In this document: positions 1 to 64,000 of the stretch, piece after piece
How positions within the stretch are numbered: position 1 is the first letter of the stretch
Layout of the letters: the number at the start of each line of letters is the position of its first letter
Source of the DNA: Microbacterium oryzae
GTDB lineage: Bacteria; Actinomycetota; Actinomycetes; Actinomycetales; Microbacteriaceae
Direction of reading: 5' to 3'
DNA length: 64,000 bases
NCBI RefSeq assembly: GCF_009735645.1
Contig: NZ_CP032550.1
Location: forward strand, 2,108,001-2,172,000
Position numbers and translations under genes: made by a program
The notes under the pieces: model-generated
Told to the model about the DNA's origin: nothing
The model's input: the letters and a program-made list of their open reading frames with translations, nothing else
Databases searched by the model: none

Positions 1-1
1 C

Positions 2-142
2 GCCGCGCTCGAGCGGCAGCTGCGGGCGAGCACCGCCGACCCCGCCCAGGTGACCGAGCTGCTCACTCTGTCGGCCCAGACCCGTCGGCAGATGCAGGAA
101 GCGACCTCCGCTGTCGATGGAGGGCATGACGGCTCCTGCTGA
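2..142 (+). CDS. C-terminal end of an unidentified protein (5' truncated)
   Basis: An open frame enters from the left edge and ends at a TGA at 140-142. The visible 46 residues are a charged, probably helical segment rich in Gln, Arg, Ala and Thr, ending in a glycine-rich tail that closes with Cys. No motif identifies the family. It converges with the phosphatase gene on the other strand, whose stop lies 7 bases away. The strand and frame are favoured because the codons have the usual high third-position GC and no other frame is open here. The function is unknown. Confidence 0.5.
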   Translation, partial: AALERQLRASTADPAQVTELLTLSAQTRRQMQEATSAVDGGHDGSC

Positions 143-149
143 CCCGCCG

Positions 150-2207
150 TCACGTCTCCCGACGCAGGGCCAGCACCGTGAGGTCGTCGTCGATGTCCCC
201 GGCTTCGGCCATCCGCACCACCGCCGCGACCGCCTCGTCAGCAGAGCGCGCGTCGGCGGCCGCTCGCCACGCCTCGGCGAGGTCGGCAAGAGACCCGCCG
301 AGGGCGTCGAGCACGCCGTCGCTGACCACCACGAGCGTCTCTCCGACCTCGAGGCGGTCGGTCTCGATCTCGCGGGGCTCGTCCGGCGCGATCCCGAGCG
401 GCAGCCCGTTCGCCCTCAGCCGTCGCACCGAGCCGTCCGGCCCCACGACAGCGGCCAAACCGTGGCCTGCGTCGGAGTAGGTGACGGTGCCGGACGGTCC
501 GTGCACGAACGCGTGGAACAGCGTGACGAACGCGCCGGTGTTCTCGAGGTCCCCGGCCATGCTCCGCTCGGTCTCGACGAGCGGTCGCACGATCTCGTCG
601 TCCCGTCCGTGCGCACGCAGCAGCGATCGCGCCGTGGCGGCGAGGATGGCCGCGCCCGCGCCCTTGCCCATGACGTCGGCGAGCGTCAGCACCACGCCGT
701 GGTCGAGGCCATACCAGTCGTAGAAGTCGCCGCCGACCGACCCGGCGGGCACGACGCGCGCCGCCAGGTCGTAGCCGGCCAGGGAGGGCACCTCGGCCGG
801 CAGCAGGCCCGCCTGAACCTGAGCAGCTCGCCGCAGCTCGGCGCGCTCCACGGTGACGTCGCGCATCATCGTGACGACGCCGCCACCCGCGCTCTCCGGC
901 AGGCGCGCGGTGGTGAACGCGACCACCCGCTCGTCGTCGGGCTGCGCGCGGACCACCAGCGCGAGGTCGCGCACGTCCGTGCCGGCCAGCGACAGCGCGA
1001 AGGGCAGCTCCTCCGTGTCGAGGCCCGTGCCATCCAGATTGCGGATGCCCTGCAGGTCCGCCCGTCGCCCGGCCCCCGGCTCCTCCTCATCCGAGATCTC
1101 CGAGCCCAGCAGCAGGCGGGTGGCCGCGGCGTTCCGCAGCAGGACCTCGCCGTCGCGATCCACGACCCGCACCCCCTCCGCCATGGTGTCGACGATGGTC
1201 TCGAGCAGCTTCGCCTGCGCCTCGGCGTCGTCGCGTGATCGGGTGAGAGCCGAGGCCAGATCCGCTCGGTCGTCGCGTTCGAGGGCGAGCGCCAGACCGA
1301 CCGCGCAGAACAGCACCCCGTACAGCTGAGCGGCCGCGATCTGCGTGGTCGCGTTGCCCGCCTCGAGGAACGGCCCGGCGCCGTGCGCCGTCAGCCCGAT
1401 CGTGAGCGCGGCGACGAGACAGCCCTGGAGCGCGACGAGCTCTGCCGGCAGGCGACTGCCGCCCCAGCACGCGAGAGTGAGCAGCGGGAAGACGATCGTG
1501 AGCTGGCCCGGGGAGAGGAACCAGGCGAGGTGCACCAGCGGGGTCGCCACCAGCAGCGCGATCCACTCGACGGGCCGCGACCGCACCCGCGCGCCGAGCT
1601 GATCGAGAAGCGCACGACGGTCGGTCGTGCGCCGCCGCTGCAGGTGCTCGGCGGTGGCGAACACCAGCGGCACGAGGACCACGATGCTGCCCAGATTGCG
1701 CGCGAGCCACAGCAGGCAGACGTCCCATCGCCATCCCGGCCCGGCGAGAAGCGACTCGGCTTCGATCAGCGGCACCGACAGCACGGCTCCGGCGAGCGCG
1801 GCGAAGAAGAACCACCACAGCTCGCCGCGGTCGAGCACCCGGGCGCCCGAGTGCGAGCGGAGGCCGGGGCGGCGTCTCCGGAGGAGCGCGGCGGGGACCA
1901 CCGCCTGCACGACCGCGGCCACGGACCCGAAGAGACTGCCGAGCCACGTTCCGCCGGTGGCGACGACGATCGCGCAGGTGATCGCCGCCATGAGCGCGAT
2001 GTCCACCACGACACCGCGGCGGCCGATTCGCGCGACCATCCACAGCACCGACACGGCGGCGGCCGGCCAGATCAGGCCGAAGTTGCTCTCCGGCAGGACC
2101 GTCGCACGCCCCACGGCGACGGCGAACGCGTAGACGAGGGCAGCGCCCAGCGTGGTCACCAGCTCCGGGATCCCCAACCGTCGAGTCCGGGTCGACGCAT
2201 GCGCCAC
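150..2207 (-). CDS. MASE1-PAS-PP2C (SpoIIE-type) membrane serine phosphatase
   Basis: A 685-aa membrane sensor with a protein phosphatase output. Residues about 15-310 form a run of hydrophobic helices resembling the MASE1 sensory region. A PAS-like segment follows (about 330-450, beginning near LETIVDTMAEGVRVVDRDG), then a SpoIIE/PP2C domain to the end, with the metal-binding signature VGGDFYDW near residue 490, LADVMGKGAGAA, and the terminal DDDLTVLALR. Such phosphatases usually dephosphorylate anti-anti-sigma factors. No RsbV/RsbW-type partner lies nearby, so the target is unknown. The GTG start at 2207 is preceded by a good GGAGG site; the open frame continues far upstream but that part is out-of-frame shadow of the antiporter. 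It is divergent from the antiporter. Confidence 0.88.
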   Translation of the reverse strand: MAHASTRTRRLGIPELVTTLGAALVYAFAVAVGRATVLPESNFGLIWPAAAVSVLWMVARIGRRGVVVDIALMAAITCAIVVATGGTWLGSLFGSVAAVVQAVVPAALLRRRRPGLRSHSGARVLDRGELWWFFFAALAGAVLSVPLIEAESLLAGPGWRWDVCLLWLARNLGSIVVLVPLVFATAEHLQRRRTTDRRALLDQLGARVRSRPVEWIALLVATPLVHLAWFLSPGQLTIVFPLLTLACWGGSRLPAELVALQGCLVAALTIGLTAHGAGPFLEAGNATTQIAAAQLYGVLFCAVGLALALERDDRADLASALTRSRDDAEAQAKLLETIVDTMAEGVRVVDRDGEVLLRNAAATRLLLGSEISDEEEPGAGRRADLQGIRNLDGTGLDTEELPFALSLAGTDVRDLALVVRAQPDDERVVAFTTARLPESAGGGVVTMMRDVTVERAELRRAAQVQAGLLPAEVPSLAGYDLAARVVPAGSVGGDFYDWYGLDHGVVLTLADVMGKGAGAAILAATARSLLRAHGRDDEIVRPLVETERSMAGDLENTGAFVTLFHAFVHGPSGTVTYSDAGHGLAAVVGPDGSVRRLRANGLPLGIAPDEPREIETDRLEVGETLVVVSDGVLDALGGSLADLAEAWRAAADARSADEAVAAVVRMAEAGDIDDDLTVLALRRET

Positions 2208-2330
2208 AGCTCGGCCTCCGTTCGTGGTCGCCCACTGCCCCCGCCCCCGCGGAGGTGCTGCCTCGAGCCTAGAAGAGATCAGCGGCGGCGGCGCTGCGGA
2301 ACGGCGGAAGCGGACGCTGTCAAGCACCGA

Positions 2331-2362
2331 CGCACACGGTCTCCGGACCGCTACCGTGTGCG
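2331..2362. promoter_or_regulatory. 10-bp inverted repeat between divergent genes
   Basis: CGCACACGGT (2331-2340) and its exact reverse complement ACCGTGTGCG (2353-2362) flank a 12-base spacer that itself contains a CCGG core. It lies 124 bases before the phosphatase start and 86 bases before the antiporter start. It could be an operator or a hairpin in the antiporter leader. Confidence 0.5.
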
Positions 2363-2447
2363 AGCGGCATCCGCTGAGACGTCGACGCGACGGACGCGGT
2401 CCGACGTCGGCACCGGCCCCGCGCCGACCGCCGTCAGGAAGGGCCTC

Positions 2448-3746
2448 ATGTCGCTGGATCCCGTCGGGCTGCTCTATCTCGCGGCCAGCATCGCGACGCT
2501 GGTCGCCGCCCTCCTGCCGCGCCTGCTGGGGCGCGTGCCGGTGTCGATGCCGATCGTGTTCGTCGCGGCCGGCATGGGCGCGTTCGCCCTCTTCCCCGAC
2601 CTGCCCGACCCGAATCCGCTGCAGCACCCCGACCTCACCCTGCATCTCACCGAGGTCTGCGTGATCGTCTCGCTGATGGGCGCGGGGCTCGCGATCAACC
2701 GCCGTTTCAGCTGGCGCACCTGGTCGACGACCTGGCGGCTGCTGGGGATCACCATGCCGCTGTCGATCGCGGCCGTCGCCTTCCTCGGATGGTGGGGGCT
2801 GGGCCTCGGCGTCGCCAGCGCCGTCCTCCTGGCGGCGGCGCTCGCCCCCACCGACCCGGTGCTCGCGAGCGAGGTGCAGGTCAGCGAGCCCCTCACCGAT
2901 GACGAGGGCGGCGACGACGACGAGGCCCGCTTCGCCGTGACATCGGAGGCGGGGCTCAACGACGGCTTGGCCTTTCCGTTCACGTATGCGGCGATCGCGA
3001 TCAGCCTGGCCGGGGTCGCGCCATCCGGCTGGCTTGGAAAATGGCTGCTGCTCGACGTGCTCTGGCGTCTCAGCGTCGGCGTGCTCGTCGGGCTGGGAGT
3101 GGGATGGCTGCTGCGGCGAATGTTCTTCTCCTCCGTCTCGCAGCGGCTCGGCTTCGCCGACCGGGCGGACGGCTTCATCGCCCTCGGCGCGACGTTCCTC
3201 GCGTACGGCGCGGCCGAGGTCGCGGAGGGCTACGGGTTCGTCGCCGTCTTCGTGTGCGCGTGCACCATCCGGGCCGGCGAGCGCGCGCACGGTCTCCATG
3301 CGGTCCTTCACACCTTCGTGGAGCAGGTCGAGCGCCTGCTCACGGTCGTCGTGCTCATCCTGCTCGGCGGCGCCGTCGCGCGCGGTCTGCTCGAGGCCGT
3401 CGCCATCGAGGACGTGCTGTTCGCGATCGTGCTGATCCTGATCATCCGCCCCCTGCTGGGGTGGCTCGGGATGACGCCCGGCAAGACCGGGCCGCGCGAG
3501 CGCGGCGCCATCGCCTTCTTCGGGGTGCGCGGCGTCGGGTCGCTCTTCTACATCGCCTACGCGCTCGAGCACGGCGACTTCCCGGGGGCCGAGCGGCTGT
3601 GGGCTGTCGCCTCCCTCGTCGTCCTCGGCTCGGTGCTCGTCCACGGGGTGGCGGCCACCCCGGCGATGGCACTGCTGGATCGCGCGCGACGCCGGCGGGC
3701 GAAGCAGCGCGGCGAGCAGACCGGCGAGGTGGACATCCCCGTCTGA
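2448..3746 (+). CDS. CPA1-type cation:proton antiporter
   Basis: A 432-aa polytopic membrane protein with about 11-12 hydrophobic segments and the monovalent cation/proton antiporter fold. The diagnostic part is ALAPTDPVLA followed by an acidic cytoplasmic insertion (DDEGGDDDEARF, near residue 150) and SEAGLNDGLAFP (near residue 165), which matches the GTNDA/P-type core carrying the ion-binding Asp of NhaP/NHE proteins. RGVGSLFYIAYAL near the C terminus is also typical. There is no C-terminal TrkA-C domain. It should exchange Na+ or K+ for H+ at the cytoplasmic membrane. The ATG follows an AGGAAGGG ribosome-binding site. It is divergent from the PP2C phosphatase, which may suggest shared stress control (inference). 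Confidence 0.9.
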   Translation: MSLDPVGLLYLAASIATLVAALLPRLLGRVPVSMPIVFVAAGMGAFALFPDLPDPNPLQHPDLTLHLTEVCVIVSLMGAGLAINRRFSWRTWSTTWRLLGITMPLSIAAVAFLGWWGLGLGVASAVLLAAALAPTDPVLASEVQVSEPLTDDEGGDDDEARFAVTSEAGLNDGLAFPFTYAAIAISLAGVAPSGWLGKWLLLDVLWRLSVGVLVGLGVGWLLRRMFFSSVSQRLGFADRADGFIALGATFLAYGAAEVAEGYGFVAVFVCACTIRAGERAHGLHAVLHTFVEQVERLLTVVVLILLGGAVARGLLEAVAIEDVLFAIVLILIIRPLLGWLGMTPGKTGPRERGAIAFFGVRGVGSLFYIAYALEHGDFPGAERLWAVASLVVLGSVLVHGVAATPAMALLDRARRRRAKQRGEQTGEVDIPV

Positions 3747-3771
3747 GCGACGGCAGGGCTCCGCCGCCTCT

Positions 3772-3810
3772 GGCCTTCGGCCCGGGGGCTGTCAAGGCCT
3801 TCGGCCCGGG
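3772..3810. repeat. Twin 15-bp direct repeat with TTCG-capped hairpins
   Basis: GGCCTTCGGCCCGGG occurs twice (3772-3786 and 3796-3810), 24 bases apart. Each copy contains GGC-CTTCG-GCC, which can fold into a small hairpin with a TTCG-type loop. The pair sits between the antiporter stop and the next start, so it may weaken read-through or form part of the following leader. Confidence 0.45.
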
Positions 3811-3834
3811 TCGCGGTGCTGATCGGATGGGTCC

Positions 3835-4530
3835 ATGCCTCCTCTCGCCTCGGCCGCAGGTTCGCTCCTCGCGCAGTTCTTCGTGGCGCTGACCCGCGTG
3901 CGGCACCCGCGCCCCATCCATCCGCACGGCGTCGCTCTCGCGGGCGAGATGCGCTGGCTCGGCGCGAGCGCATCGGGCATCTCGTGGATCGACGAGCCGC
4001 CCGCCGGCGCGGTCGCCGTGCGCGCACGCCTCTCGCGCTCGATCGGGGTGCCGGCACCCCTGCCCGACGTCATCGGCCTCGCGCTGCGAGCCGAGGGGTC
4101 GGCGGGCCCGGTGGATATCGCCTTCGCGTCCACCGGCCGGGCGCGGTTCTCCCGCTTCGCCCTCCTCCCGCGCCTCTCGCCCTCCGCCGCGTGGTCGAGC
4201 ACGATCCTCCCGTACCGAGGCAGCCACGGACCGGTCCTGCTCGCGGTGCGCCCGCTCGGTCCCGACGATCTGCCGTCCGACCCGGAGGACATCGCCCGGA
4301 GGCTGCGGACGACCCCCTGGCGTCTGCGGGTCTACGCGGCGCGACCGAGGGGGCGGTGGCATCCGTTCGCCGACCTCACGCTGCGCGCCGAGGAGGGCAC
4401 GCTCGACACCGGCCGGCGCATCGACGTCGGGCGTCACACGCCGCCGGGAGCGACCATCGCGCCGTGGATCTCCGCCCTGCGCGACCCGTCCTACCGCTCC
4501 GTGCAGGGGCGCTCCGGCGCCCGCGGCTGA
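3835..4530 (+). CDS. Conserved hypothetical protein, possible remote catalase-fold relative
   Basis: A 231-aa soluble protein without signal peptide or membrane segment. The N-terminal part has HPRPIHPHGVALAGEM, followed by VRARLSRSIGVP and LPDVIGLALR. The spacing of an HP(H/K)G motif, an R-S-x-G segment and a D-x-x-G-(L/F)-A-(L/V) segment resembles a minimal catalase core, but the assignment is only by eye and a heme-ligand Tyr is not clear. Homologues in related genomes are often named phosphodiesterase without support. It converges with the metallo-beta-lactamase gene, with stop codons only two bases apart. The start has no strong ribosome-binding site. Confidence 0.6.
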   Translation: MPPLASAAGSLLAQFFVALTRVRHPRPIHPHGVALAGEMRWLGASASGISWIDEPPAGAVAVRARLSRSIGVPAPLPDVIGLALRAEGSAGPVDIAFASTGRARFSRFALLPRLSPSAAWSSTILPYRGSHGPVLLAVRPLGPDDLPSDPEDIARRLRTTPWRLRVYAARPRGRWHPFADLTLRAEEGTLDTGRRIDVGRHTPPGATIAPWISALRDPSYRSVQGRSGARG

Positions 4531-4532
4531 CC

Positions 4533-5291
4533 TCAGCGGGCTCCGCCCGCGCGGGCGGCGGCGACGGCTGCCCGCACCCCGCCCGTCCACGGCTCGCCGT
4601 GGCCCGGCAGCATGATGCCCGCCTCGGTCTCCGCCAGCGCGTCGAGCGATGACAGGGCCGTGCGGCTGTCGGCCGTCGCGGCGTTCGCGACGACATGAGG
4701 GCCGGTCTCGCCGGTGTACGGGTCGAGCGTCACGATCGCGTCGCCGGAGAACAGCACGCCGAGCTCGTCGAAGAGCAGCGCGCAGTGGCCGTCGGTGTGG
4801 CCCGGCGTCCAGAGGGGAACGGGTGCGCCGGGCGCGTCCAGCGACTTCCCGTGCACGAACGACCCGTCGGCGTCCACGCCCTTCACGTTCAGCGCGCCGT
4901 TGCGCACCATGCTCGCGAGCACGGGCAGCGCCTGCGGGTAGCGCACGAGATATGGGGGTCGGGCGGCCTCGTGACGGTACCGATACGGATGGCGGGCGAG
5001 CCGGCCATCCCGCGGGTGGACCTTCACCGGCACCCGGTGCTGATCGTGCAGCCGGCGCGCCATGCCGACGTGGTCGAAATGCGCGTGCGTGAGGAGGAGC
5101 GCATCGATGTCACCGACCCGCGCGCCGAGGTGCTCCAGCAGCTGCTGGAGCGGCCCCCACGTGCGCGGCAGACCCGCATCGACGAGGGTCATCCCCTCCG
5201 GACGGACGACGAGATAGCAGTTGACCTCCGCCACGTTCAGGCGGAAGACGCCGTCGGCCGGTTCGCTCCACGGAGGTGTGCTCGTGCTCAT
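4533..5291 (-). CDS. Metallo-beta-lactamase-fold hydrolase
   Basis: A 252-aa cytoplasmic hydrolase of the MBL superfamily. The zinc-binding signature LLLTHAHFDHVG is at residues about 66-77. Further ligands are in LWTPGHTDGHCAL and LFSGDAIVTLDP, and PGHGEPWTGG lies near the C terminus, as in glyoxalase II and related hydrolases. The substrate cannot be read from the sequence. The ATG at 5291 is chosen because the family begins just before a short N-terminal strand; an in-frame GTG six codons upstream is possible. It is convergent with the upstream unknown gene and divergent from the SDR gene. Confidence 0.85.
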   Translation of the reverse strand: MSTSTPPWSEPADGVFRLNVAEVNCYLVVRPEGMTLVDAGLPRTWGPLQQLLEHLGARVGDIDALLLTHAHFDHVGMARRLHDQHRVPVKVHPRDGRLARHPYRYRHEAARPPYLVRYPQALPVLASMVRNGALNVKGVDADGSFVHGKSLDAPGAPVPLWTPGHTDGHCALLFDELGVLFSGDAIVTLDPYTGETGPHVVANAATADSRTALSSLDALAETEAGIMLPGHGEPWTGGVRAAVAAARAGGAR

Positions 5292-5456
5292 GACAGCACC
5301 CTGCGGCACCGATCGCGCAGGTTACAGAGGCTTGCCGCCGCGTGCTCGCGGTGTTAGGCGGCATGGTGCCACGCGCCCGGCGATATCGGAACCCCCTGCC
5401 CTCGCGGCGGACGAGCGCCTTTCATATGCAGAAGACGCCACCTTCAGGAGGAGCGA

Positions 5457-5486
5457 ATGCCGAGATCAGAATCGAGCGGGGAGTGA
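5457..5486 (+). CDS. Possible 9-codon leader ORF overlapping the SDR start
   Basis: The strongest ribosome-binding site here (AGGAGG at 5447-5452) serves an ATG at 5457 that reads nine codons, MPRSESSGE, and stops at TGA 5484-5486. That stop overlaps the GTG (5483) taken as the SDR start. This could be a translational-coupling leader, or the mark of a single-base frameshift at the start of the SDR gene. Confidence 0.4.
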   Translation: MPRSESSGE

Positions 5487-6412
5487 AGCGCGCCCTCGGC
5501 TCCGACACCGTGGTCGTGATCCTCGGCGCCTCGAGCGGCATCGGCCGCGCGGCCGCGCGCCGGTTCGCGAAGCGGCGCACGCGGCTCGTGCTGTGCGCGC
5601 GGTCGACGGAGAGCCTCGCCGCGGTCGCGGAGGAGTGCCGGAAGCGCGGCGCGAGCGACGTCCTCCCCATCGCGCTCGACATCACGGAGTCGGACGCGGT
5701 CAGCGAGATGCTCGCGACAGTCGAGGCCCGCTACGGGCGGATCGACGTGTGGGTGGGGTCGAGCTCCGTCTACAGCTTCGGCCCGTACGAGACCCTGCCG
5801 CCCGAAGTGGTCCGACGCGTGATCGAGGTCAACCTCATCGGCCAGATGCAGGCGGCCCAGGCGGCCATCCCGCTGCTCGAGCGCGGGCGGGGCGTACTGA
5901 TCCTCATCGGCTCGGTGCTGTCGGAGCTCGCCGCGCCCTACATCGCCCCGTACGTCGCCAGCAAGCACGGCATCGCCGGCTTCGCCAAGGTCCTGCGTCT
6001 CGAGCTGCGCGGTCGCGTCGACGTGTCGCTGGTCCTGCCCGCCACCGTCGATACCCCGATCTACCAGCACGCGGCGAGCAGCACCGGCCGGAGGCAGCGC
6101 GCACTGCCGCCGGCCATCTCGCCGGCGCGGGTGGCGCGGGCCATCGTCAAGACCGCGCGGCGCCCGCGTCGACGGATGGTCGTGGGCCGCGCTCAGGGAG
6201 CGGCCCTATATCTCCGCCCCTTCAGCCCCGCGCTCGTCGACGGGTTCATGTCGGCGTACATGCGCGTCGTCGGCGTGCGCACGCGCTCGGCCGCCCCCAC
6301 CGACGGCAATCTCTTCCGGCCGGAGCCCGGCGTCAATGCGGTCGACGGCGGATGGCGCTGGTGGCGCACCGGGGAGGCGAAGCAGAAGGAGCGCTCTCGT
6401 CAACCCCATTAA
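5483..6412 (+). CDS. SDR family oxidoreductase
   Basis: A 309-aa Rossmann-fold dehydrogenase. The NAD(P)-binding motif GASSGIG is at residues about 15-21, preceded by VVVIL. The catalytic set is the IGS serine (about residue 143) and Y-x-x-x-K in PYVASKHG (about 157 and 161). Arg residues after the second strand suggest NADP(H). The family NNAG segment is replaced by VGSSSVYS, which is unusual. The C-terminal extension (RRMVVGRAQGAALYLRPF onward) is seen in larger SDRs acting on lipids or polyols. The GTG start places the Rossmann motif at the normal depth; an upstream ATG at 5426 has no ribosome-binding site. It is followed by an SRPBCC gene on the same strand. Substrate unknown. Confidence 0.82.
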   Translation: MKRALGSDTVVVILGASSGIGRAAARRFAKRRTRLVLCARSTESLAAVAEECRKRGASDVLPIALDITESDAVSEMLATVEARYGRIDVWVGSSSVYSFGPYETLPPEVVRRVIEVNLIGQMQAAQAAIPLLERGRGVLILIGSVLSELAAPYIAPYVASKHGIAGFAKVLRLELRGRVDVSLVLPATVDTPIYQHAASSTGRRQRALPPAISPARVARAIVKTARRPRRRMVVGRAQGAALYLRPFSPALVDGFMSAYMRVVGVRTRSAAPTDGNLFRPEPGVNAVDGGWRWWRTGEAKQKERSRQPH

Positions 6413-6489
6413 GGCGCGGGGCGAGCAGTGCATACCGTCGAGAGACGACACACCGAGAGAACGCATTCGACGAGATTCCGAGGCAGATC

Positions 6490-6924
6490 ATGGCGACAGT
6501 GCTGACAGGACAGATCGACGTGGCCGCCCCTCCGGGGCAGGTCTACGAGTGCTGGACGGACGTGGCGTCCTTCCCGGACGTCCTCGAGATGGTCCAGTCC
6601 GTCCGCGTCGTGGATGAGGTGCGGTCGTTCTGGCAGGTGCGGATCGGACGCAGCGTGCAGGACTTCTACGCCGACATCGTGGATGCCGTGCCGGGCCGGC
6701 GCGTCGGCTGGCAGAGCACCGACGGCATCCTGCACTCCGGGCACGTCGAGATCGAGGAGCAGGGCGACAGCACGCACGTGACGCTCCGCGCGGTGTGGGA
6801 TCAGCAGGACCCCTTCGCCGGCATCGGCCTCCCGGTCGCCATCGACCAGGACATCGCGCAGCGCGATCTCCAGCGCTTCAAGCGGATGGTCGAGGCCCGC
6901 GCCCGCAGCGACATCTCGCGCTGA
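6490..6924 (+). CDS. SRPBCC (polyketide cyclase/START-like) protein
   Basis: A 144-aa small ligand-binding protein. It opens with a strand (GQIDVAAPPGQVYECWTDV) and the family pattern of putative membrane-active START proteins: FPDVLEMVQSV, then WQSTDGILHSGHVEI, and a long C-terminal helix (IAQRDLQRFKRMVEAR). There is no secretion signal. A close paralogue lies at 11649-12098 on the other strand and shares the WQSTDG-x-x-H-x-G-x-V-E core. It starts 77 bases after the SDR stop, so the two may be co-transcribed. A lipid or aromatic ligand is likely but not identifiable. Confidence 0.8.
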   Translation: MATVLTGQIDVAAPPGQVYECWTDVASFPDVLEMVQSVRVVDEVRSFWQVRIGRSVQDFYADIVDAVPGRRVGWQSTDGILHSGHVEIEEQGDSTHVTLRAVWDQQDPFAGIGLPVAIDQDIAQRDLQRFKRMVEARARSDISR

Positions 6925-6939
6925 GACTCGGGCAGCGGG

Positions 6940-7482
6940 TCAGGACGCCGGTTCCTCCTCCGGCGGATACCAGACCCGCTGCCCCTCCACGCGCGCGAAC
7001 GACGTCAGCGTGTGGGGCCGATTCGACGTGCGGCTCATTATGTCGAGCACCTCGACGCCGCGCACCACGAGCGCGTCGCCGATGAGGGAGCGATGGCAGC
7101 GCCACGGCACCGCCTCCGCGCACATGATCGCCACGCGCCGCTCCTCCGCGAGCCCGATGAGCTCGTCCACGCCGCCGGCGAATGCCTCCGTCTGCATGTA
7201 GTCGGCGTAGCTCTGGAAGCTGTGGTTGCGCCACGCCCCGTTGACGGTGGGCTCGCCCACGCGCGTGTACCGCCGTCCGCCGAGATCCTCGAGGAGGCGA
7301 TACCCGATGCCCGCGGCCTCCAGGGAGCGGGGCAGCTCGTCACGCCCGAACTGCGGGTTGCGGCGCGATCCCACCACCGAGCGCACGTCGCCGATGAGCT
7401 CGACGCCGTTGACCTCGAGCATCTCGAGGAACTCCTCCAGCGGATGGTTGGAGTGCCCGACCGTCAGCACCTGCGTCGTCAT
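6940..7482 (-). CDS. DUF488 family protein
   Basis: A 180-aa protein of the DUF488 family. The N terminus VLTVGHSNHPLEEFLEML is the family hallmark, followed by DVRSVVGSRRNPQF, YRLLEDLGGRR, YADYMQTEAF and the conserved CAEAVPWRCHRSLI motif near residue 125, whose Cys and His residues could act catalytically or bind a metal. The biochemical role of the family is not established. The ATG has a strong GGGAGG site. It is convergent with the SRPBCC gene and lies downstream of the MmyB-type regulator on the same strand, 33 bases after that gene's stop. Confidence 0.85.
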   Translation of the reverse strand: MTTQVLTVGHSNHPLEEFLEMLEVNGVELIGDVRSVVGSRRNPQFGRDELPRSLEAAGIGYRLLEDLGGRRYTRVGEPTVNGAWRNHSFQSYADYMQTEAFAGGVDELIGLAEERRVAIMCAEAVPWRCHRSLIGDALVVRGVEVLDIMSRTSNRPHTLTSFARVEGQRVWYPPEEEPAS

Positions 7483-7515
7483 GGATCCTCCCTGCCGCCA
7501 CGCTAGCAACCCGCG

Positions 7516-8307
7516 TCAGTCGGCGGCCGGCACGTACATCACGACGTGCAGGTCGACGGCGTCGGATGGCACGAGACGGTGATGATCGAAGGCGAGGAGA
7601 CCCTCCTCGCGATGCCGGAACATCCGCCGCCGCGAGGCGAAGCGCGACACCTCCAGCTCCGACCACTGCTCGCGGAAGTCGAGGCTGGAGGCGAGGAGCC
7701 GGTCGACGAGCGCGCGATGTCGCGGTGCGCCGAGACGCACGCCCGCCTCCGCGCGGAACTCCGCCAGGAACCGACGGCTGTCGCGCGCCCAGTCCGGCAG
7801 CATCTCGCGGAGCTCCGGGTCGGTGTAGATGAGCCAGAGGAGGTTGCGGTCGGCGACGTCGAGCGTGGCGATGCGCGGATACAGCCAGGCGTACCGCGGG
7901 TTCCAGCCGGCGATCGCCCAGTCGGTGGCGACGACGAACGCCGGGAAGTCGAGCGCGTCGACCAGCCGCTGCAGATGCACCGGCACGCTGTCGCGGTCGG
8001 GGGCGGATGGCCCCGCCTCCTGCTCCGCGAGGGCGAGCACGTACTCGGTCTCGTCGGCCGTGAGCGCGAGCACACGCGAGACCGCGACGAGCACCTGCCG
8101 AGAGACGTTGATGTCGCGCCCCTGCTCGAGCCACGTGTACCAGGAGCCGCTCACCCCGGCGAGCGTCGCGACCTCCTCGCGGCTGAGTCCGGTGTCGCTG
8201 CGCCGCGCGGACAGCGGGAGGCCGAGCGCGGTCCGGCTCGCCGATCGCCGCCGCGCCCCGAGGAACTCTCCGAGCTGCTCGCGGCGAGGAGTGCGAGGGC
8301 GGATCAC
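7516..8307 (-). CDS. MmyB-type XRE transcriptional regulator
   Basis: A 263-aa one-component regulator. Residues about 20-75 form an XRE helix-turn-helix (TGLSREEVATLAGVSGSWYT WLEQGR). The remainder matches the MmyB-like ligand-binding domain (PAFVVATDWAIAGWNPRY, LLWLIYTDPELREML, ending HHRLVPSDAVDLHVVMYVPA), which in related proteins binds fatty-acid-like ligands in a PAS-like pocket. The GTG at 8307 is preceded by TACCAT with a six-base gap, the leaderless arrangement common in this window. The alternative ATG at 8352 would turn the palindrome in front into coding sequence. It is divergent from ilvD. Confidence 0.85.
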   Translation of the reverse strand: MIRPRTPRREQLGEFLGARRRSASRTALGLPLSARRSDTGLSREEVATLAGVSGSWYTWLEQGRDINVSRQVLVAVSRVLALTADETEYVLALAEQEAGPSAPDRDSVPVHLQRLVDALDFPAFVVATDWAIAGWNPRYAWLYPRIATLDVADRNLLWLIYTDPELREMLPDWARDSRRFLAEFRAEAGVRLGAPRHRALVDRLLASSLDFREQWSELEVSRFASRRRMFRHREEGLLAFDHHRLVPSDAVDLHVVMYVPAAD

Positions 8308-8313
8308 TCCCCG

Positions 8314-8336
8314 ATGGTACTCGCAGTACCAGTACC
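8314..8336 (-). promoter_or_regulatory. Operator-like palindrome on the MmyB-type regulator promoter
   Basis: GGTACT-CGC-AGTACC (8316-8330) is a perfect 6-bp inverted repeat, followed at once by another AGTACC (8331-8336). Its edge overlaps TACCAT (8319-8314 on the minus strand), the predicted -10 of the regulator gene. This is the position expected for autoregulation, and it lies 33-53 bases from the ilvD start. Confidence 0.6.
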
Positions 8337-8368
8337 GGCCGTGACTCCCCATGATCCGAGGAAGGTGC

Positions 8369-10237
8369 GTGACTGAGACCATGCCCGCACTCCGCTCCCG
8401 CACGATCACCCACGGCCGCAACATGGCCGGCGCCCGCGCACTGCTGCGCGCCGCCGGCGTTCCCGGAGCGGACATCGGGCGGAAGCCCATCATCGCCGTC
8501 GCCAACTCGTTCACCGAGTTCGTCCCCGGGCACACGCACCTCGCCCCCGTCGGCCGCATCGTCTCCGAGGCCATCACCGCCGCAGGCGGCGTGCCCCGCG
8601 AGTTCAACACCATCGCCGTCGACGACGGCATCGCCATGGGCCACGGCGGCATGCTCTACTCGCTGCCCTCGCGCGACCTCATCGCCGACTCCGTCGAGTA
8701 CATGGTGAACGCGCACTGCGCCGACGCGCTCGTGTGCATCTCGAACTGCGACAAGATCACCCCCGGCATGCTCCTCGCCGCGCTGCGCCTCAACATCCCG
8801 ACCGTCTTCGTCTCCGGCGGCCCGATGGAGTCGGGACGCGCGACGCTCGTCGACGGCACCGTGCGCACCCTCGACCTCGTCGACGCGATCTCGGAGGCGG
8901 TCAACGAGAACGTCTCCGACGCCGACATCCAGCGCATCGAGGAGGCGGCGTGCCCGACGTGCGGCTCGTGCTCCGGCATGTTCACCGCCAACTCGATGAA
9001 CTGCCTCACCGAGGCCATCGGCCTCTCGCTCCCCGGCAACGGCTCGGTGCTCGCCACCCACACCGCCCGCCGCGCGCTGTACGAGAAGGCGGGCTCGCTC
9101 GTCGTCGACATCACACGCCGCTACTACGACGAGGACGACGCCTCGGTGCTCCCCCTCAACATCGCGACGCCGGCCGCCTTCGGCAACGCCATGGCGCTCG
9201 ACATCGCGATGGGCGGCTCGACGAACACGATCCTCCACCTCCTCGCCGCCGCGCACGAGGCGGGCGTCGCCTTCGGCCTCGACGAGATCGACGAGGTCTC
9301 CCGTCGTGTGCCGTGCCTGGCGAAGGTCGCCCCGAACGTCGCGGACGGCCGCACCTACTACATGGAGGATGTGCACCGCGCGGGCGGCATCCCCGCCCTC
9401 CTCGGCGAGCTCCGCCGCGGCGGTCTGCTCGACGAGAACGTGCACACCGTCCACGCGCAGACGCTCGGCGCCTGGCTCGACGAGTGGGATGTCCGCGGCG
9501 GCTCCGCGAGCGACGAGGCGCGCGAGCTGTGGCACGCGGCGCCGGGCGGTCGGCGCTCGTCGACCGCGTTCTCGCAGTCGGAGCGCTGGCGGGAGCTCGA
9601 CGTCGATGCGGCCGGCGGCTGCATCCGCGACGTCGAGCACGCGTACTCGAAGGATGGCGGCCTGGCGGTGCTGCGCGGCAACATCGCCGTGGACGGCGCG
9701 GTCGTGAAGACCGCCGGCGTCGACCCCTCGATCTGGACCTTCACCGGCCCGGCGGTCGTCTGCGAGTCGCAGGATGAGGCCGTGCAGAAGATCCTCGCGA
9801 AGGAGGTCGCGGAGGGCGACGTCGTCGTCATCCGCTACGAGGGCCCCAAGGGCGGCCCCGGCATGCAGGAGATGCTCTACCCCACGTCGTTCCTCAAGGG
9901 ACGCGGCCTCGGCAAGAAGTGCGCGCTCATCACCGACGGCCGCTTCTCGGGCGGCACGTCGGGCCTGTCCATCGGACACGTCTCGCCCGAGGCGGCGGCC
10001 GGCGGGCTCATCGCGCTCGTGGAGGACGGCGACATCGTCTCGATCGACATCCCGACGCGCGCGATCTCGCTCGACGTGCCCGACGCGGAGCTCGAGCGGC
10101 GCCGCGCCGAGCTCGAGGCGAACGGCGGCTACCGTCCGAAGGACCGCGTGCGTCCGGTCTCGGCCGCCCTCCGCGCCTACGCCGCGTTCGCCCAGTCGGC
10201 GGACAAGGGCGCGGTGCGGGTCGTTCCGGAGATCTGA
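8369..10237 (+). CDS. ilvD: Dihydroxy-acid dehydratase
   Basis: A 622-aa enzyme of branched-chain amino-acid and pantothenate precursor synthesis. It dehydrates 2,3-dihydroxy-3-methyl(iso)valerate to the 2-oxo acid and carries an Fe-S cluster. The full family pattern is present: [26 protein letters not shown] (near residue 121), [19 protein letters not shown] (near 193), the [14 protein letters not shown] helix and [20 protein letters not shown] near the end. The length is that of the long E. coli type. The GTG start has a GAGGAAGG site; ATG codons at 8351 and 8381 are alternatives. No other ilv gene lies in the window. It is divergent from the MmyB-type regulator, which might control it (inference). 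Confidence 0.96.
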
Positions 10238-10253
10238 GAGAGAGGATGGTCGG

Positions 10254-10766
10254 GTGCTGCGCCCCGCCCTCATCGCCGATGCCCCGGCCATCCTCGACCT
10301 GCGCGATGCGCTCGCCGACTGGCATGCCTCGCGCGGCATCGGGCAGTGGCGCCGCGGTCAGATCCCGCTGCGCGAGATCGAGGCGCAGATCGCGGATGGC
10401 CAGTGGCACGTCCTCGACGGAGCCGCGGGCGTCGATGCGGCCTGCCGCGTGCTCGACGAGGATCCGACCTTCTGGGAGGACTCCGAGACCGCCGACGCCG
10501 GGTACATCCACGGTTTGATGGTGGCGCGATCGCGCTCCGGCGAAGGCCTGGGGGCGCGCGTGCTGGACTTCGCCGAGAGCCTCATCGCCGGTCGCGGCTG
10601 GTCGTCGTCTCGGCTGGATTGCATGGCGGCCAACCCCGGCCTCCGCACGTACTACGAGGGCCGGGGCTACGCCCTGCGCGGCGTCCGGGCGTTCCCGCCG
10701 GACTCGGGCCGCTATCCCGCCGCGCTCTTCGAGAAGAGCCTCGACGCGGACCAGCGATCGCGGTGA
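10254..10766 (+). CDS. GNAT family N-acetyltransferase
   Basis: A 170-aa GNAT-fold protein. Strands and helices of the fold are visible: RPALIADAPAILDLRDAL at the start, the WHVLDGAAGVDAACRVLD hairpin, then YIHGLMVARSRSGEGLGARVLDF, where R/S-x-x-G-x-G forms the acetyl-CoA pyrophosphate loop (about residues 90-105). LDCMAANPGLRTYYEGRGYAL is the usual final beta-alpha unit. The substrate is unknown. The GTG start has an AGAGAGGA site and lies 16 bases after ilvD, so the two genes are probably one transcript. Confidence 0.87.
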   Translation: MLRPALIADAPAILDLRDALADWHASRGIGQWRRGQIPLREIEAQIADGQWHVLDGAAGVDAACRVLDEDPTFWEDSETADAGYIHGLMVARSRSGEGLGARVLDFAESLIAGRGWSSSRLDCMAANPGLRTYYEGRGYALRGVRAFPPDSGRYPAALFEKSLDADQRSR

Positions 10767-10900
10767 ATCAGGTCACCGCCCCTTGCGACGGTAGTATCCG
10801 TCGGTGAGGGGCGGGAAGTGCGGGATCGGCACGGGCCTCTGAGAGGGGTGCCGTCCCGCCGCAGACGTTGCGCCCTGGGGCGAGCTGCGTCTGTGCGGGT
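10760..10900 (+). other. Hairpin-rich intergenic region with its own -10-like element
   Basis: After the GNAT stop come a 7-bp inverted repeat (10760-10766 with 10773-10779), a TAGTAT hexamer (10792-10797), an 11-bp stem with one bulge (10821-10832 with 10848-10858; inner CCTCT/AGAGG), and a third stem (CAGACG 10862-10867 with CGTCTG 10888-10893). The hairpins could terminate the ilvD transcript or form a small structured RNA. I see no open frame with convincing codon use, and nothing further in 10900-10997. Confidence 0.35.
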
Positions 10901-10997
10901 CCGCGTTCGGCAGTGGTTCGATCATGATCCTGCGTCCTCGTCCATCGTCCGTGGATCGTCTTCGATCACGTGATGTCGCACCTGCCCGGCACGACGG

Positions 10998-11034
10998 CAG
11001 CGGGGGCCGCGCACGTGGTGCGCTGCCCCCGCTG
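10998..11034 (-). terminator. Terminator hairpin downstream of csbD
   Basis: CAGCGGGGGC (10998-11007) pairs exactly with GCCCCCGCTG (11025-11034). Inside, GCGCAC (11009-11014) pairs with GTGCGC (11018-11023) around a 3-base loop, separated by one mismatch. It lies 11 bases beyond the csbD stop. Confidence 0.75.
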
Positions 11035-11044
11035 AGGATGCCGT

Positions 11045-11215
11045 TTACTTGAAGGCGTCCTTGACGTTCTCGCCGGCCTTCTTGAACTGGGCGCCAGCCT
11101 GGTCGCCTTCGCCCTCGGCCTCGAGCTTCTCGTTGTCGGTCGCGTGCCCGGCAGCTTCCTTCGCCTTGCCCGCGAGGTCCTGACCTGCGTTCTCGATCTT
11201 GTCACCGAGTCCCAT
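11045..11215 (-). CDS. CsbD-like general stress protein
   Basis: A 56-aa, very hydrophilic Lys/Glu/Ala-rich protein: MGLGDKIENAGQDLAGKAKE, then DNEKLEAEGEGDQAGAQFKK. This is the CsbD family, typically induced by general stress and of unknown biochemical role. The ATG has a strong GAGAGGGGG site, and a strong hairpin terminator follows the TAA. The gene stands alone between a hairpin-rich region and DUF7882, so it is probably monocistronic. Confidence 0.88.
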   Translation of the reverse strand: MGLGDKIENAGQDLAGKAKEAAGHATDNEKLEAEGEGDQAGAQFKKAGENVKDAFK

Positions 11216-11317
11216 ATGGGCCCCCTCTCGTCGTCCTGCGGTCGAGATCCCATATCACCACGCGCGGGGCGCGAAGGGAACGGGGTTGACAGCGTCTGAG
11301 CGAAGAGGCAGGACGGG

Positions 11318-11632
11318 TCAGGGCAGCTCGCCCGCGATGTGCTCCTCGACGAGGGTCACGCCGCCCAGCACGTTCGCGGAGACGGCGAGCTCTTCCAGCC
11401 AGGCGCGATTGAGCTCGGGCGCGACGGGCTCGTCGAATTCGAACCGCAGCGGCACCGCCGGATGGACCCAGATCGTGCTGCGCCCTGCGGGCTCGCCCTC
11501 GGGATGGCGCCATGACACGGCGAACCCCTCGTGGCGACGCAGCTTCGTGACGATCACGACCTTCAGATGCGCGAGGGTGCGGTCGTCGATGTGAATCGGA
11601 GCCGCTTCGGAGCCGTAGTACAGAACACCCAC
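11318..11632 (-). CDS. DUF7882 family protein
   Basis: A 104-aa protein beginning MGVLYYGSEAAPIHIDDRTL and continuing AHLKVVIVTKLRRHEGFAVSW. This small family is widespread in Microbacteriaceae and often mislabelled as ATP-dependent DNA ligase. No ligase motif is present. A SerIle-Trp-Val-His-Pro core (STIWVHPAVPLRFEFDEP) follows. The GTG start is leaderless by the local rule: TAGGGT, six bases, GTG. It lies 16 bases upstream of nothing on its own strand except csbD, about 100 bases away. Function unknown. Confidence 0.82.
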   Translation of the reverse strand: MGVLYYGSEAAPIHIDDRTLAHLKVVIVTKLRRHEGFAVSWRHPEGEPAGRSTIWVHPAVPLRFEFDEPVAPELNRAWLEELAVSANVLGGVTLVEEHIAGELP

Positions 11633-11648
11633 GGATCGACCCTACCCC

Positions 11649-12098
11649 TCAGGAGGCGAGGGACCGGTCCTCCACCGCGTCGCCGCCGGTCGCGAGGGCG
11701 TCCGCCTCCAGCCCGCTCTTGAAGCCCTCGAGCGCGCGCTGCAGATGCGCGTCGGCCATCTCGCTGCCGTCGGCGACCCCCTCGATGTCCCACGCCATGC
11801 GCAGCGTCACCCACGTGCCCGCGCCCTCGGGCGCGAGCTCCACGCGTCCGTTGTGCACGACGCCGTCGGTGCTCTGCCACACCAGCCGATCCGGCGCGAC
11901 CTGCTCGACGACATCCACGTAGATGTCGTCGACGAAGCCGCCCACGGAGATCGTCCAGCGCGAGCGCACGTCGTCGATGCGCCGGACCGCGGTCACCGTG
12001 TCGATGAATCGCGGAAACGCCTCGACCTGCGCCCACTGCCGGTAGGTCTCGTCGATCGGCGCGGCGACATGGATCCGCGCCATCAGGGTCCTGGTCAT
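11649..12098 (-). CDS. SRPBCC (polyketide cyclase/START-like) protein, second copy
   Basis: A 149-aa paralogue of the protein at 6490-6924. It shares the helix-grip core: ARIHVAAPIDETYRQWAQVE at the start, FPRFIDTVTAVRRIDDVRS, then WQSTDGVVHNGRVEL and a long final helix (DAHLQRALEGFKSGLEA). No signal peptide is present. The ATG has a GGGAGGGATC site. It is transcribed towards the DUF7882 gene, whose start is 16 bases beyond its stop, although that gene also has its own leaderless promoter. The ligand is unknown. Confidence 0.8.
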   Translation of the reverse strand: MTRTLMARIHVAAPIDETYRQWAQVEAFPRFIDTVTAVRRIDDVRSRWTISVGGFVDDIYVDVVEQVAPDRLVWQSTDGVVHNGRVELAPEGAGTWVTLRMAWDIEGVADGSEMADAHLQRALEGFKSGLEADALATGGDAVEDRSLAS

Positions 12099-12208
12099 GA
12101 TCCCTCCCCAGGGTGCATCGGGCGTCGGGTCGCCCTCGGTGTCCAGATCCTAGACCCGGCTCCGACGTCGGCGCACGCGTTCTCGGCAGATGGACGAGCG
12201 CTCCATGG

Positions 12209-13852
12209 TCAGCCGACGTGCTCGACGAGTCCCTCGTCCTCGACGAGCTCGAGTGCGAGCACCCGGTAGCCGGCGCTCTCGAAGAAGACCGTCATGCGGT
12301 CGTCCTCGACGTCCATCACGGTGCCGTCGCCCCACTCGCGATGACGCACCCGATCGTCCACGCGGTAGCCGCTCTCCTGCCCCGACGCCTCGACGTCCGG
12401 CGTCTCGGCCGCATGGCCCTCCAGGCACGTGTCGCAGTTGCCGCAGGGGTCGGCGAGCTCCTGCCCGAAGTACCCCAGCAGCACCTGGCGACGGCACCTC
12501 CGCGTCTCGGCGTAACCGCGCAGCATCTCGATGCGCGACTGCTCGACGCGCTGCCTGTCCTCGACGTGCGCGAACGCCGCCGCCACCGCCTCCGCATCGT
12601 CGACGTGGGCCCGCAGGGAAGCGCCGCGCCGGTTCAAGCGCACCGATCCCGTGTCCGACAGCAGCGCGAGAAGCGCGACCGTGCGGCGCAGCGGGATCCC
12701 CGCGGCGTCGGCCACCGCCTGCCGCGCGTGGTGCCCGTCGCGCAGCGCGCCGAGCACGGCGCGGATGTCGTCGGCGTCGGTTCCGCGCGAGGCGAAGAAG
12801 CGGCGGATCCCCAGATCCTCCGGCCGATAGTGCAGGGTGGCGCGGGCGGAGCCGCCGTCGCGACCGGCTCGGCCGAGCTCCTGGTAGTACGCGTCGATCG
12901 ACTCGGGCGCGTCCGCGTGCACGACGAAGCGCACGTCCTCCTTGTCGATGCCCATGCCGAACGCCGACGTCGCCACGACCACGTCGAGGTCGCCGTCGCG
13001 GAACTCCTCGTGCACGCGATTGCGCTCGCCCACGCGCAGACCCGCGTGGTACGCGGCCGCGCGCAGTCCGCGCTCCGCGAGCTCCGCCGCGTAGCGCTCG
13101 GTGTCGCGCCGCGTGGAGGTGTAGATGAGACCGGGGCCGGGAAGCCCCACCACCTCCTCGACCACCGCGTGCCGCTTGCCGGCGTCGTCGACGTGGCGAC
13201 GGACATCCAGCGCGATGTTGACGCGGTCCATGTCGCCCACGAGCACCAGCGGATCGCGCATGCCGAGGCGCTGCATGATCTCCTCGCGCACGGGCGTGGA
13301 CGCGGTGGCGGTCAGCGCGACGACGGGCGGGCGGCCGAGGCGCTCGGCGAGCGACCCGATGAGGAGGTAGTCCGGGCGGAAGTCGTGCCCCCAGGAGGTG
13401 ATGCAGTGCGCCTCGTCGATGACGAGCAGCGAGATCTCGCGCTTCGCCAGCGCGCTGATCACGTCCTCCTTCGCGAGCTGCTCGGGGGCGAGGAGCACGT
13501 ACTCCGCCTCGCCCTCCTCCAGCTGCCGCCATGCCTCGCGGCGAGCGCGGGCACCGCGTGCGGAGTTCAACGCCACGGCATGCGGAGCCGCCGGAGCGTC
13601 ATCGAGGCCGATGAGCTGATCCTCCTGCAGGGCGATGAGGGGCGAGACCACCACCGTGATGCCGGGGAGAAGCGCTCCGGTCACCTGGTACACCGCCGAC
13701 TTGCCGAAGCCCGTCGCCCACACGGCCAGGACATCGCGCCCCTGCGATGCCGCGTCGATTGCCTCGATCTGCTCCGGACGCAGCTGCTCGAGGCCGAAGC
13801 GCTCGCGCGCGGTCTCCTCGATCTCCGCGGTGCGCGGCACGGCCGGGCTCAT
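12209..13852 (-). CDS. recQ: RecQ-family ATP-dependent DNA helicase
   Basis: A 547-aa 3'-5' DNA helicase. Helicase motifs run in order: WATGFGKSAVYQ (Walker A, about 42-53), VSPLIALQEDQ, VIDEAHCITSWGHDFRP (DEAH box, about 141-157), ALTATAST, IYTSTRRDTE, AYHAGL, VATSAFGMGIDKEDVRFVVH and QELGRAGRDG. Four zinc-ligand cysteines follow (about 450-475), ending in CGNCDTC. There is no HRDC domain; instead the C terminus has a small beta-rich segment (VRHREWGDGTVMDVEDDRM). It unwinds DNA at recombination and repair intermediates. Its ATG overlaps the TGA of the upstream CYP152-like gene (ATGA), so the two are translationally coupled. Confidence 0.95.
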   Translation of the reverse strand: MSPAVPRTAEIEETARERFGLEQLRPEQIEAIDAASQGRDVLAVWATGFGKSAVYQVTGALLPGITVVVSPLIALQEDQLIGLDDAPAAPHAVALNSARGARARREAWRQLEEGEAEYVLLAPEQLAKEDVISALAKREISLLVIDEAHCITSWGHDFRPDYLLIGSLAERLGRPPVVALTATASTPVREEIMQRLGMRDPLVLVGDMDRVNIALDVRRHVDDAGKRHAVVEEVVGLPGPGLIYTSTRRDTERYAAELAERGLRAAAYHAGLRVGERNRVHEEFRDGDLDVVVATSAFGMGIDKEDVRFVVHADAPESIDAYYQELGRAGRDGGSARATLHYRPEDLGIRRFFASRGTDADDIRAVLGALRDGHHARQAVADAAGIPLRRTVALLALLSDTGSVRLNRRGASLRAHVDDAEAVAAAFAHVEDRQRVEQSRIEMLRGYAETRRCRRQVLLGYFGQELADPCGNCDTCLEGHAAETPDVEASGQESGYRVDDRVRHREWGDGTVMDVEDDRMTVFFESAGYRVLALELVEDEGLVEHVG

Positions 13853-15105
13853 GCGAAGATCACCGCCATCCCGCTCTCGGGCTGGGCAGGGATCCGCCGG
13901 AGACTGATCCGCAGGTCCTGGATCGGCACCTCGTAGGGGCGCCCGCTCACGAGCAGCGACAGCGCAGCGGCGACGAGATCCGACGTGGCGAGCTCGCCGG
14001 GGCAGCGGTGCGCGCCGAGCCCCTCCCCCGCTCCCTGCGCCACGATGGCCTTCGGCGAGGCGTCGGCGAACCGGAACGGATCGAAGGCGTCGGGCTGCCG
14101 CCACAGATGCGGCGAGTGGTCCGTGCCGTAGAGGTCCAGCAGCATCCACTGTCCGGCCGGAAAATCCACGCCGTGCAGGCGGAACGGATCGGTGGCCACG
14201 CCGCCGATCACAGGGAAGAACGGGTAGAACCGGCGCACCTCGTCGGCCATCCAGCGCGTGCTCGATTCTGCTCCCTCGCCTATACGCGCCTTCCAGTCGG
14301 GATGGTGGTGCAGCGCGTGCGCGGCGAAGGCGACGAAGCGGGCGACGGCGACGACCGGGCGCAGCAGATTCAGCAGCTCCACGGCGGCCACGGCGGTGTC
14401 CAGCCGGCGGCCATCCTCTTCGTGGTGCGCGAGCCGCCCCACGATCGTGACGTTCTCGCCGTGGGCCCTCGCGTCGTCGATCAGTCCGCCCGCCCAGTCC
14501 TCCATCCGCCGCCGCCGGGTGCGTGCGGCCCAGTTCACCGGGCCGACGCTCGCGGCGTGGTCGATCATCGAGCGGAGGTCCGCGGCGATCTCCTTCTCCT
14601 CGTCGGCGGGGAGCGCGAGACCCACCCAGCGCAGTGCGGCGCGGGCGAGTGCCACGCTGGCGAGATCGAGGAGCTTCACCCGCACCCCGCGGGACTTCTC
14701 CACCTCGGCCTCCCATTCGGAGCGGAAGAGGGAGACGAGCGTCCCGCGCCCGCCCTCGGCGAACTCCGTCATCAGGGCGCGCCGCTCGCGATGCCGCTCG
14801 CCCTCGAGCGCCTGGACGCTCCCCTCGTCCTGGAGGAGGTGCATCGTCGAGCGGGGAATGGCGCCGCTGCGGCGGAAGCCGCCCGCGCCGAAGACGTGCG
14901 CGGCCTCCGCTCCGCGCGCGACGACGACGGAGCGCCCCATCAGGCGCGTACGGAACGCGTCCGCGCCGACGTCGCGGTAGCCGCGGATGCCGAAGGCGTA
15001 GCCGTCGCGCACGAACCGCAGGGTGGCGTCTGCGGCGAGGGTCGGGACGCCTGCCTCTGCCGGGCGGTCGGACGGTCGCGGAGCAGCGGAGGCAGAGGCG
15101 GTCAT
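13849..15105 (-). CDS. CYP152-type cytochrome P450 (fatty-acid peroxygenase)
   Basis: A 418-aa P450 resembling the H2O2-using CYP152 family (fatty-acid hydroxylases and decarboxylases such as BS-beta and OleT). Features seen: QALEGERHRERRALM near residue 105, LLNLLRPVVAVARFVAFAAHAL in the I-helix region, VRRFYPFFP (near 288), which carries the carboxylate-binding Arg and Pro of this family, and the heme-ligand Cys in GAHRCPGE (near 368) after an AQGAGEGLG lead. The I-helix lacks the usual acid-alcohol pair, as expected for peroxide users. It should act on fatty acids in the cytoplasm. No ribosome-binding site precedes the ATG. Its stop overlaps the recQ start. Confidence 0.9.
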   Translation of the reverse strand: MTASASAAPRPSDRPAEAGVPTLAADATLRFVRDGYAFGIRGYRDVGADAFRTRLMGRSVVVARGAEAAHVFGAGGFRRSGAIPRSTMHLLQDEGSVQALEGERHRERRALMTEFAEGGRGTLVSLFRSEWEAEVEKSRGVRVKLLDLASVALARAALRWVGLALPADEEKEIAADLRSMIDHAASVGPVNWAARTRRRRMEDWAGGLIDDARAHGENVTIVGRLAHHEEDGRRLDTAVAAVELLNLLRPVVAVARFVAFAAHALHHHPDWKARIGEGAESSTRWMADEVRRFYPFFPVIGGVATDPFRLHGVDFPAGQWMLLDLYGTDHSPHLWRQPDAFDPFRFADASPKAIVAQGAGEGLGAHRCPGELATSDLVAAALSLLVSGRPYEVPIQDLRISLRRIPAQPESGMAVIFA

Positions 15106-15303
15106 GTGTCGAGGAAACCAGGACGCGGTGGCGCCCGCACGGGCTTGACAGCGGATCGCGCGCGGCGCATCGTGGGGTCACCTGGCGACGGCACACCGTC
15201 CACAGGGGTGTCAAGCCCGCTCCCCGCACGCGAGAGGCGGGTCGACACTGTCTCTCACGCTTCGCACGCGTTCGACGTCGTCGTCGAGATCGGAGGCACG
15301 AAC

Positions 15304-15561
15304 ATGAGTCTGTTGGCCGAACCTGCCCGCGATGGAGCTTCGAGCGGAGGTCGCACCGAGCCGCCCGGCCGCGTGCTGGGGGCGAAGGTCATCCCCGTCA
15401 CGCTGACCCGCTATCAGGTGGCCGTCGGCGACGAGGTGCGGGGGTACCTCTGCTGCGCGGGTGAGGGCTGGGAGTGCTACGCAGGCCGATCCTTCGCGAC
15501 CGCGGAGCCGATCGGGGTGCGCAAGACGCTGCGCGACGCCGTGCGCGCAGTGGTCGGCTAG
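15304..15561 (+). CDS. Small conserved hypothetical protein
   Basis: An 85-aa protein with a flexible N-terminal 25 residues, then VIPVTLTRYQVAVGDEVRGYLCC and a Trp-Glu-Cys-Tyr segment. The C terminus GVRKTLRDAVRAVVG looks helical. Three Cys are present but not in a clear metal motif. The ATG has a GGAGG site with good spacing. It is convergent with the carboxylate-amine ligase and stops 7 bases from that gene's stop. I do not recognise a family. Confidence 0.65.
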   Translation: MSLLAEPARDGASSGGRTEPPGRVLGAKVIPVTLTRYQVAVGDEVRGYLCCAGEGWECYAGRSFATAEPIGVRKTLRDAVRAVVG

Positions 15562-15568
15562 CCGCTCG

Positions 15569-16654
15569 TCAGTCGTCGACCGCGCCGGCGCCGAGCGCGG
15601 CGCCGGCGAGCGAGCCCGAGAGCTCGCGGCGGGCGCGCTGCCGTTCGGCTCCCGTGCCGCGCACCAGGATCTCGCGCACGCCGATCTCCGCCGTGTCGGT
15701 GTCGCCGTTCGCGGCGAGCGCCGGCCGGACATGCGCGAGCAGCGCCTCGACGACCTCGGCGGCCGGAGCCGCACGACCGGTCCCCGGGTCGACGAGGTCT
15801 CCGCGCACACCCCAACGCGCGGCCATCCACGACGCCAGTCGGATGGCCTGGGCCGGCAGCGGGTTCGGCTCGTCGCCGCGCCGCCACTCGTCGACCGCGG
15901 TGTCGACGAGCCCGCGGATCAGGACGGCGAGCGTGATGGTGTCCTCGGGGTCGAGGCAGACATCGGCCACCCGCACCTCCACGGTGGGGTGCCGACGGGA
16001 GAGCCGGGCGTCGAAGTAGATCTGGCCGTCGTCGAGGATGCCGCCGGTCGCGAGGAGCGACTGCACGAGCTGCTCGTACCGCTCCGGAGTGCCGACGAGC
16101 TCGAGGGGCCCCGCGGTCGGCCAGAGGTGCCACACCACGTGCCGATAGCTGGCGAAGCCGGTGTCGGAGCCGTCGCGGAAGGGCGAGTTCGCGCTCAGGG
16201 CGAGGATGACGGGAAGCCAGACGCGGATGCGGTCGAGCACCGCGACGCCCTCCGCGGCGTCGTCGATCGCGACGTGCACGTGCAGGCCGCACTCGAGGGT
16301 CCCCTGCGCCATCCCGCGGAAGCGCTCGCGCACCGCCGCGTACCGCGGCCCCTCGCTCAGGTGCGTGCGCTGCGGGACGGGCGACGTCGCCAGGGCGAGC
16401 GCGCGACCGTCGAGCTCGCGGGCGAGGCCATCCGCCGTCTCGCGCCCGGCACGGACGGCGCGGCGCAGCTCGTCGGCGGTGCGGCAGGGCTCGACGACGA
16501 CCTCGACCATCTCCTGCGCGACCTCGGAGGTCATCGCGAACCCGCGCAGCTCGTGCTCGCCGGACCGCTCCAGGATCTCCGGCGCGAGCGGCCGCGGCCG
16601 CCCCGTGGTCGCGTCGACGAGCAGCAGCTCTTCCTCCACACCGAACGTCCTCAT
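15569..16654 (-). CDS. Carboxylate-amine ligase (YbdK/GCS2 family)
   Basis: A 361-aa enzyme of the glutamate-cysteine ligase type 2 family. The start MRTFGVEEELLLVD is the family hallmark, and ECGLHVHVAIDDAAEGVAVLDRIR (here read in two parts, ECGLHVHV and the following helix), LALSANSPF, HLWPTAGPLEL and EVRVADVCLDPEDT complete the ATP- and metal-binding core. Related proteins have weak glutamate-cysteine ligase activity; the natural substrate is often unknown. The ATG is leaderless by position: GATACT, six bases, ATG. It is divergent from the cupin gene, with a long hairpin between. Confidence 0.9.
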   Translation of the reverse strand: MRTFGVEEELLLVDATTGRPRPLAPEILERSGEHELRGFAMTSEVAQEMVEVVVEPCRTADELRRAVRAGRETADGLARELDGRALALATSPVPQRTHLSEGPRYAAVRERFRGMAQGTLECGLHVHVAIDDAAEGVAVLDRIRVWLPVILALSANSPFRDGSDTGFASYRHVVWHLWPTAGPLELVGTPERYEQLVQSLLATGGILDDGQIYFDARLSRRHPTVEVRVADVCLDPEDTITLAVLIRGLVDTAVDEWRRGDEPNPLPAQAIRLASWMAARWGVRGDLVDPGTGRAAPAAEVVEALLAHVRPALAANGDTDTAEIGVREILVRGTGAERQRARRELSGSLAGAALGAGAVDD

Positions 16655-16701
16655 GCTCCGAGTATCGGTGCGCGCGGATGCCGGATGCACGCGCTTGCCA
16701 G

Positions 16702-16739
16702 GGACGAGCCGCATCGGGTAACGCGGATGCGGCTCGTCC
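16702..16739. promoter_or_regulatory. Perfect 14-bp inverted repeat between divergent genes
   Basis: The arms 16702-16715 (starting GGACGAGCC) and 16726-16739 are exact reverse complements around a 10-base loop. It lies 47 bases upstream of the ligase start and 42 bases upstream of the cupin start. It could be an operator for both genes or a hairpin in the cupin leader. Confidence 0.55.
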
Positions 16740-16781
16740 AAGATGGGATGCTTCTCGAGACCCACACCTCAGGAGGAGCGC

Positions 16782-17492
16782 ATGCCCCGATCCAGCTTCC
16801 CCGGCGGGACCTCCGTCAGCCTGCTCGACATCTACGCGGATGCGGCCCCGGACGGCGTCTGCGGCGGCAGCCCGCATATGCACCTCGTCTCCACCGAGGC
16901 GTACATCGTCGTGGCGGGGCGGGGCGCGCTCCAGACCATCGACGCGTCGGGCTTCCAGGAGACTCCGCTGACGGAGGGCGTCGTGGTCTGGTTCACGCCC
17001 GGCACCATCCACCGCGCCGTGAACCACGGCGGCCTCCGCGTGGCGGTGCTCATGAGCAACGCCGGACTGCCGGAGGCGGGCGACGCGGTCCTCACCTTCC
17101 CCGCCGACGTCCTCGCCGACCCCGAAGCGTATGCGCGGGCGGCGGACCTCGGCGCCCCCGAGGGGCGGGGCGAGCGCGCAGCCCGACGCCGCGACCTGGC
17201 GGCGGCCGGCTTCGCCGACCTGCGGATGGCCGTGGAAGCGGGAGACGGATCCGCACTGGCGGCCTTCCATGAGCAGGCGGGCCGACTGGTGCGGGAGCGG
17301 TCGAAGGGGTGGGGCGAGCTCGTCGCCGAGGGTCCGCTCGCCCTGGCGCAGCAGAGCCTCGATCTCGTCCGCGCCGTCGAGGACGGCGACGCCCGCCATC
17401 TGTCGGAGGCGCGGGTGCGATCCGCATCGACGCCCGCCGAGCCCGGCTACGGCATGTGCGGGCGGTTGCGCCCGTTCGACGTCTCCGACTGA
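16782..17492 (+). CDS. Cupin-domain protein
   Basis: A 236-aa protein with an N-terminal cupin barrel (about residues 10-105): SPHMHLVSTEAYIVVAGRG gives two His and a Glu of the first metal motif, and VVWFTPGTIHRAVN the second. The C-terminal 110 residues are helical and Arg/Ala/Glu rich (ERAARRRDLAAAGFADLRMA) and end in CGRLRPFDVSD. Such proteins often bind sugars or act as metal-dependent enzymes or sensors; the ligand is not clear. It has an ideal AGGAGGAGCGC ribosome-binding site. It lies 105 bases upstream of the jetA start. Confidence 0.78.
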   Translation: MPRSSFPGGTSVSLLDIYADAAPDGVCGGSPHMHLVSTEAYIVVAGRGALQTIDASGFQETPLTEGVVVWFTPGTIHRAVNHGGLRVAVLMSNAGLPEAGDAVLTFPADVLADPEAYARAADLGAPEGRGERAARRRDLAAAGFADLRMAVEAGDGSALAAFHEQAGRLVRERSKGWGELVAEGPLALAQQSLDLVRAVEDGDARHLSEARVRSASTPAEPGYGMCGRLRPFDVSD

Positions 17493-17507
17493 GCCCGCTC
17501 TCGGGGG

Positions 17508-17564
17508 CCCGGGCGCTCCCCGTGAGAGAATCGAGGGTTGCCGCACCCGCGGCGAGCGCCCGGG
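17508..17564 (+). promoter_or_regulatory. Promoter region of the jet operon with a 10-bp inverted repeat
   Basis: CCCGGGCGCT (17508-17517) and AGCGCCCGGG (17555-17564) are exact reverse complements flanking a GAGAAT hexamer (17526-17531) like the -10 seen before purU. Transcription would start near 17538, leaving a 60-base leader before the GTG at 17598. Confidence 0.4.
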
Positions 17565-17597
17565 ACCGGGCGCGGCGAGAGGATCGGAGCGGCCGAC

Positions 17598-19085
17598 GTG
17601 AGCGGAGTCCCCCGGGATGTCGCGCGCCTCACGGAGGCGCGCGAGGGTGCCGCCCTCGGACTCGTCCGCAGCCGCTGGGCGCCGCTCATCATCGCGGTGT
17701 TCCACGCCTCCTTCTCGCAGGAGGTGAAGCGGGTCCGCGCGGAGCGCCTGCACGTGCAGGTCGACACCTATCTGCACGAGCTGCGCGACGCGGGCTTCGA
17801 GGTGCCGGCGCAGGAGGAGGGCCGCGCGCTCTGCCTCTCGTGGATGCGCAGCCAATGGCTCCGACGCGTCCCCCTCGACGACGGCGGCGAGGCGTACGAG
17901 CTCACCTCGCACGCGCTGGCTGCCATGCGCATGCACAGCGAGCTCTACCGCGAACGCGCGCTCCTCAGCGAATCGCGGCTCACGACCATCCTCGACGCGG
18001 TGCGCCGCTGGGCGACCGAGGCGAACCCCGACGAGACCGCCCGAGTCGCGGCGCTCGACGCGGAGATCGCGCGCCTCTCGGCTGAACGGGATCGGCTGGT
18101 CTCGGGCGGCGAGGTGGCCGTCGCCGATGACGAGCGCATGCTCGGGGGATACACCGACCTGGTCGAACTCCTCGACCAGCTCCCCGGCGACTTCCGTCGC
18201 GTCGAGGAGGCGCTGGACGCCATCCACGATCAGATGGTGCGCGACTTCCGCGCCGAGGAGCGCCCCAAGGGAGAGGTGCTCGCGGACTACCTCGCGGCCA
18301 GCACCCGGCTGGCATCGCAGACGCGCGAGGGACGGGCCTTCCAGGGCGCCCTCACGGTCCTCGGCGATGAGGAGCTCCTCGCGACGTTCCGCGAGGACCT
18401 CCGCGCGATCATGACGCATCCGTTCGCACGCGACCTGTCTGCGGAGGACCGCGCCGCCTTCGTGAACGCCGACGCCGTGCTGCGGCGCGGCCTCCGCGAC
18501 GTGCAGACCCGGCAGCAGCGCGCCTCGCAGTCGCTCGCGGAGTACCTCGCCGCATACGACTCCATGCAGGAGCGCGAGCTCACCCGCACGCTGCGGCGCG
18601 TGGAGCAGGAGCTCGCGGTGTGGATGGAGACCGCCCGCGCGCGCGACACCGTCCCGCTGCCGTGGATGCCCGCGCGCCTGGAGATGGAGCACCTGCGCAC
18701 GCGCTTCCACGACCCGAGTCGCGAGCGGCCGGCTCCGCCGCTCGAGGACGTCTCGGCGCAGGCGCCCGCGCCGCCGTCGCTCGACGACGTGCGCCGACAG
18801 GGCGGGCCGCTCCTCGGCGAGGTGCGACAGGCGCTCACCTCGGCGGCCGCTCGCGGCGCGGCGACGCTGTCGGAGGCGTTCAACGCGCTCCCCGACGACC
18901 TGCGCCGCCCCGTCGAGGTCTTCGGCGTCGCGCACCTCGCGGCCGAGCACGGCCTCCCCGCAGGGCTGGCGGACGATGGCGGGGTCGTCCGGACGATCCG
19001 CCCCGACGGCACCGTGCGCGCCTTCGCGCTCCCCGCCCTGCAGCCCCCGACCGAGACACCAGGAGACGGCCATGACGACGCCTGA
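17598..19085 (+). CDS. jetA: DUF3375 protein, JetA/MksF-like kleisin subunit
   Basis: A 495-aa protein of the DUF3375 family, the kleisin-type subunit of Wadjet type I and MksBEF-like SMC complexes. The N-terminal winged-helix part reads ALGLVRSRWAPLIIAVFHAS and VQVDTYLHELRDAGF; then come long helices (VAALDAEIARLSAERDRLV) and the family segment VELLDQLPGDFRRVEEALDA. The C-terminal part is again folded (LPDDLRRPVEVFGVAHLAAE). The length agrees with JetA. The GTG at 17598 has a GGAGC site and fits the conserved start; a TTG at 17538 is an alternative. The last 14 bases overlap jetB. Confidence 0.9.
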   Translation: MSGVPRDVARLTEAREGAALGLVRSRWAPLIIAVFHASFSQEVKRVRAERLHVQVDTYLHELRDAGFEVPAQEEGRALCLSWMRSQWLRRVPLDDGGEAYELTSHALAAMRMHSELYRERALLSESRLTTILDAVRRWATEANPDETARVAALDAEIARLSAERDRLVSGGEVAVADDERMLGGYTDLVELLDQLPGDFRRVEEALDAIHDQMVRDFRAEERPKGEVLADYLAASTRLASQTREGRAFQGALTVLGDEELLATFREDLRAIMTHPFARDLSAEDRAAFVNADAVLRRGLRDVQTRQQRASQSLAEYLAAYDSMQERELTRTLRRVEQELAVWMETARARDTVPLPWMPARLEMEHLRTRFHDPSRERPAPPLEDVSAQAPAPPSLDDVRRQGGPLLGEVRQALTSAAARGAATLSEAFNALPDDLRRPVEVFGVAHLAAEHGLPAGLADDGGVVRTIRPDGTVRAFALPALQPPTETPGDGHDDA

Positions 19086-19851
19086 CCACGGCTCCGCTGA
19101 CCACGACTCCACGGAGAACGCCTTCGCCGACGACGCCTTCACGGTCGCCGACCCGATCGAGGACGCGCCCGACGACACCCGGCTGTCGCTCTTCGAAGGC
19201 GACGAGGGCATGCTGACGCTCGAGCAGCGCCGGTGCCTCGTCGTCGTGCTGAAGCACCAGATCATCACCGACGACCGCGACGAGTGGCCTGTGCTCGTCC
19301 GCGACGCGCGGCTCATCCGCAGCCGGCTCAACGACCTCTTCCTCGACCTCGTGATCGACCGAGACCGCGGAGTCGCCTACAAGGTGCAGATCCGCTCCGG
19401 CGCGTCGGGCTACGTGCCCCCGCTTCTGCGCGACACCGCCTACACGCGCGAGGAGACGGTCCTCCTCGCCCACCTGCGGCAGCGCCATCTCGCCGAGCGC
19501 GGCAGCGGCCATCCGCACGCGCACATCGATCGCGACGACTGCCTCGCGGCGGTGGCCCAGTTCCGCCCGGCGACCGCGACCGACCGCTCGGGCGACGAGA
19601 AGAAGGCGGGCGCCGCCGTCGACGCCCTCGTCAAGGCCGGCATCCTCGTGAAGGCCGACGGCGACGACCGCTTCCTCATCTCCCCCGTGATCGAGACGCT
19701 GCTGCCGATCGACCGGCTCCGGGTCATCCAGGAGTGGCTGGCCGAGCAGAACCGGCCGGAGAACGCGCGGCGACGACGCGACGAGACGCTGCCCGATGAG
19801 CCGGACGACGCCCTGCCGGACGACGACGACGACGAGGAGGACGCCGCGTGA
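19072..19851 (+). CDS. jetB: DUF4194 protein, JetB/MksE-like subunit
   Basis: A 259-aa protein of the DUF4194 family, the KITE-type winged-helix subunit that bridges kleisin and ATPase in JetABC/MksFEB complexes. After a 45-residue acidic tail, the conserved core is LSLFEGDEGMLTLEQRRCLV, VLKHQIITDDRDEWPVL, LIRSRLNDLFLDLVID and YTREETVLLAHLRQRHLAE, ending in ISPVIETLLPIDRLRVIQEW. A very acidic tail closes the protein. The ATG has an AGGAGA site inside the end of jetA, and its stop overlaps the jetC GTG (GTGA), so all subunits are coupled. Confidence 0.9.
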   Translation: MTTPDHGSADHDSTENAFADDAFTVADPIEDAPDDTRLSLFEGDEGMLTLEQRRCLVVVLKHQIITDDRDEWPVLVRDARLIRSRLNDLFLDLVIDRDRGVAYKVQIRSGASGYVPPLLRDTAYTREETVLLAHLRQRHLAERGSGHPHAHIDRDDCLAAVAQFRPATATDRSGDEKKAGAAVDALVKAGILVKADGDDRFLISPVIETLLPIDRLRVIQEWLAEQNRPENARRRRDETLPDEPDDALPDDDDDEEDAA

Positions 19852-22800
19852 GCGACCTGTTGATCGCCGGCTACGACGACGAGACCGCCCAGTGGCGCGC
19901 CAGCCACCTGCAGGTGCTCAACTGGGGCGGCTTCCACGGCCACCACCGCGTCGACTTCGACCGCGACGCCACCCTCATCTCCGGCGGCTCCGGCACGGGC
20001 AAGAGCACCCTGCTCGACGCGTACATCGCGCTCATGATGCCCGCCACGGTGCCGTTCAACGGCGCCTCGAACGACGCCACCATCGGCCGCGCCCGCGGCG
20101 CCGACCAGCGCAACGTGCTGACGTACCTGCGCGGCAAGCGCGACAGCGTGCGCGACGTCGAGCGCGTGCTGCGCGGCGACGGCGCGAGCGTCTGGGGCAT
20201 CATCTCGATGACGTTCGTCGACGGCTCCGGCCGCCGGTACACGGCGCTGCGCACCTACTTCGCCCCGGCGGGAGCGCAGCGGAGCACCGAGGTGCGCTCG
20301 CGGCACCTCACCCTCGAAGGCGACGTGCACCTCCCCGACCTGGCCGAGTTCGCGGACGGCCGCTTCGACCCGCGCGCGATGCGGGCGCGGCTCTCGACGC
20401 TGCGCTACCACGAGACCACCCAGGACTTCCTCGCGGCGGTCGCCGCGCGCCTGGGGATCGGCGAGGGCGGCAACAGCGACAACGCCCTGCGCCTCCTCTC
20501 CCGCATCCAGGCGGGGCACCAGGTGCGCACGGTCGACCGGCTCTACAAGGAGATGGTGCTGGAGGAGCCGCCCACGTACGCGGCGGCGGACGCGGTGCTC
20601 GCGCAGTTCCAGGCCCTCAAGCAGAGCCACGAGAGCCTCGCCGCCGACGAGGCCAAGGAGCGCATGCTCGCCGACATCGGGCAGCTGCACGAGGAGTACG
20701 AGAGCGCGCGCGGACGCGTCGCCCGCCTCGACCGCTACGGCCTCCTGCACGCCGACGAGGCATCGCCGTTCCGTCGCTGGGCGGCGGAGGCGGAGCACCG
20801 CCTGCTGGTCGAGGCCGAGGAGGCGAACAAGGCCGCCCGGGAGACGCAGAAGGAGGCGCTCGCCGTCGCGCGCGCGGCGGAGACCGCCCTCGCCGTCGAG
20901 GTCGAGGACCTCAAGGAGCAGCGCGCGCAGAACGGCGGCGACCTGCTCGCACGCCTCGACGCGCGCCTCGCGGATGGCCGTGCGCGCGTCGCGCGGGTCG
21001 CCGACGCCCGGCGCACCCTCGAGGAGCGCGTGGCCGCCCTCGACGTGGACCTCACGTCAGCCGATGCGCTGCGCGCGGCGCAGGATGGCGCGGCATCCTT
21101 CCTCGCGGAGGTCGACGACCGGCTCGCGGAGCTGAAGCGCCGGCGCGACGAGGACGTGCTCGCGGTCGGAGATCTCACGCGCAAGCGCCGTGGCGACCTC
21201 GCGGAGCTGGAGTCGCTGCGCGGCCGCGACAGCCTCGTGCCCGACGCCTACGACCGCATCCGGCGCGACATCGCCGAGGCCTGCGGCATCGACGCCGCCG
21301 ACCTGCCGTTCGCCGCCGAGCTCATCGACGTGCACCCCGATCACGAGGCCTGGCGCCACGCGGCGGAGGTCACGCTCTCGGGCATCGGGATGACCCTCCT
21401 CATGGACGCGCGTCGGCAGCCGCAGATCCGCGAGGCGATCGAGTCGCTGCGGATCGGCCGGCGCATCCGCTTCGACGGCGTCGACCTCGCCGAGCGCGCG
21501 GAGACCCCGGCGGATCCGCGCTGGATCTCCGGCCGCCTCGTCTTCAAGGACTCCCCCTTCACCGACTGGGTGAAGCGCCGGGTCGTCGCGAGCGACCACC
21601 TCTGCGTCGACGGCCCGAGCGAGCTGGGCGGCGACGAGCCGAAGGTCACCGTGAACGGCCAGACCTCGCACGGTCGCCGCGGCGCCCACGGCCGCGACCC
21701 GCGCGAGCGCTCGATCCTCGGCTTCTCCAACGAGACGCGCCGCGCCGAGATCGAGGGCGAGATCGAGGCCGCCACCGCGCGGATCGCCGAGCACGAGGAG
21801 GCGCGAGCCCGGCACGAGCGCGAAGCGGACGAGGTGCAGCGCCTCGCCGAAGCCTGCCGACGCGTGCAGGACGTGGAGTGGGCGTCGATCGACGTCGCGG
21901 CCGTCGAGCGCGAGGTGAGCGACCTCGCGGAGCAGCGCGCGGCCATCCTCGACCGGTCGGACCTGCTGGGCGAGCTCGACGCGCGCCTCGTCGACGCGGC
22001 GGAGCGGCTCGAGGCGGCCCGCAGCGAGCGCTACCGCCGCGCGGCGGATCTCGAGGACCTGGAGCGGGTGTGGGGCGGCATCGTCGATCGGCAGGACGCC
22101 GTCGCCGCCGAGCGCGACCGTCTCGACGTCGTCCTGACCGACGAGGACGCCGCGCACCTGGACGCGGAGCTGCGGCGCATCGAGCCCGACGTCACGGCCG
22201 AGCGATTCGCGAAGACCCTCCCCCGCCTCATCGACGAGCTGCAGCTCGACGTGCGGCGCGCCCACGCCACGCTCGACGCCGCCGCCGCATCGCTCGAGCG
22301 CATCTTCGCCGCCTACAGCGAGAAGTGGCCCGACCCGAACCGCGGGACGACCGTGGAGGCGTACGACGAGTTCGCCGCGATCCACGAGGAGATCGCCCAC
22401 CACGGCCTCTCGCAGCACCGGCTCGAGTTCCGCCGTCACCTGCAGGAGGTCAGCACCATGGACCTCAAGATGCTGAGCGACTCGTTCGGCCACGCGCTGC
22501 TGAGCATCGAGGAGCGCCTCGAGCCGGTGAACGACATCCTCCGCGACCTCCCGTTCGCGTCCGACGACGACCGGCTCCGCATCGAGATGCGCCACCTCCA
22601 TCCGGAGCGCATCGAGACCATCCGCACGCAGCTGAAGGAGCTGTCGGCGGAGGTCACCGGCGAGTGGACGGCGGAGGAAGCCGACCGGCGCTTCGCCCGG
22701 CTGCAGGAGTTCATCGACCTCATCGACGCCTCGACCGCCAACCCGCGCCGCGACGAGGTGCTCGACGTGCGCCGCCACATCGAGATCACCGCGAGCCGCA

Positions 22801-23168
22801 TCGACGCCGACGGGCGCGAGGTCAGCACCTACTCGACGCTCGGCGACAAGTCGGGGGGCGAGTCTCAGGAGCTCGTGGCGTTCATCGTCGGGGCGGCCCT
22901 GCGCTACCAGCTGGGCGACCAGACCCGCTCCTGGCCGCGCTTCGCGCCGGTCTTCCTCGACGAGGGATTCGTGAAGGCCGACAGCGCGTTCACGGGGCGG
23001 GCCATCCGCGCCTGGCTGGGGCTCGGCTTCCAGATCGTCGTCGTCGCGCCGCTCGACAAGGTCAACACGCTCGAGCCGCACATGGGTCTCAACCTCTCCG
23101 TGACGAAGAACGAGGCGGGGTACTCCTTCGTCACGCCCTTCCGCGACGCCGACGACAGCGCGGCATGA
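19848..23168 (+). CDS. jetC: SMC/MukB-like ATPase, JetC/MksB-like
   Basis: A 1106-aa ABC-type coiled-coil ATPase of the COG4913 kind. The head has Walker A SGGSGTGKST (about 45-54) directly after LNWGGFHGHHRVDF, the ABC signature DKSGGESQEL (about 998-1007) and Walker B PVFLDEGFVKAD (about 1035-1046). Between them are long heptad-rich Ala/Glu/Arg coiled-coil arms interrupted near residues 465-600 by a compact hinge-like part (ACGIDAADLPFAAELIDVHP onward). It is the motor of the complex and should load on and extrude DNA. GTG start overlaps jetB; the TGA overlaps the FUSC gene ATG. No JetD toprim nuclease follows. Confidence 0.93.
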   Translation: MSDLLIAGYDDETAQWRASHLQVLNWGGFHGHHRVDFDRDATLISGGSGTGKSTLLDAYIALMMPATVPFNGASNDATIGRARGADQRNVLTYLRGKRDSVRDVERVLRGDGASVWGIISMTFVDGSGRRYTALRTYFAPAGAQRSTEVRSRHLTLEGDVHLPDLAEFADGRFDPRAMRARLSTLRYHETTQDFLAAVAARLGIGEGGNSDNALRLLSRIQAGHQVRTVDRLYKEMVLEEPPTYAAADAVLAQFQALKQSHESLAADEAKERMLADIGQLHEEYESARGRVARLDRYGLLHADEASPFRRWAAEAEHRLLVEAEEANKAARETQKEALAVARAAETALAVEVEDLKEQRAQNGGDLLARLDARLADGRARVARVADARRTLEERVAALDVDLTSADALRAAQDGAASFLAEVDDRLAELKRRRDEDVLAVGDLTRKRRGDLAELESLRGRDSLVPDAYDRIRRDIAEACGIDAADLPFAAELIDVHPDHEAWRHAAEVTLSGIGMTLLMDARRQPQIREAIESLRIGRRIRFDGVDLAERAETPADPRWISGRLVFKDSPFTDWVKRRVVASDHLCVDGPSELGGDEPKVTVNGQTSHGRRGAHGRDPRERSILGFSNETRRAEIEGEIEAATARIAEHEEARARHEREADEVQRLAEACRRVQDVEWASIDVAAVEREVSDLAEQRAAILDRSDLLGELDARLVDAAERLEAARSERYRRAADLEDLERVWGGIVDRQDAVAAERDRLDVVLTDEDAAHLDAELRRIEPDVTAERFAKTLPRLIDELQLDVRRAHATLDAAAASLERIFAAYSEKWPDPNRGTTVEAYDEFAAIHEEIAHHGLSQHRLEFRRHLQEVSTMDLKMLSDSFGHALLSIEERLEPVNDILRDLPFASDDDRLRIEMRHLHPERIETIRTQLKELSAEVTGEWTAEEADRRFARLQEFIDLIDASTANPRRDEVLDVRRHIEITASRIDADGREVSTYSTLGDKSGGESQELVAFIVGAALRYQLGDQTRSWPRFAPVFLDEGFVKADSAFTGRAIRAWLGLGFQIVVVAPLDKVNTLEPHMGLNLSVTKNEAGYSFVTPFRDADDSAA

Positions 23169-24226
23169 TGGGGTCGTTCCTGCGAGACTTCCTCCGCATC
23201 CATCCCGCGCGCGGGGAATGGACCGTGGCCATCCGCGCCGCACTGTCGGTGCTGCTGCCGCTGCTCGCGCTCTGGGCGACCGGGCGGCTGGAGTGGGCGA
23301 TGTACGCGTCGTTCGGCGCGCTGTCGTCGATCTTCGGCCGGACGCTGCCGCTGCCGCAGCGGCTGCGCGCGCAGGGCGAGGCCGGTTTCACGCTCGTCGC
23401 GGCCATCCTGATCGGAGTGACGGTCGCCCTCTCCCCCGTGCGCGAATGGGTGCTGATCCCCGTGGCGGCCGTCTTCGCGACCGGGATGGCCGTGGTCGCG
23501 CATCGACGCAACTGGCACCCGCCCGGGGTGCTCTTTCAGGTCTTCGCACTCGGCGCCTGCGCATCGACCCCGCATGTGGTCGCCGACCTCGCGCCCGCCG
23601 CCCTGGTGTCGATCGCCGCGCTCGCGCTGAGTCTCGCGCTGACGTACCTCACGTCGCTCGCCCGGCACCTCTGGCGCCGCCGGGCGGGCCGCGCGACGCC
23701 GGCATGGCCGCGGCAGACGCCCGCTCCCGGCACCCTGCCGGGCGACGGGCCGGAGTGGCCGCTGCGTCACTACGTCGTCCGGTACGCGGTCGGCATCGCG
23801 CTGGCGGGCGTCCTCGCGACGGCGGTCGGCGTGGGTCATCCGTACTGGGCGATCGTGTCGGTCGTCGTGCCGATGGCCGCGCCGACCGCCGCGGCCCGCA
23901 CGCTGCGCGGCGTGCAGCGCGTCGTCGGCACGCTCGCCGGCGTGCTCGTGACGTGGGTGCTGCTGTCGTTCTCGCCGTCGCCGCTCGCGCTCATCCTCAT
24001 CGTCACGGCGATGCAGGTGGGCGCCGAGCTCTTCGTGGGGCGCAACTACACGGTGTCGCTGCTGTTCATCACGCCGCTGGCGCTCTGCATGGTGCAGCTC
24101 GGCCATCCGCTGCCCGTCGCGCAGCTCGTCTCGGACCGTGCGATCGAGACAGTGCTCGGCGTCGCGGTCGCGCTGGCGCTCACGCTCGTCACCCGCGAGC
24201 GCCGTCAGCGCGGCGACGCGGACTGA
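23165..24226 (+). CDS. FUSC-like (aromatic acid exporter type) membrane protein
   Basis: A 353-aa inner-membrane protein in the position where jetD would be expected. Two repeats of four to five hydrophobic helices are separated by a charged linker (RHLWRRRAGRATPAWPRQT). The segments AIRAALSVLLPLLAL with MYASFGALSSIFGR in the first half, and AVGIALAGVLATAVGVGHPYW with RTLRGVQRVVGTLAGVL in the second, are typical of FUSC/YccS-type transporters. The substrate is unknown. The ATG overlaps the jetC TGA (ATGATG), so translation is coupled to the SMC complex. Whether the proteins work together is an inference from this overlap only. Confidence 0.85.
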   Translation: MMGSFLRDFLRIHPARGEWTVAIRAALSVLLPLLALWATGRLEWAMYASFGALSSIFGRTLPLPQRLRAQGEAGFTLVAAILIGVTVALSPVREWVLIPVAAVFATGMAVVAHRRNWHPPGVLFQVFALGACASTPHVVADLAPAALVSIAALALSLALTYLTSLARHLWRRRAGRATPAWPRQTPAPGTLPGDGPEWPLRHYVVRYAVGIALAGVLATAVGVGHPYWAIVSVVVPMAAPTAAARTLRGVQRVVGTLAGVLVTWVLLSFSPSPLALILIVTAMQVGAELFVGRNYTVSLLFITPLALCMVQLGHPLPVAQLVSDRAIETVLGVAVALALTLVTRERRQRGDAD

Positions 24227-24244
24227 GAGCAGTCCCTCGCCGGC

Positions 24245-25510
24245 TCAGTCGACGGGGCAGACGGCCTCGTCGGCGACGACCTCGCGGAGCTGCTTGGCGG
24301 TCCACGGCAGGCCGAACTCGGGCTGCTTCTGGCCATCCGCCGCCGGCGTCTTCGAGGCGATCGCCGCCAGCTCCTTGGCCAGCGCGTCGACGAGGTCGGC
24401 GCCGGCGGCGGAGTTGTTGAGTGCGACGGCGACGGTCATGCCGGTCTGGGGGTCGGCGTAGACGCTCGTCAGGTACCCGAGCGATGCGCCCTTCTGCCCG
24501 ATGAGGCTGCCGGCGATGTACGCGCCGCTCACGTAGGAGTCGTCGCCGGCGGGCAGCGCGTGCTGCCACCGGGAGGTCAGCTCGCCGTCGTCGTCCACGG
24601 CGTCCAGCGCGAGGTGCTGGCCGAAGCGCGCGAGGTCGCCGATCGTGCTCGTGGCGCCGGAGTCGGTGAACCCCATGCTCGAGGAGGCGTCGGTGACGTC
24701 CTTCGGCGCCGTGCACGCGGCCTCGCGGTCGTCGCCCGCGGACAGCCATCCGCTCAGGGCGGGGTCGCCGGGCGACACGTCGCGAGGCGCCGGGAGCGAC
24801 GTGCCGCCGAGGTTCAGCTCGTCGACGAGCTGCTTCTCGAACAGGTCGTCGGCGCTCTCGCCGCTGGCGGACTCGAGCGCCATGCCGAGGAGGAGGTAGG
24901 CCGCGTCGGAGTCGCGCACCTCCACGCCCGGACGCTTGCGGTCGGCCATCCCGCCGGCGGCCAGCTCGCGGGGGTTCCACACCCGCAGGGGCGTGGCGGC
25001 GAACTGGGCGGCGAGCCGGTCGCGCCCGTCGCCGAGGCCGGACGTGCCGTCGCACAGCTGCTCGAGGGTGACGTCGGAGAGGCTCCCGACGCTCGTGACC
25101 CACTTCGTCAGCGGGTCGTCGAGCTCGACGGTGCCCTCGTCGGCCATGCGGTGGAGCACGTCGCACGTCATCGCGCGGGTGACCTCGCCGACCCGGAAGC
25201 GCATGTCGGTGGTGACCGGCTCGTCGGAGTCGGGACCGGTCGTGCCGATGCCCTCGACCCAGGCGCCCGCCCACGGGATCCACACCGCGGCCAGAGCGCC
25301 GGGAGCGCCGGCGGCCTTCATGGCGTGATCGACGGCGGACTCGAGCCGCTCGACGGTCTTCTCCGGCAGGTCGGACGACGCGATCGGAACCTCGGAGCCG
25401 GCGACGGCGGCACTCGCCGTGCACCCCGTGGCCATGAGCGCGATCGCGACGGCTCCCGCGAGAGCGGCGCCCGCTCGCCGCAGTCCCGTGCGCACCGTGG
25501 ATGTCAGCAT
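24245..25510 (-). CDS. Lipoprotein of the serine-hydrolase (class C beta-lactamase) family, active site degenerate
   Basis: A 421-aa exported lipoprotein: a signal peptide ends in the lipobox MATGC (Cys about residue 30). The rest has the fold of class C beta-lactamases and D-peptidases (MKAAGAPGALAAVWIPWAG, LDDPLTKWV, LCDGTSGLGD, YLLLGMALESASG). However the SxxK motif expected in FR(I/V)G-S-V-T-K is FRVGEVTRAM here, so both the nucleophile Ser and the Lys are lost, and the Y-x-N motif is not intact (VRDSDAAYLLLG). It is therefore probably a non-catalytic binding or sensor protein on the cell surface. The start has a G-rich site. It converges with the FUSC gene. Confidence 0.82.
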   Translation of the reverse strand: MLTSTVRTGLRRAGAALAGAVAIALMATGCTASAAVAGSEVPIASSDLPEKTVERLESAVDHAMKAAGAPGALAAVWIPWAGAWVEGIGTTGPDSDEPVTTDMRFRVGEVTRAMTCDVLHRMADEGTVELDDPLTKWVTSVGSLSDVTLEQLCDGTSGLGDGRDRLAAQFAATPLRVWNPRELAAGGMADRKRPGVEVRDSDAAYLLLGMALESASGESADDLFEKQLVDELNLGGTSLPAPRDVSPGDPALSGWLSAGDDREAACTAPKDVTDASSSMGFTDSGATSTIGDLARFGQHLALDAVDDDGELTSRWQHALPAGDDSYVSGAYIAGSLIGQKGASLGYLTSVYADPQTGMTVAVALNNSAAGADLVDALAKELAAIASKTPAADGQKQPEFGLPWTAKQLREVVADEAVCPVD

Positions 25511-25616
25511 TCCACAACCCCCCAGTTGCTCTGCGACGAGTCTAGGCGGCGGGTGCGCGCCTTCCGGGGAGGGTTGCAGAACCGTGACGTTCTGTGTCCC
25601 GGCGCGGCCCGGCAGG

Positions 25617-26993
25617 TCAGGAGCGGGCGGCGGAGCGCATGCCGGCGGCGTCCCGCTCCCACGCCGCGCGCATGAAGCGGCGCACGTCCTCATCCACCCG
25701 GATGTCGGATGGCCGCAGCGGCCGGGTGAGGTAGAGCCCTTCGAGCGACGTGAGGCGGCTGAGCGCGACGTACGTCTGCCCCGGCGCGAACGCCCCGGAT
25801 CCGAGGTCGACGATCGCCCGGTCGTACGTCTTGCCCTGCGACTTGTGGATGGTCACCGCCCATGCGAGCCGCAGCGGGAACTGCGTGAACTCCGCCACGA
25901 CGTCGCGGCTGAGCTTCTTCGTCGCGGCGTCGTAGGAGTACCGGTGCTTCTCCCACACCGTCGGCTCCACGTCGAACTCCTCGCCGTCGACGTCCACCCG
26001 CACGGAGTCGCCCAGGATGCGCGTGACCGTGCCGATCGTCCCGTTCACCCAGCGCGGGCCATCCGGGCCGGCGATGTCGTTGCGCAGGAACATCACCTGC
26101 GCCCCCACCTTGAGCTTCAGCTCGTCGTCGGCGGGATACACGTCGCCGCGGCCGAAGTCGCCGCTGATGTCGGCCTTCGCCGTCTGCTCGCGCCCCTTCA
26201 GAGCCGCGAGATGGGTCGCATTGATCGCGTTGACGCGGTCGTTGCGGGTCGCGAGGGTGATGACGGGGTCGGAGGGGTCGGACGGCGGGGTCCGCGCACC
26301 GGCCCGGTTCAGCGTCTCGGCGATATCGGCCGTCACGCGGCCGTACCGCACCGCGTTCAGCATCGCCTTGAAGCCGTCGTCGGACTGGCGGTGGATGTGC
26401 GTCAGCTCTCGGATGTGCAGCTCCGCACCGTGCCGCCCGAGGTCGATGAGGCCGTCGCCGCCGGGCTCGATCCCCGCCCAGACGTGCGCGTCGAAGAACC
26501 AGAACGACCGGTAGTGGTCCTGGATGTACCGCGCCTCGTCGCCGCGGGGCGGAACCGGCGCCAGCTGATACGGGTCGCCGAACATCACCACCTGCACCCC
26601 GCCGAAGGGCTCGCGGCGGCGCCCGCGCGCCTGCCGCAGCGACCGGTCGATGCCATCCATGAGGTCGGCGTTCACCATCGAGATCTCGTCGATGACGAGC
26701 GTGTCGATGGCGTTCAGCAGCTTGCGCGTGGCGTCGCTCTGCTCGAGGTCCTGGTCGGCGATGAGGCCGATGGGGAGCTTGAACAGCGAGTGGATGGTCT
26801 GGCCCTCGACGTTGAGAGCGGCCACGCCCGTGGGCGCGCAGATGGCGATCTGCTTGCTCGTGTTCCAGGTCAGATGGCGCAGCAGGGTCGATTTGCCGGT
26901 GCCGGCGCGCCCCGTGATGAAGACATGCTCGCGCGTGTCCTCGATGAGGCGGAACAGGGCTTCCTGCTCCGCCGACAGAGCAGGTGCGGTCAC
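25617..26993 (-). CDS. PIF1/RecD-like AAA helicase
   Basis: A 458-aa superfamily 1 helicase. Motif I FITGRAGTGKSTLLRHL (about 23-39), then ICAPTGVAALNVEGQTIHSLF, the motif II region LVIDEISMVNADLMDGID (about 96-113), MFGDPYQLAPV, ELTHIHRQSD, and the C-terminal UvrD_C-like LAWAVTIHKSQGKTYDRAIV with TYVALSRLTSLEGLYL. These match PIF1/Dda/RecD2 5'-3' DNA helicases. It probably acts on replication or repair structures. The GTG start at 26993 is supported by TACCAT and a six-base gap (leaderless); GGAGGG in that gap is coincidental or dual-purpose. It is divergent from the membrane protein at 27101. Confidence 0.9.
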   Translation of the reverse strand: MTAPALSAEQEALFRLIEDTREHVFITGRAGTGKSTLLRHLTWNTSKQIAICAPTGVAALNVEGQTIHSLFKLPIGLIADQDLEQSDATRKLLNAIDTLVIDEISMVNADLMDGIDRSLRQARGRRREPFGGVQVVMFGDPYQLAPVPPRGDEARYIQDHYRSFWFFDAHVWAGIEPGGDGLIDLGRHGAELHIRELTHIHRQSDDGFKAMLNAVRYGRVTADIAETLNRAGARTPPSDPSDPVITLATRNDRVNAINATHLAALKGREQTAKADISGDFGRGDVYPADDELKLKVGAQVMFLRNDIAGPDGPRWVNGTIGTVTRILGDSVRVDVDGEEFDVEPTVWEKHRYSYDAATKKLSRDVVAEFTQFPLRLAWAVTIHKSQGKTYDRAIVDLGSGAFAPGQTYVALSRLTSLEGLYLTRPLRPSDIRVDEDVRRFMRAAWERDAAGMRSAARS

Positions 26994-27100
26994 CCCTCCA
27001 TGGTACGAAACGCATCGGGGCGCGACCTGCGCCATCCACATGCGCGACCGGCGCCCCGTCATGCAGGATGCGCGCGGGTGCGCGTTCCTAGACTGGCGGC

Positions 27101-28219
27101 ATGGAGCAGGCGACCCCGGACAGCGCCGTCGCGGCGCCCGAGGTCGACGGCGCCCCGGTTCCGCCGCGCCGCGAGCGCGCGCGTCGGCGGGGTTCGCGGA
27201 TGGCCGAGGCCGTCGGCTTCGTCGTCATCGGACTGCTGCTGGTTGCCGCGATCGCGGCCGGGTTCGCGTCGCTCTACCGCGCGTTCTGGGGTCCGGAGGC
27301 GTTCGTCGAGCGCTACGTGGGTCTTCTCGCGGACGGCCGGGCCGCCGATGCGCTGCGGGTGCCGGGAGTCGCGGTCGACTCCGCGGATCTCGAGGCCGCC
27401 GGCATCCCCGCGACCGTGAGCGACGCGCTGCTGCGGGAATCCGCGCTGCCGGACGACCTCGGCGATGTCGAGGTCGTCGACGCGCACCGCACCGGCGACG
27501 TCGTGGAGGTGACCGTCACCTACCGCGCGGAGGGGGCGGACGGGCGCTCCACCTTCCGCGTCGAGCAGGACGGCTGGTCGGGTGTGGTGCCCGCGTGGCG
27601 CTTCGAGACCACCCCGCTCGCCGTCGTCGACGTCACGGTCCGCGGCTCCATGCGCTTCACCGTCAACCGCTTCGAGCTCGACAAGCGGCAGGTGTCGGCC
27701 GACGGCGTGGACGCCCAGCCGCTGGATCCGGTGCCGCTGCTCGTCTTCACCCCCGGCGCCTACCAGGTGTCGGTGGACACGGCCGCCGCGGAGGCCGAGC
27801 CGGTGCGCGTGCTGGCCGAGGTGCCGCTGCGGCCGGTGCCCGTCGAGGTGCAGGCGAGCCCCACCCCCGAGTTCAACGACATCATCACCGAGCAGGTGCA
27901 CGCGTTCCTCGATCGCTGCACCGAGCAGCAGGTGCTGAAGCCCGCCGGATGCCCGTTCGGCTACGAGACGTACGAGCGCGTCCTCACGCCGCCGGTCTGG
28001 TCGATCGTGACCCAGCCGAACGTGATGGTCGTGCCCCACGAGGCCTACTGGGCGATCGCCCCGGCCGGCGCCATCGCGCACATCGAGATGGACGTGGCGT
28101 CGATCTATGACGGCTCGGTGTTCCACATCAGCCAGGACGTGACCTTCACCGTCGACGGGACGATCGACGTCCTCGCCGACGGATCGGCGGCCATCCGCAT
28201 CGGGTCGCCCGACGTCTGA
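27101..28219 (+). CDS. Single-pass membrane protein of unknown function
   Basis: A 372-aa protein with a cytoplasmic basic N terminus (PPRRERARRRGSRM), one membrane helix (about residues 37-58, VGFVVIGLLLVAAIAAG) and a large external region. The exterior contains repeated beta-rich segments (VVEVTVTYRAEG, FTVNRFELDKRQVSADG) and two Cys (about residues 270-285, CTEQQVLKPAGC) that may form a disulfide. The ATG is leaderless: TAGACT, six bases, ATG. It converges with the CopD-CtaG gene with 5 bases between stops. No known domain recognised; a role at the cell envelope is an inference. Confidence 0.75.
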   Translation: MEQATPDSAVAAPEVDGAPVPPRRERARRRGSRMAEAVGFVVIGLLLVAAIAAGFASLYRAFWGPEAFVERYVGLLADGRAADALRVPGVAVDSADLEAAGIPATVSDALLRESALPDDLGDVEVVDAHRTGDVVEVTVTYRAEGADGRSTFRVEQDGWSGVVPAWRFETTPLAVVDVTVRGSMRFTVNRFELDKRQVSADGVDAQPLDPVPLLVFTPGAYQVSVDTAAAEAEPVRVLAEVPLRPVPVEVQASPTPEFNDIITEQVHAFLDRCTEQQVLKPAGCPFGYETYERVLTPPVWSIVTQPNVMVVPHEAYWAIAPAGAIAHIEMDVASIYDGSVFHISQDVTFTVDGTIDVLADGSAAIRIGSPDV

Positions 28220-28224
28220 CCGGG

Positions 28225-30195
28225 TCAGAGGCCGCGCGCGCGGTCCCGCTCGGCGATCTTCGCGAGCCGCGCGTTGTACTCCTCGAGCTCGGCGTCGCCG
28301 GTGCGGTCGGCGTGACGGTCGGCGCGGCGCTGCGTGCGCTCGTCGCTGCGGCTCCACTGGATGGCCACGATCACGGCCGTGATGAGCGTCGGGATCTCGC
28401 CGATCGACCATGCGATGCCGCCGCCGGTGTACTGGTCGTCGAGGGGCGACGCGCCCCAGGTGCGACCGAGCGACCCGAACCACTCCGCGGCCATGAGCCC
28501 GGAGTGGCTCATGATCGAGATGCCGAAGAACGCGTGCATCGCCATCGTCACGATGAGGATCACGAGGCGCCCCGCGTACGGCAGCCGGTACGGGACCGGG
28601 TCGATGCCGACGAGGATCATCACGAACAGGTACCCCGACAGCAGGAAGTGCACGATCATCCACTCGTGCCCCAGGTGGTCGTAGAGCGACCAGCGGAAGA
28701 GGTCGGAGTAGTAGAACAGCCACAGCGACCCGATGAAGATGCCGGCCGCGACGAGCGGGTGCGTGATCACGCGCGCGAAGGGGCTGTGGACGGCCCAGAG
28801 GATCCACTCGCGTCCGCCGCGGGTGCCGTCGTCGCGCTTGCGGATGGCCCGCGCCGCCAGGGTGACGGGCGCTCCCGGCACGAGGAGCAGCGGGATGGCC
28901 ATGCTCAGCAGCATGTGGCCCAGCATGTGCATGCTGAAGAGGTAGTCGCCGTAGGCGGTGAGCGGCCCGCACGTCACCCACACCAGGAGCAGCAGGCCCA
29001 GCACCCACAGGATCGTGCGGTGGATCGGCCAGCTGTCGCCGCGTCGACGCAGGCGCATCACGCCCGCGACGTAGAAGAAGATGCCGAACCCGGCGACGAA
29101 GACCCAGAGCAGGTCGATGTCCCACGCCGTGAACCAGCGGGCGATGGTGAGCTCGGGCGGCAGCGGGGCGTCGGTGAGGATCTCCGCCGGTGTCGTCTGC
29201 GGGGCGGCGAGCTCGCCCTCCGGCGGCGCGGTGCGGGCGAGTGCGGCGGCGGCGCCGCTGGCGATGCCCATGAAGACGAGCTCCACCGCGACCAGTCCCC
29301 AGAACGCGCTCCGGCCATCCGACGCCTTCGCGAGCAGCCGCCGCCGGTAGAGCGCGCCGAGCACGCCCATCGCCACGAGCGCGACGATCTTCGCCGCGAG
29401 GATCGCGCCGTAGGGCGTCAGCAGCTGATCCCACTGTCCGATCGAGGCGAGGGTGCGCGCGTAGCCCGACACCGCGACGACGATGAACGCGGCCAGGGCG
29501 AGCGACGAGTAGCGCAGCAGGAGGGCGTGCAGGCGGTCCGCGGGCAGGGCGGGGCGCACCATCACGAGGAGGAGGAGTCCGCCCAGCCACACGGCGGCGC
29601 CGACGAGGTGCAGCAGGAGCGCGGTGACGGTGGCGTTGTGATCGGCGAGGTCGCCGGAGTGCCCCTGCGTGGCCATGGGCACGAGCGTCACGGCGGCGAG
29701 GATGGCCGTGAGCAGGGTGGGCGTCCACGAGCGGATGGCGAACGCGAGCACCGTGACGATCGCCGCGAGGACGGTGGTGAGGAGCCACGCGCTGCCGAGC
29801 TCGGTGTCGACGAGGAAGCGGCCGAGCTGCGCACCGAACTCCGCACCGAGGCTGAGCTGCGGGTTGAACGACGACAGGAAGGTGAGGAAGCCGACGGTGC
29901 CGCTGGCCAGGGTCAGGACGGCCGCGCCGATCGACGCCATGTCGAGCGCGACGTCGAACTCCTTCTCCTGCGCGCGCAGGCCGAACAGCGCCAGCACGAG
30001 GGCGCCGAGCATGGCCGCGGCGGAGAGGTTGACGACGAGCTTCGCGACCGGGAGCCCCCAGCGGACGAAGGCGCCGGGGTCGGCGGTGAAGCGGGGGGCC
30101 GCACCGCCGCCGACGGCCAGGCCCACGATCACCGCGATGACGGCGGCGGCCATGAGGATGAGGGGCCCTGCGGCCCGCAGCGCGCGCGCGTTCAC
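28225..30195 (-). CDS. CopD-CtaG fusion membrane protein (copper/cytochrome oxidase assembly)
   Basis: A 656-aa protein with about 16 hydrophobic segments. The N-terminal half resembles the CopD/YcnJ copper-resistance domain (GTVGFLTFLSSFNPQLSLG, ALLLHLVGAAVWLGGLLLL, with the conserved His-Leu and Trp). The C-terminal half is a CtaG (caa3) domain: WFTAWDIDLLWVFVAGFG, FSMHMLGHMLLSMAIPLLL, DPVPYRLPYAGRL, FFGISIMSHSGLMA. Such fusions are common in actinobacteria and are thought to deliver copper to heme-copper oxidase. The GTG start is leaderless: TAGGGT, six bases, GTG. No oxidase gene lies in the window. Confidence 0.9.
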   Translation of the reverse strand: MNARALRAAGPLILMAAAVIAVIVGLAVGGGAAPRFTADPGAFVRWGLPVAKLVVNLSAAAMLGALVLALFGLRAQEKEFDVALDMASIGAAVLTLASGTVGFLTFLSSFNPQLSLGAEFGAQLGRFLVDTELGSAWLLTTVLAAIVTVLAFAIRSWTPTLLTAILAAVTLVPMATQGHSGDLADHNATVTALLLHLVGAAVWLGGLLLLVMVRPALPADRLHALLLRYSSLALAAFIVVAVSGYARTLASIGQWDQLLTPYGAILAAKIVALVAMGVLGALYRRRLLAKASDGRSAFWGLVAVELVFMGIASGAAAALARTAPPEGELAAPQTTPAEILTDAPLPPELTIARWFTAWDIDLLWVFVAGFGIFFYVAGVMRLRRRGDSWPIHRTILWVLGLLLLVWVTCGPLTAYGDYLFSMHMLGHMLLSMAIPLLLVPGAPVTLAARAIRKRDDGTRGGREWILWAVHSPFARVITHPLVAAGIFIGSLWLFYYSDLFRWSLYDHLGHEWMIVHFLLSGYLFVMILVGIDPVPYRLPYAGRLVILIVTMAMHAFFGISIMSHSGLMAAEWFGSLGRTWGASPLDDQYTGGGIAWSIGEIPTLITAVIVAIQWSRSDERTQRRADRHADRTGDAELEEYNARLAKIAERDRARGL

Positions 30196-30253
30196 TCTTC
30201 AACCCTAGGCGCGCGGTGCTGGGTGGTTCCCCGACGCGGGAGGCCGGGGACGC

Positions 30254-30289
30254 CGAGAGGGGGCCGCCCGGATGGACGGCCCCCTCTCG
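30254..30289 (-). terminator. Terminator hairpin of the HU-family gene
   Basis: A perfect 13-bp stem, CGAGAGGGGGCCG (30254-30266) with CGGCCCCCTCTCG (30277-30289), around a 10-base loop. It lies 11 bases beyond the stop of the HU-family gene and before the CopD-CtaG start. Confidence 0.8.
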
Positions 30290-30300
30290 CGGCAGGCGTC

Positions 30301-30588
30301 TTACTTGACGGCGGCCTTCAGCTTCGAGCCGGCGGTCACCTTGACGCGCTTGCCGGCGGGGATGGCGATCTCGTCGCCGGTCTGCGGGTTGCGGCCCGTG
30401 CGCGCGGCGGTGTCGACCTGCTCGAACGCGATCCAGCCGGGGATCGAGACCTTCGCACCCTTGGCGACGGACTCGGAGACCGAGGTGAACAGGGCGTCGA
30501 GCACGCCGGAGACGGCGGACTGGCTCTGGCCCGTGGCGCTGGCGATGCTCGCGACGAGCTCGGTCTTGGTGATGGTCTTGTCGGCCAT
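30301..30588 (-). CDS. HU-family DNA-binding protein
   Basis: A 95-aa nucleoid protein of the bacterial HU/IHF family. The N-terminal helices ITKTELVASIASATGQSQSA and VLDALFTSVSESVAKGAK are followed by the beta arm, with VSIPGWIAFEQVDTAARTGR, NPQTGDEIAIPAGKRVKVT and the final GSKLKAAVK helix. The arm carries the usual RNPQTG tip that intercalates into DNA. It compacts and bends DNA as a dimer. The ATG follows a GGAGGA site; a TACATT hexamer about 83 bases upstream (30671-30676) may be its -10. A strong terminator follows. Confidence 0.93.
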   Translation of the reverse strand: MADKTITKTELVASIASATGQSQSAVSGVLDALFTSVSESVAKGAKVSIPGWIAFEQVDTAARTGRNPQTGDEIAIPAGKRVKVTAGSKLKAAVK

Positions 30589-30804
30589 GTCATCCTCCAG
30601 CGGCGTGAGGACGCCGCGACGTTCGTGTGGACCGGCGACGATTGCCTCCGGTGGTCTTGCGACCGTGTCGAATGTACCAACGACCCGCATGATTCCGCGG
30701 ATTCTCGGGCAGATGGGCCAGATTCGGTCGGCGTGTCGTGTGACGGCTGTGACGGATGGGGCGGGTGTGACGACTTGGGTCGCCGAGTCGCGGGGCGCGG
30801 CCGT

Positions 30805-30986
30805 TCGGTGGTGCCGTTCTCGTGGGATGCGGGCCGTATCGACGAGTTCGGCACCACCGAGCGCGAGGGCCCGGGAGTCGGTAGTGCCGTTCTCGCGGAA
30901 TGCGGACCCTATCGGCGAGTTCAGCACCATCGAACGCGACGGCCCGGCAGTCGGTGGTGCGGAACTCGCGGAATACGCGGCCGGAG
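30805..30986. repeat. 73-bp tandem repeat, about 2.5 units, with internal inverted repeats
   Basis: Units begin at 30805, 30878 and 30951, exactly 73 bases apart, each starting TCGGTGGTGC or TCGGTAGTGC and containing CTCG(C/T)GG(A/G)AT. The first two units end in GGCCCGG; the third is cut short at about 30986. Within unit 1, TCGGTGGTGCCG (30805-30816) is an exact reverse complement of CGGCACCACCGA (30849-30860), so each unit could form a long hairpin. Units differ at about 10-15 positions. Confidence 0.75.
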
Positions 30987-30991
30987 ACGCG

Positions 30992-31029
30992 GAAGAGGGC
31001 GGGACTCCCGAAGGAGTCCCGCCCTCTTC
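30992..31029 (-). terminator. Terminator hairpin of rpsN
   Basis: A perfect 17-bp stem (30992-31008 with 31013-31029) with a 4-base loop, located 13 bases beyond the rpsN stop. It is not followed by a T run, as is frequent in GC-rich actinobacteria. Confidence 0.85.
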
Positions 31030-31042
31030 TCGAAGCGGGTGC

Positions 31043-31348
31043 TTACCAGCTCGACTTGGTCACGCCGGGCAGCTCGCCCCGGTGCGCCATGTCGCGGAAG
31101 CGGACACGCGAGATGCCGAACTTCGTCAGCACGCCGCGGGGGCGGCCGTCGATGACGTCGCGCGAACGCAGACGCACCGGCGACGCGTTGCGGGGCAGCT
31201 TCTGCAGGCCCACGCGCGCGGCCTCGCGGACCTCGTCCGACGCGTTCGGGTCGACGAGCTGCTTCTTCAGCTCGAGGCGCTTCGCCGCGTAGCGGTCGAC
31301 GATCACCTTGCGCTGCTCGTTGCGAGCGATCTTGCTCTTCTTCGCCAT
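31043..31348 (-). CDS. rpsN: 30S ribosomal protein S14 (zinc-free type)
   Basis: A 101-aa S14 of the long, zinc-free form: [20 protein letters not shown] at the start, then [20 protein letters not shown] and the conserved [20 protein letters not shown], ending GVTKSSW. The CxxC pairs of the short zinc-ribbon form are absent. It is the last gene of rpmB-rpmG-rpsN, two bases after rpmG. Such zinc-free paralogues are often Zur-controlled in actinobacteria, but I see no Zur-like palindrome before rpmB here. Confidence 0.97.
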
Positions 31349-31350
31349 GA

Positions 31351-31521
31351 TTAACGCTCCTCGCGGAAGTCGACGTGCTTGCGCACGACCGGGTCGTACT
31401 TCTTCAGCACGAGGCGGTCGGGGTTGTTGCGGCGGTTCTTCTTGGTCACGTACGTGTAGCCCGTGCCCGCGGTCGAACGCAGCTTGATGATGGGACGGAC
31501 GTCCTGAGCCTTCTTCGCCAT
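31351..31521 (-). CDS. rpmG: 50S ribosomal protein L33 (zinc-free type)
   Basis: A 56-aa L33: [20 protein letters not shown], then [20 protein letters not shown] and [16 protein letters not shown]. The CxxC zinc motifs are missing, so it is the zinc-independent form, as for the neighbouring S14. Its ATG overlaps the last base of the rpmB stop (TAATG), giving tight coupling. Confidence 0.96.
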
Positions 31522-31757
31522 TAGAGCTTCACACCCTTCGCGAGGAGGTCCTTGACGACCGACTCGATGCCACGGGCGTCGATGGTCTTGATGCCCTTAG
31601 CCGACACGTTCAGCGTGACCTTGCGGCCCAGCGACGCGACGTAGTACGTCTTCTTCTGCACGTTCGGGTCGAAGCGGCGCTTCGTCCGTCGGTGCGAGTG
31701 CGAGACATTGTGACCGAAGCCGGGAACGGCACCGGTCACCTGGCACACAGCAGCCAT
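31521..31757 (-). CDS. rpmB: 50S ribosomal protein L28
   Basis: A 78-aa L28 with the typical start [20 protein letters not shown], then [20 protein letters not shown] and a C-terminal [19 protein letters not shown]. One Cys near the N terminus is retained, but no complete zinc site is seen. It is the first gene of the three-gene ribosomal operon and has an AAGGAG site seven bases before the ATG. Confidence 0.97.
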
Positions 31758-31866
31758 GGTTCACTCCTTCACTACCGTGGAGCCGGACGGCCCCACCCAA
31801 GATCTCTTGTCTGCGCGGCCGTCATCCACCCGGAGACCGGGCTGTGTACGAATGGAGCCGCACGAA

Positions 31867-31888
31867 CTGCACGCAGGAGTGCGTGCAG
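31867..31888 (-). terminator. Terminator-like hairpin after the oxidoreductase gene
   Basis: CTGCACGCA (31867-31875) and TGCGTGCAG (31880-31888) form a perfect 9-bp stem with a 4-base loop, 46 bases beyond the stop of the oxidoreductase gene and 110 bases before rpmB. Confidence 0.6.
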
Positions 31889-31933
31889 ACAAACGACGAG
31901 CCTAGCACACCCGGGCGTGTCGACCGAACCGGC

Positions 31934-32911
31934 TCAGGGGCGCAGCAGCACCTTGCCAGAGCGGCCCGGCTGCGCGCTGGCTGCTGCCGCCTCCCGCGCG
32001 TCGTCGAAGGAGAACACGGCCTCGACCGGCAGCTCGACCTCGCCCGACCCCACGCGCTGGAAGAGCTCGCCCATGAGAGCGCGACGCTTCTCCGGCGCCA
32101 TGCTCGCGCTCACGCGGTTGCCCCAGAAGCCCCGCACGGTGGCCTGCTTGAAGATGAGGTCGCCGGAGGAGAGCTCGAGCTTCCCCGATCCCATCGCGCC
32201 GAACGACACCAGCGTGCCGCCCTCGCCGAGCAGCGAGAGGAGATCGCCCGCCGACGAGCCGCCCACCGAGTCGACCGCGGCCTTGGGCGTCGCACCGTCG
32301 AGGATGGCCTCCACGCGCTCGCGCCATCCCTCGTCCTCCGTGGAGACGACGTCGTGGATGCCGATGGCGGCGAGCTCCTCGATGCCCGCGTCGCGCCGCA
32401 CCAGCCCCAGCACGCGCACACCGCGTGCCCGGGCGAACTGCGCGACGAGGCGGCCGACGGCGCCGTTGGCGGTGTTCTGCGCGATCCAGTCGCCCTCCTG
32501 CACCTCGAGGAAGTCCAGCAGGCTCAGCGCGCTGAACGGCATCGCCACGAGCTGGGCGGCGGTCTCGTCGGCGATCGCCTCGGGCACCGGGATGAGCCCG
32601 GCCGCGTCGGCGACGAACGCCTCGGCCCAGACGCCGAAGGTCCCGCCGGTCACCACGCGCTGCCCCACCGCCAGGGAGTCGACGCCCTCGCCGAGCGCGT
32701 CGACGACGCCGAGCGCCTCGGTGCCGGCGCGGGCGGGCAGCTCGGGCTTGAAGCCGTAGGTGCCGCGGATGGTCCACAGGTCGTGGTTGTGGATGGGCGT
32801 GAGCACGGTGCGCACGCGCACCTGCCCGGCGCCGGGCTCGGGAAGCGGAGCCTCGGTCACCTCGAGGACGTCGGTCGCCTCGCCGAAGGAGGAGTGGGTG
32901 AGTGCGCGCAT
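31934..32911 (-). CDS. MDR-family NAD(P)H-dependent oxidoreductase (quinone reductase/alcohol dehydrogenase-like)
   Basis: A 325-aa medium-chain reductase without the structural zinc lobe. The N-terminal GroES-like domain reads LPEPGAGQVRVRTVLTPIHN and AGTEALGVVDALGEGVDSLA. The Rossmann domain has WIAQNTANGAVGRLVAQFAR (nucleotide-binding A-x-x-G-x-x-G variant, about residues 135-152) and VRVLGLVRR. Length and motifs resemble zeta-crystallin-type quinone reductases. It lies 43 bases after tetR on the same strand, so it is the likely target of that regulator and may detoxify a reactive quinone or enone (inference). ATG has an AAAGG site. Confidence 0.85.
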   Translation of the reverse strand: MRALTHSSFGEATDVLEVTEAPLPEPGAGQVRVRTVLTPIHNHDLWTIRGTYGFKPELPARAGTEALGVVDALGEGVDSLAVGQRVVTGGTFGVWAEAFVADAAGLIPVPEAIADETAAQLVAMPFSALSLLDFLEVQEGDWIAQNTANGAVGRLVAQFARARGVRVLGLVRRDAGIEELAAIGIHDVVSTEDEGWRERVEAILDGATPKAAVDSVGGSSAGDLLSLLGEGGTLVSFGAMGSGKLELSSGDLIFKQATVRGFWGNRVSASMAPEKRRALMGELFQRVGSGEVELPVEAVFSFDDAREAAAASAQPGRSGKVLLRP

Positions 32912-32953
32912 GGTGCGGCCTTTCTGTCGGGGCGGGCGGATGGCCCGGATGGG

Positions 32954-33541
32954 CTAGGAGGTGAGGATGTCGGTGGTGAGGAGAGCGGACCGGAAGGGCT
33001 CGCGGTCGCGGCGGAGCCGGTCGACGAGCGCGGCGCCGAGCCACAGCTGGTAGAGCGACGCGCCGAGATCCGCCGCGGGTCGGCGCTCGGGGATGGAGCC
33101 GTCGGCGTATCCCGCGGTGACGGCGGCGGCGAGGAGGTCGACGACGCGACGGACGCCGTCGTCGAGCGCGCACCGCAGCGGCTCGGAGAAGTCGGCGACC
33201 TCGGCCGACAGCTTCACGACCAGGCAGCGCTCGGCCGACGCCTCCCCCGCCTGCCCTGCCCACGCCTCCGCGAGGTGGCGGATCCGCGCGCGAGCGGAGC
33301 CATCCTGCTCGTCGAGAACCGCCTGCATCGCCGCGAGGTAGCGCTCGACGTGCCGCTCGAGCACGGCGACACCGAACGCCTCCTTGGACGCGAAGTAGTG
33401 ATAGAACGACCCCTTCGGCACGCCGCACGCGCCGAGGATCTCCTGCAGACCCAGGCCGACGAAGCCCTTGTCGCGCATGAGGTCCTCGCCGGTCGCGAGG
33501 ATGGCGTCGCGCGCGAGCTGCGCTCTCTCGGTCCGGGGCAT
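32954..33541 (-). CDS. TetR/AcrR family transcriptional repressor
   Basis: A 195-aa regulator. The helix-turn-helix is LQEILGACGVPKGSFYHYFA with SKEAFGVAVLERH (about residues 30-60). The C-terminal ligand domain has VVKLSAEVADFSEPLRCALD and resembles NemR/AcuR-like members. A Cys in RCLVVK and one in PLRCALD could be redox sensing sites (inference). The ATG is leaderless: TAGCCT, six bases, ATG. An operator-like repeat lies 22 bases upstream. It forms a two-gene unit with the downstream oxidoreductase and starts 33 bases beyond the mpg stop. Confidence 0.88.
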   Translation of the reverse strand: MPRTERAQLARDAILATGEDLMRDKGFVGLGLQEILGACGVPKGSFYHYFASKEAFGVAVLERHVERYLAAMQAVLDEQDGSARARIRHLAEAWAGQAGEASAERCLVVKLSAEVADFSEPLRCALDDGVRRVVDLLAAAVTAGYADGSIPERRPAADLGASLYQLWLGAALVDRLRRDREPFRSALLTTDILTS

Positions 33542-33562
33542 GCCTCGAGGCTACGCCCGAAT

Positions 33563-33577
33563 TAGACCGGTCGTCTA
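33563..33577 (-). promoter_or_regulatory. TetR operator-like inverted repeat
   Basis: TAGAC-CGGTC-GTCTA (33563-33577) is a perfect 5-bp inverted repeat with a GC-rich centre, similar to NemR/AcuR-type sites. It lies just upstream of the TAGCCT -10 of tetR (33548-33553) and overlaps the mpg stop codon (33575-33577). Confidence 0.65.
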
Positions 33578-34258
33578 GAAACGGAGGGAACGCTCAGCAT
33601 CGGCAGCGCCCCGACCGAACCGGAAGGGCGAGACGGTGGGGTCTCCGGGGATCCAGAACCGCCAGGGGAAGGCGCTCGTGCCGGCTTCACCGGCGACGCC
33701 GACGCGCGGACCGGCTTCGCAGACCGGCGGGACATCGAGGAGCCGCAGGCGTGCCACCGCTCCCGCCTGCGGGGCGCCGTCGACGAGGTCGATGCCGTTG
33801 TGCGCCGCATGACGCAGGCCGATCGCGTCACCGAGGCGGCCCGGACCGCGGGCGAGGTCGCGGTCGGTGCGGGCGACGCCTCGCTCCTCCCGGCGGCGCC
33901 GCGCGACGTCGACTCCCCGCACGATCTCGCCCGCGCGCAGCAGCACTCCGCCGGCGGTGCCCGCCGCGCCGCAGACGACGTTGGCGCAGCTGTGGATGCC
34001 GTGACTGAGGTAGACGTAGAGGTGGCCGGGCTCGCCCCACATGGTGGCGTTGCGGGCGGTCGGGCCCATCCGCGCATGCGATCCGGCGTCGGGGACGTCG
34101 CCCGTGCCCCGACCGTGGTACGCCTCCACCTCGGTGATGCGCACCGTCACCTCGTCGCCGTCGACGACCGTGGTGAGCAGGCCCCCGAGCAGTCGCGGCG
34201 CGACCTCGATCGGCAGGGCGAGCAGCTCCTCGCGGCTCACATCGTGGAAGTCGCTCAT
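33575..34258 (-). CDS. mpg: DNA-3-methyladenine glycosylase (AAG/MPG family)
   Basis: A 227-aa alkyladenine DNA glycosylase. Family motifs are TEVEAYHGRGTGDVPDAGSH (catalytic Glu and the activated-water region, about 43-62), RMGPTARNATMWGEPGHLYV and YLSHGIHSCANVV, which flip and hold the damaged base. VLLRAGEIVRGVDVAR and LARGPGRLGDAIGL complete the core. It excises alkylated bases from DNA. The ATG overlaps the TGA of the upstream gene (ATGA), making it the last gene of the znuC-zur series. A repair gene in a zinc-uptake operon is unusual. Confidence 0.92.
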   Translation of the reverse strand: MSDFHDVSREELLALPIEVAPRLLGGLLTTVVDGDEVTVRITEVEAYHGRGTGDVPDAGSHARMGPTARNATMWGEPGHLYVYLSHGIHSCANVVCGAAGTAGGVLLRAGEIVRGVDVARRRREERGVARTDRDLARGPGRLGDAIGLRHAAHNGIDLVDGAPQAGAVARLRLLDVPPVCEAGPRVGVAGEAGTSAFPWRFWIPGDPTVSPFRFGRGAADAERSLRF

Positions 34259-35691
34259 CCCATCGCTCCGTCCCAAGGACCCACATCGCACCAGCTGATG
34301 CCGAATCCGGAGAGCACGGAGACCTCCTCGCCCGTGGCGATCTCCACGATGTGCGTGCGCAGCTCGCCCGGCAGCGGCTGCAGCGACTCGCTGTCGTAGG
34401 GATTGGTGCGGAGATCCGGCGCGACGAGCGTCGCCGCGTAGCGCCCGCTCGGCGAGACGCAGGTCTGCAGCAGGCCGTCGCTCCCCGTCGCCTCGAACAG
34501 CGGGGTCACAGCGCCCTCGTCGTCGACGTACGCCGCCCCCTGGGCCTCCGGCAGCTGGTCGCCGCCGAAGCGCACGTACTGCCGGAGCGTGCCCCCGCCC
34601 GGCACCGGGAGCACCCGTCCGAGCTGGCCGAGGTCCTCATCCGGTGCGACGAGCGGCGTCTCCTCGCCCGTGGTGAGGTCGAGCTGGACGCCGCCGGCGG
34701 CGTCGAGGCGCTCGACGAACGCCGTGTACGTGCCGCGGCTCACCGCGTCGATCGCGAACGCCGTGCCGAGGGCGGTGGGCGCGGGCTCGGCCGCCGCCGG
34801 GTCGTAGACGATGAGGTCGCCCGCGAAGTCGACGAAGAGCAGCGCCGAGGCGTCGGGCACGAAGCGCCAGCTCGCGATGCTCGGCTGCTCGTCGCCGACG
34901 AGGAGCGGCTGCGGGTCGGCCTCCGGGTCGCGGAGGTCCGCGGTGAAGAGCACGCTCGCGCGTCCCTCCGTCTCACTCAGCGCGAGGTCGGTGTACGTGT
35001 AGCCGACGAGCTCTCCGCGCGTGGAGACCTGCAGGCCCGTCACGGTGCCCTCGCCCGGGAGGGTCATCTCCCGGGCGTCCGACCCGTCGAGGTCGGCGAC
35101 GTACAGCGCCGATGCGTCCCCCTTGCGGACGGAGACGACGAGGTGCTCCCCGGAGACGCGGAAGTCGTCGATCGCGGGCGCGCTGTAGACGGGCACGGCC
35201 TCGTCGCCCGACAGGCCGCTGCGGAACACGGTGTCGTCGCCGTCGGGATTCCGCTGCAGCAGGAAGATCTCCGCCGCGGGGGTCGTGAACGACGCCTCGA
35301 GCGTCGCCGCCGGGCCGCCGCCGACGCTCTCGGCGTCGTCGATGGTCACGGTGTAGTCGGTCGCGTCGTCGAGGGGGACCGTGAACCGCACCCCGACCAT
35401 CCGCCCCACCGCGTCGATGGTGAACGGGGTCTCCGGGCTGACGGTGACCTGCCCCGGGTCGATCTCCGACAGCGCCTGGTCGGCGGTGAGCACGAGACGG
35501 GTGCCGGATGCCTCCACAGCGGCGTCGGGGTCGACCTCGACGGAGGTCACGCGGGGTCCCTGCGTGAGGCTGACCGCGGCACCGCCGCCGGCGAGGACTG
35601 CGAGGCCGCCGATCACCGCGAGCAGAGCGCCGGCGAACCGGCGGGAGCGGCGACGAGGTGCGCGCTCGCGGCGGGGTCCGTCAGTACTCAT
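34255..35691 (-). CDS. Exported or anchored protein with propeller-like C-terminal region
   Basis: A 478-aa protein with a basic N terminus (RRERAPRRRSRRF) and one hydrophobic helix (about 20-42, GALLAVIGGLAVLAGGGAA). An Ig-like domain follows (SVEVDPDAAVEASGTRLVL to DDATDYTVTIDD), then repeated strand-rich segments (LVVSVRKGDASALYVADLD, RASVLFTADLRDPEA, ASALLFVDFAGDLIVYDP), consistent with a beta propeller. No catalytic motif is seen. The ATG lies 10 bases inside the end of the TIGR03943 gene, and the stop overlaps mpg, so it is an integral member of the operon. Function unknown. Confidence 0.75.
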   Translation of the reverse strand: MSTDGPRRERAPRRRSRRFAGALLAVIGGLAVLAGGGAAVSLTQGPRVTSVEVDPDAAVEASGTRLVLTADQALSEIDPGQVTVSPETPFTIDAVGRMVGVRFTVPLDDATDYTVTIDDAESVGGGPAATLEASFTTPAAEIFLLQRNPDGDDTVFRSGLSGDEAVPVYSAPAIDDFRVSGEHLVVSVRKGDASALYVADLDGSDAREMTLPGEGTVTGLQVSTRGELVGYTYTDLALSETEGRASVLFTADLRDPEADPQPLLVGDEQPSIASWRFVPDASALLFVDFAGDLIVYDPAAAEPAPTALGTAFAIDAVSRGTYTAFVERLDAAGGVQLDLTTGEETPLVAPDEDLGQLGRVLPVPGGGTLRQYVRFGGDQLPEAQGAAYVDDEGAVTPLFEATGSDGLLQTCVSPSGRYAATLVAPDLRTNPYDSESLQPLPGELRTHIVEIATGEEVSVLSGFGISWCDVGPWDGAMG

Positions 35692-36523
35692 ACGGGTCTT
35701 CCGGCTCGTCGATGGGGGTGATGGCGGTCGGCTCGACGGACAGCGCCCCCGCGGCGTCCGCCGTGATGGTCCCCTCGACCTCGATCCACTGCCCGGCCTC
35801 GAGGTCCGCCTCGTCGGCGCCGAGCCCGGCGCCCCCGGAGGCGACGGGGATCGAAGCGGGCTGCGCGTCGATGACGCAGTGCGTGATCACGAGCCGCCCC
35901 AGGCGCACGCCCGAGGTCTCCTCGTCGGGGGTGACGAACCCGGTGAGCGTGACCTCCTGCCCCGTGTACGCGTCGGGGTTGGTGGCGGTGGCGAACACGG
36001 TCGCCCACTCGCCGATCCCGAACGAGCTGGTGTCGCCGCTCGCAGCGAGGGTGACGGTGTCGGCGCCGCCGAAGAGGGGCGGGGTGCCGGTGTCGCGGTC
36101 CATCGCGAGGTCGACCGACAGCGACGCGGGCGGGAGGACGAGCGCGGCGACCGCGACCGCGGAGGCGATGACGCCGCCGGCGACGACGAGCGCGCCGCCC
36201 GCGAGACGGCGGGGCGTCCGCCGGCGCGTGCGTGTGGAGCGCGCGGAGTCCCCGCCGTGGGCGTGGTCGCCGTGCGCAGGGTCGTCGGCCGCGCCGTGCC
36301 CGTGATCGTGGCCGTGGTCGTTCTCCGCGCCGAGGGGCAGCGTGCACGACCAGACCGCTCCCGCCAGCGCGAGCACGGCCATCCCGACCGCGAACCACGC
36401 CTGCGCAGGGTTGATGTAGAGCTGCAGGCGACCCGTGACGGCGAGGCCCAGGGTGACCGCCGCGAGCACCGCCGCCAGGCCGACGCCCAGCCAGCGCGCT
36501 CCCGCCATCCGGGCCGTCGCCAT
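35681..36523 (-). CDS. TIGR03943-family protein (partner of the zinc-related permease)
   Basis: A 280-aa protein with three hydrophobic segments (about 15-33, 45-63, 105-130), a His/Asp-rich cytoplasmic or external loop (NDHGHDHGHGAADDPAHGD), and a C-terminal soluble domain (QEVTLTGFVTPDEETSGVRL, VITHCVIDAQPASIPV, GQWIEVEGTITADAAGAL). This matches the TIGR03943/YcgQ-type family that is encoded with YcgR-type permeases and often under Zur. The His-rich loop is consistent with zinc binding. ATG at 36523 is chosen; a TTG at 36547 overlapping the permease stop is possible. Confidence 0.82.
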   Translation of the reverse strand: MATARMAGARWLGVGLAAVLAAVTLGLAVTGRLQLYINPAQAWFAVGMAVLALAGAVWSCTLPLGAENDHGHDHGHGAADDPAHGDHAHGGDSARSTRTRRRTPRRLAGGALVVAGGVIASAVAVAALVLPPASLSVDLAMDRDTGTPPLFGGADTVTLAASGDTSSFGIGEWATVFATATNPDAYTGQEVTLTGFVTPDEETSGVRLGRLVITHCVIDAQPASIPVASGGAGLGADEADLEAGQWIEVEGTITADAAGALSVEPTAITPIDEPEDPYEY

Positions 36524-36539
36524 CCGCTCGGTCGTCTCG

Positions 36540-37562
36540 TCACGCAAGGAGGTTCACCCCGACTCCGATGACGAACGCCGACAGCAGGACGACGGCGACG
36601 ATGCCCGCGAGCACGCGGCCGGTGAAGGTGGTGCGCATGAGCGCGAGCATCTTCACGTCGACGAGCGGGCCGACGAGGAGGAAGGCGACGAGCGAGCCCG
36701 ATGAGAACGTCGAGGCGAACGACAGGGCGAAGAACGAGTCGACGTTCGAGCAGATCGCCACGGTCATCGCCAGCAGCATCATCGCGACGATCGACAGCAC
36801 CGGATTGGAGCCGACCGCCACGAGCACGCTGCGCGGGATCAGCACCTGCACGGCCCCGGCGAGCGCGGAGCCGATGACGAGCGCGGGCATGACCGCGCGC
36901 AGCTCGACGACGAACTGGGCGAGGCTGCGGCGCGCGCGGTCGCCCTGCTCGCCCGCGACGACCTCGCAGGTCTCGCGGAACCGGTCGGTGAGGATCAGCT
37001 CGGGGTCGGGATGGCGGCTGTAGAGCCAGCCGATGAGATTGGCGATGAGGTAGCCGCCGAGCAGGCGGGCGACGAGGATGCCGCCGTCCCACCCGAAGGC
37101 CTGGTGGGTGGTGAGGATGACGATCGGGTTCACGATCGGCGCGGCGACGAGGAACGTCAGCGCATCGGCCGGGGTCAGCCCGCGCATGAGGAGCCCTCGG
37201 GCGAACGGCACATTCCCGCATTCGCATACGGGGATGAGCATGCCGAGCAGCGACAGCACGGCGCGCCGCGCCCATCCGCGCCGGGGCAGCACGCGCTCGA
37301 TGACGTGGGCCGGCACCCACACCTGCACCGCGATCGACAGCAGCACGCCGAGCACGACGAACGGCAGCGACTCGATGAGCACGCTGAGCGCGAGCGTCAG
37401 GCCGTCCTGCGCGCGGGTGGGGAGCGAGTCGGGGAAGAGGGCGGGTGCGAGCGCGTCGATGAGAAACAGCGCGACGACCGCGGCGGCGCCCAGCGCCAGG
37501 CCGACCGCCAGCCGGGGCGGTCGCTGCTGCGCGGTGCGCTCGCGGACGGGGGCGGAGGTCAC
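36540..37562 (-). CDS. Permease (YcgR/DUF318 type), zinc-associated
   Basis: A 340-aa permease with about eight hydrophobic segments. The diagnostic motif is LGMLIPVCECGNVPFARGLL (about residues 95-114, with a CxC), followed by PADALTFLVAAPIVNPIVIL; the second half repeats it as AICSNVDSFFALSFASTF and VAFLLVGPLVDVKML. This two-repeat arrangement is the YcgR/DUF318 permease family. It is predicted to work with the TIGR03943 protein encoded next, possibly in metal export or allocation. GTG start overlaps the zur stop by four bases. Confidence 0.85.
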   Translation of the reverse strand: MTSAPVRERTAQQRPPRLAVGLALGAAAVVALFLIDALAPALFPDSLPTRAQDGLTLALSVLIESLPFVVLGVLLSIAVQVWVPAHVIERVLPRRGWARRAVLSLLGMLIPVCECGNVPFARGLLMRGLTPADALTFLVAAPIVNPIVILTTHQAFGWDGGILVARLLGGYLIANLIGWLYSRHPDPELILTDRFRETCEVVAGEQGDRARRSLAQFVVELRAVMPALVIGSALAGAVQVLIPRSVLVAVGSNPVLSIVAMMLLAMTVAICSNVDSFFALSFASTFSSGSLVAFLLVGPLVDVKMLALMRTTFTGRVLAGIVAVVLLSAFVIGVGVNLLA

Positions 37563-37984
37563 GCCGACGCGTCGTCCTTCTTCGCGGCGTCCGCGGAGTC
37601 CTTCGCGGCGCACTCGGCGCAGACGCCGAAGATGTCGACCATGTGCTCGGCGTCGCGGAACCCGTGCTGCGCGGCCGTCTCCTGCGCCCACCGCTCCACG
37701 GGCGGCGCCTCGATCTCGACGGCGCGGCCGCAGCGGCGGCAGATCAGGTGATGGTGGTGCCCCTGCGAGCATGCGCGGTAGAGCGCCTCGCCCTCGGGGC
37801 TCTGCAGGGTGTCGGCCTCGCCCGTGGCGGTGAGGCCGGCAAGAGCGCGGTACACCGTGGCGAGGCCGATGCCGGTCTCCTCCGCACGGAGGGAGGCGTG
37901 CAGCGCCTGGGCGCTCACGAATCCCTCGGCGCCGCTGAGCGCATCGCGCACGCGCTCGCGCTGCCAGGTGTTCCGCTGAGCCAT
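37559..37984 (-). CDS. zur: Fur-family regulator, probably Zur
   Basis: A 141-aa metal-dependent repressor. The winged helix reads ERVRDALSGAEGFVSAQALH with IGLATVYRALAGLTATGEAD. The metal region has HHHHLICRRCGRAVEI (His cluster and CxxC, about 88-100) and a second CxxC in FGVCAECAAK, forming the structural zinc site. Zur is favoured over Fur by the neighbours: znuCB directly upstream and zinc-linked permease genes downstream. The ATG is leaderless (TAGAAT, six bases, ATG), so besides the operon transcript it has a promoter of its own. Confidence 0.9.
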   Translation of the reverse strand: MAQRNTWQRERVRDALSGAEGFVSAQALHASLRAEETGIGLATVYRALAGLTATGEADTLQSPEGEALYRACSQGHHHHLICRRCGRAVEIEAPPVERWAQETAAQHGFRDAEHMVDIFGVCAECAAKDSADAAKKDDASA

Positions 37985-38006
37985 GTGTCGATTCTAGGCG
38001 GCGCCG

Positions 38007-38906
38007 CTATGCGGCGGCCGGGACGGCGATGTCGAGGTCGGCTTCCTCGGCGCTGCGCACCGCCCGATCACGGCGCCACGAGATGAGACGGCAGACGCCC
38101 CAGATCGCGAACGAGATCGTCGTGATGTACGGGCTGACCGGGAGCGTGCCCGCGATGGCGAGGAGGATGCCGCCCACCGCGGAGACCAGGCCGAACAGCG
38201 CCGACAGCAGCGGCACCGCAAGCGGACCGTGGCTGACGCGCATGGCGGCGGCGGCGGGGGTGACGAGCAGCGCCATCACGAGGAGCGCGCCGATGATGTG
38301 GACGGCCACCGCGACGATGAGCCCGAGGAGCAGCATGAACAGGATGCTCACGCGGCGGGTGGGCACGCCGCGCGCCTCGGCGGACTGCGGATCGAGCGAG
38401 TCGAATCGGAGCGGGTTCCAGATGAGGAGCAGCCCGAGGAACACGACCGAGCTGATGACGATGAGCCAGCCGAGGTCGGGGTTCGACACCGACACGATCT
38501 GGCCGGTCAGCAGGCTGAACCGGTTGGCGCTGCGGCCCTCGTAGAGCGACAGGAAGAGGATGCCGAGACCGAGCCCGAAGGGCATGAGCACGCCGACGAC
38601 GGAGTTGCGGTCGCGAGCGCGAGACCCCAGGGCTCCGATGATCAGCGCCGCGACGACCGCGCCGAGCAGGGAGCCCACGACGACGCTGCCGCCGAAGAGG
38701 AGCGCGGCGGCGGCGCCGGCGAAGGAGAGCTCGCTCACGCCGTGCACGGCGAAGGCCATGTCGCGCTGCATGATGAAGACGCCGATCAGCCCGCCGACGA
38801 TGCCGAGCGCTGCGGCGGCGATGACGGAGTTCGACACCAGCTGCAGCAGGGCGCCGTAGTCGTCGAACGAGAAGACGTCACTCCAGGCGACACCGGGCAC
38901 CCTCAT
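38007..38906 (-). CDS. znuB: Zinc ABC transporter permease
   Basis: A 299-aa membrane permease of the ABC-3 family with about eight hydrophobic helices. Family segments: LQLVSNSVIAAAALGIVGGL, FAVHGVSELSFAGAAAALLFG, LGALGSRARDRNSVVGVLMP-like region (here GALGSRARDRNSVVGV) and ALLVMALLVTPAAAAMRVSH (the latter near residue 220). It forms the channel of the ZnuABC importer. Its ATG overlaps the znuC stop (ATGA), and zur follows 22 bases after its stop. Confidence 0.93.
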   Translation of the reverse strand: MRVPGVAWSDVFSFDDYGALLQLVSNSVIAAAALGIVGGLIGVFIMQRDMAFAVHGVSELSFAGAAAALLFGGSVVVGSLLGAVVAALIIGALGSRARDRNSVVGVLMPFGLGLGILFLSLYEGRSANRFSLLTGQIVSVSNPDLGWLIVISSVVFLGLLLIWNPLRFDSLDPQSAEARGVPTRRVSILFMLLLGLIVAVAVHIIGALLVMALLVTPAAAAMRVSHGPLAVPLLSALFGLVSAVGGILLAIAGTLPVSPYITTISFAIWGVCRLISWRRDRAVRSAEEADLDIAVPAAA

Positions 38907-39736
38907 GCGTGCGCCTCCGCGTCGTGGTGGTGATCGTGGTCGTGGTGCTCGTGCGGATGGTGCGGCTCGGCGTCGGGGATGCCGACGACCACGAGCCGGC
39001 CGCCCGCGCGCAGCACCTCGACGGGTGCGCCGTACAGCTCGCTCAGCACCTCGGTGCGCAGCACCTCCGCGGGCGACCCGAAGGTGAAGCGCCCGCCGGC
39101 GATGTAGAGGATGCGGTCGACGGACTCGAGGATCGGGTTCACGTCGTGCGTCACGAACAGCACCGCCGCGCCGTGCTCGCGACGCTCCCGGTCGATGATC
39201 GCGGTCACGGCGCGCTGGTTGGCGAGGTCGAGGCTCGACAGCGGCTCGTCGCACAGCAGCAGAGCGGGGGCGTCGGCAAGCGCCTGCCCCACCCGCAGCC
39301 GCTGCTGCTCGCCGCCGGAGAGGGATCCCACCGGGTCGTCGGCGTAGCGCGTGGCGCCGACCGCCTCGAGCAGCGCGTCGACACGGGCGTGGTCGCCACG
39401 GCGCGGAATCGGGAATCCGAAGCGCGCTCCGTTGACGCCGAGCGCGACGAGGTCGCGCGCCCGCAGGCTCGTGCCCGGGGTGAAGGGCCGCTGCTGCGGG
39501 ATGTACCCGATGCGGCGGTTGCCCTTCCGCACCGGCTTCCCCTCGACGCGGATGGCGCCGGCGCTCAGCTCGCGGAGGCCCAGGATCGCGCGCAGCAGAG
39601 TCGTCTTCCCGGACCCGCTGGGCCCGAGCACGGCGACGAACTCCCCCGGCTGGATGGCCAGGTCGAGCCCCGACCAGAGCTCGCGTCCGCGCAGGCGCAG
39701 GGCTGCGCCGGAGATCTCGAGGACGGGTGCGGACAT
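38903..39736 (-). CDS. znuC: Zinc ABC transporter ATP-binding protein
   Basis: A 277-aa ABC ATPase: Walker A LGPSGSGKTTLLRAILGL (about 36-53), Q-loop IGYIPQQRPF, signature SLSGGEQQRLRVGQAL (about 140-155), Walker B LLLCDEPLSSLD and the switch His in VLFVTHDVNPI. The C-terminal 25 residues are His/Asp-rich (HHPHEHHDHDHHHD), as in several zinc importers, and may buffer or sense zinc. It is the first gene of the long leftward operon, with a Zur-box-like sequence 22-36 bases upstream. Confidence 0.95.
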   Translation of the reverse strand: MSAPVLEISGAALRLRGRELWSGLDLAIQPGEFVAVLGPSGSGKTTLLRAILGLRELSAGAIRVEGKPVRKGNRRIGYIPQQRPFTPGTSLRARDLVALGVNGARFGFPIPRRGDHARVDALLEAVGATRYADDPVGSLSGGEQQRLRVGQALADAPALLLCDEPLSSLDLANQRAVTAIIDRERREHGAAVLFVTHDVNPILESVDRILYIAGGRFTFGSPAEVLRTEVLSELYGAPVEVLRAGGRLVVVGIPDAEPHHPHEHHDHDHHHDAEAHA

Positions 39737-39757
39737 GGTCCTCACCCTATCCCCTAC

Positions 39758-39772
39758 TGATAATCGTTCTCC
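39758..39772 (-). promoter_or_regulatory. Zur-box-like site before znuC
   Basis: TGATAATCGTTCTCC (39758-39772) is an imperfect palindrome matching the GA(G/T)AATNATT(C)TC pattern found before znuA. It sits 21 bases upstream of the znuC start, next to TAGGGT (39744-39749), a likely -10. Confidence 0.65.
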
Positions 39773-39798
39773 GAGGTCGATGCGAAGGCCGGACGAAC

Positions 39799-40809
39799 TC
39801 ACTCGCCGCTCGTCAGCGCGTCCTGCAGCGCGGATACGTTCGACGCCATCCACGAGACGTACGTCTCGCCCTCGGGAAGCGTCTCCGCGTACTCGACCAC
39901 CGGCACGTCGGCGCCCTCCGCCGTCTCGATGATGCGCGCGGTCTCCGCGCCGCCGGTCTGCGCGTTGGCGACCACGACGTCGACGTCGCCGCCCTCGATC
40001 GCCTTCGTGGCGGCGAGCAGGGTCGCGGGGGCGACGTCCTGGCCCTCCTCGACGGCCTCGGCGAATCCCTCGGTCGTCACGTCCTCGAGCCCGGCCGCCT
40101 CGGCGAGGTAGCCGCCGACCGGCTCTGTGAAGAACACGTGCGAACCCTGCGCCTCGTCCGAGACGGTCTGCAGCGACGCCTCGAGGCCCTCGATGTCGGC
40201 GAGGAGCGCCTCCTCGCGGGCGGCGATGTCGTCGGCGTCGTCCGGGAGCAGCTCCTCGAGCTCTCCCGCGAGGCTCTCGACGAAGTGCGCGACCGTGTGC
40301 GGGTCGTACCAGACGTGCTCGTTGAAGCCCTCGATGTGGTCGTGACCCTCGTGCGCGTCCGCCGAGGCCTCGTCCGCGTGCTCGTGGTCGTGCTCGGCCT
40401 CGTCGCCGTCCTCGTGCCCCTCGTTCCCGGGGTACGCGTGCGAGAACTCGACGACCGTGAGCACGTGCTCGGTGCCGGCGGCCTCGACGAGCTCCTCCAT
40501 GAAGTGGTCGTAGCCGCCGCCGTTGAGGATGGCCAGATCGGCACCTTCGACGGCGAGCTGATCCCGGGCGGTCGCCTCGTAGGAGTGCGGGTCCTGTGTG
40601 GGCGAGTCGACGATCGCGCTCACTTCGGCCGCGTCGCCGACCAGCTGCTCGGCGAGCGACGCGTAGACGCTCGTCGAGGCCACGACGGCGATGCCGTCGC
40701 CCTCGCCGGAGCCGCCCTCCGCGGCGGCACCGCCGCCCGAAGCGCATCCCACGAGCGCGAGCGCGGGGACGGCGAGGACGGCAGGGAGGAGCAGACGGCG
40801 TGCGATCAT
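39799..40809 (-). CDS. znuA: Zinc ABC transporter substrate-binding lipoprotein
   Basis: A 336-aa lipoprotein with signal peptide and lipobox LVGC (Cys about residue 22). The solute-binding fold of the cluster 9 family is evident: VVASTSVYASLAEQLVGDAA, DSPTQDPHSYEAT (first His ligand), LAILNGGGYDHFMEEL, then a mobile His/Asp/Glu-rich loop (HEDGDEAEHDHEHADE, DAHEGHDHIEG) and HVWYDPHTVAHFVESL. It captures Zn2+ outside the membrane for ZnuBC. The ATG is leaderless, and a Zur box overlaps its promoter. It is separated from znuC by 62 bases. Confidence 0.94.
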   Translation of the reverse strand: MIARRLLLPAVLAVPALALVGCASGGGAAAEGGSGEGDGIAVVASTSVYASLAEQLVGDAAEVSAIVDSPTQDPHSYEATARDQLAVEGADLAILNGGGYDHFMEELVEAAGTEHVLTVVEFSHAYPGNEGHEDGDEAEHDHEHADEASADAHEGHDHIEGFNEHVWYDPHTVAHFVESLAGELEELLPDDADDIAAREEALLADIEGLEASLQTVSDEAQGSHVFFTEPVGGYLAEAAGLEDVTTEGFAEAVEEGQDVAPATLLAATKAIEGGDVDVVVANAQTGGAETARIIETAEGADVPVVEYAETLPEGETYVSWMASNVSALQDALTSGE

Positions 40810-40815
40810 GACACC

Positions 40816-40842
40816 ACCCTAACTCAAATGAGAATCATTCTC
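40816..40842 (-). promoter_or_regulatory. znuA promoter with Zur box
   Basis: GAGAAT-C-ATTCTC (40830-40842) is a perfect 6-1-6 palindrome of the Fur/Zur type. It lies immediately upstream of TAGGGT (40816-40821), which ends six bases before the znuA ATG. Zinc-loaded Zur bound here would block the promoter. Confidence 0.8.
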
Positions 40843-40867
40843 GAATCATTCGAGCGTGCGGCTGACG

Positions 40868-40905
40868 ACGAAGCGGGGCCCGGCGTCCACCGGGCCCCGC
40901 TTCGT
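40868..40905 (-). terminator. Terminator hairpin of the HPS/PHI genes
   Basis: A perfect 16-bp stem (40868-40883 with 40890-40905) around a 6-base loop. It lies 12 bases beyond the hexulose-phosphate synthase stop on the minus strand and before the znuA promoter. Confidence 0.85.
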
Positions 40906-40916
40906 GGTGTCGTGCG

Positions 40917-41540
40917 TCAGACGAGCTCGGCGCGCAGGGCCGCGGCCGCCGCGCCCACGTCGGGGGCGCCGTAGATGGCGCCGCCGACGACCGCGACGCG
41001 CGCGCCGGACTCGGCCACGGCGCCGATGGTGCTGACGTTCACGCCGCCGGCCACGGAGAAGGGCACGCCGGACGCCTTGCCGTCTTCGAGGAGCGTCGAG
41101 AAGGTGAAGCCCTCCTCGGCCTGCTCGTCGAGGCCCGCGTGCATCTCGACGAACTCGGCGCCGAGCGCGACGACCTCCTTCGCGCGCGCCGGCTTGTCGG
41201 CGACGCCGATGAGGTCGACGACGACGCCCTTGCCGTGCTTCTTGGCGGCCGTGACGGCACCCGCGATCGTGCTGTCGCCCGCCGTGCCGAGCACGGTGAC
41301 GAGGTCGGCACCCGCGCTGAAGGCGATGTCGGCCTCCAGCTCGCCGGCGTCCATCGTCTTGAGGTCGGCGAACACGATCTTGTCGGGGTGCGCCTCCTTC
41401 ACGGCGGTGATGGCGGAGAGGCCCACGCTCTTGATGAGCGGGGTCCCCAGCTCGAGGATGTCGACGTGCGGCGCGGCGGCCGCGGCCAGCTCGAGAGCGG
41501 CTTCGGTGGTCAGGGTGTCCATGGCGAACTGCAGCTTCAT
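40917..41540 (-). CDS. hxlA: 3-hexulose-6-phosphate synthase
   Basis: A 207-aa TIM-barrel enzyme of the OMP decarboxylase superfamily. It joins formaldehyde to ribulose 5-phosphate (RuMP pathway). Family segments: MKLQFAMDTLTTEAALELA, DILELGTPLIKSVG, the Asp-Lys-x-x-Asp catalytic set in FADLKTMDAGELEADIAFSA (about 56-75), VVVDLIGVADKPARAKEV, and phosphate-binding PFSVAGGVNVSTI and VAVVGGAIYGA. The length is standard. It is 51 bases downstream of the isomerase gene on the same strand and followed by a strong terminator. This indicates formaldehyde assimilation or detoxification. Confidence 0.94.
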   Translation of the reverse strand: MKLQFAMDTLTTEAALELAAAAAPHVDILELGTPLIKSVGLSAITAVKEAHPDKIVFADLKTMDAGELEADIAFSAGADLVTVLGTAGDSTIAGAVTAAKKHGKGVVVDLIGVADKPARAKEVVALGAEFVEMHAGLDEQAEEGFTFSTLLEDGKASGVPFSVAGGVNVSTIGAVAESGARVAVVGGAIYGAPDVGAAAAALRAELV

Positions 41541-41591
41541 CGTGTTCCTTCGGTGTTCATCGGTGGACGCGGCTCGGCGGAGCCGCGGACG

Positions 41592-42164
41592 TCATTCGAG
41601 ATTCGCGTGACGCGGCCAGATCTCGTCGGCGGTCGCGCCGGATCGCTGCCACAGCGCATGGAAGAGCGCGTCGCCCAGCAGCACGACCGACTGCTCGAAC
41701 AGGCTGCCCGCGTACTGGGCGGAGGCGGCACCCGAGCGGTCGAGCTTCTCGGCCGCCGGCACGACGATCACGGCGTGAGCGAGGCCAGCGAGCGGCGAAG
41801 CGGCCGCGGTGGTGATGGCGGCGACCCGCGCGCCGACGGAGACCGCGGTCTGCGCGGCCCGCACGATCCCACCGGTCGTTCCCGACCCGCTCGCGGTGAG
41901 CAGCAGGTCGCCGGGGCGGATGGCCGGGGCCGTCGTCTCCCCCACGACGTGGACGTCGAGGCCGAGGTGCATGAGACGCATGGCGACCATCCGCAGCGCG
42001 AGGCCGGAGCGGCCCGCCCCATGCACGAACACACGATCCGCGTCGGCGACGGCGCCGAGGAACGACTCGAGCTCCTCGGCCGGCGCCTCGGACAGGCCGC
42101 CCAGGACGCCGTGCACCTCGTCGCGGATGCGGCGGATGGCGGGGCCGAGCGCGTCTGTCGTCAT
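41592..42164 (-). CDS. hxlB: 6-phospho-3-hexuloisomerase
   Basis: A 190-aa SIS-domain isomerase that converts hexulose 6-phosphate to fructose 6-phosphate. It contains VFVHGAGRSGLALRMVAMRL (about 45-64), VVGETTAPAIRPGDLLLTAS with SGSGTTGGIVRAAQTAV, and LDRSGAASAQYAGSLFEQSV near the end, matching the PHI family. It precedes hxlA in the operon. The ATG at 42164 has a GGAG site; an ATG three codons upstream is possible. It is divergent from the ATPase-HTH regulator, with a perfect palindrome in the gap. Confidence 0.92.
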   Translation of the reverse strand: MTTDALGPAIRRIRDEVHGVLGGLSEAPAEELESFLGAVADADRVFVHGAGRSGLALRMVAMRLMHLGLDVHVVGETTAPAIRPGDLLLTASGSGTTGGIVRAAQTAVSVGARVAAITTAAASPLAGLAHAVIVVPAAEKLDRSGAASAQYAGSLFEQSVVLLGDALFHALWQRSGATADEIWPRHANLE

Positions 42165-42217
42165 GCTCTCCATCGTGCGCCGCCGCCCGCGCGATCGCGG
42201 CCCGTCGATCGGGTGGT

Positions 42218-42257
42218 CCGCCTACCCGAACGGGTAGGCGGGGCGGAGACGTATAGT
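42218..42257 (+). promoter_or_regulatory. Perfect palindrome and promoter between hxlB and its divergent regulator
   Basis: CCGCCTACCCG (42218-42228) and CGGGTAGGCGG (42231-42241) are exact reverse complements separated by AA. The palindrome covers the -35 region of TATAGT (42252-42257), which lies six bases before the GTG at 42264, and is 54 bases from the hxlB start. It is well placed to control both directions. Confidence 0.7.
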
Positions 42258-42263
42258 CGCGGG

Positions 42264-43097
42264 GTGACCGACATGCTCCCCGACTCCGTCTCGCCGGCCT
42301 CGCGTCAGCGCCTGCTCGAGCACGCCCGGGCGATCGCCGAGCAGTCGGACCGCCATGCCGTCACCCTCGAGTCGATCCTGGCCATCCTGCGCTCGTCGCG
42401 TCTCGACGACCGGGCGGCGCGCACGGCCGCGATCGACGTGGCCACCACCGCGCTCGTGCAGCTGCGGACGGCGGGCGACGAGCGGCAGGAGGCGCTGCTC
42501 GAGCCGGTGACCGGGGCCTTCGCGCGGGTGCGCGACGACCTCCGCCCGCTGGTGCGGCACAGCGATCTCGAGGTGCAGTTCGTCGAGCCGCCCGCCACCG
42601 GCCGCGCCCTGCCCGGCGACGTCGCTCATGCCGCGCGGGCGATCGTGCGTCGGGCCGTGCTGACCCTGGTCGATCAGGGGGACACCCGGCGCGTCCGGAT
42701 CCAGTGGGACTGCGATGGGCTCAACCTGCTCATCGCGATCCGCGACGACGGGCAGGGCACGCTGAGCGCGCACGACGACTCGCTGCGTCCGATGGTCGAG
42801 CGGGTGGCGGCGCTCGACGGGTCGCTCTCGGTGTCGTCGACGCCCGGCTGGGGGTCGGAGCTCGCCGTGCGCCTGCCCCTCGACCCGCCGCCCCTCCCCG
42901 AGCCGCTGGATCAGGCGGTGCCGCTGAGCGCCCGCGAGCGCGAGGTGCTGAAGCTCGTCGCGGCGGGCGGCCGGAACCGGGCGATCGCGCGCGCGCTCGG
43001 CATCAGCGAGAACACCGTGAAGTTCCACGTCTCCAACCTCCTGAAGAAGGCCGGAGTCGACTCGCGGGCCGAGCTCGCGGTCCTCGCCAAGGGCTGA
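42264..43097 (+). CDS. Regulator joining a histidine-kinase-like ATPase domain to a LuxR-type HTH
   Basis: A 277-aa cytoplasmic protein. The N-terminal half is helical (residues 1-100). A GHKL ATPase-like domain follows (about 110-210): RRVRIQWDCDGLNLLIAIRD, the G1-type DDGQG, VAALDGSLSVSSTPGWGSEL. The expected N-box Asn is not evident (AIVRRAVLTLVDQG), so kinase activity is doubtful. The C terminus (about 220-277) is a LuxR HTH: PLSAREREVLKLVAAGGRNR, AIARALGISENTVKFHVSNL and LKKAGVDSRAELAVLA. No receiver domain is present. Leaderless GTG. The divergent position suggests it controls hxlBA. Confidence 0.85.
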   Translation: MTDMLPDSVSPASRQRLLEHARAIAEQSDRHAVTLESILAILRSSRLDDRAARTAAIDVATTALVQLRTAGDERQEALLEPVTGAFARVRDDLRPLVRHSDLEVQFVEPPATGRALPGDVAHAARAIVRRAVLTLVDQGDTRRVRIQWDCDGLNLLIAIRDDGQGTLSAHDDSLRPMVERVAALDGSLSVSSTPGWGSELAVRLPLDPPPLPEPLDQAVPLSAREREVLKLVAAGGRNRAIARALGISENTVKFHVSNLLKKAGVDSRAELAVLAKG

Positions 43098-43117
43098 CGC
43101 GACCGGTCGCCTGCGGG

Positions 43118-44506
43118 TCAGTCGAGCAGGAGCGCGGGCTCCTCGAGCACCGACGCGATGTCGGCGATGAAGCGGCTGATCTTGTCGCCGTCGATGATGC
43201 GGTGGTCGAACGACCCGGAGACGGTCGTCACCCAGCGCGGCCGCACCTCGCCATCCACCACCCACGGCTTCTGGCGGATGGCGCCCATCGCGATGATGCC
43301 GGCCTCGCCCGGGTTGATGATCGGGGTGCCGGCGTCCATCCCGAACACGCCGATGTTCGTGATCGTGATCGTGCCGGCGCGCTGGTCCTCGGGCGTGGTC
43401 TTGCCGTCGCGCGCGGTCACCGTGAGGTTCTCGAGCGCGCGGGCGAGGTCGCGCATGGAGAGGTCCTGCGCGTCCTTGATGTTGGGGACGAGCAGCCCGC
43501 GCGGGGTCGCCGCCGCGATGCCGAGGTTGACGTAGTGGCGCACGTGGATCTTCGCGCCGTCCTCTTCCTCGACCCAGGCCGCGTTGATCATCGGCGTGCG
43601 GCGGACCGCCCAGATGACCGCGCGCGCCATGATGAGCAGCGGTGAGACCTTGACGTCCGCGAAGTCGGGCGACGCCTTCAGCCGCTTGACGTACTCCATG
43701 GTCCGCGTGGCGTCGACGTCGGTCCAGACCGAGACGTGCGGCGCGGTGTAGGCGGAGCCGACCATCGCGTTCGCGGTGGCCTTCCGCACGCCCTTCACCG
43801 GGATGGACTCCACGCGCGCGGGATCCATCTCCCACAGGGCGTCGGCTGCGGCCGCGGGCTCGGCGACGGGGATCTTCTCCTCGCGCACCGCCGGCCACTC
43901 CGGCGTCGAGATGTTGCGGAACACCGACGCCTGCTCGGCATGCCGCACGACGTCGTCGCGGGTGACCTCGCCCGCGCTCCCCGTCGCCCGCACGTCGGCG
44001 AGCTCGACGCCGAGATCCCGGGCGAGCTTGCGCACCGGCGGCTTCGCGAGGACGCCGCCGGGCTTGCCGTCGGCGGCCTCCGGGCGCTTGCGCCGGCGGC
44101 GGGTGGCGGCGTCGCCGCCGGATCCGTAGCCCACGAGCACCGATCCGCTGCGCTCGGGCTCGGCCGGCTTCGCGGGTGCCGACGCGGCGGATGGCGCGGA
44201 CGGGGCTTCCGGCGCCGCCTTCGGCTCCCCGGCCGGCTCCGACTGGTCGGGCTGGGACACCGGCGCCGGCGCGTCGTCGGCGATGGTGATGATCGCCGTG
44301 CCGACATCCACCGTCTCGCCCTCGGTCACGAGGAGCTCGCCGACGACGCCCGCGTACGGCGAGGGCAGCTCGACGACCGACTTGGCGGTCTCGATGTCGG
44401 CGACGACGTCGTTCACGGCGAGGGTGTCGCCGGGCTTCACGCGCCAGGCGACGAGCTCGGCCTCGGTGAGGCCCTCGCCGACGTCGGGGAGGTGGAAGGT
44501 CTGCAT
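43118..44506 (-). CDS. bkdC: 2-oxoacid dehydrogenase E2 (dihydrolipoyl acyltransferase)
   Basis: A 462-aa E2 subunit. One lipoyl domain (about 1-78) has [20 protein letters not shown] and the lipoylated Lys in [15 protein letters not shown] Pro/Ala-rich linker follows, then a peripheral-subunit-binding domain ([20 protein letters not shown], about 150-185) and the catalytic domain with [20 protein letters not shown] and the active-site [10 protein letters not shown] near residue 435. It transfers the acyl group to CoA. Branched-chain type is favoured by its E1 partners. It lies 12 bases after E1beta. No E3 gene is nearby. Confidence 0.93.
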
Positions 44507-44518
44507 CGGTCGATCCTC

Positions 44519-45499
44519 TCAGTACGCGAGCGCGCGGTCGACGGCCTCGAGGACGCGGTCGGCGTCCGGGAGGTACGCGCCCTCGAGCTTCGCGGGCGGG
44601 AAGGGCACGTCGAAGCCGGAGACCCGCAGCACGGGCGCCTCGAGCGAGTAGAAGGCGCGCTCGGCCACGGTCGCGGCGATCTCGCTGCCCACGCTCGTCG
44701 ATCCCGGCGCCTCCTGCGCGTAGACCATCCGCCCCGTCGAGCGGACGGAGTCGAGGATCGGCCCGTAGTCGACAGGCGAGAGCGAGCGCACGTCGACGAC
44801 CTCGCAGCTCACGCCATCGGCCTCGGCGAGCGCGGCTGCCTGCAGCAGCGTCGTGATCATGGCGCCGTGTCCGACGAGCGTCACATCGGAACCGCGGCGA
44901 ACGACGCGGCTGGCGTGGAGCGGCGCGGAGCGCGTCTCGCGGTCCAGCTCGCCCTTCACCCAGTAGCGGCTCTTCGGCTCGAGGAAGATCACCGGGTCGT
45001 TCGAGCGGATGGCGTCCTGGATCAGCCAGTAGGCGTCGCCGGGTGTCGAGGGGCTCACCACGCGGAGGCCGGCGGTGTGCGTGAAGTACGCCTCGGGGCT
45101 CTCCTGGTGGTGCTCGATCGCGCCGATGTGCCCGCCGTAGGGGATGCGGATGACGACGGGCAGCGAGAGCGCGCCCTCGTGGCGGTTCGTCAGCTTGGCG
45201 AGCTGCGTGGTGATCTGGTCGAAGGCCGGGAAGACGAAGCCGTCGAACTGGATCTCGACGACGGGCCGGAACCCGTTCATCGCGAGTCCGATCGCGGTGC
45301 CGACGATGCCGGACTCCGCGAGCGGGGTGTCGAGCACGCGCTGCTCGCCGAACTCGGCCAGCAGTCCCTCGGTGATGCGGAAGACGCCGCCCAGGCGGCC
45401 GATGTCCTCGCCCATCATCAGCACGCGGGGGTCGTCGGTCATCGCCTGGCGGAGCCCGGCGTTCAGGGCCTTCGCGAAGGTGGAGGTCTCGAGAGTCAT
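44519..45499 (-). CDS. bkdB: 2-oxoacid dehydrogenase E1 beta subunit
   Basis: A 326-aa transketolase-like beta subunit. Characteristic parts: ALNAGLRQAMTDDPRVLMMG, EDIGRLGGVFRITEGLLAEF, DTPLAESGIVGTAIGLAMNG (about 77-96), EIQFDGFVFPAFDQI, the His-rich PYGGHIGAIEHHQESPEAYF, and VGHGAMITTLLQAAALAEAD. It completes the thiamine-diphosphate site with E1alpha. The ATG overlaps the E1alpha stop (ATGA). Confidence 0.94.
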   Translation of the reverse strand: MTLETSTFAKALNAGLRQAMTDDPRVLMMGEDIGRLGGVFRITEGLLAEFGEQRVLDTPLAESGIVGTAIGLAMNGFRPVVEIQFDGFVFPAFDQITTQLAKLTNRHEGALSLPVVIRIPYGGHIGAIEHHQESPEAYFTHTAGLRVVSPSTPGDAYWLIQDAIRSNDPVIFLEPKSRYWVKGELDRETRSAPLHASRVVRRGSDVTLVGHGAMITTLLQAAALAEADGVSCEVVDVRSLSPVDYGPILDSVRSTGRMVYAQEAPGSTSVGSEIAATVAERAFYSLEAPVLRVSGFDVPFPPAKLEGAYLPDADRVLEAVDRALAY

Positions 45500-46635
45500 G
45501 CCGTGCCCTCCTCGAACGAGGCCTCGTAGTCGGCGAGCCAGCGGCGCTGCTCGTCCATCACCGGGTGCGGATCCGCGTAGACGTGCGCGAACATGTCGTC
45601 CGACGTGGGCACCGGGAGCTCGACCGTGCGCTTGCGGACGTCGGCGGCGACATCCGCCCCCTCTGCGTCGACGTCGGCGAAGAACTCCTCAGACGCGCCC
45701 CGCGCGGTGAGGTAGGCGCGCATCCGGGCGATCGGGTCGCGCTGCGCCCAGAGCTCCTCCTCGTCCTTGGTGCGGTACTTGGTCGGGTCGTCGCTCGTCG
45801 TGTGCGCGCCCCGTCGATAGGTGACCGCCTCGATGGCCTGCGGGCCACGGCCATCCCGCGACTCGTCCATCGCGAGGCGCGTGACGGCGTAGCTCGCGAG
45901 CACATCGTTGCCGTCGATGCGGACCGAGTCGATGCCGTAGCCGGCGGCGCGCGCCGCGAAGGACGCGCTGGCCTGCGTGGCGACGGGCACCGAGATCGCC
46001 CACTGGTTGTTCTGCAGGAAGAAGACGGTGGGGCTCCGGTAGGAGGCCGCGAACACCATCGCCTCGTGCACGTCGCCCTCGCTGGAGGCGCCGTCGCCGT
46101 AGTAGACGATGACGGCCTCGTCCTTCTCAGGGTCGCCCGACCCGGTCTTGCCGTCGAAGGTCAGGCCCATGCCGAAGCCGGTCGCGTGCAGGGTCTGCGA
46201 GGCGAGCACGAGCGTGTAGATGTGCGTGTTGCCGTTGCGGGGATCGGTGGGATCCCACCCGCCGTGGCTGAGGCCGCGCATCACGCGGATGATGTCGAGG
46301 GAGTCCACCCCGCGGATGCGCGTCACGGCGTGCTCGCGGTACGACGGGAAGATGTGATCCTGCGGGCGGGCGGCGCGCGCCGACCCGACCTGAGCGGCCT
46401 CCTGCCCGAAGGACGGCGGCCACAGCGCGAGCTGACCCTGCCGCTGCAGCAGCGTCGCCTGCTGGTCGAAGGCGCGCGTCACCGCCATGTCGCGGTAGAA
46501 CTGCTCGAGCTCGGCGTCGCCGAGGGCCTCGATGAGGGGAAGGTACCGCTCAGCCGCCGGGGACGGCGCGAACGTGCCGTCCGGTGCGAGGACGCGCACC
46601 GTCGCCGGGTCGGTCAGGAAGTCGGGCGAAGTCAC
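45496..46635 (-). CDS. bkdA: 2-oxoacid dehydrogenase E1 alpha subunit (branched-chain type)
   Basis: A 379-aa thiamine-diphosphate enzyme. The ThDP/Mg motif is YYGDGASSEGDVHEAMVFAA with FFLQNNQWAISV (about residues 175-210). Upstream are FYRDMAVTRAFDQQATLLQR and PSFGQEAAQVGSARAA; TYRRGAHTTSDDPTKYRTKD is the phosphorylation-loop region and the DDP-KYR pattern is typical of branched-chain E1alpha. It decarboxylates branched-chain 2-oxo acids for fatty-acid primers or catabolism. GTG at 46635 is preceded by TAGCGT and six bases (leaderless); the adjacent GTG at 46638 is less likely. Confidence 0.92.
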   Translation of the reverse strand: MTSPDFLTDPATVRVLAPDGTFAPSPAAERYLPLIEALGDAELEQFYRDMAVTRAFDQQATLLQRQGQLALWPPSFGQEAAQVGSARAARPQDHIFPSYREHAVTRIRGVDSLDIIRVMRGLSHGGWDPTDPRNGNTHIYTLVLASQTLHATGFGMGLTFDGKTGSGDPEKDEAVIVYYGDGASSEGDVHEAMVFAASYRSPTVFFLQNNQWAISVPVATQASASFAARAAGYGIDSVRIDGNDVLASYAVTRLAMDESRDGRGPQAIEAVTYRRGAHTTSDDPTKYRTKDEEELWAQRDPIARMRAYLTARGASEEFFADVDAEGADVAADVRKRTVELPVPTSDDMFAHVYADPHPVMDEQRRWLADYEASFEEGTA

Positions 46636-46956
46636 CACTCCACGCTAATCGTGTCGGCGTCCGAGCGGCGGGGAACACGGCGGACAACGGATCGCGGATT
46701 TCGTCGTCCGGACCCCACAGTCGTATGCGCGGGGGCGGATGGATGGGGCCTGCGGTCGGCGCCGGGGGTCGGCGGCCGGGGCCGGGTTCCTGGGCCGGGT
46801 TCCTGAGCTGCCAGACGATGTCGCCTCGCCGCCGGGACACCGTAATCCCCGGTTTTCCGTGTCGCATCGATGAGACGACATCGTCTGGCGGGGGCAGGGG
46901 CGCTAGCCGGGCCGGGGGGCGGATGGCCGGAGCCCGCGCTCCGAGGGGACGCCGCG
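46636..46956. other. 321-base gap before the bkd operon with a long inverted repeat
   Basis: It holds the leaderless bkdA promoter (TAGCGT at 46642-46647), a 13-base direct repeat GGCCGGGTTCCTG twice near 46780-46807, and the inverted repeat at 46810-46889. No gene is supported; open frames across it have no start signal and poor codon use. Confidence 0.65.
46810..46889. repeat. 80-bp element with perfect 14-bp terminal inverted repeats
   Basis: GCCAGACGATGTCG (46810-46823) and CGACATCGTCTGGC (46876-46889) are exact reverse complements 52 bases apart. Inside, GACAC (46836-46840) and GTGTC (46859-46863) can extend the fold around an AT-richer centre (GTAATCCCCGGTTTTCC). It resembles a small palindromic repeat element or MITE. 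Confidence 0.65.
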
Positions 46957-48024
46957 TCAGGCGCGAGGGGCGACGGCCGCCGCGACCTCGAGGATGCGCG
47001 CGATGGCCTCCGGCTCGCCCACCGAGATGCGGATGCCCTCGGGGAACGGGCGGACGATGATCCCCGCCTCCTCGAACGCGTCGGCGGCCGTCTGGTCCGC
47101 GCCGTCGAGCCAGACGAAGTTCCCCTGCGCCTCGGGCACGCGCCATCCGATCCCGCGCAGGGCCGCGGCGAGCGCGTCGCGCCGGGCGGCGATCTCCGCC
47201 ACGCGCTCCGCCAGCTCGGGAGCGTGATCGAGGCTCGCCAGCGCCGCGGCCTCCGCATGCGCGGTCACCGAGAGCGGGATGGCCGTGCTGCGGGCGGCGT
47301 CCAGCACGCGCGGGTGCCCGATCGCGTATCCCACGCGGAGGGCGGCGAGCCCGTACGCCTTCGAGAACGTGCGCAGGACGACGACGTTCGGGTGCTTCTC
47401 GAACACGCGCTCGCGCAGGCCGTCCACGGCACCGGAGGCGAACTCCACGTACGCCTCGTCGAGGAGGACCAGCACGTCGGCGGGCACCCGGCCGATGAAG
47501 GCGTGGAACTCCTCCGATGTGATGATCGAACTCGTCGGGTTGTTCGGCGTGCACAGGAGGATCACGCGCGTCCGCTCGGTCACGACCGCCGCCATCGCGT
47601 CGAGATCGTGCCGGCCGTCGGGCAGCAGCGGCACCTGCACGTTCTCGGCGCCCGCGACGAGCACGAGTCCGGGGTACGCCTCGAACGAGCGCCACGCGTA
47701 CACGACCTCGTCGCCCGCACCCGCCGCGGCCTGGATGAACGCGGCGAGGAGCGACACGCTGCCCGCGCCGACGATCACGGCGTCGGCGCTCACGCCATAG
47801 CGCTCGCCGAGCCGCTCGCGCAGACGCGCGGCGGTCGCGTCGGGGTACCGGTTCAGGTCGCTCGCCGCATGCACGGCCTCGACGACGCCGGGAAGCGGGG
47901 CGAAGGGGTTCTCGTTGCTCGACACCTTGAACCCGCCCGCACCGGCGGCCTTGCCCTGGCGATACGGCGGGAGGGCCGCGATCTCGGGGCGGATGCGCGG
48001 GAGGACGGGCTCGGGGACGCTCAC
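46957..48024 (-). CDS. Histidinol-phosphate/aromatic aminotransferase (HisC/Pat family)
   Basis: A 355-aa PLP aminotransferase of class II. Motifs: [84 protein letters not shown] and the PLP Lys in [20 protein letters not shown] (about residue 215). It fits HisC and the actinobacterial aromatic aminotransferase Pat; no other his gene is present, so an aromatic role is quite possible. GTG is leaderless: TAGACT, six bases, GTG. It is divergent from the small membrane protein. Confidence 0.9.
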
Positions 48025-48085
48025 GGCACGAGTCTAGGGCGAGCGATCGCGTGCCCTTCGCGGGCGAGGATGCGAGACTGCCCGC

Positions 48086-48484
48086 ATGCGCTTCCTCGTC
48101 CGCGTCGTCGTGAACGCGTTCGCGATCTGGGTCGTGAGCCTCATCTCCGCCCTGCAGGTCACCATCACGCCGTTCGCTCCCGGGGGCGACCTGCAGGTCG
48201 TGCTGACGCTGCTCGCCGTCGCCGCCGTGTTCGCGATCGTCAACGCGATCGTCGGCACCGCCATCCGGATCGTGGCCTTCCCCCTGTTCGTGCTCACTCT
48301 GGGGCTCGCCTCGCTCCTCCTCAACGGCATCCTGCTATGGGTGACGTCGTGGGTGACGGGCTTCTGGAGCTGGGGGCTCGAGCTCGGCGGATTCTGGTCG
48401 GCGGTGCTCGCGGGCATCCTCATCAGCATCATCAACTGGGTCTTCGGGATCGTCCTGCGGCCTCAGCGCAAGAAGCGCCGCTGA
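48086..48484 (+). CDS. Small four-helix membrane protein (phage-holin-like PF04020 family)
   Basis: A 132-aa protein with four hydrophobic helices and almost no soluble part: VVNAFAIWVVSLISALQVTI, VVLTLLAVAAVFAIVNAIVG, IVAFPLFVLTLGLASLLLNG and SAVLAGILISIINWVFGIVL, ending in a basic tail (RPQRKKRR). It matches the DUF/holin_4 family found as a chromosomal housekeeping gene in many bacteria; there is no phage context. Leaderless: GAGACT, six bases, ATG. It is convergent with the hydrolase gene. Confidence 0.85.
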   Translation: MRFLVRVVVNAFAIWVVSLISALQVTITPFAPGGDLQVVLTLLAVAAVFAIVNAIVGTAIRIVAFPLFVLTLGLASLLLNGILLWVTSWVTGFWSWGLELGGFWSAVLAGILISIINWVFGIVLRPQRKKRR

Positions 48485-48491
48485 GCCGCCC

Positions 48492-49805
48492 TCAGAAGGC
48501 ACCGCCGCCGCCTCTGCGCTGAGCGCGCTCGGGCGCCTTCTCCGGCCGGAAGTCGAAGACCTCCACCGCGGAGGCGTCCTGCAGCACGGCGATGCGCTCG
48601 CGGATACCCGCCACGCGCGGATCGCCGGACCCCTCAAACGCGCGCAGCGTCTCCCGGTACGCCGGCAGGCGGTGCGCGGGGATGACGAGGTCGCGCGGGG
48701 TGCTCATCGGATGGACCGTGCCCTGCACGAGCACGCTCTCGTCCGACCCCAGCGAGTGGGGCGCCGCTCCGCCGACGAGGAGGGGCACCGGGTCGTCGTC
48801 GTGCCTCACAGTCACGACGAGGGTGCGGGGCCGTGCCTCCACCTCCGCCGGCGCCCCGAGGGTGACGAGCGTGCGCACGTCGTAGCGCCCCTCGGCCGCC
48901 AGCCACCCCGCGATCATGCCGCCCTGCGAGAAACCGACCGCATGCAGCACGTCGCCCGGCGTCGCGCCCGCCTCGCGCAGCGCGAGCTCGACGGCCTCCG
49001 AGGCCTGCGAGCGGCGGCCGCTGTACAGCCGCAGGTTCGACTCCCAGTCGAGGACCGTCGTGCCGCCGCCCTGCGTGCCCGCGACGTACACGGCGAACTC
49101 GCGCCGGCCATCCGCCATCGTGTACCGCTCGACGCGGATCGTCGCGTCGGCGCCGTCGGGCACGCGGTCGCCGAGGTCGCTCAGCGAGCCCGGTGCGCGC
49201 CCCGGCCTTCCCCGCGCGCCGGGGTGCAGCTCGGGTCGGTGCGCGCGACCGCGCAGGTGCGCACCGTCGCGGATGCGCCCGGTGCCCGCGCGGCGCAGCC
49301 CCTCGACGAGGAAGGGCACCGGCGCGAGCATGAGCGGCGACGACAGCCCGAACATCGCCAGCAGCCGCCCCGGGCCGCCCTGCAGCTGGCGCGCGAACTC
49401 GTCGCCGTGCGCGGCGCGCCACTCCGCCAGGAGGCGCTCGGCCTCCCCTCCGGCGCCGGGGCTCCGCTCCTCCAGCTGCCGCGAGCGCAGCCGCAGCATC
49501 TCGGCGAGCGCGTCGTCCTGCTCGTCCATGAGCGCGCGCGCTCGCAGCTCGACCAGCTCGTACGCGTCGGCGGCGAAGCGCATCGCCCGCGCGAGGTCCG
49601 CCGCGCCCGAGGCATGGGCGGCCACGAGCACCGCGCACGCGTACATCCCGTCGAGACCGACGACCGCGTCGCCCAGCTCGTGCGCGACCCGCCGGATGTC
49701 GCCGGCCAGGCCCTCGAGACGCGCGGCGTCGCCATCCGCCGCGGCCGCCAGCCGACGCAGCTCGTCCGGATCGACGGCGACCGCCCCGCCCGACCCGACG
49801 TCCAT
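48492..49805 (-). CDS. Alpha/beta-hydrolase-like protein with helical N terminus, coupled to a WXG100-like gene
   Basis: A 437-aa protein without signal peptide. The first about 170 residues are amphipathic helices (DELRRLAAAADGDAARLEGL, ELGDAVVGLDGMYACAVL) like ESX-type substrates. The C-terminal half has a lipase-like fold: FAVYVAGTQGGGTTVLDWES and the nucleophile elbow VGFSQGGMIAG (GxSxG, Ser about residue 300), VTLGAPAEVEA, and a late His region (PVPLLVGGAAPHS and HPMSTPRDLV). It could be a secreted lipase or effector of an ESX-like system (inference). Its ATG overlaps the stop of the 86-aa gene (TGATG). Confidence 0.75.
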   Translation of the reverse strand: MDVGSGGAVAVDPDELRRLAAAADGDAARLEGLAGDIRRVAHELGDAVVGLDGMYACAVLVAAHASGAADLARAMRFAADAYELVELRARALMDEQDDALAEMLRLRSRQLEERSPGAGGEAERLLAEWRAAHGDEFARQLQGGPGRLLAMFGLSSPLMLAPVPFLVEGLRRAGTGRIRDGAHLRGRAHRPELHPGARGRPGRAPGSLSDLGDRVPDGADATIRVERYTMADGRREFAVYVAGTQGGGTTVLDWESNLRLYSGRRSQASEAVELALREAGATPGDVLHAVGFSQGGMIAGWLAAEGRYDVRTLVTLGAPAEVEARPRTLVVTVRHDDDPVPLLVGGAAPHSLGSDESVLVQGTVHPMSTPRDLVIPAHRLPAYRETLRAFEGSGDPRVAGIRERIAVLQDASAVEVFDFRPEKAPERAQRRGGGGAF

Positions 49806-50065
49806 CACGCCACCGGGAACATCATCGTGGCGGTCAGCGCGGGCAGCGCTCGGCCTTCCGCCTCGCACCGGAACGCGGCCGCGTACAGCGCGACCGCGAG
49901 ATCCCGCGACGTCGCGCGGAACCGCTCCGCGGCCGCCGAGCGCCAGCTCGTCAGCAGCGCAAGCGCCTCCGCGGCGGCCGCCAGCTCGCGGAGCTCTGCG
50001 ACGACCTCGTCCATCCGCCGCTGGGCGAGATCGACCCGCTCGCGCAACTCCTCCTCCGTCACCAT
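49805..50065 (-). CDS. WXG100-like small helical protein
   Basis: An 86-aa, all-helical protein: TEEELRERVDLAQRRMDEVV, AELRELAAAAEALALLTSW and RSAAAERFRATSRDLAVALY. The central turn LLTSWRSAAAERF resembles the W-x-G of ESX substrates, with Ser in place of Gly. Length is close to the typical 100 residues. It is coupled by a one-base overlap to the hydrolase gene, the usual partnership of a small WXG100-like chaperone and a larger substrate. No secretion ATPase is in the window. ATG has a GGAGAC site. Confidence 0.65.
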   Translation of the reverse strand: MVTEEELRERVDLAQRRMDEVVAELRELAAAAEALALLTSWRSAAAERFRATSRDLAVALYAAAFRCEAEGRALPALTATMMFPVA

Positions 50066-50177
50066 GTCTCCACGGTCGTCCTCCTCGGCCCGGCGCGGAT
50101 GGCCGGGGCCGGGTTGGGGAGGGAGGTGCGGCGCGTCCCGGCGCTGTGGAGGAGACGACGGGCGGAGGGTCGCTGAG

Positions 50178-50183
50178 TATGAT
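50178..50183 (+). promoter_or_regulatory. -10 element of purB
   Basis: TATGAT stands out in very GC-rich sequence 82 bases before the purB start. The -35 hexamer is not clear. The leader between it and the start contains the GGAGG ribosome-binding site. Confidence 0.5.
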
Positions 50184-50265
50184 CGGGGGGCCAGCTCGGC
50201 GCCATCCCGTCGCTTCCGTCGTCCGCGGGAGCGCGCGCCCGCCCGTCTCGACTCGGAGGCTCCCC

Positions 50266-51648
50266 GTGACCGCATTCCCCATCCAGCCCCTGAGCCCGCT
50301 CGACGGCCGCTACCAGCCCGTCGTGTCTCCGCTCGGCGACTACCTCTCGGAGGCCGGCCTCAACCGCGCCCGCGTCGAGGTCGAGGTCGAGTGGATCATC
50401 GCCCTCACCGACAACTCGCTCTTCGGCACGTCCGCCCTGTCGGAGGACGACAAGGCCCGCCTGCGCGCGCTGTACCTCACCTTCGGGCAGGCCGAGATCG
50501 ACTGGCTCGCCGAGCGCGAGGCCGTGACCCGCCACGACGTGAAGGCCGTGGAGTACCTCGTCCGCGACCGGCTCTCGCAGCTCGGCCTCGACGACATCGC
50601 CGAGCTCACCCACTTCGGCTGCACGAGCGAGGACATCAACTCCCTCTCCTACGCGCTCACCGTCAAGCGCGCGGTCACCGGAGTCTGGCTGCCCGCGCTG
50701 CGCGCCGTGGTGGAGCGCCTCCGCGCGCTCGCCCTCGAGCACGCCGACGCCGCGATGCTCTCGCGCACCCACGGCCAGCCCGCGACGCCGACGACCATGG
50801 GCAAGGAGCTCGGCGTGTTCGTCTGGCGCCTCGAGCGCGTCATCGGCCAGCTCGAGAGCACCGAGTACCTCGGCAAGTTCTCGGGCGCCACCGGTACCTG
50901 GTCCGCGCACCTCGCCGCCGCCCCCGTCGTGGCGTGGCCGAACATCGCGCGCGCCTTCGTCGAGTCGCTGGGCCTGACCTTCAACCCGGTCACGACGCAG
51001 ATCGAGTCGCACGACTGGCAGGTGGAGCTGTACGACCGCGCTCGCCACGCGGGCGGCATCCTCCACAACCTCGCGAGCGACATCTGGACGTACATCTCGA
51101 TGGGGTACTTCGCGCAGATCCCCGTCGCGGGCGCCACGGGCTCCTCGACCATGCCGCACAAGATCAACCCCATCCGCTTCGAGAACGCGGAGGCGAACCT
51201 CGAGATCGCCGGCGGCCTGTTCACGACCCTCGCCCAGACGCTCGTCACCTCGCGCCTCCAGCGCGACCTCACCGACTCGACCACGCAGCGCAACATCGGC
51301 GTCGCCTTCGGGCACTCGCTGCTCGCGCTGGACAACCTCCGCCGCGGCCTCGGCGAGATCTCGCTCTCGCGCGACGTGCTCCTCGCCGACCTCGACGTCA
51401 ACTGGGAGGTCCTCGGCGAGGCCATCCAGACCGTCGTCCGCGCGGAGGTCGTCGCGGGCCGCTCGCAGATCACCGACCCCTATGCGCTGCTGAAGGAGCT
51501 CACGCGCGGCCGCCGGGTCGGCGCCGCCGAGCTCGCCGAGTTCGTGCAGGGCCTCGACATCGGCGACGAGGCGAAGGAGCGCCTGCTGGCGCTGACGCCC
51601 GCGACCTACACGGGCCTGGCGGAGCGGCTCACGCGCACCTACCTCTGA
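50266..51648 (+). CDS. purB: Adenylosuccinate lyase
   Basis: A 460-aa enzyme of purine synthesis, cleaving SAICAR and adenylosuccinate to release fumarate. Key parts: LSPLDGRYQPVVSPLGDYLS, AVEYLVRDRL, ELTHFGCTSEDINSLSYAL, the catalytic His in SRTHGQPATPTTMGKELGVF (about residue 168) and the flexible loop GSSTMPHKINPIRFENAEAN (about 297-316). It is of the long E. coli type. GTG start has a GGAGG site at good spacing. The TGA is four bases from the stop of the convergent merR gene, within a perfect CTGAGGCCTCAG palindrome. Confidence 0.96.
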   Translation: MTAFPIQPLSPLDGRYQPVVSPLGDYLSEAGLNRARVEVEVEWIIALTDNSLFGTSALSEDDKARLRALYLTFGQAEIDWLAEREAVTRHDVKAVEYLVRDRLSQLGLDDIAELTHFGCTSEDINSLSYALTVKRAVTGVWLPALRAVVERLRALALEHADAAMLSRTHGQPATPTTMGKELGVFVWRLERVIGQLESTEYLGKFSGATGTWSAHLAAAPVVAWPNIARAFVESLGLTFNPVTTQIESHDWQVELYDRARHAGGILHNLASDIWTYISMGYFAQIPVAGATGSSTMPHKINPIRFENAEANLEIAGGLFTTLAQTLVTSRLQRDLTDSTTQRNIGVAFGHSLLALDNLRRGLGEISLSRDVLLADLDVNWEVLGEAIQTVVRAEVVAGRSQITDPYALLKELTRGRRVGAAELAEFVQGLDIGDEAKERLLALTPATYTGLAERLTRTYL

Positions 51649-51652
51649 GGCC

Positions 51653-52114
51653 TCAGGTGCGGCCGAGCCGGGCTCCGACGGGAACGTCGGGGCCCGGCTC
51701 CGTCCACCCCATGCCGCGGCGCGTGCCCGCGACGATGTCGGCCACGTTCGCCCGGAAGTTCGGGCAGGTGGAGATGTCGTGCGCGCGACACTCCAGCGCG
51801 TGTCGCGCCATCGCCCGCGCGCGCTCGAGCGCCGCGATCCGCTCGTCGATGTCCGACAGCTGCCCCTCCAGCACCTCCCGGCGCCCCGCGGTGCCCGCGT
51901 CGAGGAGCGCGCGGATCTGGTCGAGCCCCATCCCCGCCATCCGGCTCGCGAGGATCACCGCGACCCGGTAGGCGTCGGCCTCGCCGTACCGCCGACGACC
52001 CGCGCCGTCGCGGTCGGGCTCCAGCAGCCCGCGATCCTCCCAGTGCCGCAGGACGTGAGTCGCGAGGCCGAACCGCTCCGCCATCTCGCCGATGCTCCAC
52101 GCGCTTGACTTCAT
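51653..52114 (-). CDS. MerR family transcriptional regulator
   Basis: A 153-aa regulator. The N-terminal winged HTH reads WSIGEMAERFGLATHVLRHW, then EDRGLLEPDRDGAGRRRYGE and AYRVAVILASRMAGMGLDQI, followed by a dimerisation coiled coil (SDIDERIAALERARAMARHA). The C terminus has Cys in LECRAHDISTC, two to three residues that may bind a metal or sense redox. It is divergent from the flavoprotein gene; a palindrome of the MerR type overlaps its own ATG. Confidence 0.88.
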   Translation of the reverse strand: MKSSAWSIGEMAERFGLATHVLRHWEDRGLLEPDRDGAGRRRYGEADAYRVAVILASRMAGMGLDQIRALLDAGTAGRREVLEGQLSDIDERIAALERARAMARHALECRAHDISTCPNFRANVADIVAGTRRGMGWTEPGPDVPVGARLGRT

Positions 52115-52135
52115 GTGGACATGAAGTCACACACT
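52105..52135 (+). promoter_or_regulatory. MerR-type promoter and operator of the flavoprotein gene
   Basis: TGACTTCATGT (52106-52116) and ACATGAAGTCA (52119-52129) form a perfect 11-bp inverted repeat with a GG centre. It fills the spacer between TTGACT (52105-52110) and CACACT (52130-52135), 19 bases apart, as in MerR-activated promoters. It covers the merR start codon (52112-52114), so MerR binding should also repress merR. Confidence 0.75.
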
Positions 52136-52173
52136 GGCTCCCGACGCAACTCGCGCATCGAGAAGGAGCCCCC

Positions 52174-53070
52174 ATGAACGACGTCGCCATCCTCGGCGGA
52201 GGCCCCGCCGGCCTCCAGTCCGCCCTCACCCTCGGCCGCATGCACCGGTCCACGGTGCTCATCGACTCCGGCGCCTACCGCAACGCCGCCACGAGCGCCA
52301 TGCACAACCTCGTGACGAACGACGGCCGCGCCCCCGCCGACTTCCGCGAGGTCGCCCGCCACGAGATCGAGGAGTACGCCTCGGTGACCTCGCTGACGGG
52401 GAGCGTGACGTCGATCGCGGGGACCCCGGGCGCCTTCGCGCTCGCCCTCGCCGACGGCTCGCAGATCGAGGCCCGACGCGTGATCCTCGCGACCGGCGTC
52501 GCCGACGCGCTCCCGGCCATCCCCGGCCTCGCCGAGATCTTCGGCGACGTCGTCGCCCACTGCCCGTTCTGCCATGGCCACGAGTTCGCCGGCCGGCGCG
52601 TGGGCATCCTCGGCGCCGGGGAGCACGCCGCGCGCCTGGCGGTCATGCTCGCGCCCATCGCGAGCGAGGTGGTCGTGCTGCCCGGCGACGCGGCCGCGCC
52701 CGACGCTCTCGCGCGCACCGGCGCGCTCGCCCTCCCCGGTGACATCGCCCGCGTCGCCGAGATCGCCGACGGCGTCGAGGTGACCTTCGCGGATGGCCGG
52801 AGCGAGCGCTTCGCGGGGCTGTTCACGTCGACCGCATGGCGGCAGGCCGCCCCCTTCGCCGACGACCTGGGCCTCGCCGTGAGCGAGAGCGGCGGCGTGC
52901 TCGTCGACGGCTTCGGGCGCACGAGCGCGGCCGGGATCTACGCCGCGGGCGACATCGCGCAGCCTCCCGGCCTGCCCGCCCCGCTGCACTCGGTGGCGAT
53001 GGCCATCTCGACCGGCATGCTCGCCGCCGCCGCGTGCGTGCAGGACGAGGTCACGGCGGTGCGGGGATAG
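52174..53070 (+). CDS. Thioredoxin-reductase-like FAD/NAD(P) oxidoreductase
   Basis: A 298-aa flavoprotein. FAD-binding start VAILGGGPAGLQSALTLGRM (about 4-23), then VTSIAGTPGAFALALADGSQ, RRVILATGVADALPAIPG, the redox pair in AHCPFCHGHEF (CxxC, about 130-140), a second dinucleotide site GILGAGEHAARLAVML and the C-terminal FAD motif GIYAAGDIAQPPG. It is similar to low-molecular-weight thioredoxin reductases and gliotoxin-oxidase-like proteins. No thioredoxin gene is near. The ATG has an AAGGAG site. It is probably activated by the divergent MerR regulator, with oxidative or thiol stress as inference. Confidence 0.9.
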   Translation: MNDVAILGGGPAGLQSALTLGRMHRSTVLIDSGAYRNAATSAMHNLVTNDGRAPADFREVARHEIEEYASVTSLTGSVTSIAGTPGAFALALADGSQIEARRVILATGVADALPAIPGLAEIFGDVVAHCPFCHGHEFAGRRVGILGAGEHAARLAVMLAPIASEVVVLPGDAAAPDALARTGALALPGDIARVAEIADGVEVTFADGRSERFAGLFTSTAWRQAAPFADDLGLAVSESGGVLVDGFGRTSAAGIYAAGDIAQPPGLPAPLHSVAMAISTGMLAAAACVQDEVTAVRG

Positions 53071-53373
53071 CTACCGCTTGCCGGCGTCGTCCTCGTCGTC
53101 GGGCAGGAGGATCGGACGGTCGATGGTCTTCGTCACATCGGCGGGGTCCACGACGAGCAGGAGCATCGCGACGAACAGCAGCACGACGATGAAGACGATG
53201 CCGGCGATGATCGCGGCCACCGTCCAGGCCTGCGCGATGACCTCGGCGGGCTGCTGCGTGAACGCGCCCATCGACATGGCGCCCACGAGCAGCGCGAACA
53301 CCGCGGAGCCGAAGGCGATCGCGAGGAGCTGGACGGGACGCATGAGCGCGCGCCTGGTGGGTTTGTCGGTCAC
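53071..53373 (-). CDS. Small membrane protein
   Basis: A 100-aa protein with two hydrophobic helices (about 15-37, LLAIAFGSAVFALLVGAM, and 48-72, TVAAIIAGIVFIVVLLFVAM) and an acidic C-terminal tail (RPILLPDDEDDAGKR). No family recognised. GTG start overlaps the stop of the upstream membrane-protein gene (GTGA), so the two are one unit and may form a complex. It is convergent with the flavoprotein gene; the stop codons are adjacent. Confidence 0.72.
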   Translation of the reverse strand: MTDKPTRRALMRPVQLLAIAFGSAVFALLVGAMSMGAFTQQPAEVIAQAWTVAAIIAGIVFIVVLLFVAMLLLVVDPADVTKTIDRPILLPDDEDDAGKR

Positions 53374-54029
53374 GGACGGTCCTCCGGGGTGCGGGCTTCG
53401 GGCCCGCTGGTCGATGCTGCGGTCGTCGGCTCGAGCTCCGACGAGGCCGGCGAGAGGCCGGCGATGGCGAGGAACACGGCGACGATGGCCGCGTACCCGC
53501 CGAACAGGCCGACGGCGATGATCTCGCCGGTGAGGGTGAAGGTGCGCCCGGCGTCCTCGATGAAGTAGTCCAGCGCGTAGCCCGAGGGCACGAGGAGCGT
53601 GGCCACGCCGATGACGAGCGTGAGCACGCCGATCGTGAGGGTGTCGCGCGCCACGACGCGGTCGCCGTGCCGCCGCTCGAACACGCCCATGCCGGTCTCC
53701 AGCGCGCCGGCGATCACGGCCCAGATCGGGATCACGGCGAAGTAGAGGGCCGCGCCGCGCGCACCCGTGATGCCCGCGGCCATCCCCGCGAAGACGTACG
53801 CCAGCGCGAGGAGGGTCGGCACGGTGCGGTGCCCGGCGCGCGTCACCATCCAGGCGCCGAGGCCCAGGACGACGCCGGTGGCGATGGCCCAGCCGCTGAA
53901 CACCGACAGCCCGACGGATGCCGAGTGGTCGGGCGAGAAGGTCACCATGAGCGCGGCGAACGCGGCCAGGAGCGCGCGGAGCAGCTGGACATGGCGAGTG
54001 CTCGGTGCGAACGGCTTGCGTGCGGGCAT
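53370..54029 (-). CDS. Polytopic membrane protein of unknown function
   Basis: A 219-aa protein with about six hydrophobic helices (LLRALLAAFAALMVTF, VFSGWAIATGVVLGLGAWM, TVPTLLALAYVFAGMAAGIT, YFAVIPIWAVIAGALETGM, LTIGVLTLVIGVATLLVPSG and IAVGLFGGYAAIVAVFLAI). The spacing resembles DUF308/HdeD-like proteins. A Glu lies within the fourth helix. The C-terminal tail is disordered. ATG at 54029 has a GAGG site. It is coupled to the 100-aa membrane protein and divergent from purU. Confidence 0.75.
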   Translation of the reverse strand: MPARKPFAPSTRHVQLLRALLAAFAALMVTFSPDHSASVGLSVFSGWAIATGVVLGLGAWMVTRAGHRTVPTLLALAYVFAGMAAGITGARGAALYFAVIPIWAVIAGALETGMGVFERRHGDRVVARDTLTIGVLTLVIGVATLLVPSGYALDYFIEDAGRTFTLTGEIIAVGLFGGYAAIVAVFLAIAGLSPASSELEPTTAASTSGPEARTPEDRP

Positions 54030-54132
54030 GGCAGGACCTCGTGCGTGCGAAGGGACACCCCCAGTCTAGAGAACGCGGCCCTGTGAGGGTCCCCCGTCAC
54101 GGGCTCCCGCCCGATCGCGAGAGAATGGGGCC

Positions 54133-55008
54133 ATGACGCCCCAGAGGGAAGACCTGATCGATCACGCCTGCCTCATCGTCGACGGACCCGACCAGTCGGG
54201 AGTCGTCGCCGCGATCGCCGCGCTCATCGCGCGCAACCAGGGCAACATCGTCTCCCTCGACCAGCACTCCACCGACCCCTCCGGCGGGCGCTTCTTCCAG
54301 CGGGTGGTCTTCCACCGCGCGAACTTCGCCGTCGTGAAGGACGAGATCGAGGCGGACCTCGCCGCCACGCTCGAGCCGTTCGGCATGAGCTGGACCCTCG
54401 CCGACCTGTCGATCCCCAAGCGGATGGCCATCCTCGCCTCCAAGGACGACCACTGCCTGCTCGATCTGCTGTGGCGGCACCGCCGCGGGGAGCTGCCCGT
54501 GAGCATCCCGATGGTGATCGCCAACCACACCACCACCGCGGAGGACGTGCGCTCGTTCGGCGTGCCCTTCTTCCACGTGCCCTCGCAGGCCGGACCCGAC
54601 AAGTCGCAGTCCGAGGCCGAGATCGTGAGGCTGCTGAAGGGCAACGTCGACTTCGTCGTGCTCGCCCGGTACATGCAGATCCTCTCCAGCGACTTCCTCG
54701 CCCAGGTGGGTGTGCCCGTGATCAACATCCACCACTCCTTCCTGCCCGCATTCATCGGCGCGAACCCGTACCGCAAGGCGAAGGAGCGCGGCGTGAAGCT
54801 CATCGGCGCCACCAGCCACTACGTGACCGAGGACCTCGACGAGGGCCCGATCATCGAGCAGGACGTGGTGCGCGTCACGCACGCGGACTCGGCCGACGAC
54901 CTGCGCCGCCGCGGCGCCGACGTCGAGCGCGCGGTGCTCTCCCGTGCGGTGCTGTGGCACGCGCAGGACCGTGTGCTGCGTCACGGGAACCACACGATCG
55001 TCTTCTGA
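54133..55008 (+). CDS. purU: Formyltetrahydrofolate deformylase
   Basis: A 291-aa enzyme that hydrolyses 10-formyl-THF to THF and formate. The N-terminal ACT domain (about 10-85) reads LIVDGPDQSGVVAAIAALIA and SLDQHSTDPSGGRFFQRVVF. The formyltransferase-like domain has MAILASKDDHCLLDLLWRHR, VIANHTTTAEDVRSFGVPFF, LARYMQILSSDFL and the catalytic INIHHSFLPAFIGANPYRKA (Asn, His) with ATSHYVTEDLDEGPIIEQD (Asp). It balances one-carbon pools and feeds formate to purine synthesis. Leaderless: GAGAAT, six bases, ATG. A formaldehyde-linked role with hxlAB is possible but unsupported. Confidence 0.96.
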   Translation: MTPQREDLIDHACLIVDGPDQSGVVAAIAALIARNQGNIVSLDQHSTDPSGGRFFQRVVFHRANFAVVKDEIEADLAATLEPFGMSWTLADLSIPKRMAILASKDDHCLLDLLWRHRRGELPVSIPMVIANHTTTAEDVRSFGVPFFHVPSQAGPDKSQSEAEIVRLLKGNVDFVVLARYMQILSSDFLAQVGVPVINIHHSFLPAFIGANPYRKAKERGVKLIGATSHYVTEDLDEGPIIEQDVVRVTHADSADDLRRRGADVERAVLSRAVLWHAQDRVLRHGNHTIVF

Positions 55009-55042
55009 CGCGCGTAGCATCGAGCGCGATCGAAGGAGATCC

Positions 55043-55696
55043 ATGCGCGCCCTCATCGCCACCGGAACCGGCCGCTACGCCGACCCCTGGCACCCCTATG
55101 CGAAGACCAGTCCGCTCATCGCCGAGGTCCTGACCGAGGCCGGCTTCCACGTCGGCATCGATCACGACGTCGATCACGCGATGACGCGCCTCGAAGGCGT
55201 GGACCTCCTGGTCGTGAACGCCGGCGATCCGTGGCGCTCGGAGACGACCGAGCCCCTCGACCCCGCGTCGCTCGCCGGCTTCCGCACGGCGCTCGCGCGC
55301 GGCATCGGCGTGATCGGCGTGCACGCCGCGCTGTCGTCGCTGCGCGACTACCCCGACTGGCCGGTGGCCATCGGCGGGATGTGGGTGCCCAGCCTCTCGT
55401 GGCACCCGCCCCTCGACACCGTCCACGTCACCGGCGGCGCTCTGCCCGATGGCGCGCGCATCGACGACTTCGACGTCGTGGACGAGCGCTACTCGCGCCT
55501 GCAGGCGTTCGGCGAGCGGATGGTCGTGGCCGAGCACGAGACGGAGGGCGAGCGGATGCCCACCGCGTGGGTGCGCGAGCACGGCACCGCGCGCGTCGCC
55601 GTCGACGCGCTAGGGCACGACGAGCGGTCGTGGGCGTCGGATGGCCATCGCGCGCTGTTCACGCAGCTCGCGGGCTGGGTGACGAGCCGGGCGTGA
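55043..55696 (+). CDS. ThuA-like domain protein
   Basis: A 217-aa protein of the ThuA/GATase-1-like fold: MRALIATGTGRYADPWHPYA, LIAEVLTEAGFHVGIDHDVD, LEGVDLLVVNAGDP and GIGVIGVHAALSSL, where a His-Ala replaces the catalytic Cys position of amidotransferases. GMWVPSLSWHPPLDTVHV and RVAVDALGHDERSWASDGHR follow, typical of sugar-related ThuA proteins. The substrate is unknown. It has an AAGGAG site and lies 34 bases after purU, so it can be co-transcribed. Confidence 0.83.
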   Translation: MRALIATGTGRYADPWHPYAKTSPLIAEVLTEAGFHVGIDHDVDHAMTRLEGVDLLVVNAGDPWRSETTEPLDPASLAGFRTALARGIGVIGVHAALSSLRDYPDWPVAIGGMWVPSLSWHPPLDTVHVTGGALPDGARIDDFDVVDERYSRLQAFGERMVVAEHETEGERMPTAWVREHGTARVAVDALGHDERSWASDGHRALFTQLAGWVTSRA

Positions 55697-55752
55697 CGCG
55701 TGCGCTTGTCAAGACCGGGGGCCCGCTGCGCGCACGCCGCTAGCGTGGAGGC

Positions 55753-57450
55753 ATGACGTCTCCGTACGACTCCCGCCCCTGGCTCGCGGCGTACCAGCCC
55801 GATGTGCCGCATGAGATCGGCCCCGTGACCGAGACCCTCAGCGACATGATGGACGCGAGCGTCAAGGCGTACGGCCGGAAGACGGCGCTGGAGTTCTTCG
55901 GCGCGCAGACGACGTACGCCGAGCTCGGGGATCGGATCGCGCGCGCGGCCGAGGGCCTGCGGCGCATCGGCGTGGAGCGCGGCGACCGCGTGGCGCTGAT
56001 CCTGCCGAACTGCCCGCAGCACGTGGTGGCGTTCTACGCGCTGCTGCGCCTCGGCGCGATCGTCGTCGAGCACAACCCGCTCTACACGCCGCGGGAGCTG
56101 CGCCACCAGTTCGAGGATCACGGCGCGCGCTTCGCGATCGTGTGGGACAAGGTCCACGACACCGTGGCGGCGTTCCCCGAGGACCTGCGCGTGACGGGCA
56201 TCGTCAGCGTCGACATCACCCGGTCGCTGCCGCTCCCGCAGCGGATGGCCCTGCGCCTGCCGATCCGGAAGGCACGCGAGACGCGCGAGCGGCTCACGCA
56301 GCGGCCATCCGCCCGCCGCGTGCTCACGTGGGAGACCCTCGTCGACGGCCGCCGCCTCTCGCGGAAGACCCCACGGCCCGCGCTCGACGATGTCGCGCTG
56401 CTGCAGTACACCAGCGGCACGACCGGATCGCCCAAGGGCGCGATGCTCACGCACCGCAACCTGCGTGCGAACGCGCAGCAGGGTCAGGCGTGGGTTCCGG
56501 GGCTGCGGGAGGGCGAGGAGACGTTCTACGGGGTCCTGCCGCTCTTCCACGCGTACGGGATGACGCTCTGCCTGACGTTCGCGATGAGCATCGGGGCGAA
56601 GCTCGTGCTCTTCCCGACCTTCGACCCCGATCTCGTCGCCCGGGCGGCGCGGAAGAGCCCGCCGACGTTCCTCCCCGCGGTGCCGCCGATCTACGACCGG
56701 CTCGCGCGGGCCGCCCAGCAGGGCGCCATCGATCTGAGCTCGATCCGCTTCGCGATCTCCGGCGCCATGAGCCTGCCGACCTCGACCGTGCGGAAGTGGG
56801 AGTACGTCAGCGGCGGCCTCCTCGTCGAGGGCTACGGCATGACGGAGACCTCCCCGGTCGCGCTCGGCAACCCGATCGGCCCCAGCCGCCGTCCCGGCAC
56901 GGTGGGCGTGCCCTTCCCCAGCACCGACATCCGCGTCGTCGACCCCGAGGACCCCGACCGCGACCTGCCCCCGGGCGAGGCCGGCGAGCTGCTCATCCGC
57001 GGGCCGCAGGTGTTCTCCGGCTACTGGCAGCGCCCCGACGAGACCCACGCGGTGCTCCTCGACGACGGATGGCTGCGCACCGGCGACATCGCGACGGTCT
57101 CGGAGGACGGATTCGTCACGATCGTCGACCGACTGAAGGAGCTCATCATCACGGGCGGCTTCAACGTGTCGCCCAGCGAGGTCGAGGAGACGCTCGTCTC
57201 GCACCCGGACGTGGACGAGGCGGCGGTCGTCTCGCTGCCGCGCGCGGAGGGCGGCGAGTCGGTGGCCGCCGTCGTCGTGCTGCGGGCGGACGCCGAGCAG
57301 GAGGCCGAGGCGCTGCGCGACTTCTGCCGCACGCACCTCGCCGCCTACAAGGTGCCGCGTCGGATCGAGTTCGCGAACGAGCTGCCGCGGTCGCTCGTGG
57401 GCAAGGTGCTGCGCCGGGAAGTGCGCGAGCGCCTCATCGCGCAGGACTGA
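55753..57450 (+). CDS. Long-chain fatty-acid CoA ligase
   Basis: A 565-aa AMP-forming acyl-CoA synthetase. ATP-binding LLQYTSGTTGSPKGAMLTHR (about 216-235), then YGVLPLFHAYGMTL, the A5 motif VEGYGMTETSPVALGN (about 358-373), A7/A8 DDGWLRTGDIATVSEDGFVT and RLKELIITGGFNVSPSEVEE, and the catalytic Lys in LPRSLVGKVLRREV near the C terminus. It activates fatty acids for lipid synthesis or beta-oxidation. Leaderless: TAGCGT, six bases, ATG. It is convergent with the BCCT transporter; a bidirectional terminator lies between. Confidence 0.94.
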   Translation: MTSPYDSRPWLAAYQPDVPHEIGPVTETLSDMMDASVKAYGRKTALEFFGAQTTYAELGDRIARAAEGLRRIGVERGDRVALILPNCPQHVVAFYALLRLGAIVVEHNPLYTPRELRHQFEDHGARFAIVWDKVHDTVAAFPEDLRVTGIVSVDITRSLPLPQRMALRLPIRKARETRERLTQRPSARRVLTWETLVDGRRLSRKTPRPALDDVALLQYTSGTTGSPKGAMLTHRNLRANAQQGQAWVPGLREGEETFYGVLPLFHAYGMTLCLTFAMSIGAKLVLFPTFDPDLVARAARKSPPTFLPAVPPIYDRLARAAQQGAIDLSSIRFAISGAMSLPTSTVRKWEYVSGGLLVEGYGMTETSPVALGNPIGPSRRPGTVGVPFPSTDIRVVDPEDPDRDLPPGEAGELLIRGPQVFSGYWQRPDETHAVLLDDGWLRTGDIATVSEDGFVTIVDRLKELIITGGFNVSPSEVEETLVSHPDVDEAAVVSLPRAEGGESVAAVVVLRADAEQEAEALRDFCRTHLAAYKVPRRIEFANELPRSLVGKVLRREVRERLIAQD

Positions 57451-57464
57451 CTACCAGCAGCATG

Positions 57465-57499
57465 ACGACGCCCCCGCCCCTGACGGGCGAGGGCGTCGT
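57465..57499. terminator. Bidirectional terminator between the CoA ligase and BCCT genes
   Basis: ACGACGCCC-C-CGCCC pairs with GGGCG-A-GGGCGTCGT (57465-57479 with 57485-57499): a 15-position stem with one mismatch and a 5-base loop. It is 14 bases after the ligase stop and 17 bases after the BCCT stop on the other strand. Confidence 0.8.
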
Positions 57500-57516
57500 G
57501 GAACGGACAGAAGCGA

Positions 57517-59457
57517 TCAGTCTCCGAGCTCGCGCGGCTTCTCGCGCTCGTGCGACTCCTCCTCGGGGAGGCGGTCGCCGCCCGGTGCGGCCGAGCCGCC
57601 GAGGTCGGGCTCGGTCTCGTCGAGGATGGGGTGCGCCTCGGTCTTCGCGTACAGCTCGGTGAACGCCTCGTCGACGACGGGGTCGACCCACGCGAGGTCG
57701 TCGGTGGAGTGATCGTAGGGCGCCGGGACGAGCGCGAAGTCGTCGCCGTACTCCTCGAGGCCCGCGCGCACGCTGTGACGCACCGCGCGCTCCGCGTACT
57801 CGTCGCGCAGGATGAGCGGGTCGCGGTTGAGGTCCTTGATGAACGCCACCATCATGAACGCCATGATCACCGCGAACGGCAGCGCCGCGATGATCGTGAC
57901 GTTCTGCAGTGCGGTGAGGCCGCTGCCCTCGGCGCCGCCGGCGGCGAGCAGCACGGCCGCGATGATGCCCACGAGCGAACCCCAGATCACCGTGACCCAC
58001 CGGGTCGGCTCCGGGTTGCCGCGCTGAGACAGCGTGCCCATCACGAGCGATGCGGAGTCGGCGCCCGTGACGAAGAAGATCGCCACGAGGATCGCGAGGA
58101 TCACGGTCGTCACCGCCGAGAGCGGCAGATCGGCCAGCACGCCGAACAGCACGCTCTCCGGCGGGTCGACGGTCAGGCCCGCGCCGTTCATCTGCTGATC
58201 CATCGCGGTGGTGCCGAAGATGGCGAACCAGATAAACGAGATGACCGACGGCACGACGACGACGACCGACACGAACTGACGCAGGGTGCGCCCGCGCGAG
58301 ATCTTCGCGATGAACATGCCGACGAAGGGCGACCACGAGATCCACCACGCCCAGTAGAAGATCGTCCAGCTCGAGAGGAAGGCCTGGACCTCTTCGCCCT
58401 GCGACCCGGAGCGGGCGGCCATCGTCGTGAAGTCGGTCAGGAACTGCGCGGCGACCGACGGGATGATGTTGATGATGAGCATCGTCGGGCCGACGAAGAA
58501 CACGAAGAACGCCAGCAGGAGCGCGACGACCGCGTTGATGTTCGACAGGGCGCGGATGCCCCGGGAGACTCCCGAGACCGCCGACGCGATGAACGCGGCC
58601 GTGAGCACCGCGATCACGCCGATGAGCAGGCCGTTGCCGACCGCGCCGATGCCCGTGATGAGCTCGACGCCGTGGCCGATCTGCAGCGCCCCGAGGCCCA
58701 GCGACGCGGCGGTGCCGAACAGGGTCACGATGATCGAGAAGACGTCGATGGTGCGCCCGACGCGGCCGTTCGTCCGCCGCTCGCCGAGGAGCGGGGCGAA
58801 GATCGAGGAGATGAGCGGCGTGCGGCCGCGACGGTAGGCGCCGTACGCGATGGCTCCGCCGACGAGCGCGTAGAACGACCACGCCTGCGGGCCCCAGTGG
58901 TAGAGCACCTGGGTGAGGGAGGTGTGCATCGCCTCGATGGTCGCCGCCTCCGCGGTGTTCGGCGGCGGGCTCTCGAAGAACGTGAGCGGCTCGGCCGCCC
59001 CCCAGAACACGAGGCCGATGCCCATGCCCGCGGCGAACAGCATCGAGATCCAGGAGAACACCGAGAACTCCGGCGCCTCGTCGTCGCGCCCGAGCCGGAT
59101 CCGGCCGAACCGGCCGAACCCGACGTAGAGCATGAAGACGAGCACGACCGTGGCGATCACGGTGAAGAAGACCCCGAGGTACTCGATCACCCAGTCCAGC
59201 ACGCTGCTCGCCGTGCCGGCGAGGTTGTCGGGCGCCGCGATGCCCCAGCCGATGAAGGCGACGGTGGCGGCGATCGCGATGCCGAAGACCAGCCGGTCGG
59301 TGCGGAAGTCGCGGCCGGTCTGCTCGACCCCGATGCCGGGGATCAGCGCCGGGTGCACACCCTGCGGCGCCGGGTCTGCGATGTCGCGGACGATTCTCTT
59401 CGCAGCGTCGGCGGCTCCTGATGGCCTGCCACTGCGATGCTTCTCAGTTCCGGTCAT
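57517..59457 (-). CDS. BCCT family betaine/choline/carnitine transporter
   Basis: A 646-aa transporter with 12 predicted helices. The family signature is in FSWISMLFAAGMGIGLVFWG and AEPLTFFESPPP, followed by TLTQVLYHWGPQAWSFYALV-like segment (SLTQVLYHWGPQAW) and FYWAWWISWSPFVGMFIAKI with SRGRTLRQF (the substrate Trp-box). A long charged C-terminal tail (about 85 residues, LAWVDPVVDEAFTELYAKTE onward) may sense osmolarity. It imports compatible solutes with Na+ or H+. ATG at 59457 is preferred; an ATG three codons upstream overlaps a possible site. Confidence 0.94.
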   Translation of the reverse strand: MTGTEKHRSGRPSGAADAAKRIVRDIADPAPQGVHPALIPGIGVEQTGRDFRTDRLVFGIAIAATVAFIGWGIAAPDNLAGTASSVLDWVIEYLGVFFTVIATVVLVFMLYVGFGRFGRIRLGRDDEAPEFSVFSWISMLFAAGMGIGLVFWGAAEPLTFFESPPPNTAEAATIEAMHTSLTQVLYHWGPQAWSFYALVGGAIAYGAYRRGRTPLISSIFAPLLGERRTNGRVGRTIDVFSIIVTLFGTAASLGLGALQIGHGVELITGIGAVGNGLLIGVIAVLTAAFIASAVSGVSRGIRALSNINAVVALLLAFFVFFVGPTMLIINIIPSVAAQFLTDFTTMAARSGSQGEEVQAFLSSWTIFYWAWWISWSPFVGMFIAKISRGRTLRQFVSVVVVVPSVISFIWFAIFGTTAMDQQMNGAGLTVDPPESVLFGVLADLPLSAVTTVILAILVAIFFVTGADSASLVMGTLSQRGNPEPTRWVTVIWGSLVGIIAAVLLAAGGAEGSGLTALQNVTIIAALPFAVIMAFMMVAFIKDLNRDPLILRDEYAERAVRHSVRAGLEEYGDDFALVPAPYDHSTDDLAWVDPVVDEAFTELYAKTEAHPILDETEPDLGGSAAPGGDRLPEEESHEREKPRELGD

Positions 59458-59508
59458 TCTCGCCATCCTGCCAAAGTCGTATGTACGGCGCATGAATGCG
59501 CTGAGCGG

Positions 59509-60378
59509 TCATGCGGTGTGCTCCATGAGCTCCCGCCCCAGCACCCGGAACGCCTCGTGAGCGCGATCCCGATGGAGAACGCCGGCGTCGTCGAATTCGA
59601 CGATGAGGGCGTACGCGGCTCCTCCGTTCGGGCCGGTGAGCGCGCCGGCCTCCGCGCGCACGCCCTGCGCCCTGCCCGTGCGGTTGACGAGCAGCAGCCG
59701 ATGCCGGTCGTCGGAGGAGAGGGGATCGACCCCCGTGGCCGCGCCGACGAGGCCCAGGTCGCGATGAAGGCCCAGCCACTCCGCCACCTGCGCGCTCGCG
59801 CCCGGGTGACCCGCGCGCCCGGTGGCGACGGCACGGAAGAGCCCCGCGAACTCGCGGGCGGTGCCGATCGCGACATGCGGTGCGTCGTCGGGCCCGCGGT
59901 GCGCGCGGAACCGGTCCAGCAGCGCCGAGCGAGGCATCCCGAGCGCCACGAAGCGCCGCGTCACGCGCTCGAGCCCCACGCGGGCGAGCAGCGCGTTGGC
60001 CGCATCCGCGTCTGCCGGGGCGAGCGCGGCGAGGTCGCCGAGCGGCAGCCGGTCGGCGTGCAGCCGTCGCCAGATGCCGGGCAGGCCCGAGAGCTCGTCG
60101 CGGGCGGCGAGCTCGAGCGGATCGAGCTCGCCCGCCCCGAACTGCACCGCCGCCTCCACGAGGAGCGGCACGACGCCGAGGCCGGCCACCGGCATCGGGT
60201 CGTCATCGCCCTCTCGCGCCAGCACCGCCGCGCGGTCGAGGGTCTCGACGTGCAGCGCGACGCGGGCGCCGGCTGCGGTCAGCGCCTCGAGCGCGGCGAG
60301 CGTGCCGGCGAAGGCCCCGGCCGCCCGACGACGGGACCGCCAGCTCTCCCGCGGCGACGACATCTCCCCCCTGGACAT
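59509..60378 (-). CDS. Class-A-beta-lactamase-like protein, catalytic motifs absent
   Basis: A 289-aa protein with the overall class A serine beta-lactamase fold but no signal peptide. The segment before the first motif, RVALHVETLDRAAVLAREGD, and the following helix PMPVAGLGVVPLLVEAAVQF correspond to the SxxK region, where Ser and Lys are replaced (AGLGV). The SDN counterpart is PADADAANALLARVGL, and GTAREFAGLFRAVATG matches the Omega region helix, while the KTG strand is RAEAGALTG. It should not hydrolyse beta-lactams; a binding role is possible. Start could also be 60363. Lies between the BCCT and M13 genes. Confidence 0.7.
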   Translation of the reverse strand: MSRGEMSSPRESWRSRRRAAGAFAGTLAALEALTAAGARVALHVETLDRAAVLAREGDDDPMPVAGLGVVPLLVEAAVQFGAGELDPLELAARDELSGLPGIWRRLHADRLPLGDLAALAPADADAANALLARVGLERVTRRFVALGMPRSALLDRFRAHRGPDDAPHVAIGTAREFAGLFRAVATGRAGHPGASAQVAEWLGLHRDLGLVGAATGVDPLSSDDRHRLLLVNRTGRAQGVRAEAGALTGPNGGAAYALIVEFDDAGVLHRDRAHEAFRVLGRELMEHTA

Positions 60379-60397
60379 CGCTCCCCCCGCCGTCAAT

Positions 60398-62365
60398 TCA
60401 CCAGATGGTGACGCGCTCGTCCTCGGGGAGCCACAGCGCGTCGTCGGGCTGCACGTCGAACGCCTCGTAGAACGCGTCGACGTTGCGGACGATCTGGTTG
60501 CACCGGAACTCGTTCGGCGAGTGTGGGTCGATCGTCAGCAGGCGGATGGTCTCGGCCTCGCGCGACTTCTGCTGCCAGACCTGAGCCCACGACAGCAGCA
60601 GGCGCTGCACGCCGGTGTATCCGTCGATGACCGGGGCCTCCTCGCCGGCGAGCGAGAGCTCGTAGGCCTTGAGGGCGATCCCGAGGCCGCCGAGGTCGCC
60701 GATGTTCTCGCCGATCGTGAGCGCGCCGTTCACGGTGTGCGACGCGTCGAGCCCGCGCGGGACGAGCGCGTCGTACTGCGCGATCAGCGAGCGCGTGCGC
60801 TCCTCGAACGCCGCGCGGTCCGCCTCGGTCCACCAGTCGTCGAGAGCGCCGGTGCCGTCGTACCGGCTGCCCTGGTCGTCGAACCCGTGGCCGATCTCGT
60901 GGCCGATCACGCCGCCGATCCCGCCGTAGTTCGCCGCCGGATCGCGGTCCGCGTCGAAGAACGGGTACTGCAGGATGGCCGCGGGGAAGACGATCTCGTT
61001 CATGAGGGGGTTGTAGTACGCGTTCACCGTCATCGGCGTCATGAACCACTCGTCGCGGTCGATGGGCTGGCCGACCTTGCCGAGCTGCCGGTCGTGCTCG
61101 GCGATGTTCGCGCGCCGCACGTTGCCGATGAGGTCGGCGGCGTCGATCTCCACCGCGTCGTAGCCGCGCCAGGTCGCGGGGAAGCCGATCTTCGGGGTGA
61201 AGGTGTCGAGCTTCTCGAGCGCCTTCTCCCGCGTCTCGGGGCTCATCCACTCGAGCGTGGAGATGCTCTCGCGGTACGCCGCGATGAGGTTCGCGACGAG
61301 CTCGTCCATGGCGGTCTTCGCCGCCGGCGGGAAGTGGCGCTCGACGTACACGCGGCCGATCGCATCGCCCAGGGCGCCCTCGGCGAGCGCGACGCCGCGC
61401 TTCCACCGCTCGCGCAGCGTGGGAACGCCGGTGAGCTCGGTGCCGTAGAACGCGAAGTTCTCGTCGACGAACGGGTCGGCGAGGTACGGCGCGAGGGCGT
61501 GCACGACCTGGAAGCGCAGCCACGCCTTCCAGTCCTCGAGCCGGTCGGCCACGAGCAGCGAGCCGAGGCCCTCGAGCGCGGACGGCTGGTAGACCACGGC
61601 CTCGGCGAACGCCTCGGGGCGACCGGGTGCCACCGCGTCCCGCCACGGCGCGAGGTCGACGCCCGCGAGCTGCTGGATCTCGTCCCACGTCTTGAGGTTG
61701 TAGGTCGCGACGGCGTCGCGGCTGCGGACGTTGTCCCAGTGGTGCGACGCGATGTCCTGCTGCAGCGAGAAGACGCGCGCGGCCTGACCCGCGCCATCCG
61801 CCACCCCCGCGAGGGTCAGCATGCGCTCGATGTGCCCGCGGAACGCGTCGCGCGTGCCCGCGAAGTTCTCGAGGCGGAAGTAGCTCTCGTCGGGGAGGGA
61901 GATGCCCGACTGCACGAGGAACGGCACGTAGCGGGTCGGGTCGCCCGGGTCGGGCTCGACGAACACGCCGATCGGGCTGCCGAGGCCCTCGCGGTCGAAC
62001 TCGCCCGCCGTCCGCAGCAGCGAGGCGACGTCGGAGACGGCCTCGACGCGCTCGAGGAGCGGAGCGAGGGGCGCGGCTCCCTGGGCGTCGACGCGCGCGG
62101 TGTCCATGAAGCTCGCGTAGAGGTCGCCGACCTTGCGCGTCTCGGTGCCGGGGTCGGCGCCCTGCGCCTCCTCGACGATCGCGCGCACGTCCTTCTCGGC
62201 CTGCTCGGCGAGCTGGTGGAAGGCCCCCCACCGCGCCTTATCGCCGGGGATCTCGGTGCGATCGATCCACGCGCCGTTGACGTGGCGGTAGAGGTCGTCC
62301 TGCGGCCGGATCCCCTCACTGAGCTCGTCGAGGGCGATACCGGAGGGGAGCGATTCAGCCGTCAT
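60398..62365 (-). CDS. M13 family zinc metallopeptidase (PepO/neprilysin-like)
   Basis: A 655-aa peptidase. N-terminal M13 domain (GIRPQDDLYRHVNGAWIDRT onward), then the catalytic domain: MTVNAYYNPLMNEIVFPAAI (NAYY motif), GGIGGVIGHEIGHGFDDQGS with HExxH (about 490-509; two His zinc ligands and Glu), and NGALTIGENIGDLGGLGIAL with ExxxD (third ligand). The C terminus has SPNEFRCNQIVRNVDAFYEA and ends in ...ERVTIW, the conserved xxW-like tail. No signal peptide, so it is probably cytoplasmic. It cleaves oligopeptides. The ATG has a GGAG site and is divergent from the MATE gene. Confidence 0.95.
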   Translation of the reverse strand: MTAESLPSGIALDELSEGIRPQDDLYRHVNGAWIDRTEIPGDKARWGAFHQLAEQAEKDVRAIVEEAQGADPGTETRKVGDLYASFMDTARVDAQGAAPLAPLLERVEAVSDVASLLRTAGEFDREGLGSPIGVFVEPDPGDPTRYVPFLVQSGISLPDESYFRLENFAGTRDAFRGHIERMLTLAGVADGAGQAARVFSLQQDIASHHWDNVRSRDAVATYNLKTWDEIQQLAGVDLAPWRDAVAPGRPEAFAEAVVYQPSALEGLGSLLVADRLEDWKAWLRFQVVHALAPYLADPFVDENFAFYGTELTGVPTLRERWKRGVALAEGALGDAIGRVYVERHFPPAAKTAMDELVANLIAAYRESISTLEWMSPETREKALEKLDTFTPKIGFPATWRGYDAVEIDAADLIGNVRRANIAEHDRQLGKVGQPIDRDEWFMTPMTVNAYYNPLMNEIVFPAAILQYPFFDADRDPAANYGGIGGVIGHEIGHGFDDQGSRYDGTGALDDWWTEADRAAFEERTRSLIAQYDALVPRGLDASHTVNGALTIGENIGDLGGLGIALKAYELSLAGEEAPVIDGYTGVQRLLLSWAQVWQQKSREAETIRLLTIDPHSPNEFRCNQIVRNVDAFYEAFDVQPDDALWLPEDERVTIW

Positions 62366-62419
62366 GCGCTCCATCGTAGGCACAATGCCGGCAGCCGCGG
62401 CGGGCCCTAGGCTCGGACG

Positions 62420-63739
62420 GTGACCGACCGCCGCGCCCTCGACCGCGACATCCTGCGACTCGCGGTCCCGGCGCTCGGCTCGCTCATCGCCGAGCCGATC
62501 TTCCTCGCCGTCGACGCCGCCATGGTCGGCCATCTCGGGGTCGCCGAGCTCGCGGGCCTCGGCATCGCGTCGGCCGTTCTCACCACGGTCGTCGGGCTCA
62601 TGGTCTTCCTCGCGTACTCCACCACACCGGCCGTCGCGCGGCGCTTCGGCGCGGGTGACCTGCGCGGCGCGGTGTCGGTCGGCATCGACGGACTGTGGCT
62701 CGCCCTCGCGATCGGAGCCGTGCTGGGGGTCGCGGGATTCCTCGCCGCGCCCGCGCTCGTCGCGGCCTTCGCGCCGACGGCCGACGTCGCGCCGCACGCT
62801 CAGGCGTACCTGGCCGTCTCGATGGTGGGCCTGCCGGCCATGCTGCTCGTCTTCGCCGCGACGGGCCTCCTCCGCGGACTCCAGGACACGGTCACCCCGC
62901 TCCGGGTCGCCGTCGTCGGATTCACCGCGAACGCGCTCCTCAACGCCCTGTTCATCTACGGGTTCGGGTGGGGCGTGGCAGGCTCCGCGGCCGGCACGGT
63001 CGTCGTGCAATGGGGGATGGTCGCGGCGTACGCGCTCCTCATCGGGCGCCTCGCGCGACGTCACGGCGCACCGCTCCGCCCGCACCGCGCCGGGCTGCGG
63101 GGCTCCGCGCGCTCGGGCGGGTGGATGTTCCTCCGCACCGCGAGCCTGCGCCTGGCGACGCTCGCCACCGTCTGGGTCGCGACCGGGCTCGGCACGCGCG
63201 AGCTCGCCGGCTGGCAGGTCGTCTTCACCATCTTCACGACCGCGGCCTTCGCGCTCGACGCGCTCGCGATCGCCGCGCAGGCGCTCGTGGGCAAGGCGCT
63301 CGGCGAGGGCGACCCCGACGCCGTGCGGGCGGTCACCGGCCGCACGATGCGCTGGGGCGTGTGGTCGGGCGTCGTGGCGGGGGCGGCCATCGCCGCGCTC
63401 TCCGGCGTCATCGGGCTGCTCTTCACGGGCGACCGCGCGATGGCCGACTTCGTGCAGCCCGCGCTCCTCGTGCTGGCGGTGTCGCAGCCGATCGCCGCCT
63501 TCGTGTTCGTGCTCGACGGCGTGCTCATGGGCGCCGACGACGCGCGCTATCTCGCGCTGGCGGGAGGTCTGAACCTCCTCCCCTACCTGCCGGCCCTCTT
63601 CGCGCTCGCCTGGCTCTCGCCATCCGGCCCCAGCGGGCTCACCTGGCTCGCTGCCGCGTTCGGCGGAGTGTTCATGGTCGCGCGCGGCATCACGCTCGGC
63701 CTGCGCGTGCGCGGGCGGGCGTGGCTCGGAACCGCGTGA
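62420..63739 (+). CDS. MATE family efflux transporter (DinF-like)
   Basis: A 439-aa transporter with 12 predicted helices: LRLAVPALGSLIAEPIFLAV, DAAMVGHLGVAELAGLGIAS and VFLAYSTTPAVARRFGAGD in the first half, with GLLRGLQDTVTPLRVAVVG and WQVVFTIFTTAAFALDALAI in the second. The DAAMVGHLG segment and the DTVTPL turn are typical of the DinF branch of MATE proteins. It exports drugs or metabolites using H+ or Na+. GTG is leaderless: TAGGCT, six bases, GTG. Confidence 0.92.
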   Translation: MTDRRALDRDILRLAVPALGSLIAEPIFLAVDAAMVGHLGVAELAGLGIASAVLTTVVGLMVFLAYSTTPAVARRFGAGDLRGAVSVGIDGLWLALAIGAVLGVAGFLAAPALVAAFAPTADVAPHAQAYLAVSMVGLPAMLLVFAATGLLRGLQDTVTPLRVAVVGFTANALLNALFIYGFGWGVAGSAAGTVVVQWGMVAAYALLIGRLARRHGAPLRPHRAGLRGSARSGGWMFLRTASLRLATLATVWVATGLGTRELAGWQVVFTIFTTAAFALDALAIAAQALVGKALGEGDPDAVRAVTGRTMRWGVWSGVVAGAAIAALSGVIGLLFTGDRAMADFVQPALLVLAVSQPIAAFVFVLDGVLMGADDARYLALAGGLNLLPYLPALFALAWLSPSGPSGLTWLAAAFGGVFMVARGITLGLRVRGRAWLGTA

Positions 63740-63742
63740 GGA

Positions 63743-64000
63743 TCAGGCGCTCTCGAGCTCGGCGATGACGATCTTCTTCTGCTGCATCATCACCTGGATG
63801 GCCGCGGGCGTCTTCATGAGGGCGCTCATGTCGCGCGGGATGATCTGCCAGCTGACCCCGAACCGGTCCTTGCACCATCCGCACTGCTCGGCCTCGGGCA
63901 CGTGCGAGAGGGCCGCCCAGTAGCGGTCGATCTCCGTCTGGTCGGCGCAGGTGATGACGAAGGAGATCGCCTCGTTGAAGCGGAACAGCGGTCCGCCGTC
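63743..64000 (-). CDS. PhnB-like VOC-fold protein (5' end beyond window)
   Basis: The last 85 codons of a gene on the minus strand, reading GGPLFRFNEAISFVITCADQ, then EIDRYWAALSHVPEAEQCGW, CKDRFGVSWQIIPRDMSALM and ending QQKKIVIAELESA. This is the C-terminal half of the PhnB/3-demethylubiquinone methyltransferase-like VOC family; S-W-Q-I-I-P and the CGWCKD segment are characteristic. Its role is usually unknown. It is convergent with the MATE gene; the stops are four bases apart. Confidence 0.85.
   Translation of the reverse strand, partial: DGGPLFRFNEAISFVITCADQTEIDRYWAALSHVPEAEQCGWCKDRFGVSWQIIPRDMSALMKTPAAIQVMMQQKKIVIAELESA

Follow-up and report, generated by a model that had tools for sequence, protein, structure and literature searches.

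The genome of Microbacterium oryzae encodes, within the 64,000-nucleotide stretch analyzed here (the window), a jetABC (mksFEB) operon of the Wadjet type I families, and no JetD nuclease is detectable in that genome. The balance of the evidence inclines us to the view that the motor, which is predicted to loop DNA without cutting it, likely acts as a second condensin and that the FUSC gene beside it is likely a bystander. The missing JetD is real and is common among relatives.

The jetABC operon and the search for a JetD nuclease

The initial annotation had read jetA, jetB, and jetC as one unit in the Wadjet type I order, followed by a fourth overlapping FUSC-like gene, and both readings were confirmed by coordinates and family matches. 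The frames overlap by 14 bases (jetA/jetB) and 4 bases (jetB/jetC), and the FUSC_2 gene starts on the stop codon of jetC with an overlap of 4 bases (ATGA). The best PADLOC models for the three subunits are JetA1, JetB1, and JetC1. The single operon contains the core of a Wadjet type I system, a DUF3375 JetA, a DUF4194 JetB, and an SMC-like JetC, and also what is expected of a nuclease-free Mks/Muk motor, namely kleisin, KITE, and SMC genes with the nuclease missing and the ATPase head residues present in JetC. Note that the FUSC stretch also lies inside a longer open frame (19796-24226) that shares bases with jetC in a different frame; the shorter frame given in Table 1 was taken as the gene.

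Table 1 Features of the jet operon and its 3' neighbor (positions within the window)
Feature	Position	Strand	Basis
jetA / mksF, kleisin subunit, DUF3375, 495 aa, GTG start	17598..19085	+	PF11855 338 bits; PADLOC JetA1 506 bits; PDB JetA 8dk1 E 1.8e-10
jetB / mksE, KITE subunit, DUF4194, 259 aa, ATG start	19072..19851	+	PF13835 112 bits; PADLOC JetB1 236 bits; PDB JetB 8as8 E 7.4e-9
jetC / mksB, SMC-like ATPase, 1106 aa, GTG start	19848..23168	+	AAA_29 and SbcC_Walker_B; PADLOC JetC1 1210 bits; PDB JetC 8as8 E 5.7e-53
JetC Walker A GGSGTGKST, residues 46-54	19983..20009	+	translation; column check against 199 relatives
JetC ABC signature SGGE, residues 1002-1005	22851..22862	+	translation; column check against relatives
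JetC Walker B VFLDEGF, residues 1035-1041	22950..22970	+	translation; column check against relatives
FUSC_2 membrane protein, 353 aa, ATG start, jetD slot by position	23165..24226	+	PF13515 89 bits

A profile search of the whole genome, a single contig of 3,040,780 bases with a listed completeness of 100%, gave no match to JetD_C (PF09983). The only DUF3322 match genome-wide was sub-threshold (13.5 bits versus a cut-off of 22) and falls in a 758-aa frame ~1.9 Mb from the jet operon by coordinate. Plain insensitivity is an unlikely cause of the missing match, because in Microbacterium the same JetD_C search recovered a JetD no more than ~6 kb away from each of the 11 high-scoring jetA genes. 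Hence the JetD of a Wadjet type I system (DUF3322 plus JetD_C/DUF2220) was found neither as the fourth gene nor elsewhere in the genome. This was the DUF2220/DUF3322 search proposed in the initial annotation, and the option raised there of a nuclease encoded elsewhere gains no support from it as far as a JetD is concerned.

Frequency of JetD-less loci and the genes that follow jetC

Three genome samples that overlap in part were used, one of 119 Microbacterium genomes and a second of 118 genomes of the genus of Nocardioides lianchengensis (G271, L104 = L225). The jetA matches were divided into low-scoring ones, the window type, and high-scoring ones. DUF3375 is patchy, scoring above cut-off in 59 of the 119 Microbacterium genomes. 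By a hand tally that left out eight partial or sub-cut-off matches (a further tally dropped split or partial ones), JetD was linked to 11/11 high-scoring jetA genes in Microbacterium versus 4/53 full-length low-scoring genes; among the 49 without a linked JetD, five run up to the edge of their contig. Forty of the 52 Microbacterium genomes having a low-scoring jetA have zero JetD_C matches. For the Nocardioides sample the linked JetD counts were 8/8 high-scoring versus 7/77 low-scoring matches, and 62 of 77 DUF3375-bearing genomes were without JetD_C.

One JetC clade, in the tree of which six short JetCs and four duplicates had been dropped, contained 116 rows without jetD (114 distinct, two further duplicates having been left in), 19 with jetD, and nine of unjudgeable state that were not counted. 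All 10 judgeable rows of the 11-row clade around the window are without JetD. Two Kineosporia loci occupy the same chromosomal place with JetCs that are 95% identical, one with JetD (L204) and the other without (L224). JetC matches on plasmids were seen in only 16 of 72,556 records, all at <60% identity.

The first gene 3' of jetC was compared at 139 loci without JetD and 45 with JetD using a simple in-house gene caller. At the 45 JetD-bearing loci this gene was on the same strand in 41 cases (gap ≤20 bases in 20) and on the opposite strand in four, the latter being a measure of the error of the gene caller. At the 139 JetD-less loci, 76 of these genes shared the strand of jetC and 63 were on the opposite one, the same-strand gap was ≤20 bases in seven, and no regular substitute gene in the jetD slot was found. 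The genes fell into 89 groups, and the idea of another conserved fourth gene in the place of JetD was dropped. Fifteen same-strand neighbors have a gap ≤60 bases; scanning the 14 outside the window gave ABC, AAA/STAND, patatin, SbcD, PIF1, luciferase-like, CD225, and MerR families plus three thioesterases, and three neighbors were matchless. In none of the loci called JetD-less did the JetD profile reach a domain E <0.5 on the jetC strand in the 5 kb 3' of that gene. Apparent JetD remnants in these loci proved to be artefacts, because the stop-to-stop JetD queries reached into the 3' end of jetC, read in a different frame. An LFxGDxG-like stretch at the JetB N terminus, considered as a JetD docking mark, was present both with and without JetD and is not diagnostic.

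An unrelated nuclease encoded elsewhere might serve the complex in trans, and the comparison of flanks, which covered only genes within ~4 kb of the operon, leaves room for such an enzyme. However, that comparison recovered JetD in 24 of 50 JetC clusters and no other family in more than six (the top one SDR-like by its sequence start), and nuclease-like genes adjoining jetC were single cases, SbcD in L107 and a PLD-like gene in L224. We consider a nuclease acting in trans unlikely.

The initial annotation had also suggested that a membrane protein replaced the effector. FUSC homologs (E up to 1e-20) are found in 51 of the 119 Microbacterium genomes, but by coordinates only the window genome and G037 have one that lies just a few kb from a jet operon of the window type. 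Among 200 jet loci of relatives (L032-L231, some cut by contig ends) FUSC was seen only in L080 and L152, which are M. barkeri, one organism entered twice, and there MarR and MFS genes stand between the jet genes and FUSC. It is thus absent or unlinked in most relatives, the outcome that the initial annotation itself had named as disproof of the coupling, and its rarity and non-adjacency argue against FUSC as a replacement effector. A new effector or a membrane anchor for JetABC restricted to this lineage could be argued from the ATGA overlap with jetC, from jetD itself overlapping by 4 bases in 19 of 36 loci (the start codon being chosen by the analyst), and from the location of Corynebacterium glutamicum MksBEFG at the cell poles (PMC10123090), but given the distribution in relatives such a role seems extremely improbable. 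FUSC is likely a bystander that adjoins jetC by chance and is outside the system.

History of JetD and conservation of the motor

For the 19 JetD-bearing loci of the clade, the JetD and JetC trees have 10 of 16 splits in common, and shuffling gives 0.29; the Mantel r of 0.78 was reached in 0 of 9999 permutations. Six of the 16 JetD splits are missing from the JetC tree. As the two trees largely agree, JetD was probably ancestral in the clade and was then repeatedly lost, with loss-only counts giving 18-28 losses. Parsimony with equal costs for gain and loss needs just 11 changes (13 on the 190-row tree), and thus gains of JetD may also have occurred. The JetD-bearing locus L131 groups with the low-type JetDs, yet by its JetC falls outside the clade. 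Taken across actinobacteria, it is likely that the nuclease was lost many separate times while the machine was retained.

In an alignment of 145 JetC proteins from loci where no JetD was found, a set that includes contig-end loci of undecidable JetD state, the key ATPase residues are intact in 144. For jetA, jetB, and jetC of the window compared with M. barkeri, dN/dS is 0.14-0.23, and the medians of 0.135 for pairs without JetD, 0.118 for pairs with JetD, and 0.170 for mixed pairs (25, 8, and 8 pairs) do not set the kinds apart. At 85-95% JetC identity a flanking gene is common to 196 of 228 deduplicated JetD-less pairs, one of two JetD-bearing pairs, and one of five mixed pairs; the place stability of the two kinds cannot be contrasted from just two JetD-bearing pairs. 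A Wadjet system in decay, surviving as a relic, would be consistent with the patchy presence and with the likely loss of plasmid cutting once the nuclease is gone. However, the open frames and overlaps are intact, and the retained ATPase residues, the low dN/dS, and the uniformly JetD-less clade around the window also argue against decay, which we judge very unlikely.

Predicted function and related systems

In Wadjet systems, which destroy plasmids in other bacteria, JetABC extrudes a DNA circle to completion and JetD then cuts it. With the nuclease lost and the machine kept, what remains would fold DNA or keep hold of it, with no cutting. JetA, JetB, and JetC would form the known dimeric motor, which would load on DNA and loop it in an ATP-driven reaction without a cut. 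Without JetD the first half of the Wadjet reaction would remain, leaving DNA compacted or held, the role proposed for MukBEF and P. aeruginosa MksBEF. The motor would act on the chromosome beside the cell's own SMC, and a separate SMC is indeed present as an 1180-aa frame. The operon most likely encodes a nuclease-free, MksBEF-like condensin, a function we infer. Among the options of the initial annotation, we favor an MksBEF without a nuclease, which would organize the chromosome; the nuclease-free jetABC is borne out by the lack of JetD_C in the complete genome.

Another possibility is non-cutting plasmid immunity, in which JetABC would extrude small circles and restrain or silence them by holding them compacted, as in the case of Smc5/6, so that a nuclease would be unneeded. 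Sensing of shape and size has been ascribed to JetABC (PMC10586767), some viral genomes are reported to be silenced by Smc5/6 (PMC7617805), the patchy presence across species is usual for defense, and loci without JetD have a conserved motor. In contrast, no defense genes were seen by eye among the called genes of the window (six neighbors were scanned with Pfam), the chromosomal position of JetD-less loci is mostly the same in closely related species, and jetD-less Wadjet I has been termed 'probably inactive' as defense (PMC11680222). Silencing thus seems rather unlikely, and a nuclease-free condensin is the reading we retain.

The window operon resembles Wadjet type I JetABCD (8as8, 8dk1-8dk3) in its jetA-jetB-jetC order, overlapping frames, and three subunit families, but lacks jetD in fourth place, and its genome lacks JetD_C. 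In C. glutamicum, also an actinobacterium, the mksFEB core of MksBEFG likewise accompanies an ordinary SMC (PMC10123090, PMC7083940). That system, however, has MksG as its nuclease and reduces plasmid copy number, whereas no such nuclease was found in the window genome. Two observations count against a condensin: C. glutamicum MksBEFG reportedly left chromosome folding unaltered (PMC7083940), and the patchy presence (59/119) fits a dispensable or defense role as well. The nuclease-free motors P. aeruginosa MksBEF, found together with SMC and with an effect on chromosome segregation (PMC7485682), and E. coli MukBEF, which is without MksG/JetD (PMC7617805), resemble the window operon in gene content. 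Unlike these, the nuclease-less state of the window sits within a clade of actinobacteria in which other members have retained JetD.

Operons with jetABC and without jetD, like that of the window, have been reported in Stenotrophomonas maltophilia (PMC11680222), Paenarthrobacter lasiusi (PMC11719660, a table row), and 'several other Wadjet group members' (PMC7617805). Hence, jetD-less Wadjet-group operons are already known from print and the window operon adds another. Neither repeated loss within one clade nor the frequency in actinobacteria is described in the excerpts of these three papers at hand. We tentatively suggest, as an account that falls somewhat short of probable, that one actinobacterial JetABC clade was disarmed about twenty times while its motor was kept under selection in a largely fixed chromosomal place. 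On this account a defense system would have become a second condensin, and in Nocardioides and Microbacterium, among other genera, this would now be the usual form. The PADLOC authors require the full JetABCD for a Wadjet call and place Muk-like cases under Wadjet 'other' (PMC9252829); in these genera, a count of jetA, jetB, and jetC that does not also require jetD would overestimate plasmid immunity. The JetD-less loci are natural disarmed motors, one of which, in Kineosporia, shares its chromosomal place with a closely related armed locus.

Operon layout and absence of JetD

The window (bases 2,108,001-2,172,000) belongs to a 3.04 Mb genome that is a single contig and is listed as 100% complete. 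The initial annotation had read jetA, jetB, jetC and the FUSC gene as overlapping genes, a reading upheld by their common strand, by successive overlaps of 14, 4 and 4 bases and by the Pfam and PADLOC families; the FUSC protein gave no PADLOC match.

Coordinates of the operon and of other genes discussed in the text
Gene	Location	Coordinates	Strand	Assignment
jetA	window	17598-19085	+	Pfam DUF3375, PADLOC JetA1; nearest solved chain named JetA
jetB	window	19072-19851	+	Pfam DUF4194, PADLOC JetB1; nearest solved chain named JetB
jetC	window	19848-23168	+	PADLOC JetC1; nearest solved chain named JetC
FUSC	window	23165-24226	+	Pfam FUSC_2
called gene	window	6499-6924	+	SRPBCC/cyclase-like by eye
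called gene	window	11649-12098	-	SRPBCC/cyclase-like by eye
helicase	window	12209-13852	-	RecQ-like
helicase	window	25617-26993	-	PIF1-like
PLD-like gene	L224	8028-9899	-	Pfam
nuclease	L107	6775-7920	+	SbcD-like

The earlier statement that the window lacks a JetD nuclease gene can be extended to the complete genome, in which a profile search gave no match to JetD_C and only a single, sub-threshold match to DUF3322, far from the operon. The same JetD_C model recovered Corynebacterium glutamicum, one of the controls. Among 119 genomes sampled from the genus, DUF3375 (the JetA family) scored above cut-off in 59 and JetD_C in 18. Full-length jetA genes, grouped without eight partial or sub-cut-off matches, comprised a high-scoring group of 11 loci (418-466 bits) and a low-scoring group (258-386 bits; window, 338) with 53 loci from 52 genomes. 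JetD lay within about 6 kb of 11/11 high loci vs 4/53 low loci; of the remaining 49 low loci, five stop at a contig edge. JetD_C gave no match in 40 of the 52 low-group genomes, with fragments scored as matches. In a class sample (394 genomes) JetD was linked to 22/23 high and 5/43 low full-length loci, and in the genus of Nocardioides lianchengensis (G271, locus L104 = L225; 118 genomes) to 8/8 high and 7/77 low loci, the low matches including a few shortened or stop-containing ones; there, 62 of 77 DUF3375-bearing genomes had no JetD_C. These three samples partly overlap. The high exception in the class is L147 (G343): its jetA scores 445 bits, the genome has no JetD_C, and the 10.4 kb surrounding that jetA yielded no jetC.

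Ancestry of JetD

We assembled 200 jetABC loci (six of them duplicates) from the window, 119 loci of the genome samples and the best 80 of 189 relatives; L147, having no jetC, was excluded. The JetD profile gave 48 loci with JetD, 139 without and 13 too close to a contig edge. In the JetC tree (190 rows) the clade that contains the window has 144 rows, of which 19 carry JetD, 116 (114 distinct) lack it and nine are undecidable. Its inner clade of 11 rows (support 100 in both trees) holds Microbacterium, Arachnia, Galactobacter, an Arthrobacter and a Propionibacteriaceae MAG, and JetD is absent from all 10 judgeable rows.

In a tree of 36 JetDs, the eight from the large JetC clade group together at 98; the JetD of L131 adjoins these, yet its JetC falls outside the clade. 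Of 16 splits in the JetD tree of the 19 JetD-bearing clade loci, 10 recur in the JetC tree, a weak one (58) among them, vs a mean of 0.29 and a maximum of 3 in 500 shuffles. The JetD-JetC Mantel r was 0.78, a value reached in 0 of 9999 permutations. Given this agreement between the trees, JetD was most likely present in the ancestor of the clade, travelled with JetC and was lost repeatedly. A loss-only count requires 28 losses on the IQ-TREE topology (21 once branches below 95 are collapsed) and 28 and 18, respectively, with FastTree, whereas 11 changes are enough if gain and loss are equally easy. In a pair of sister Kineosporia strains (L204 and L224) with JetCs 95% identical and flanks matching on both sides, the place of the L204 jetD is occupied in L224 by the PLD-like gene on the other strand.

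The FUSC gene and other neighbours

The proposed coupling of FUSC to jetABC did not hold among relatives. FUSC is near jetC only in M. barkeri (L080 = L152), the nearest relative, where genes for a MarR regulator and an MFS transporter fill the roughly 1.8 kb between jetC and FUSC behind it, and is absent from the other 198 loci within the stretch covered around each. A FUSC homologue occurs in 51 of the 119 genus genomes; by coordinates, only the window genome and one other (G037) have it at most a few kb from a jet operon of the window type, and in G041 it lies about 16 kb from a high-type jetA. By eye, neighbours differ from place to place among four homologous places, one of which (L234) has an MFS-like gene nearby. 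A single deletion in the window or a single insertion in M. barkeri would explain the two arrangements, and FUSC is likely a bystander.

No linked gene replacing JetD was found, either as the first gene after jetC (76 on the same strand and 63 on the opposite strand in the 139 JetD-less loci, in 89 groups) or in the flanks of 50 JetC clusters, where JetD was recovered in 24 clusters and the next family (SDR-like by eye) in six. As JetD was recovered in 24 clusters, a common linked substitute would probably have been detected.

The PIF1-like helicase gene, about 2.4 kb beyond jetC, is also downstream in M. barkeri, and a helicase about 41% identical directly follows jetC in two distant JetD-less loci (L112 and L113); the remaining loci compared gave no match, and its proximity is probably chance. 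In a single case (L107) the SbcD-like gene lies about 10 bases past a JetD-less jetC on the same strand. Elsewhere in the window, the two SRPBCC/cyclase-like genes have look-alike starts, and the RecQ-like helicase has a PcrA/UvrD-type tudor match near its C-terminus, just below the family cut-off.

Retention and possible function of the motor

The ATPase residues (Walker A, signature and Walker B) are intact in 144 of the 145 JetCs that cover every key column and come from loci where JetD was not found, contig-end loci included, and in 47 of 48 from JetD-bearing loci. The one exception in the former set, L067, is truncated at a contig end. Between the window and M. barkeri, dN/dS was 0.14 for jetA, 0.23 for jetB, 0.21 for jetC and 0.24 for FUSC; median jetC values were 0.135 for 25 drawn pairs lacking JetD, 0.118 for 8 pairs bearing it and 0.170 for 8 mixed pairs. 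Judged by its coding sequence, the motor is kept where JetD is missing. In the jetD-bearing locus L060 (G041:C22) only the second half of jetC is in frame, owing to a frameshift or an assembly error. At 85-95% JetC identity, 196 of 228 deduplicated JetD-less pairs share a neighbouring gene, so the operon mostly stays in place as close species diverge; JetD-bearing pairs in this range number only two, which permits no with/without contrast. At 65-75% identity just 20 of 616 pairs share neighbours. The presence of the operon is patchy nonetheless.

Wadjet-group operons without JetD are already known as such, being described in PMC7617805 and PMC11680222 and in a table row of PMC11719660, and thus the window operon adds to a known kind. 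Titles and abstract openings gave no report of repeated JetD loss inside one actinobacterial clade, in a search with subscription literature mostly outside it.

In Wadjet I, as described in PMC12647877 and PMC12287153, a dimeric JetABC motor extrudes the plasmid and JetD cuts upon complete extrusion. The window JetABC differs in having no JetD, which would leave the extrusion half of the mechanism in place. As a motor without a nuclease it resembles MksBEF of P. aeruginosa and MukBEF of E. coli, which according to PMC7485682 and PMC7617805, respectively, act in chromosome segregation; a review (PMC10586767) derives this MksBEF through JetD loss. The main rival reading is that JetABC restrains plasmids without cutting them; less probably, an unlinked partner may serve JetABC. 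From the extrusion half that would remain and the segregation role of these nuclease-free complexes, we infer that the window JetABC would probably act as a second condensin, alongside the SMC that the genome also encodes (open frame of 1180 aa).
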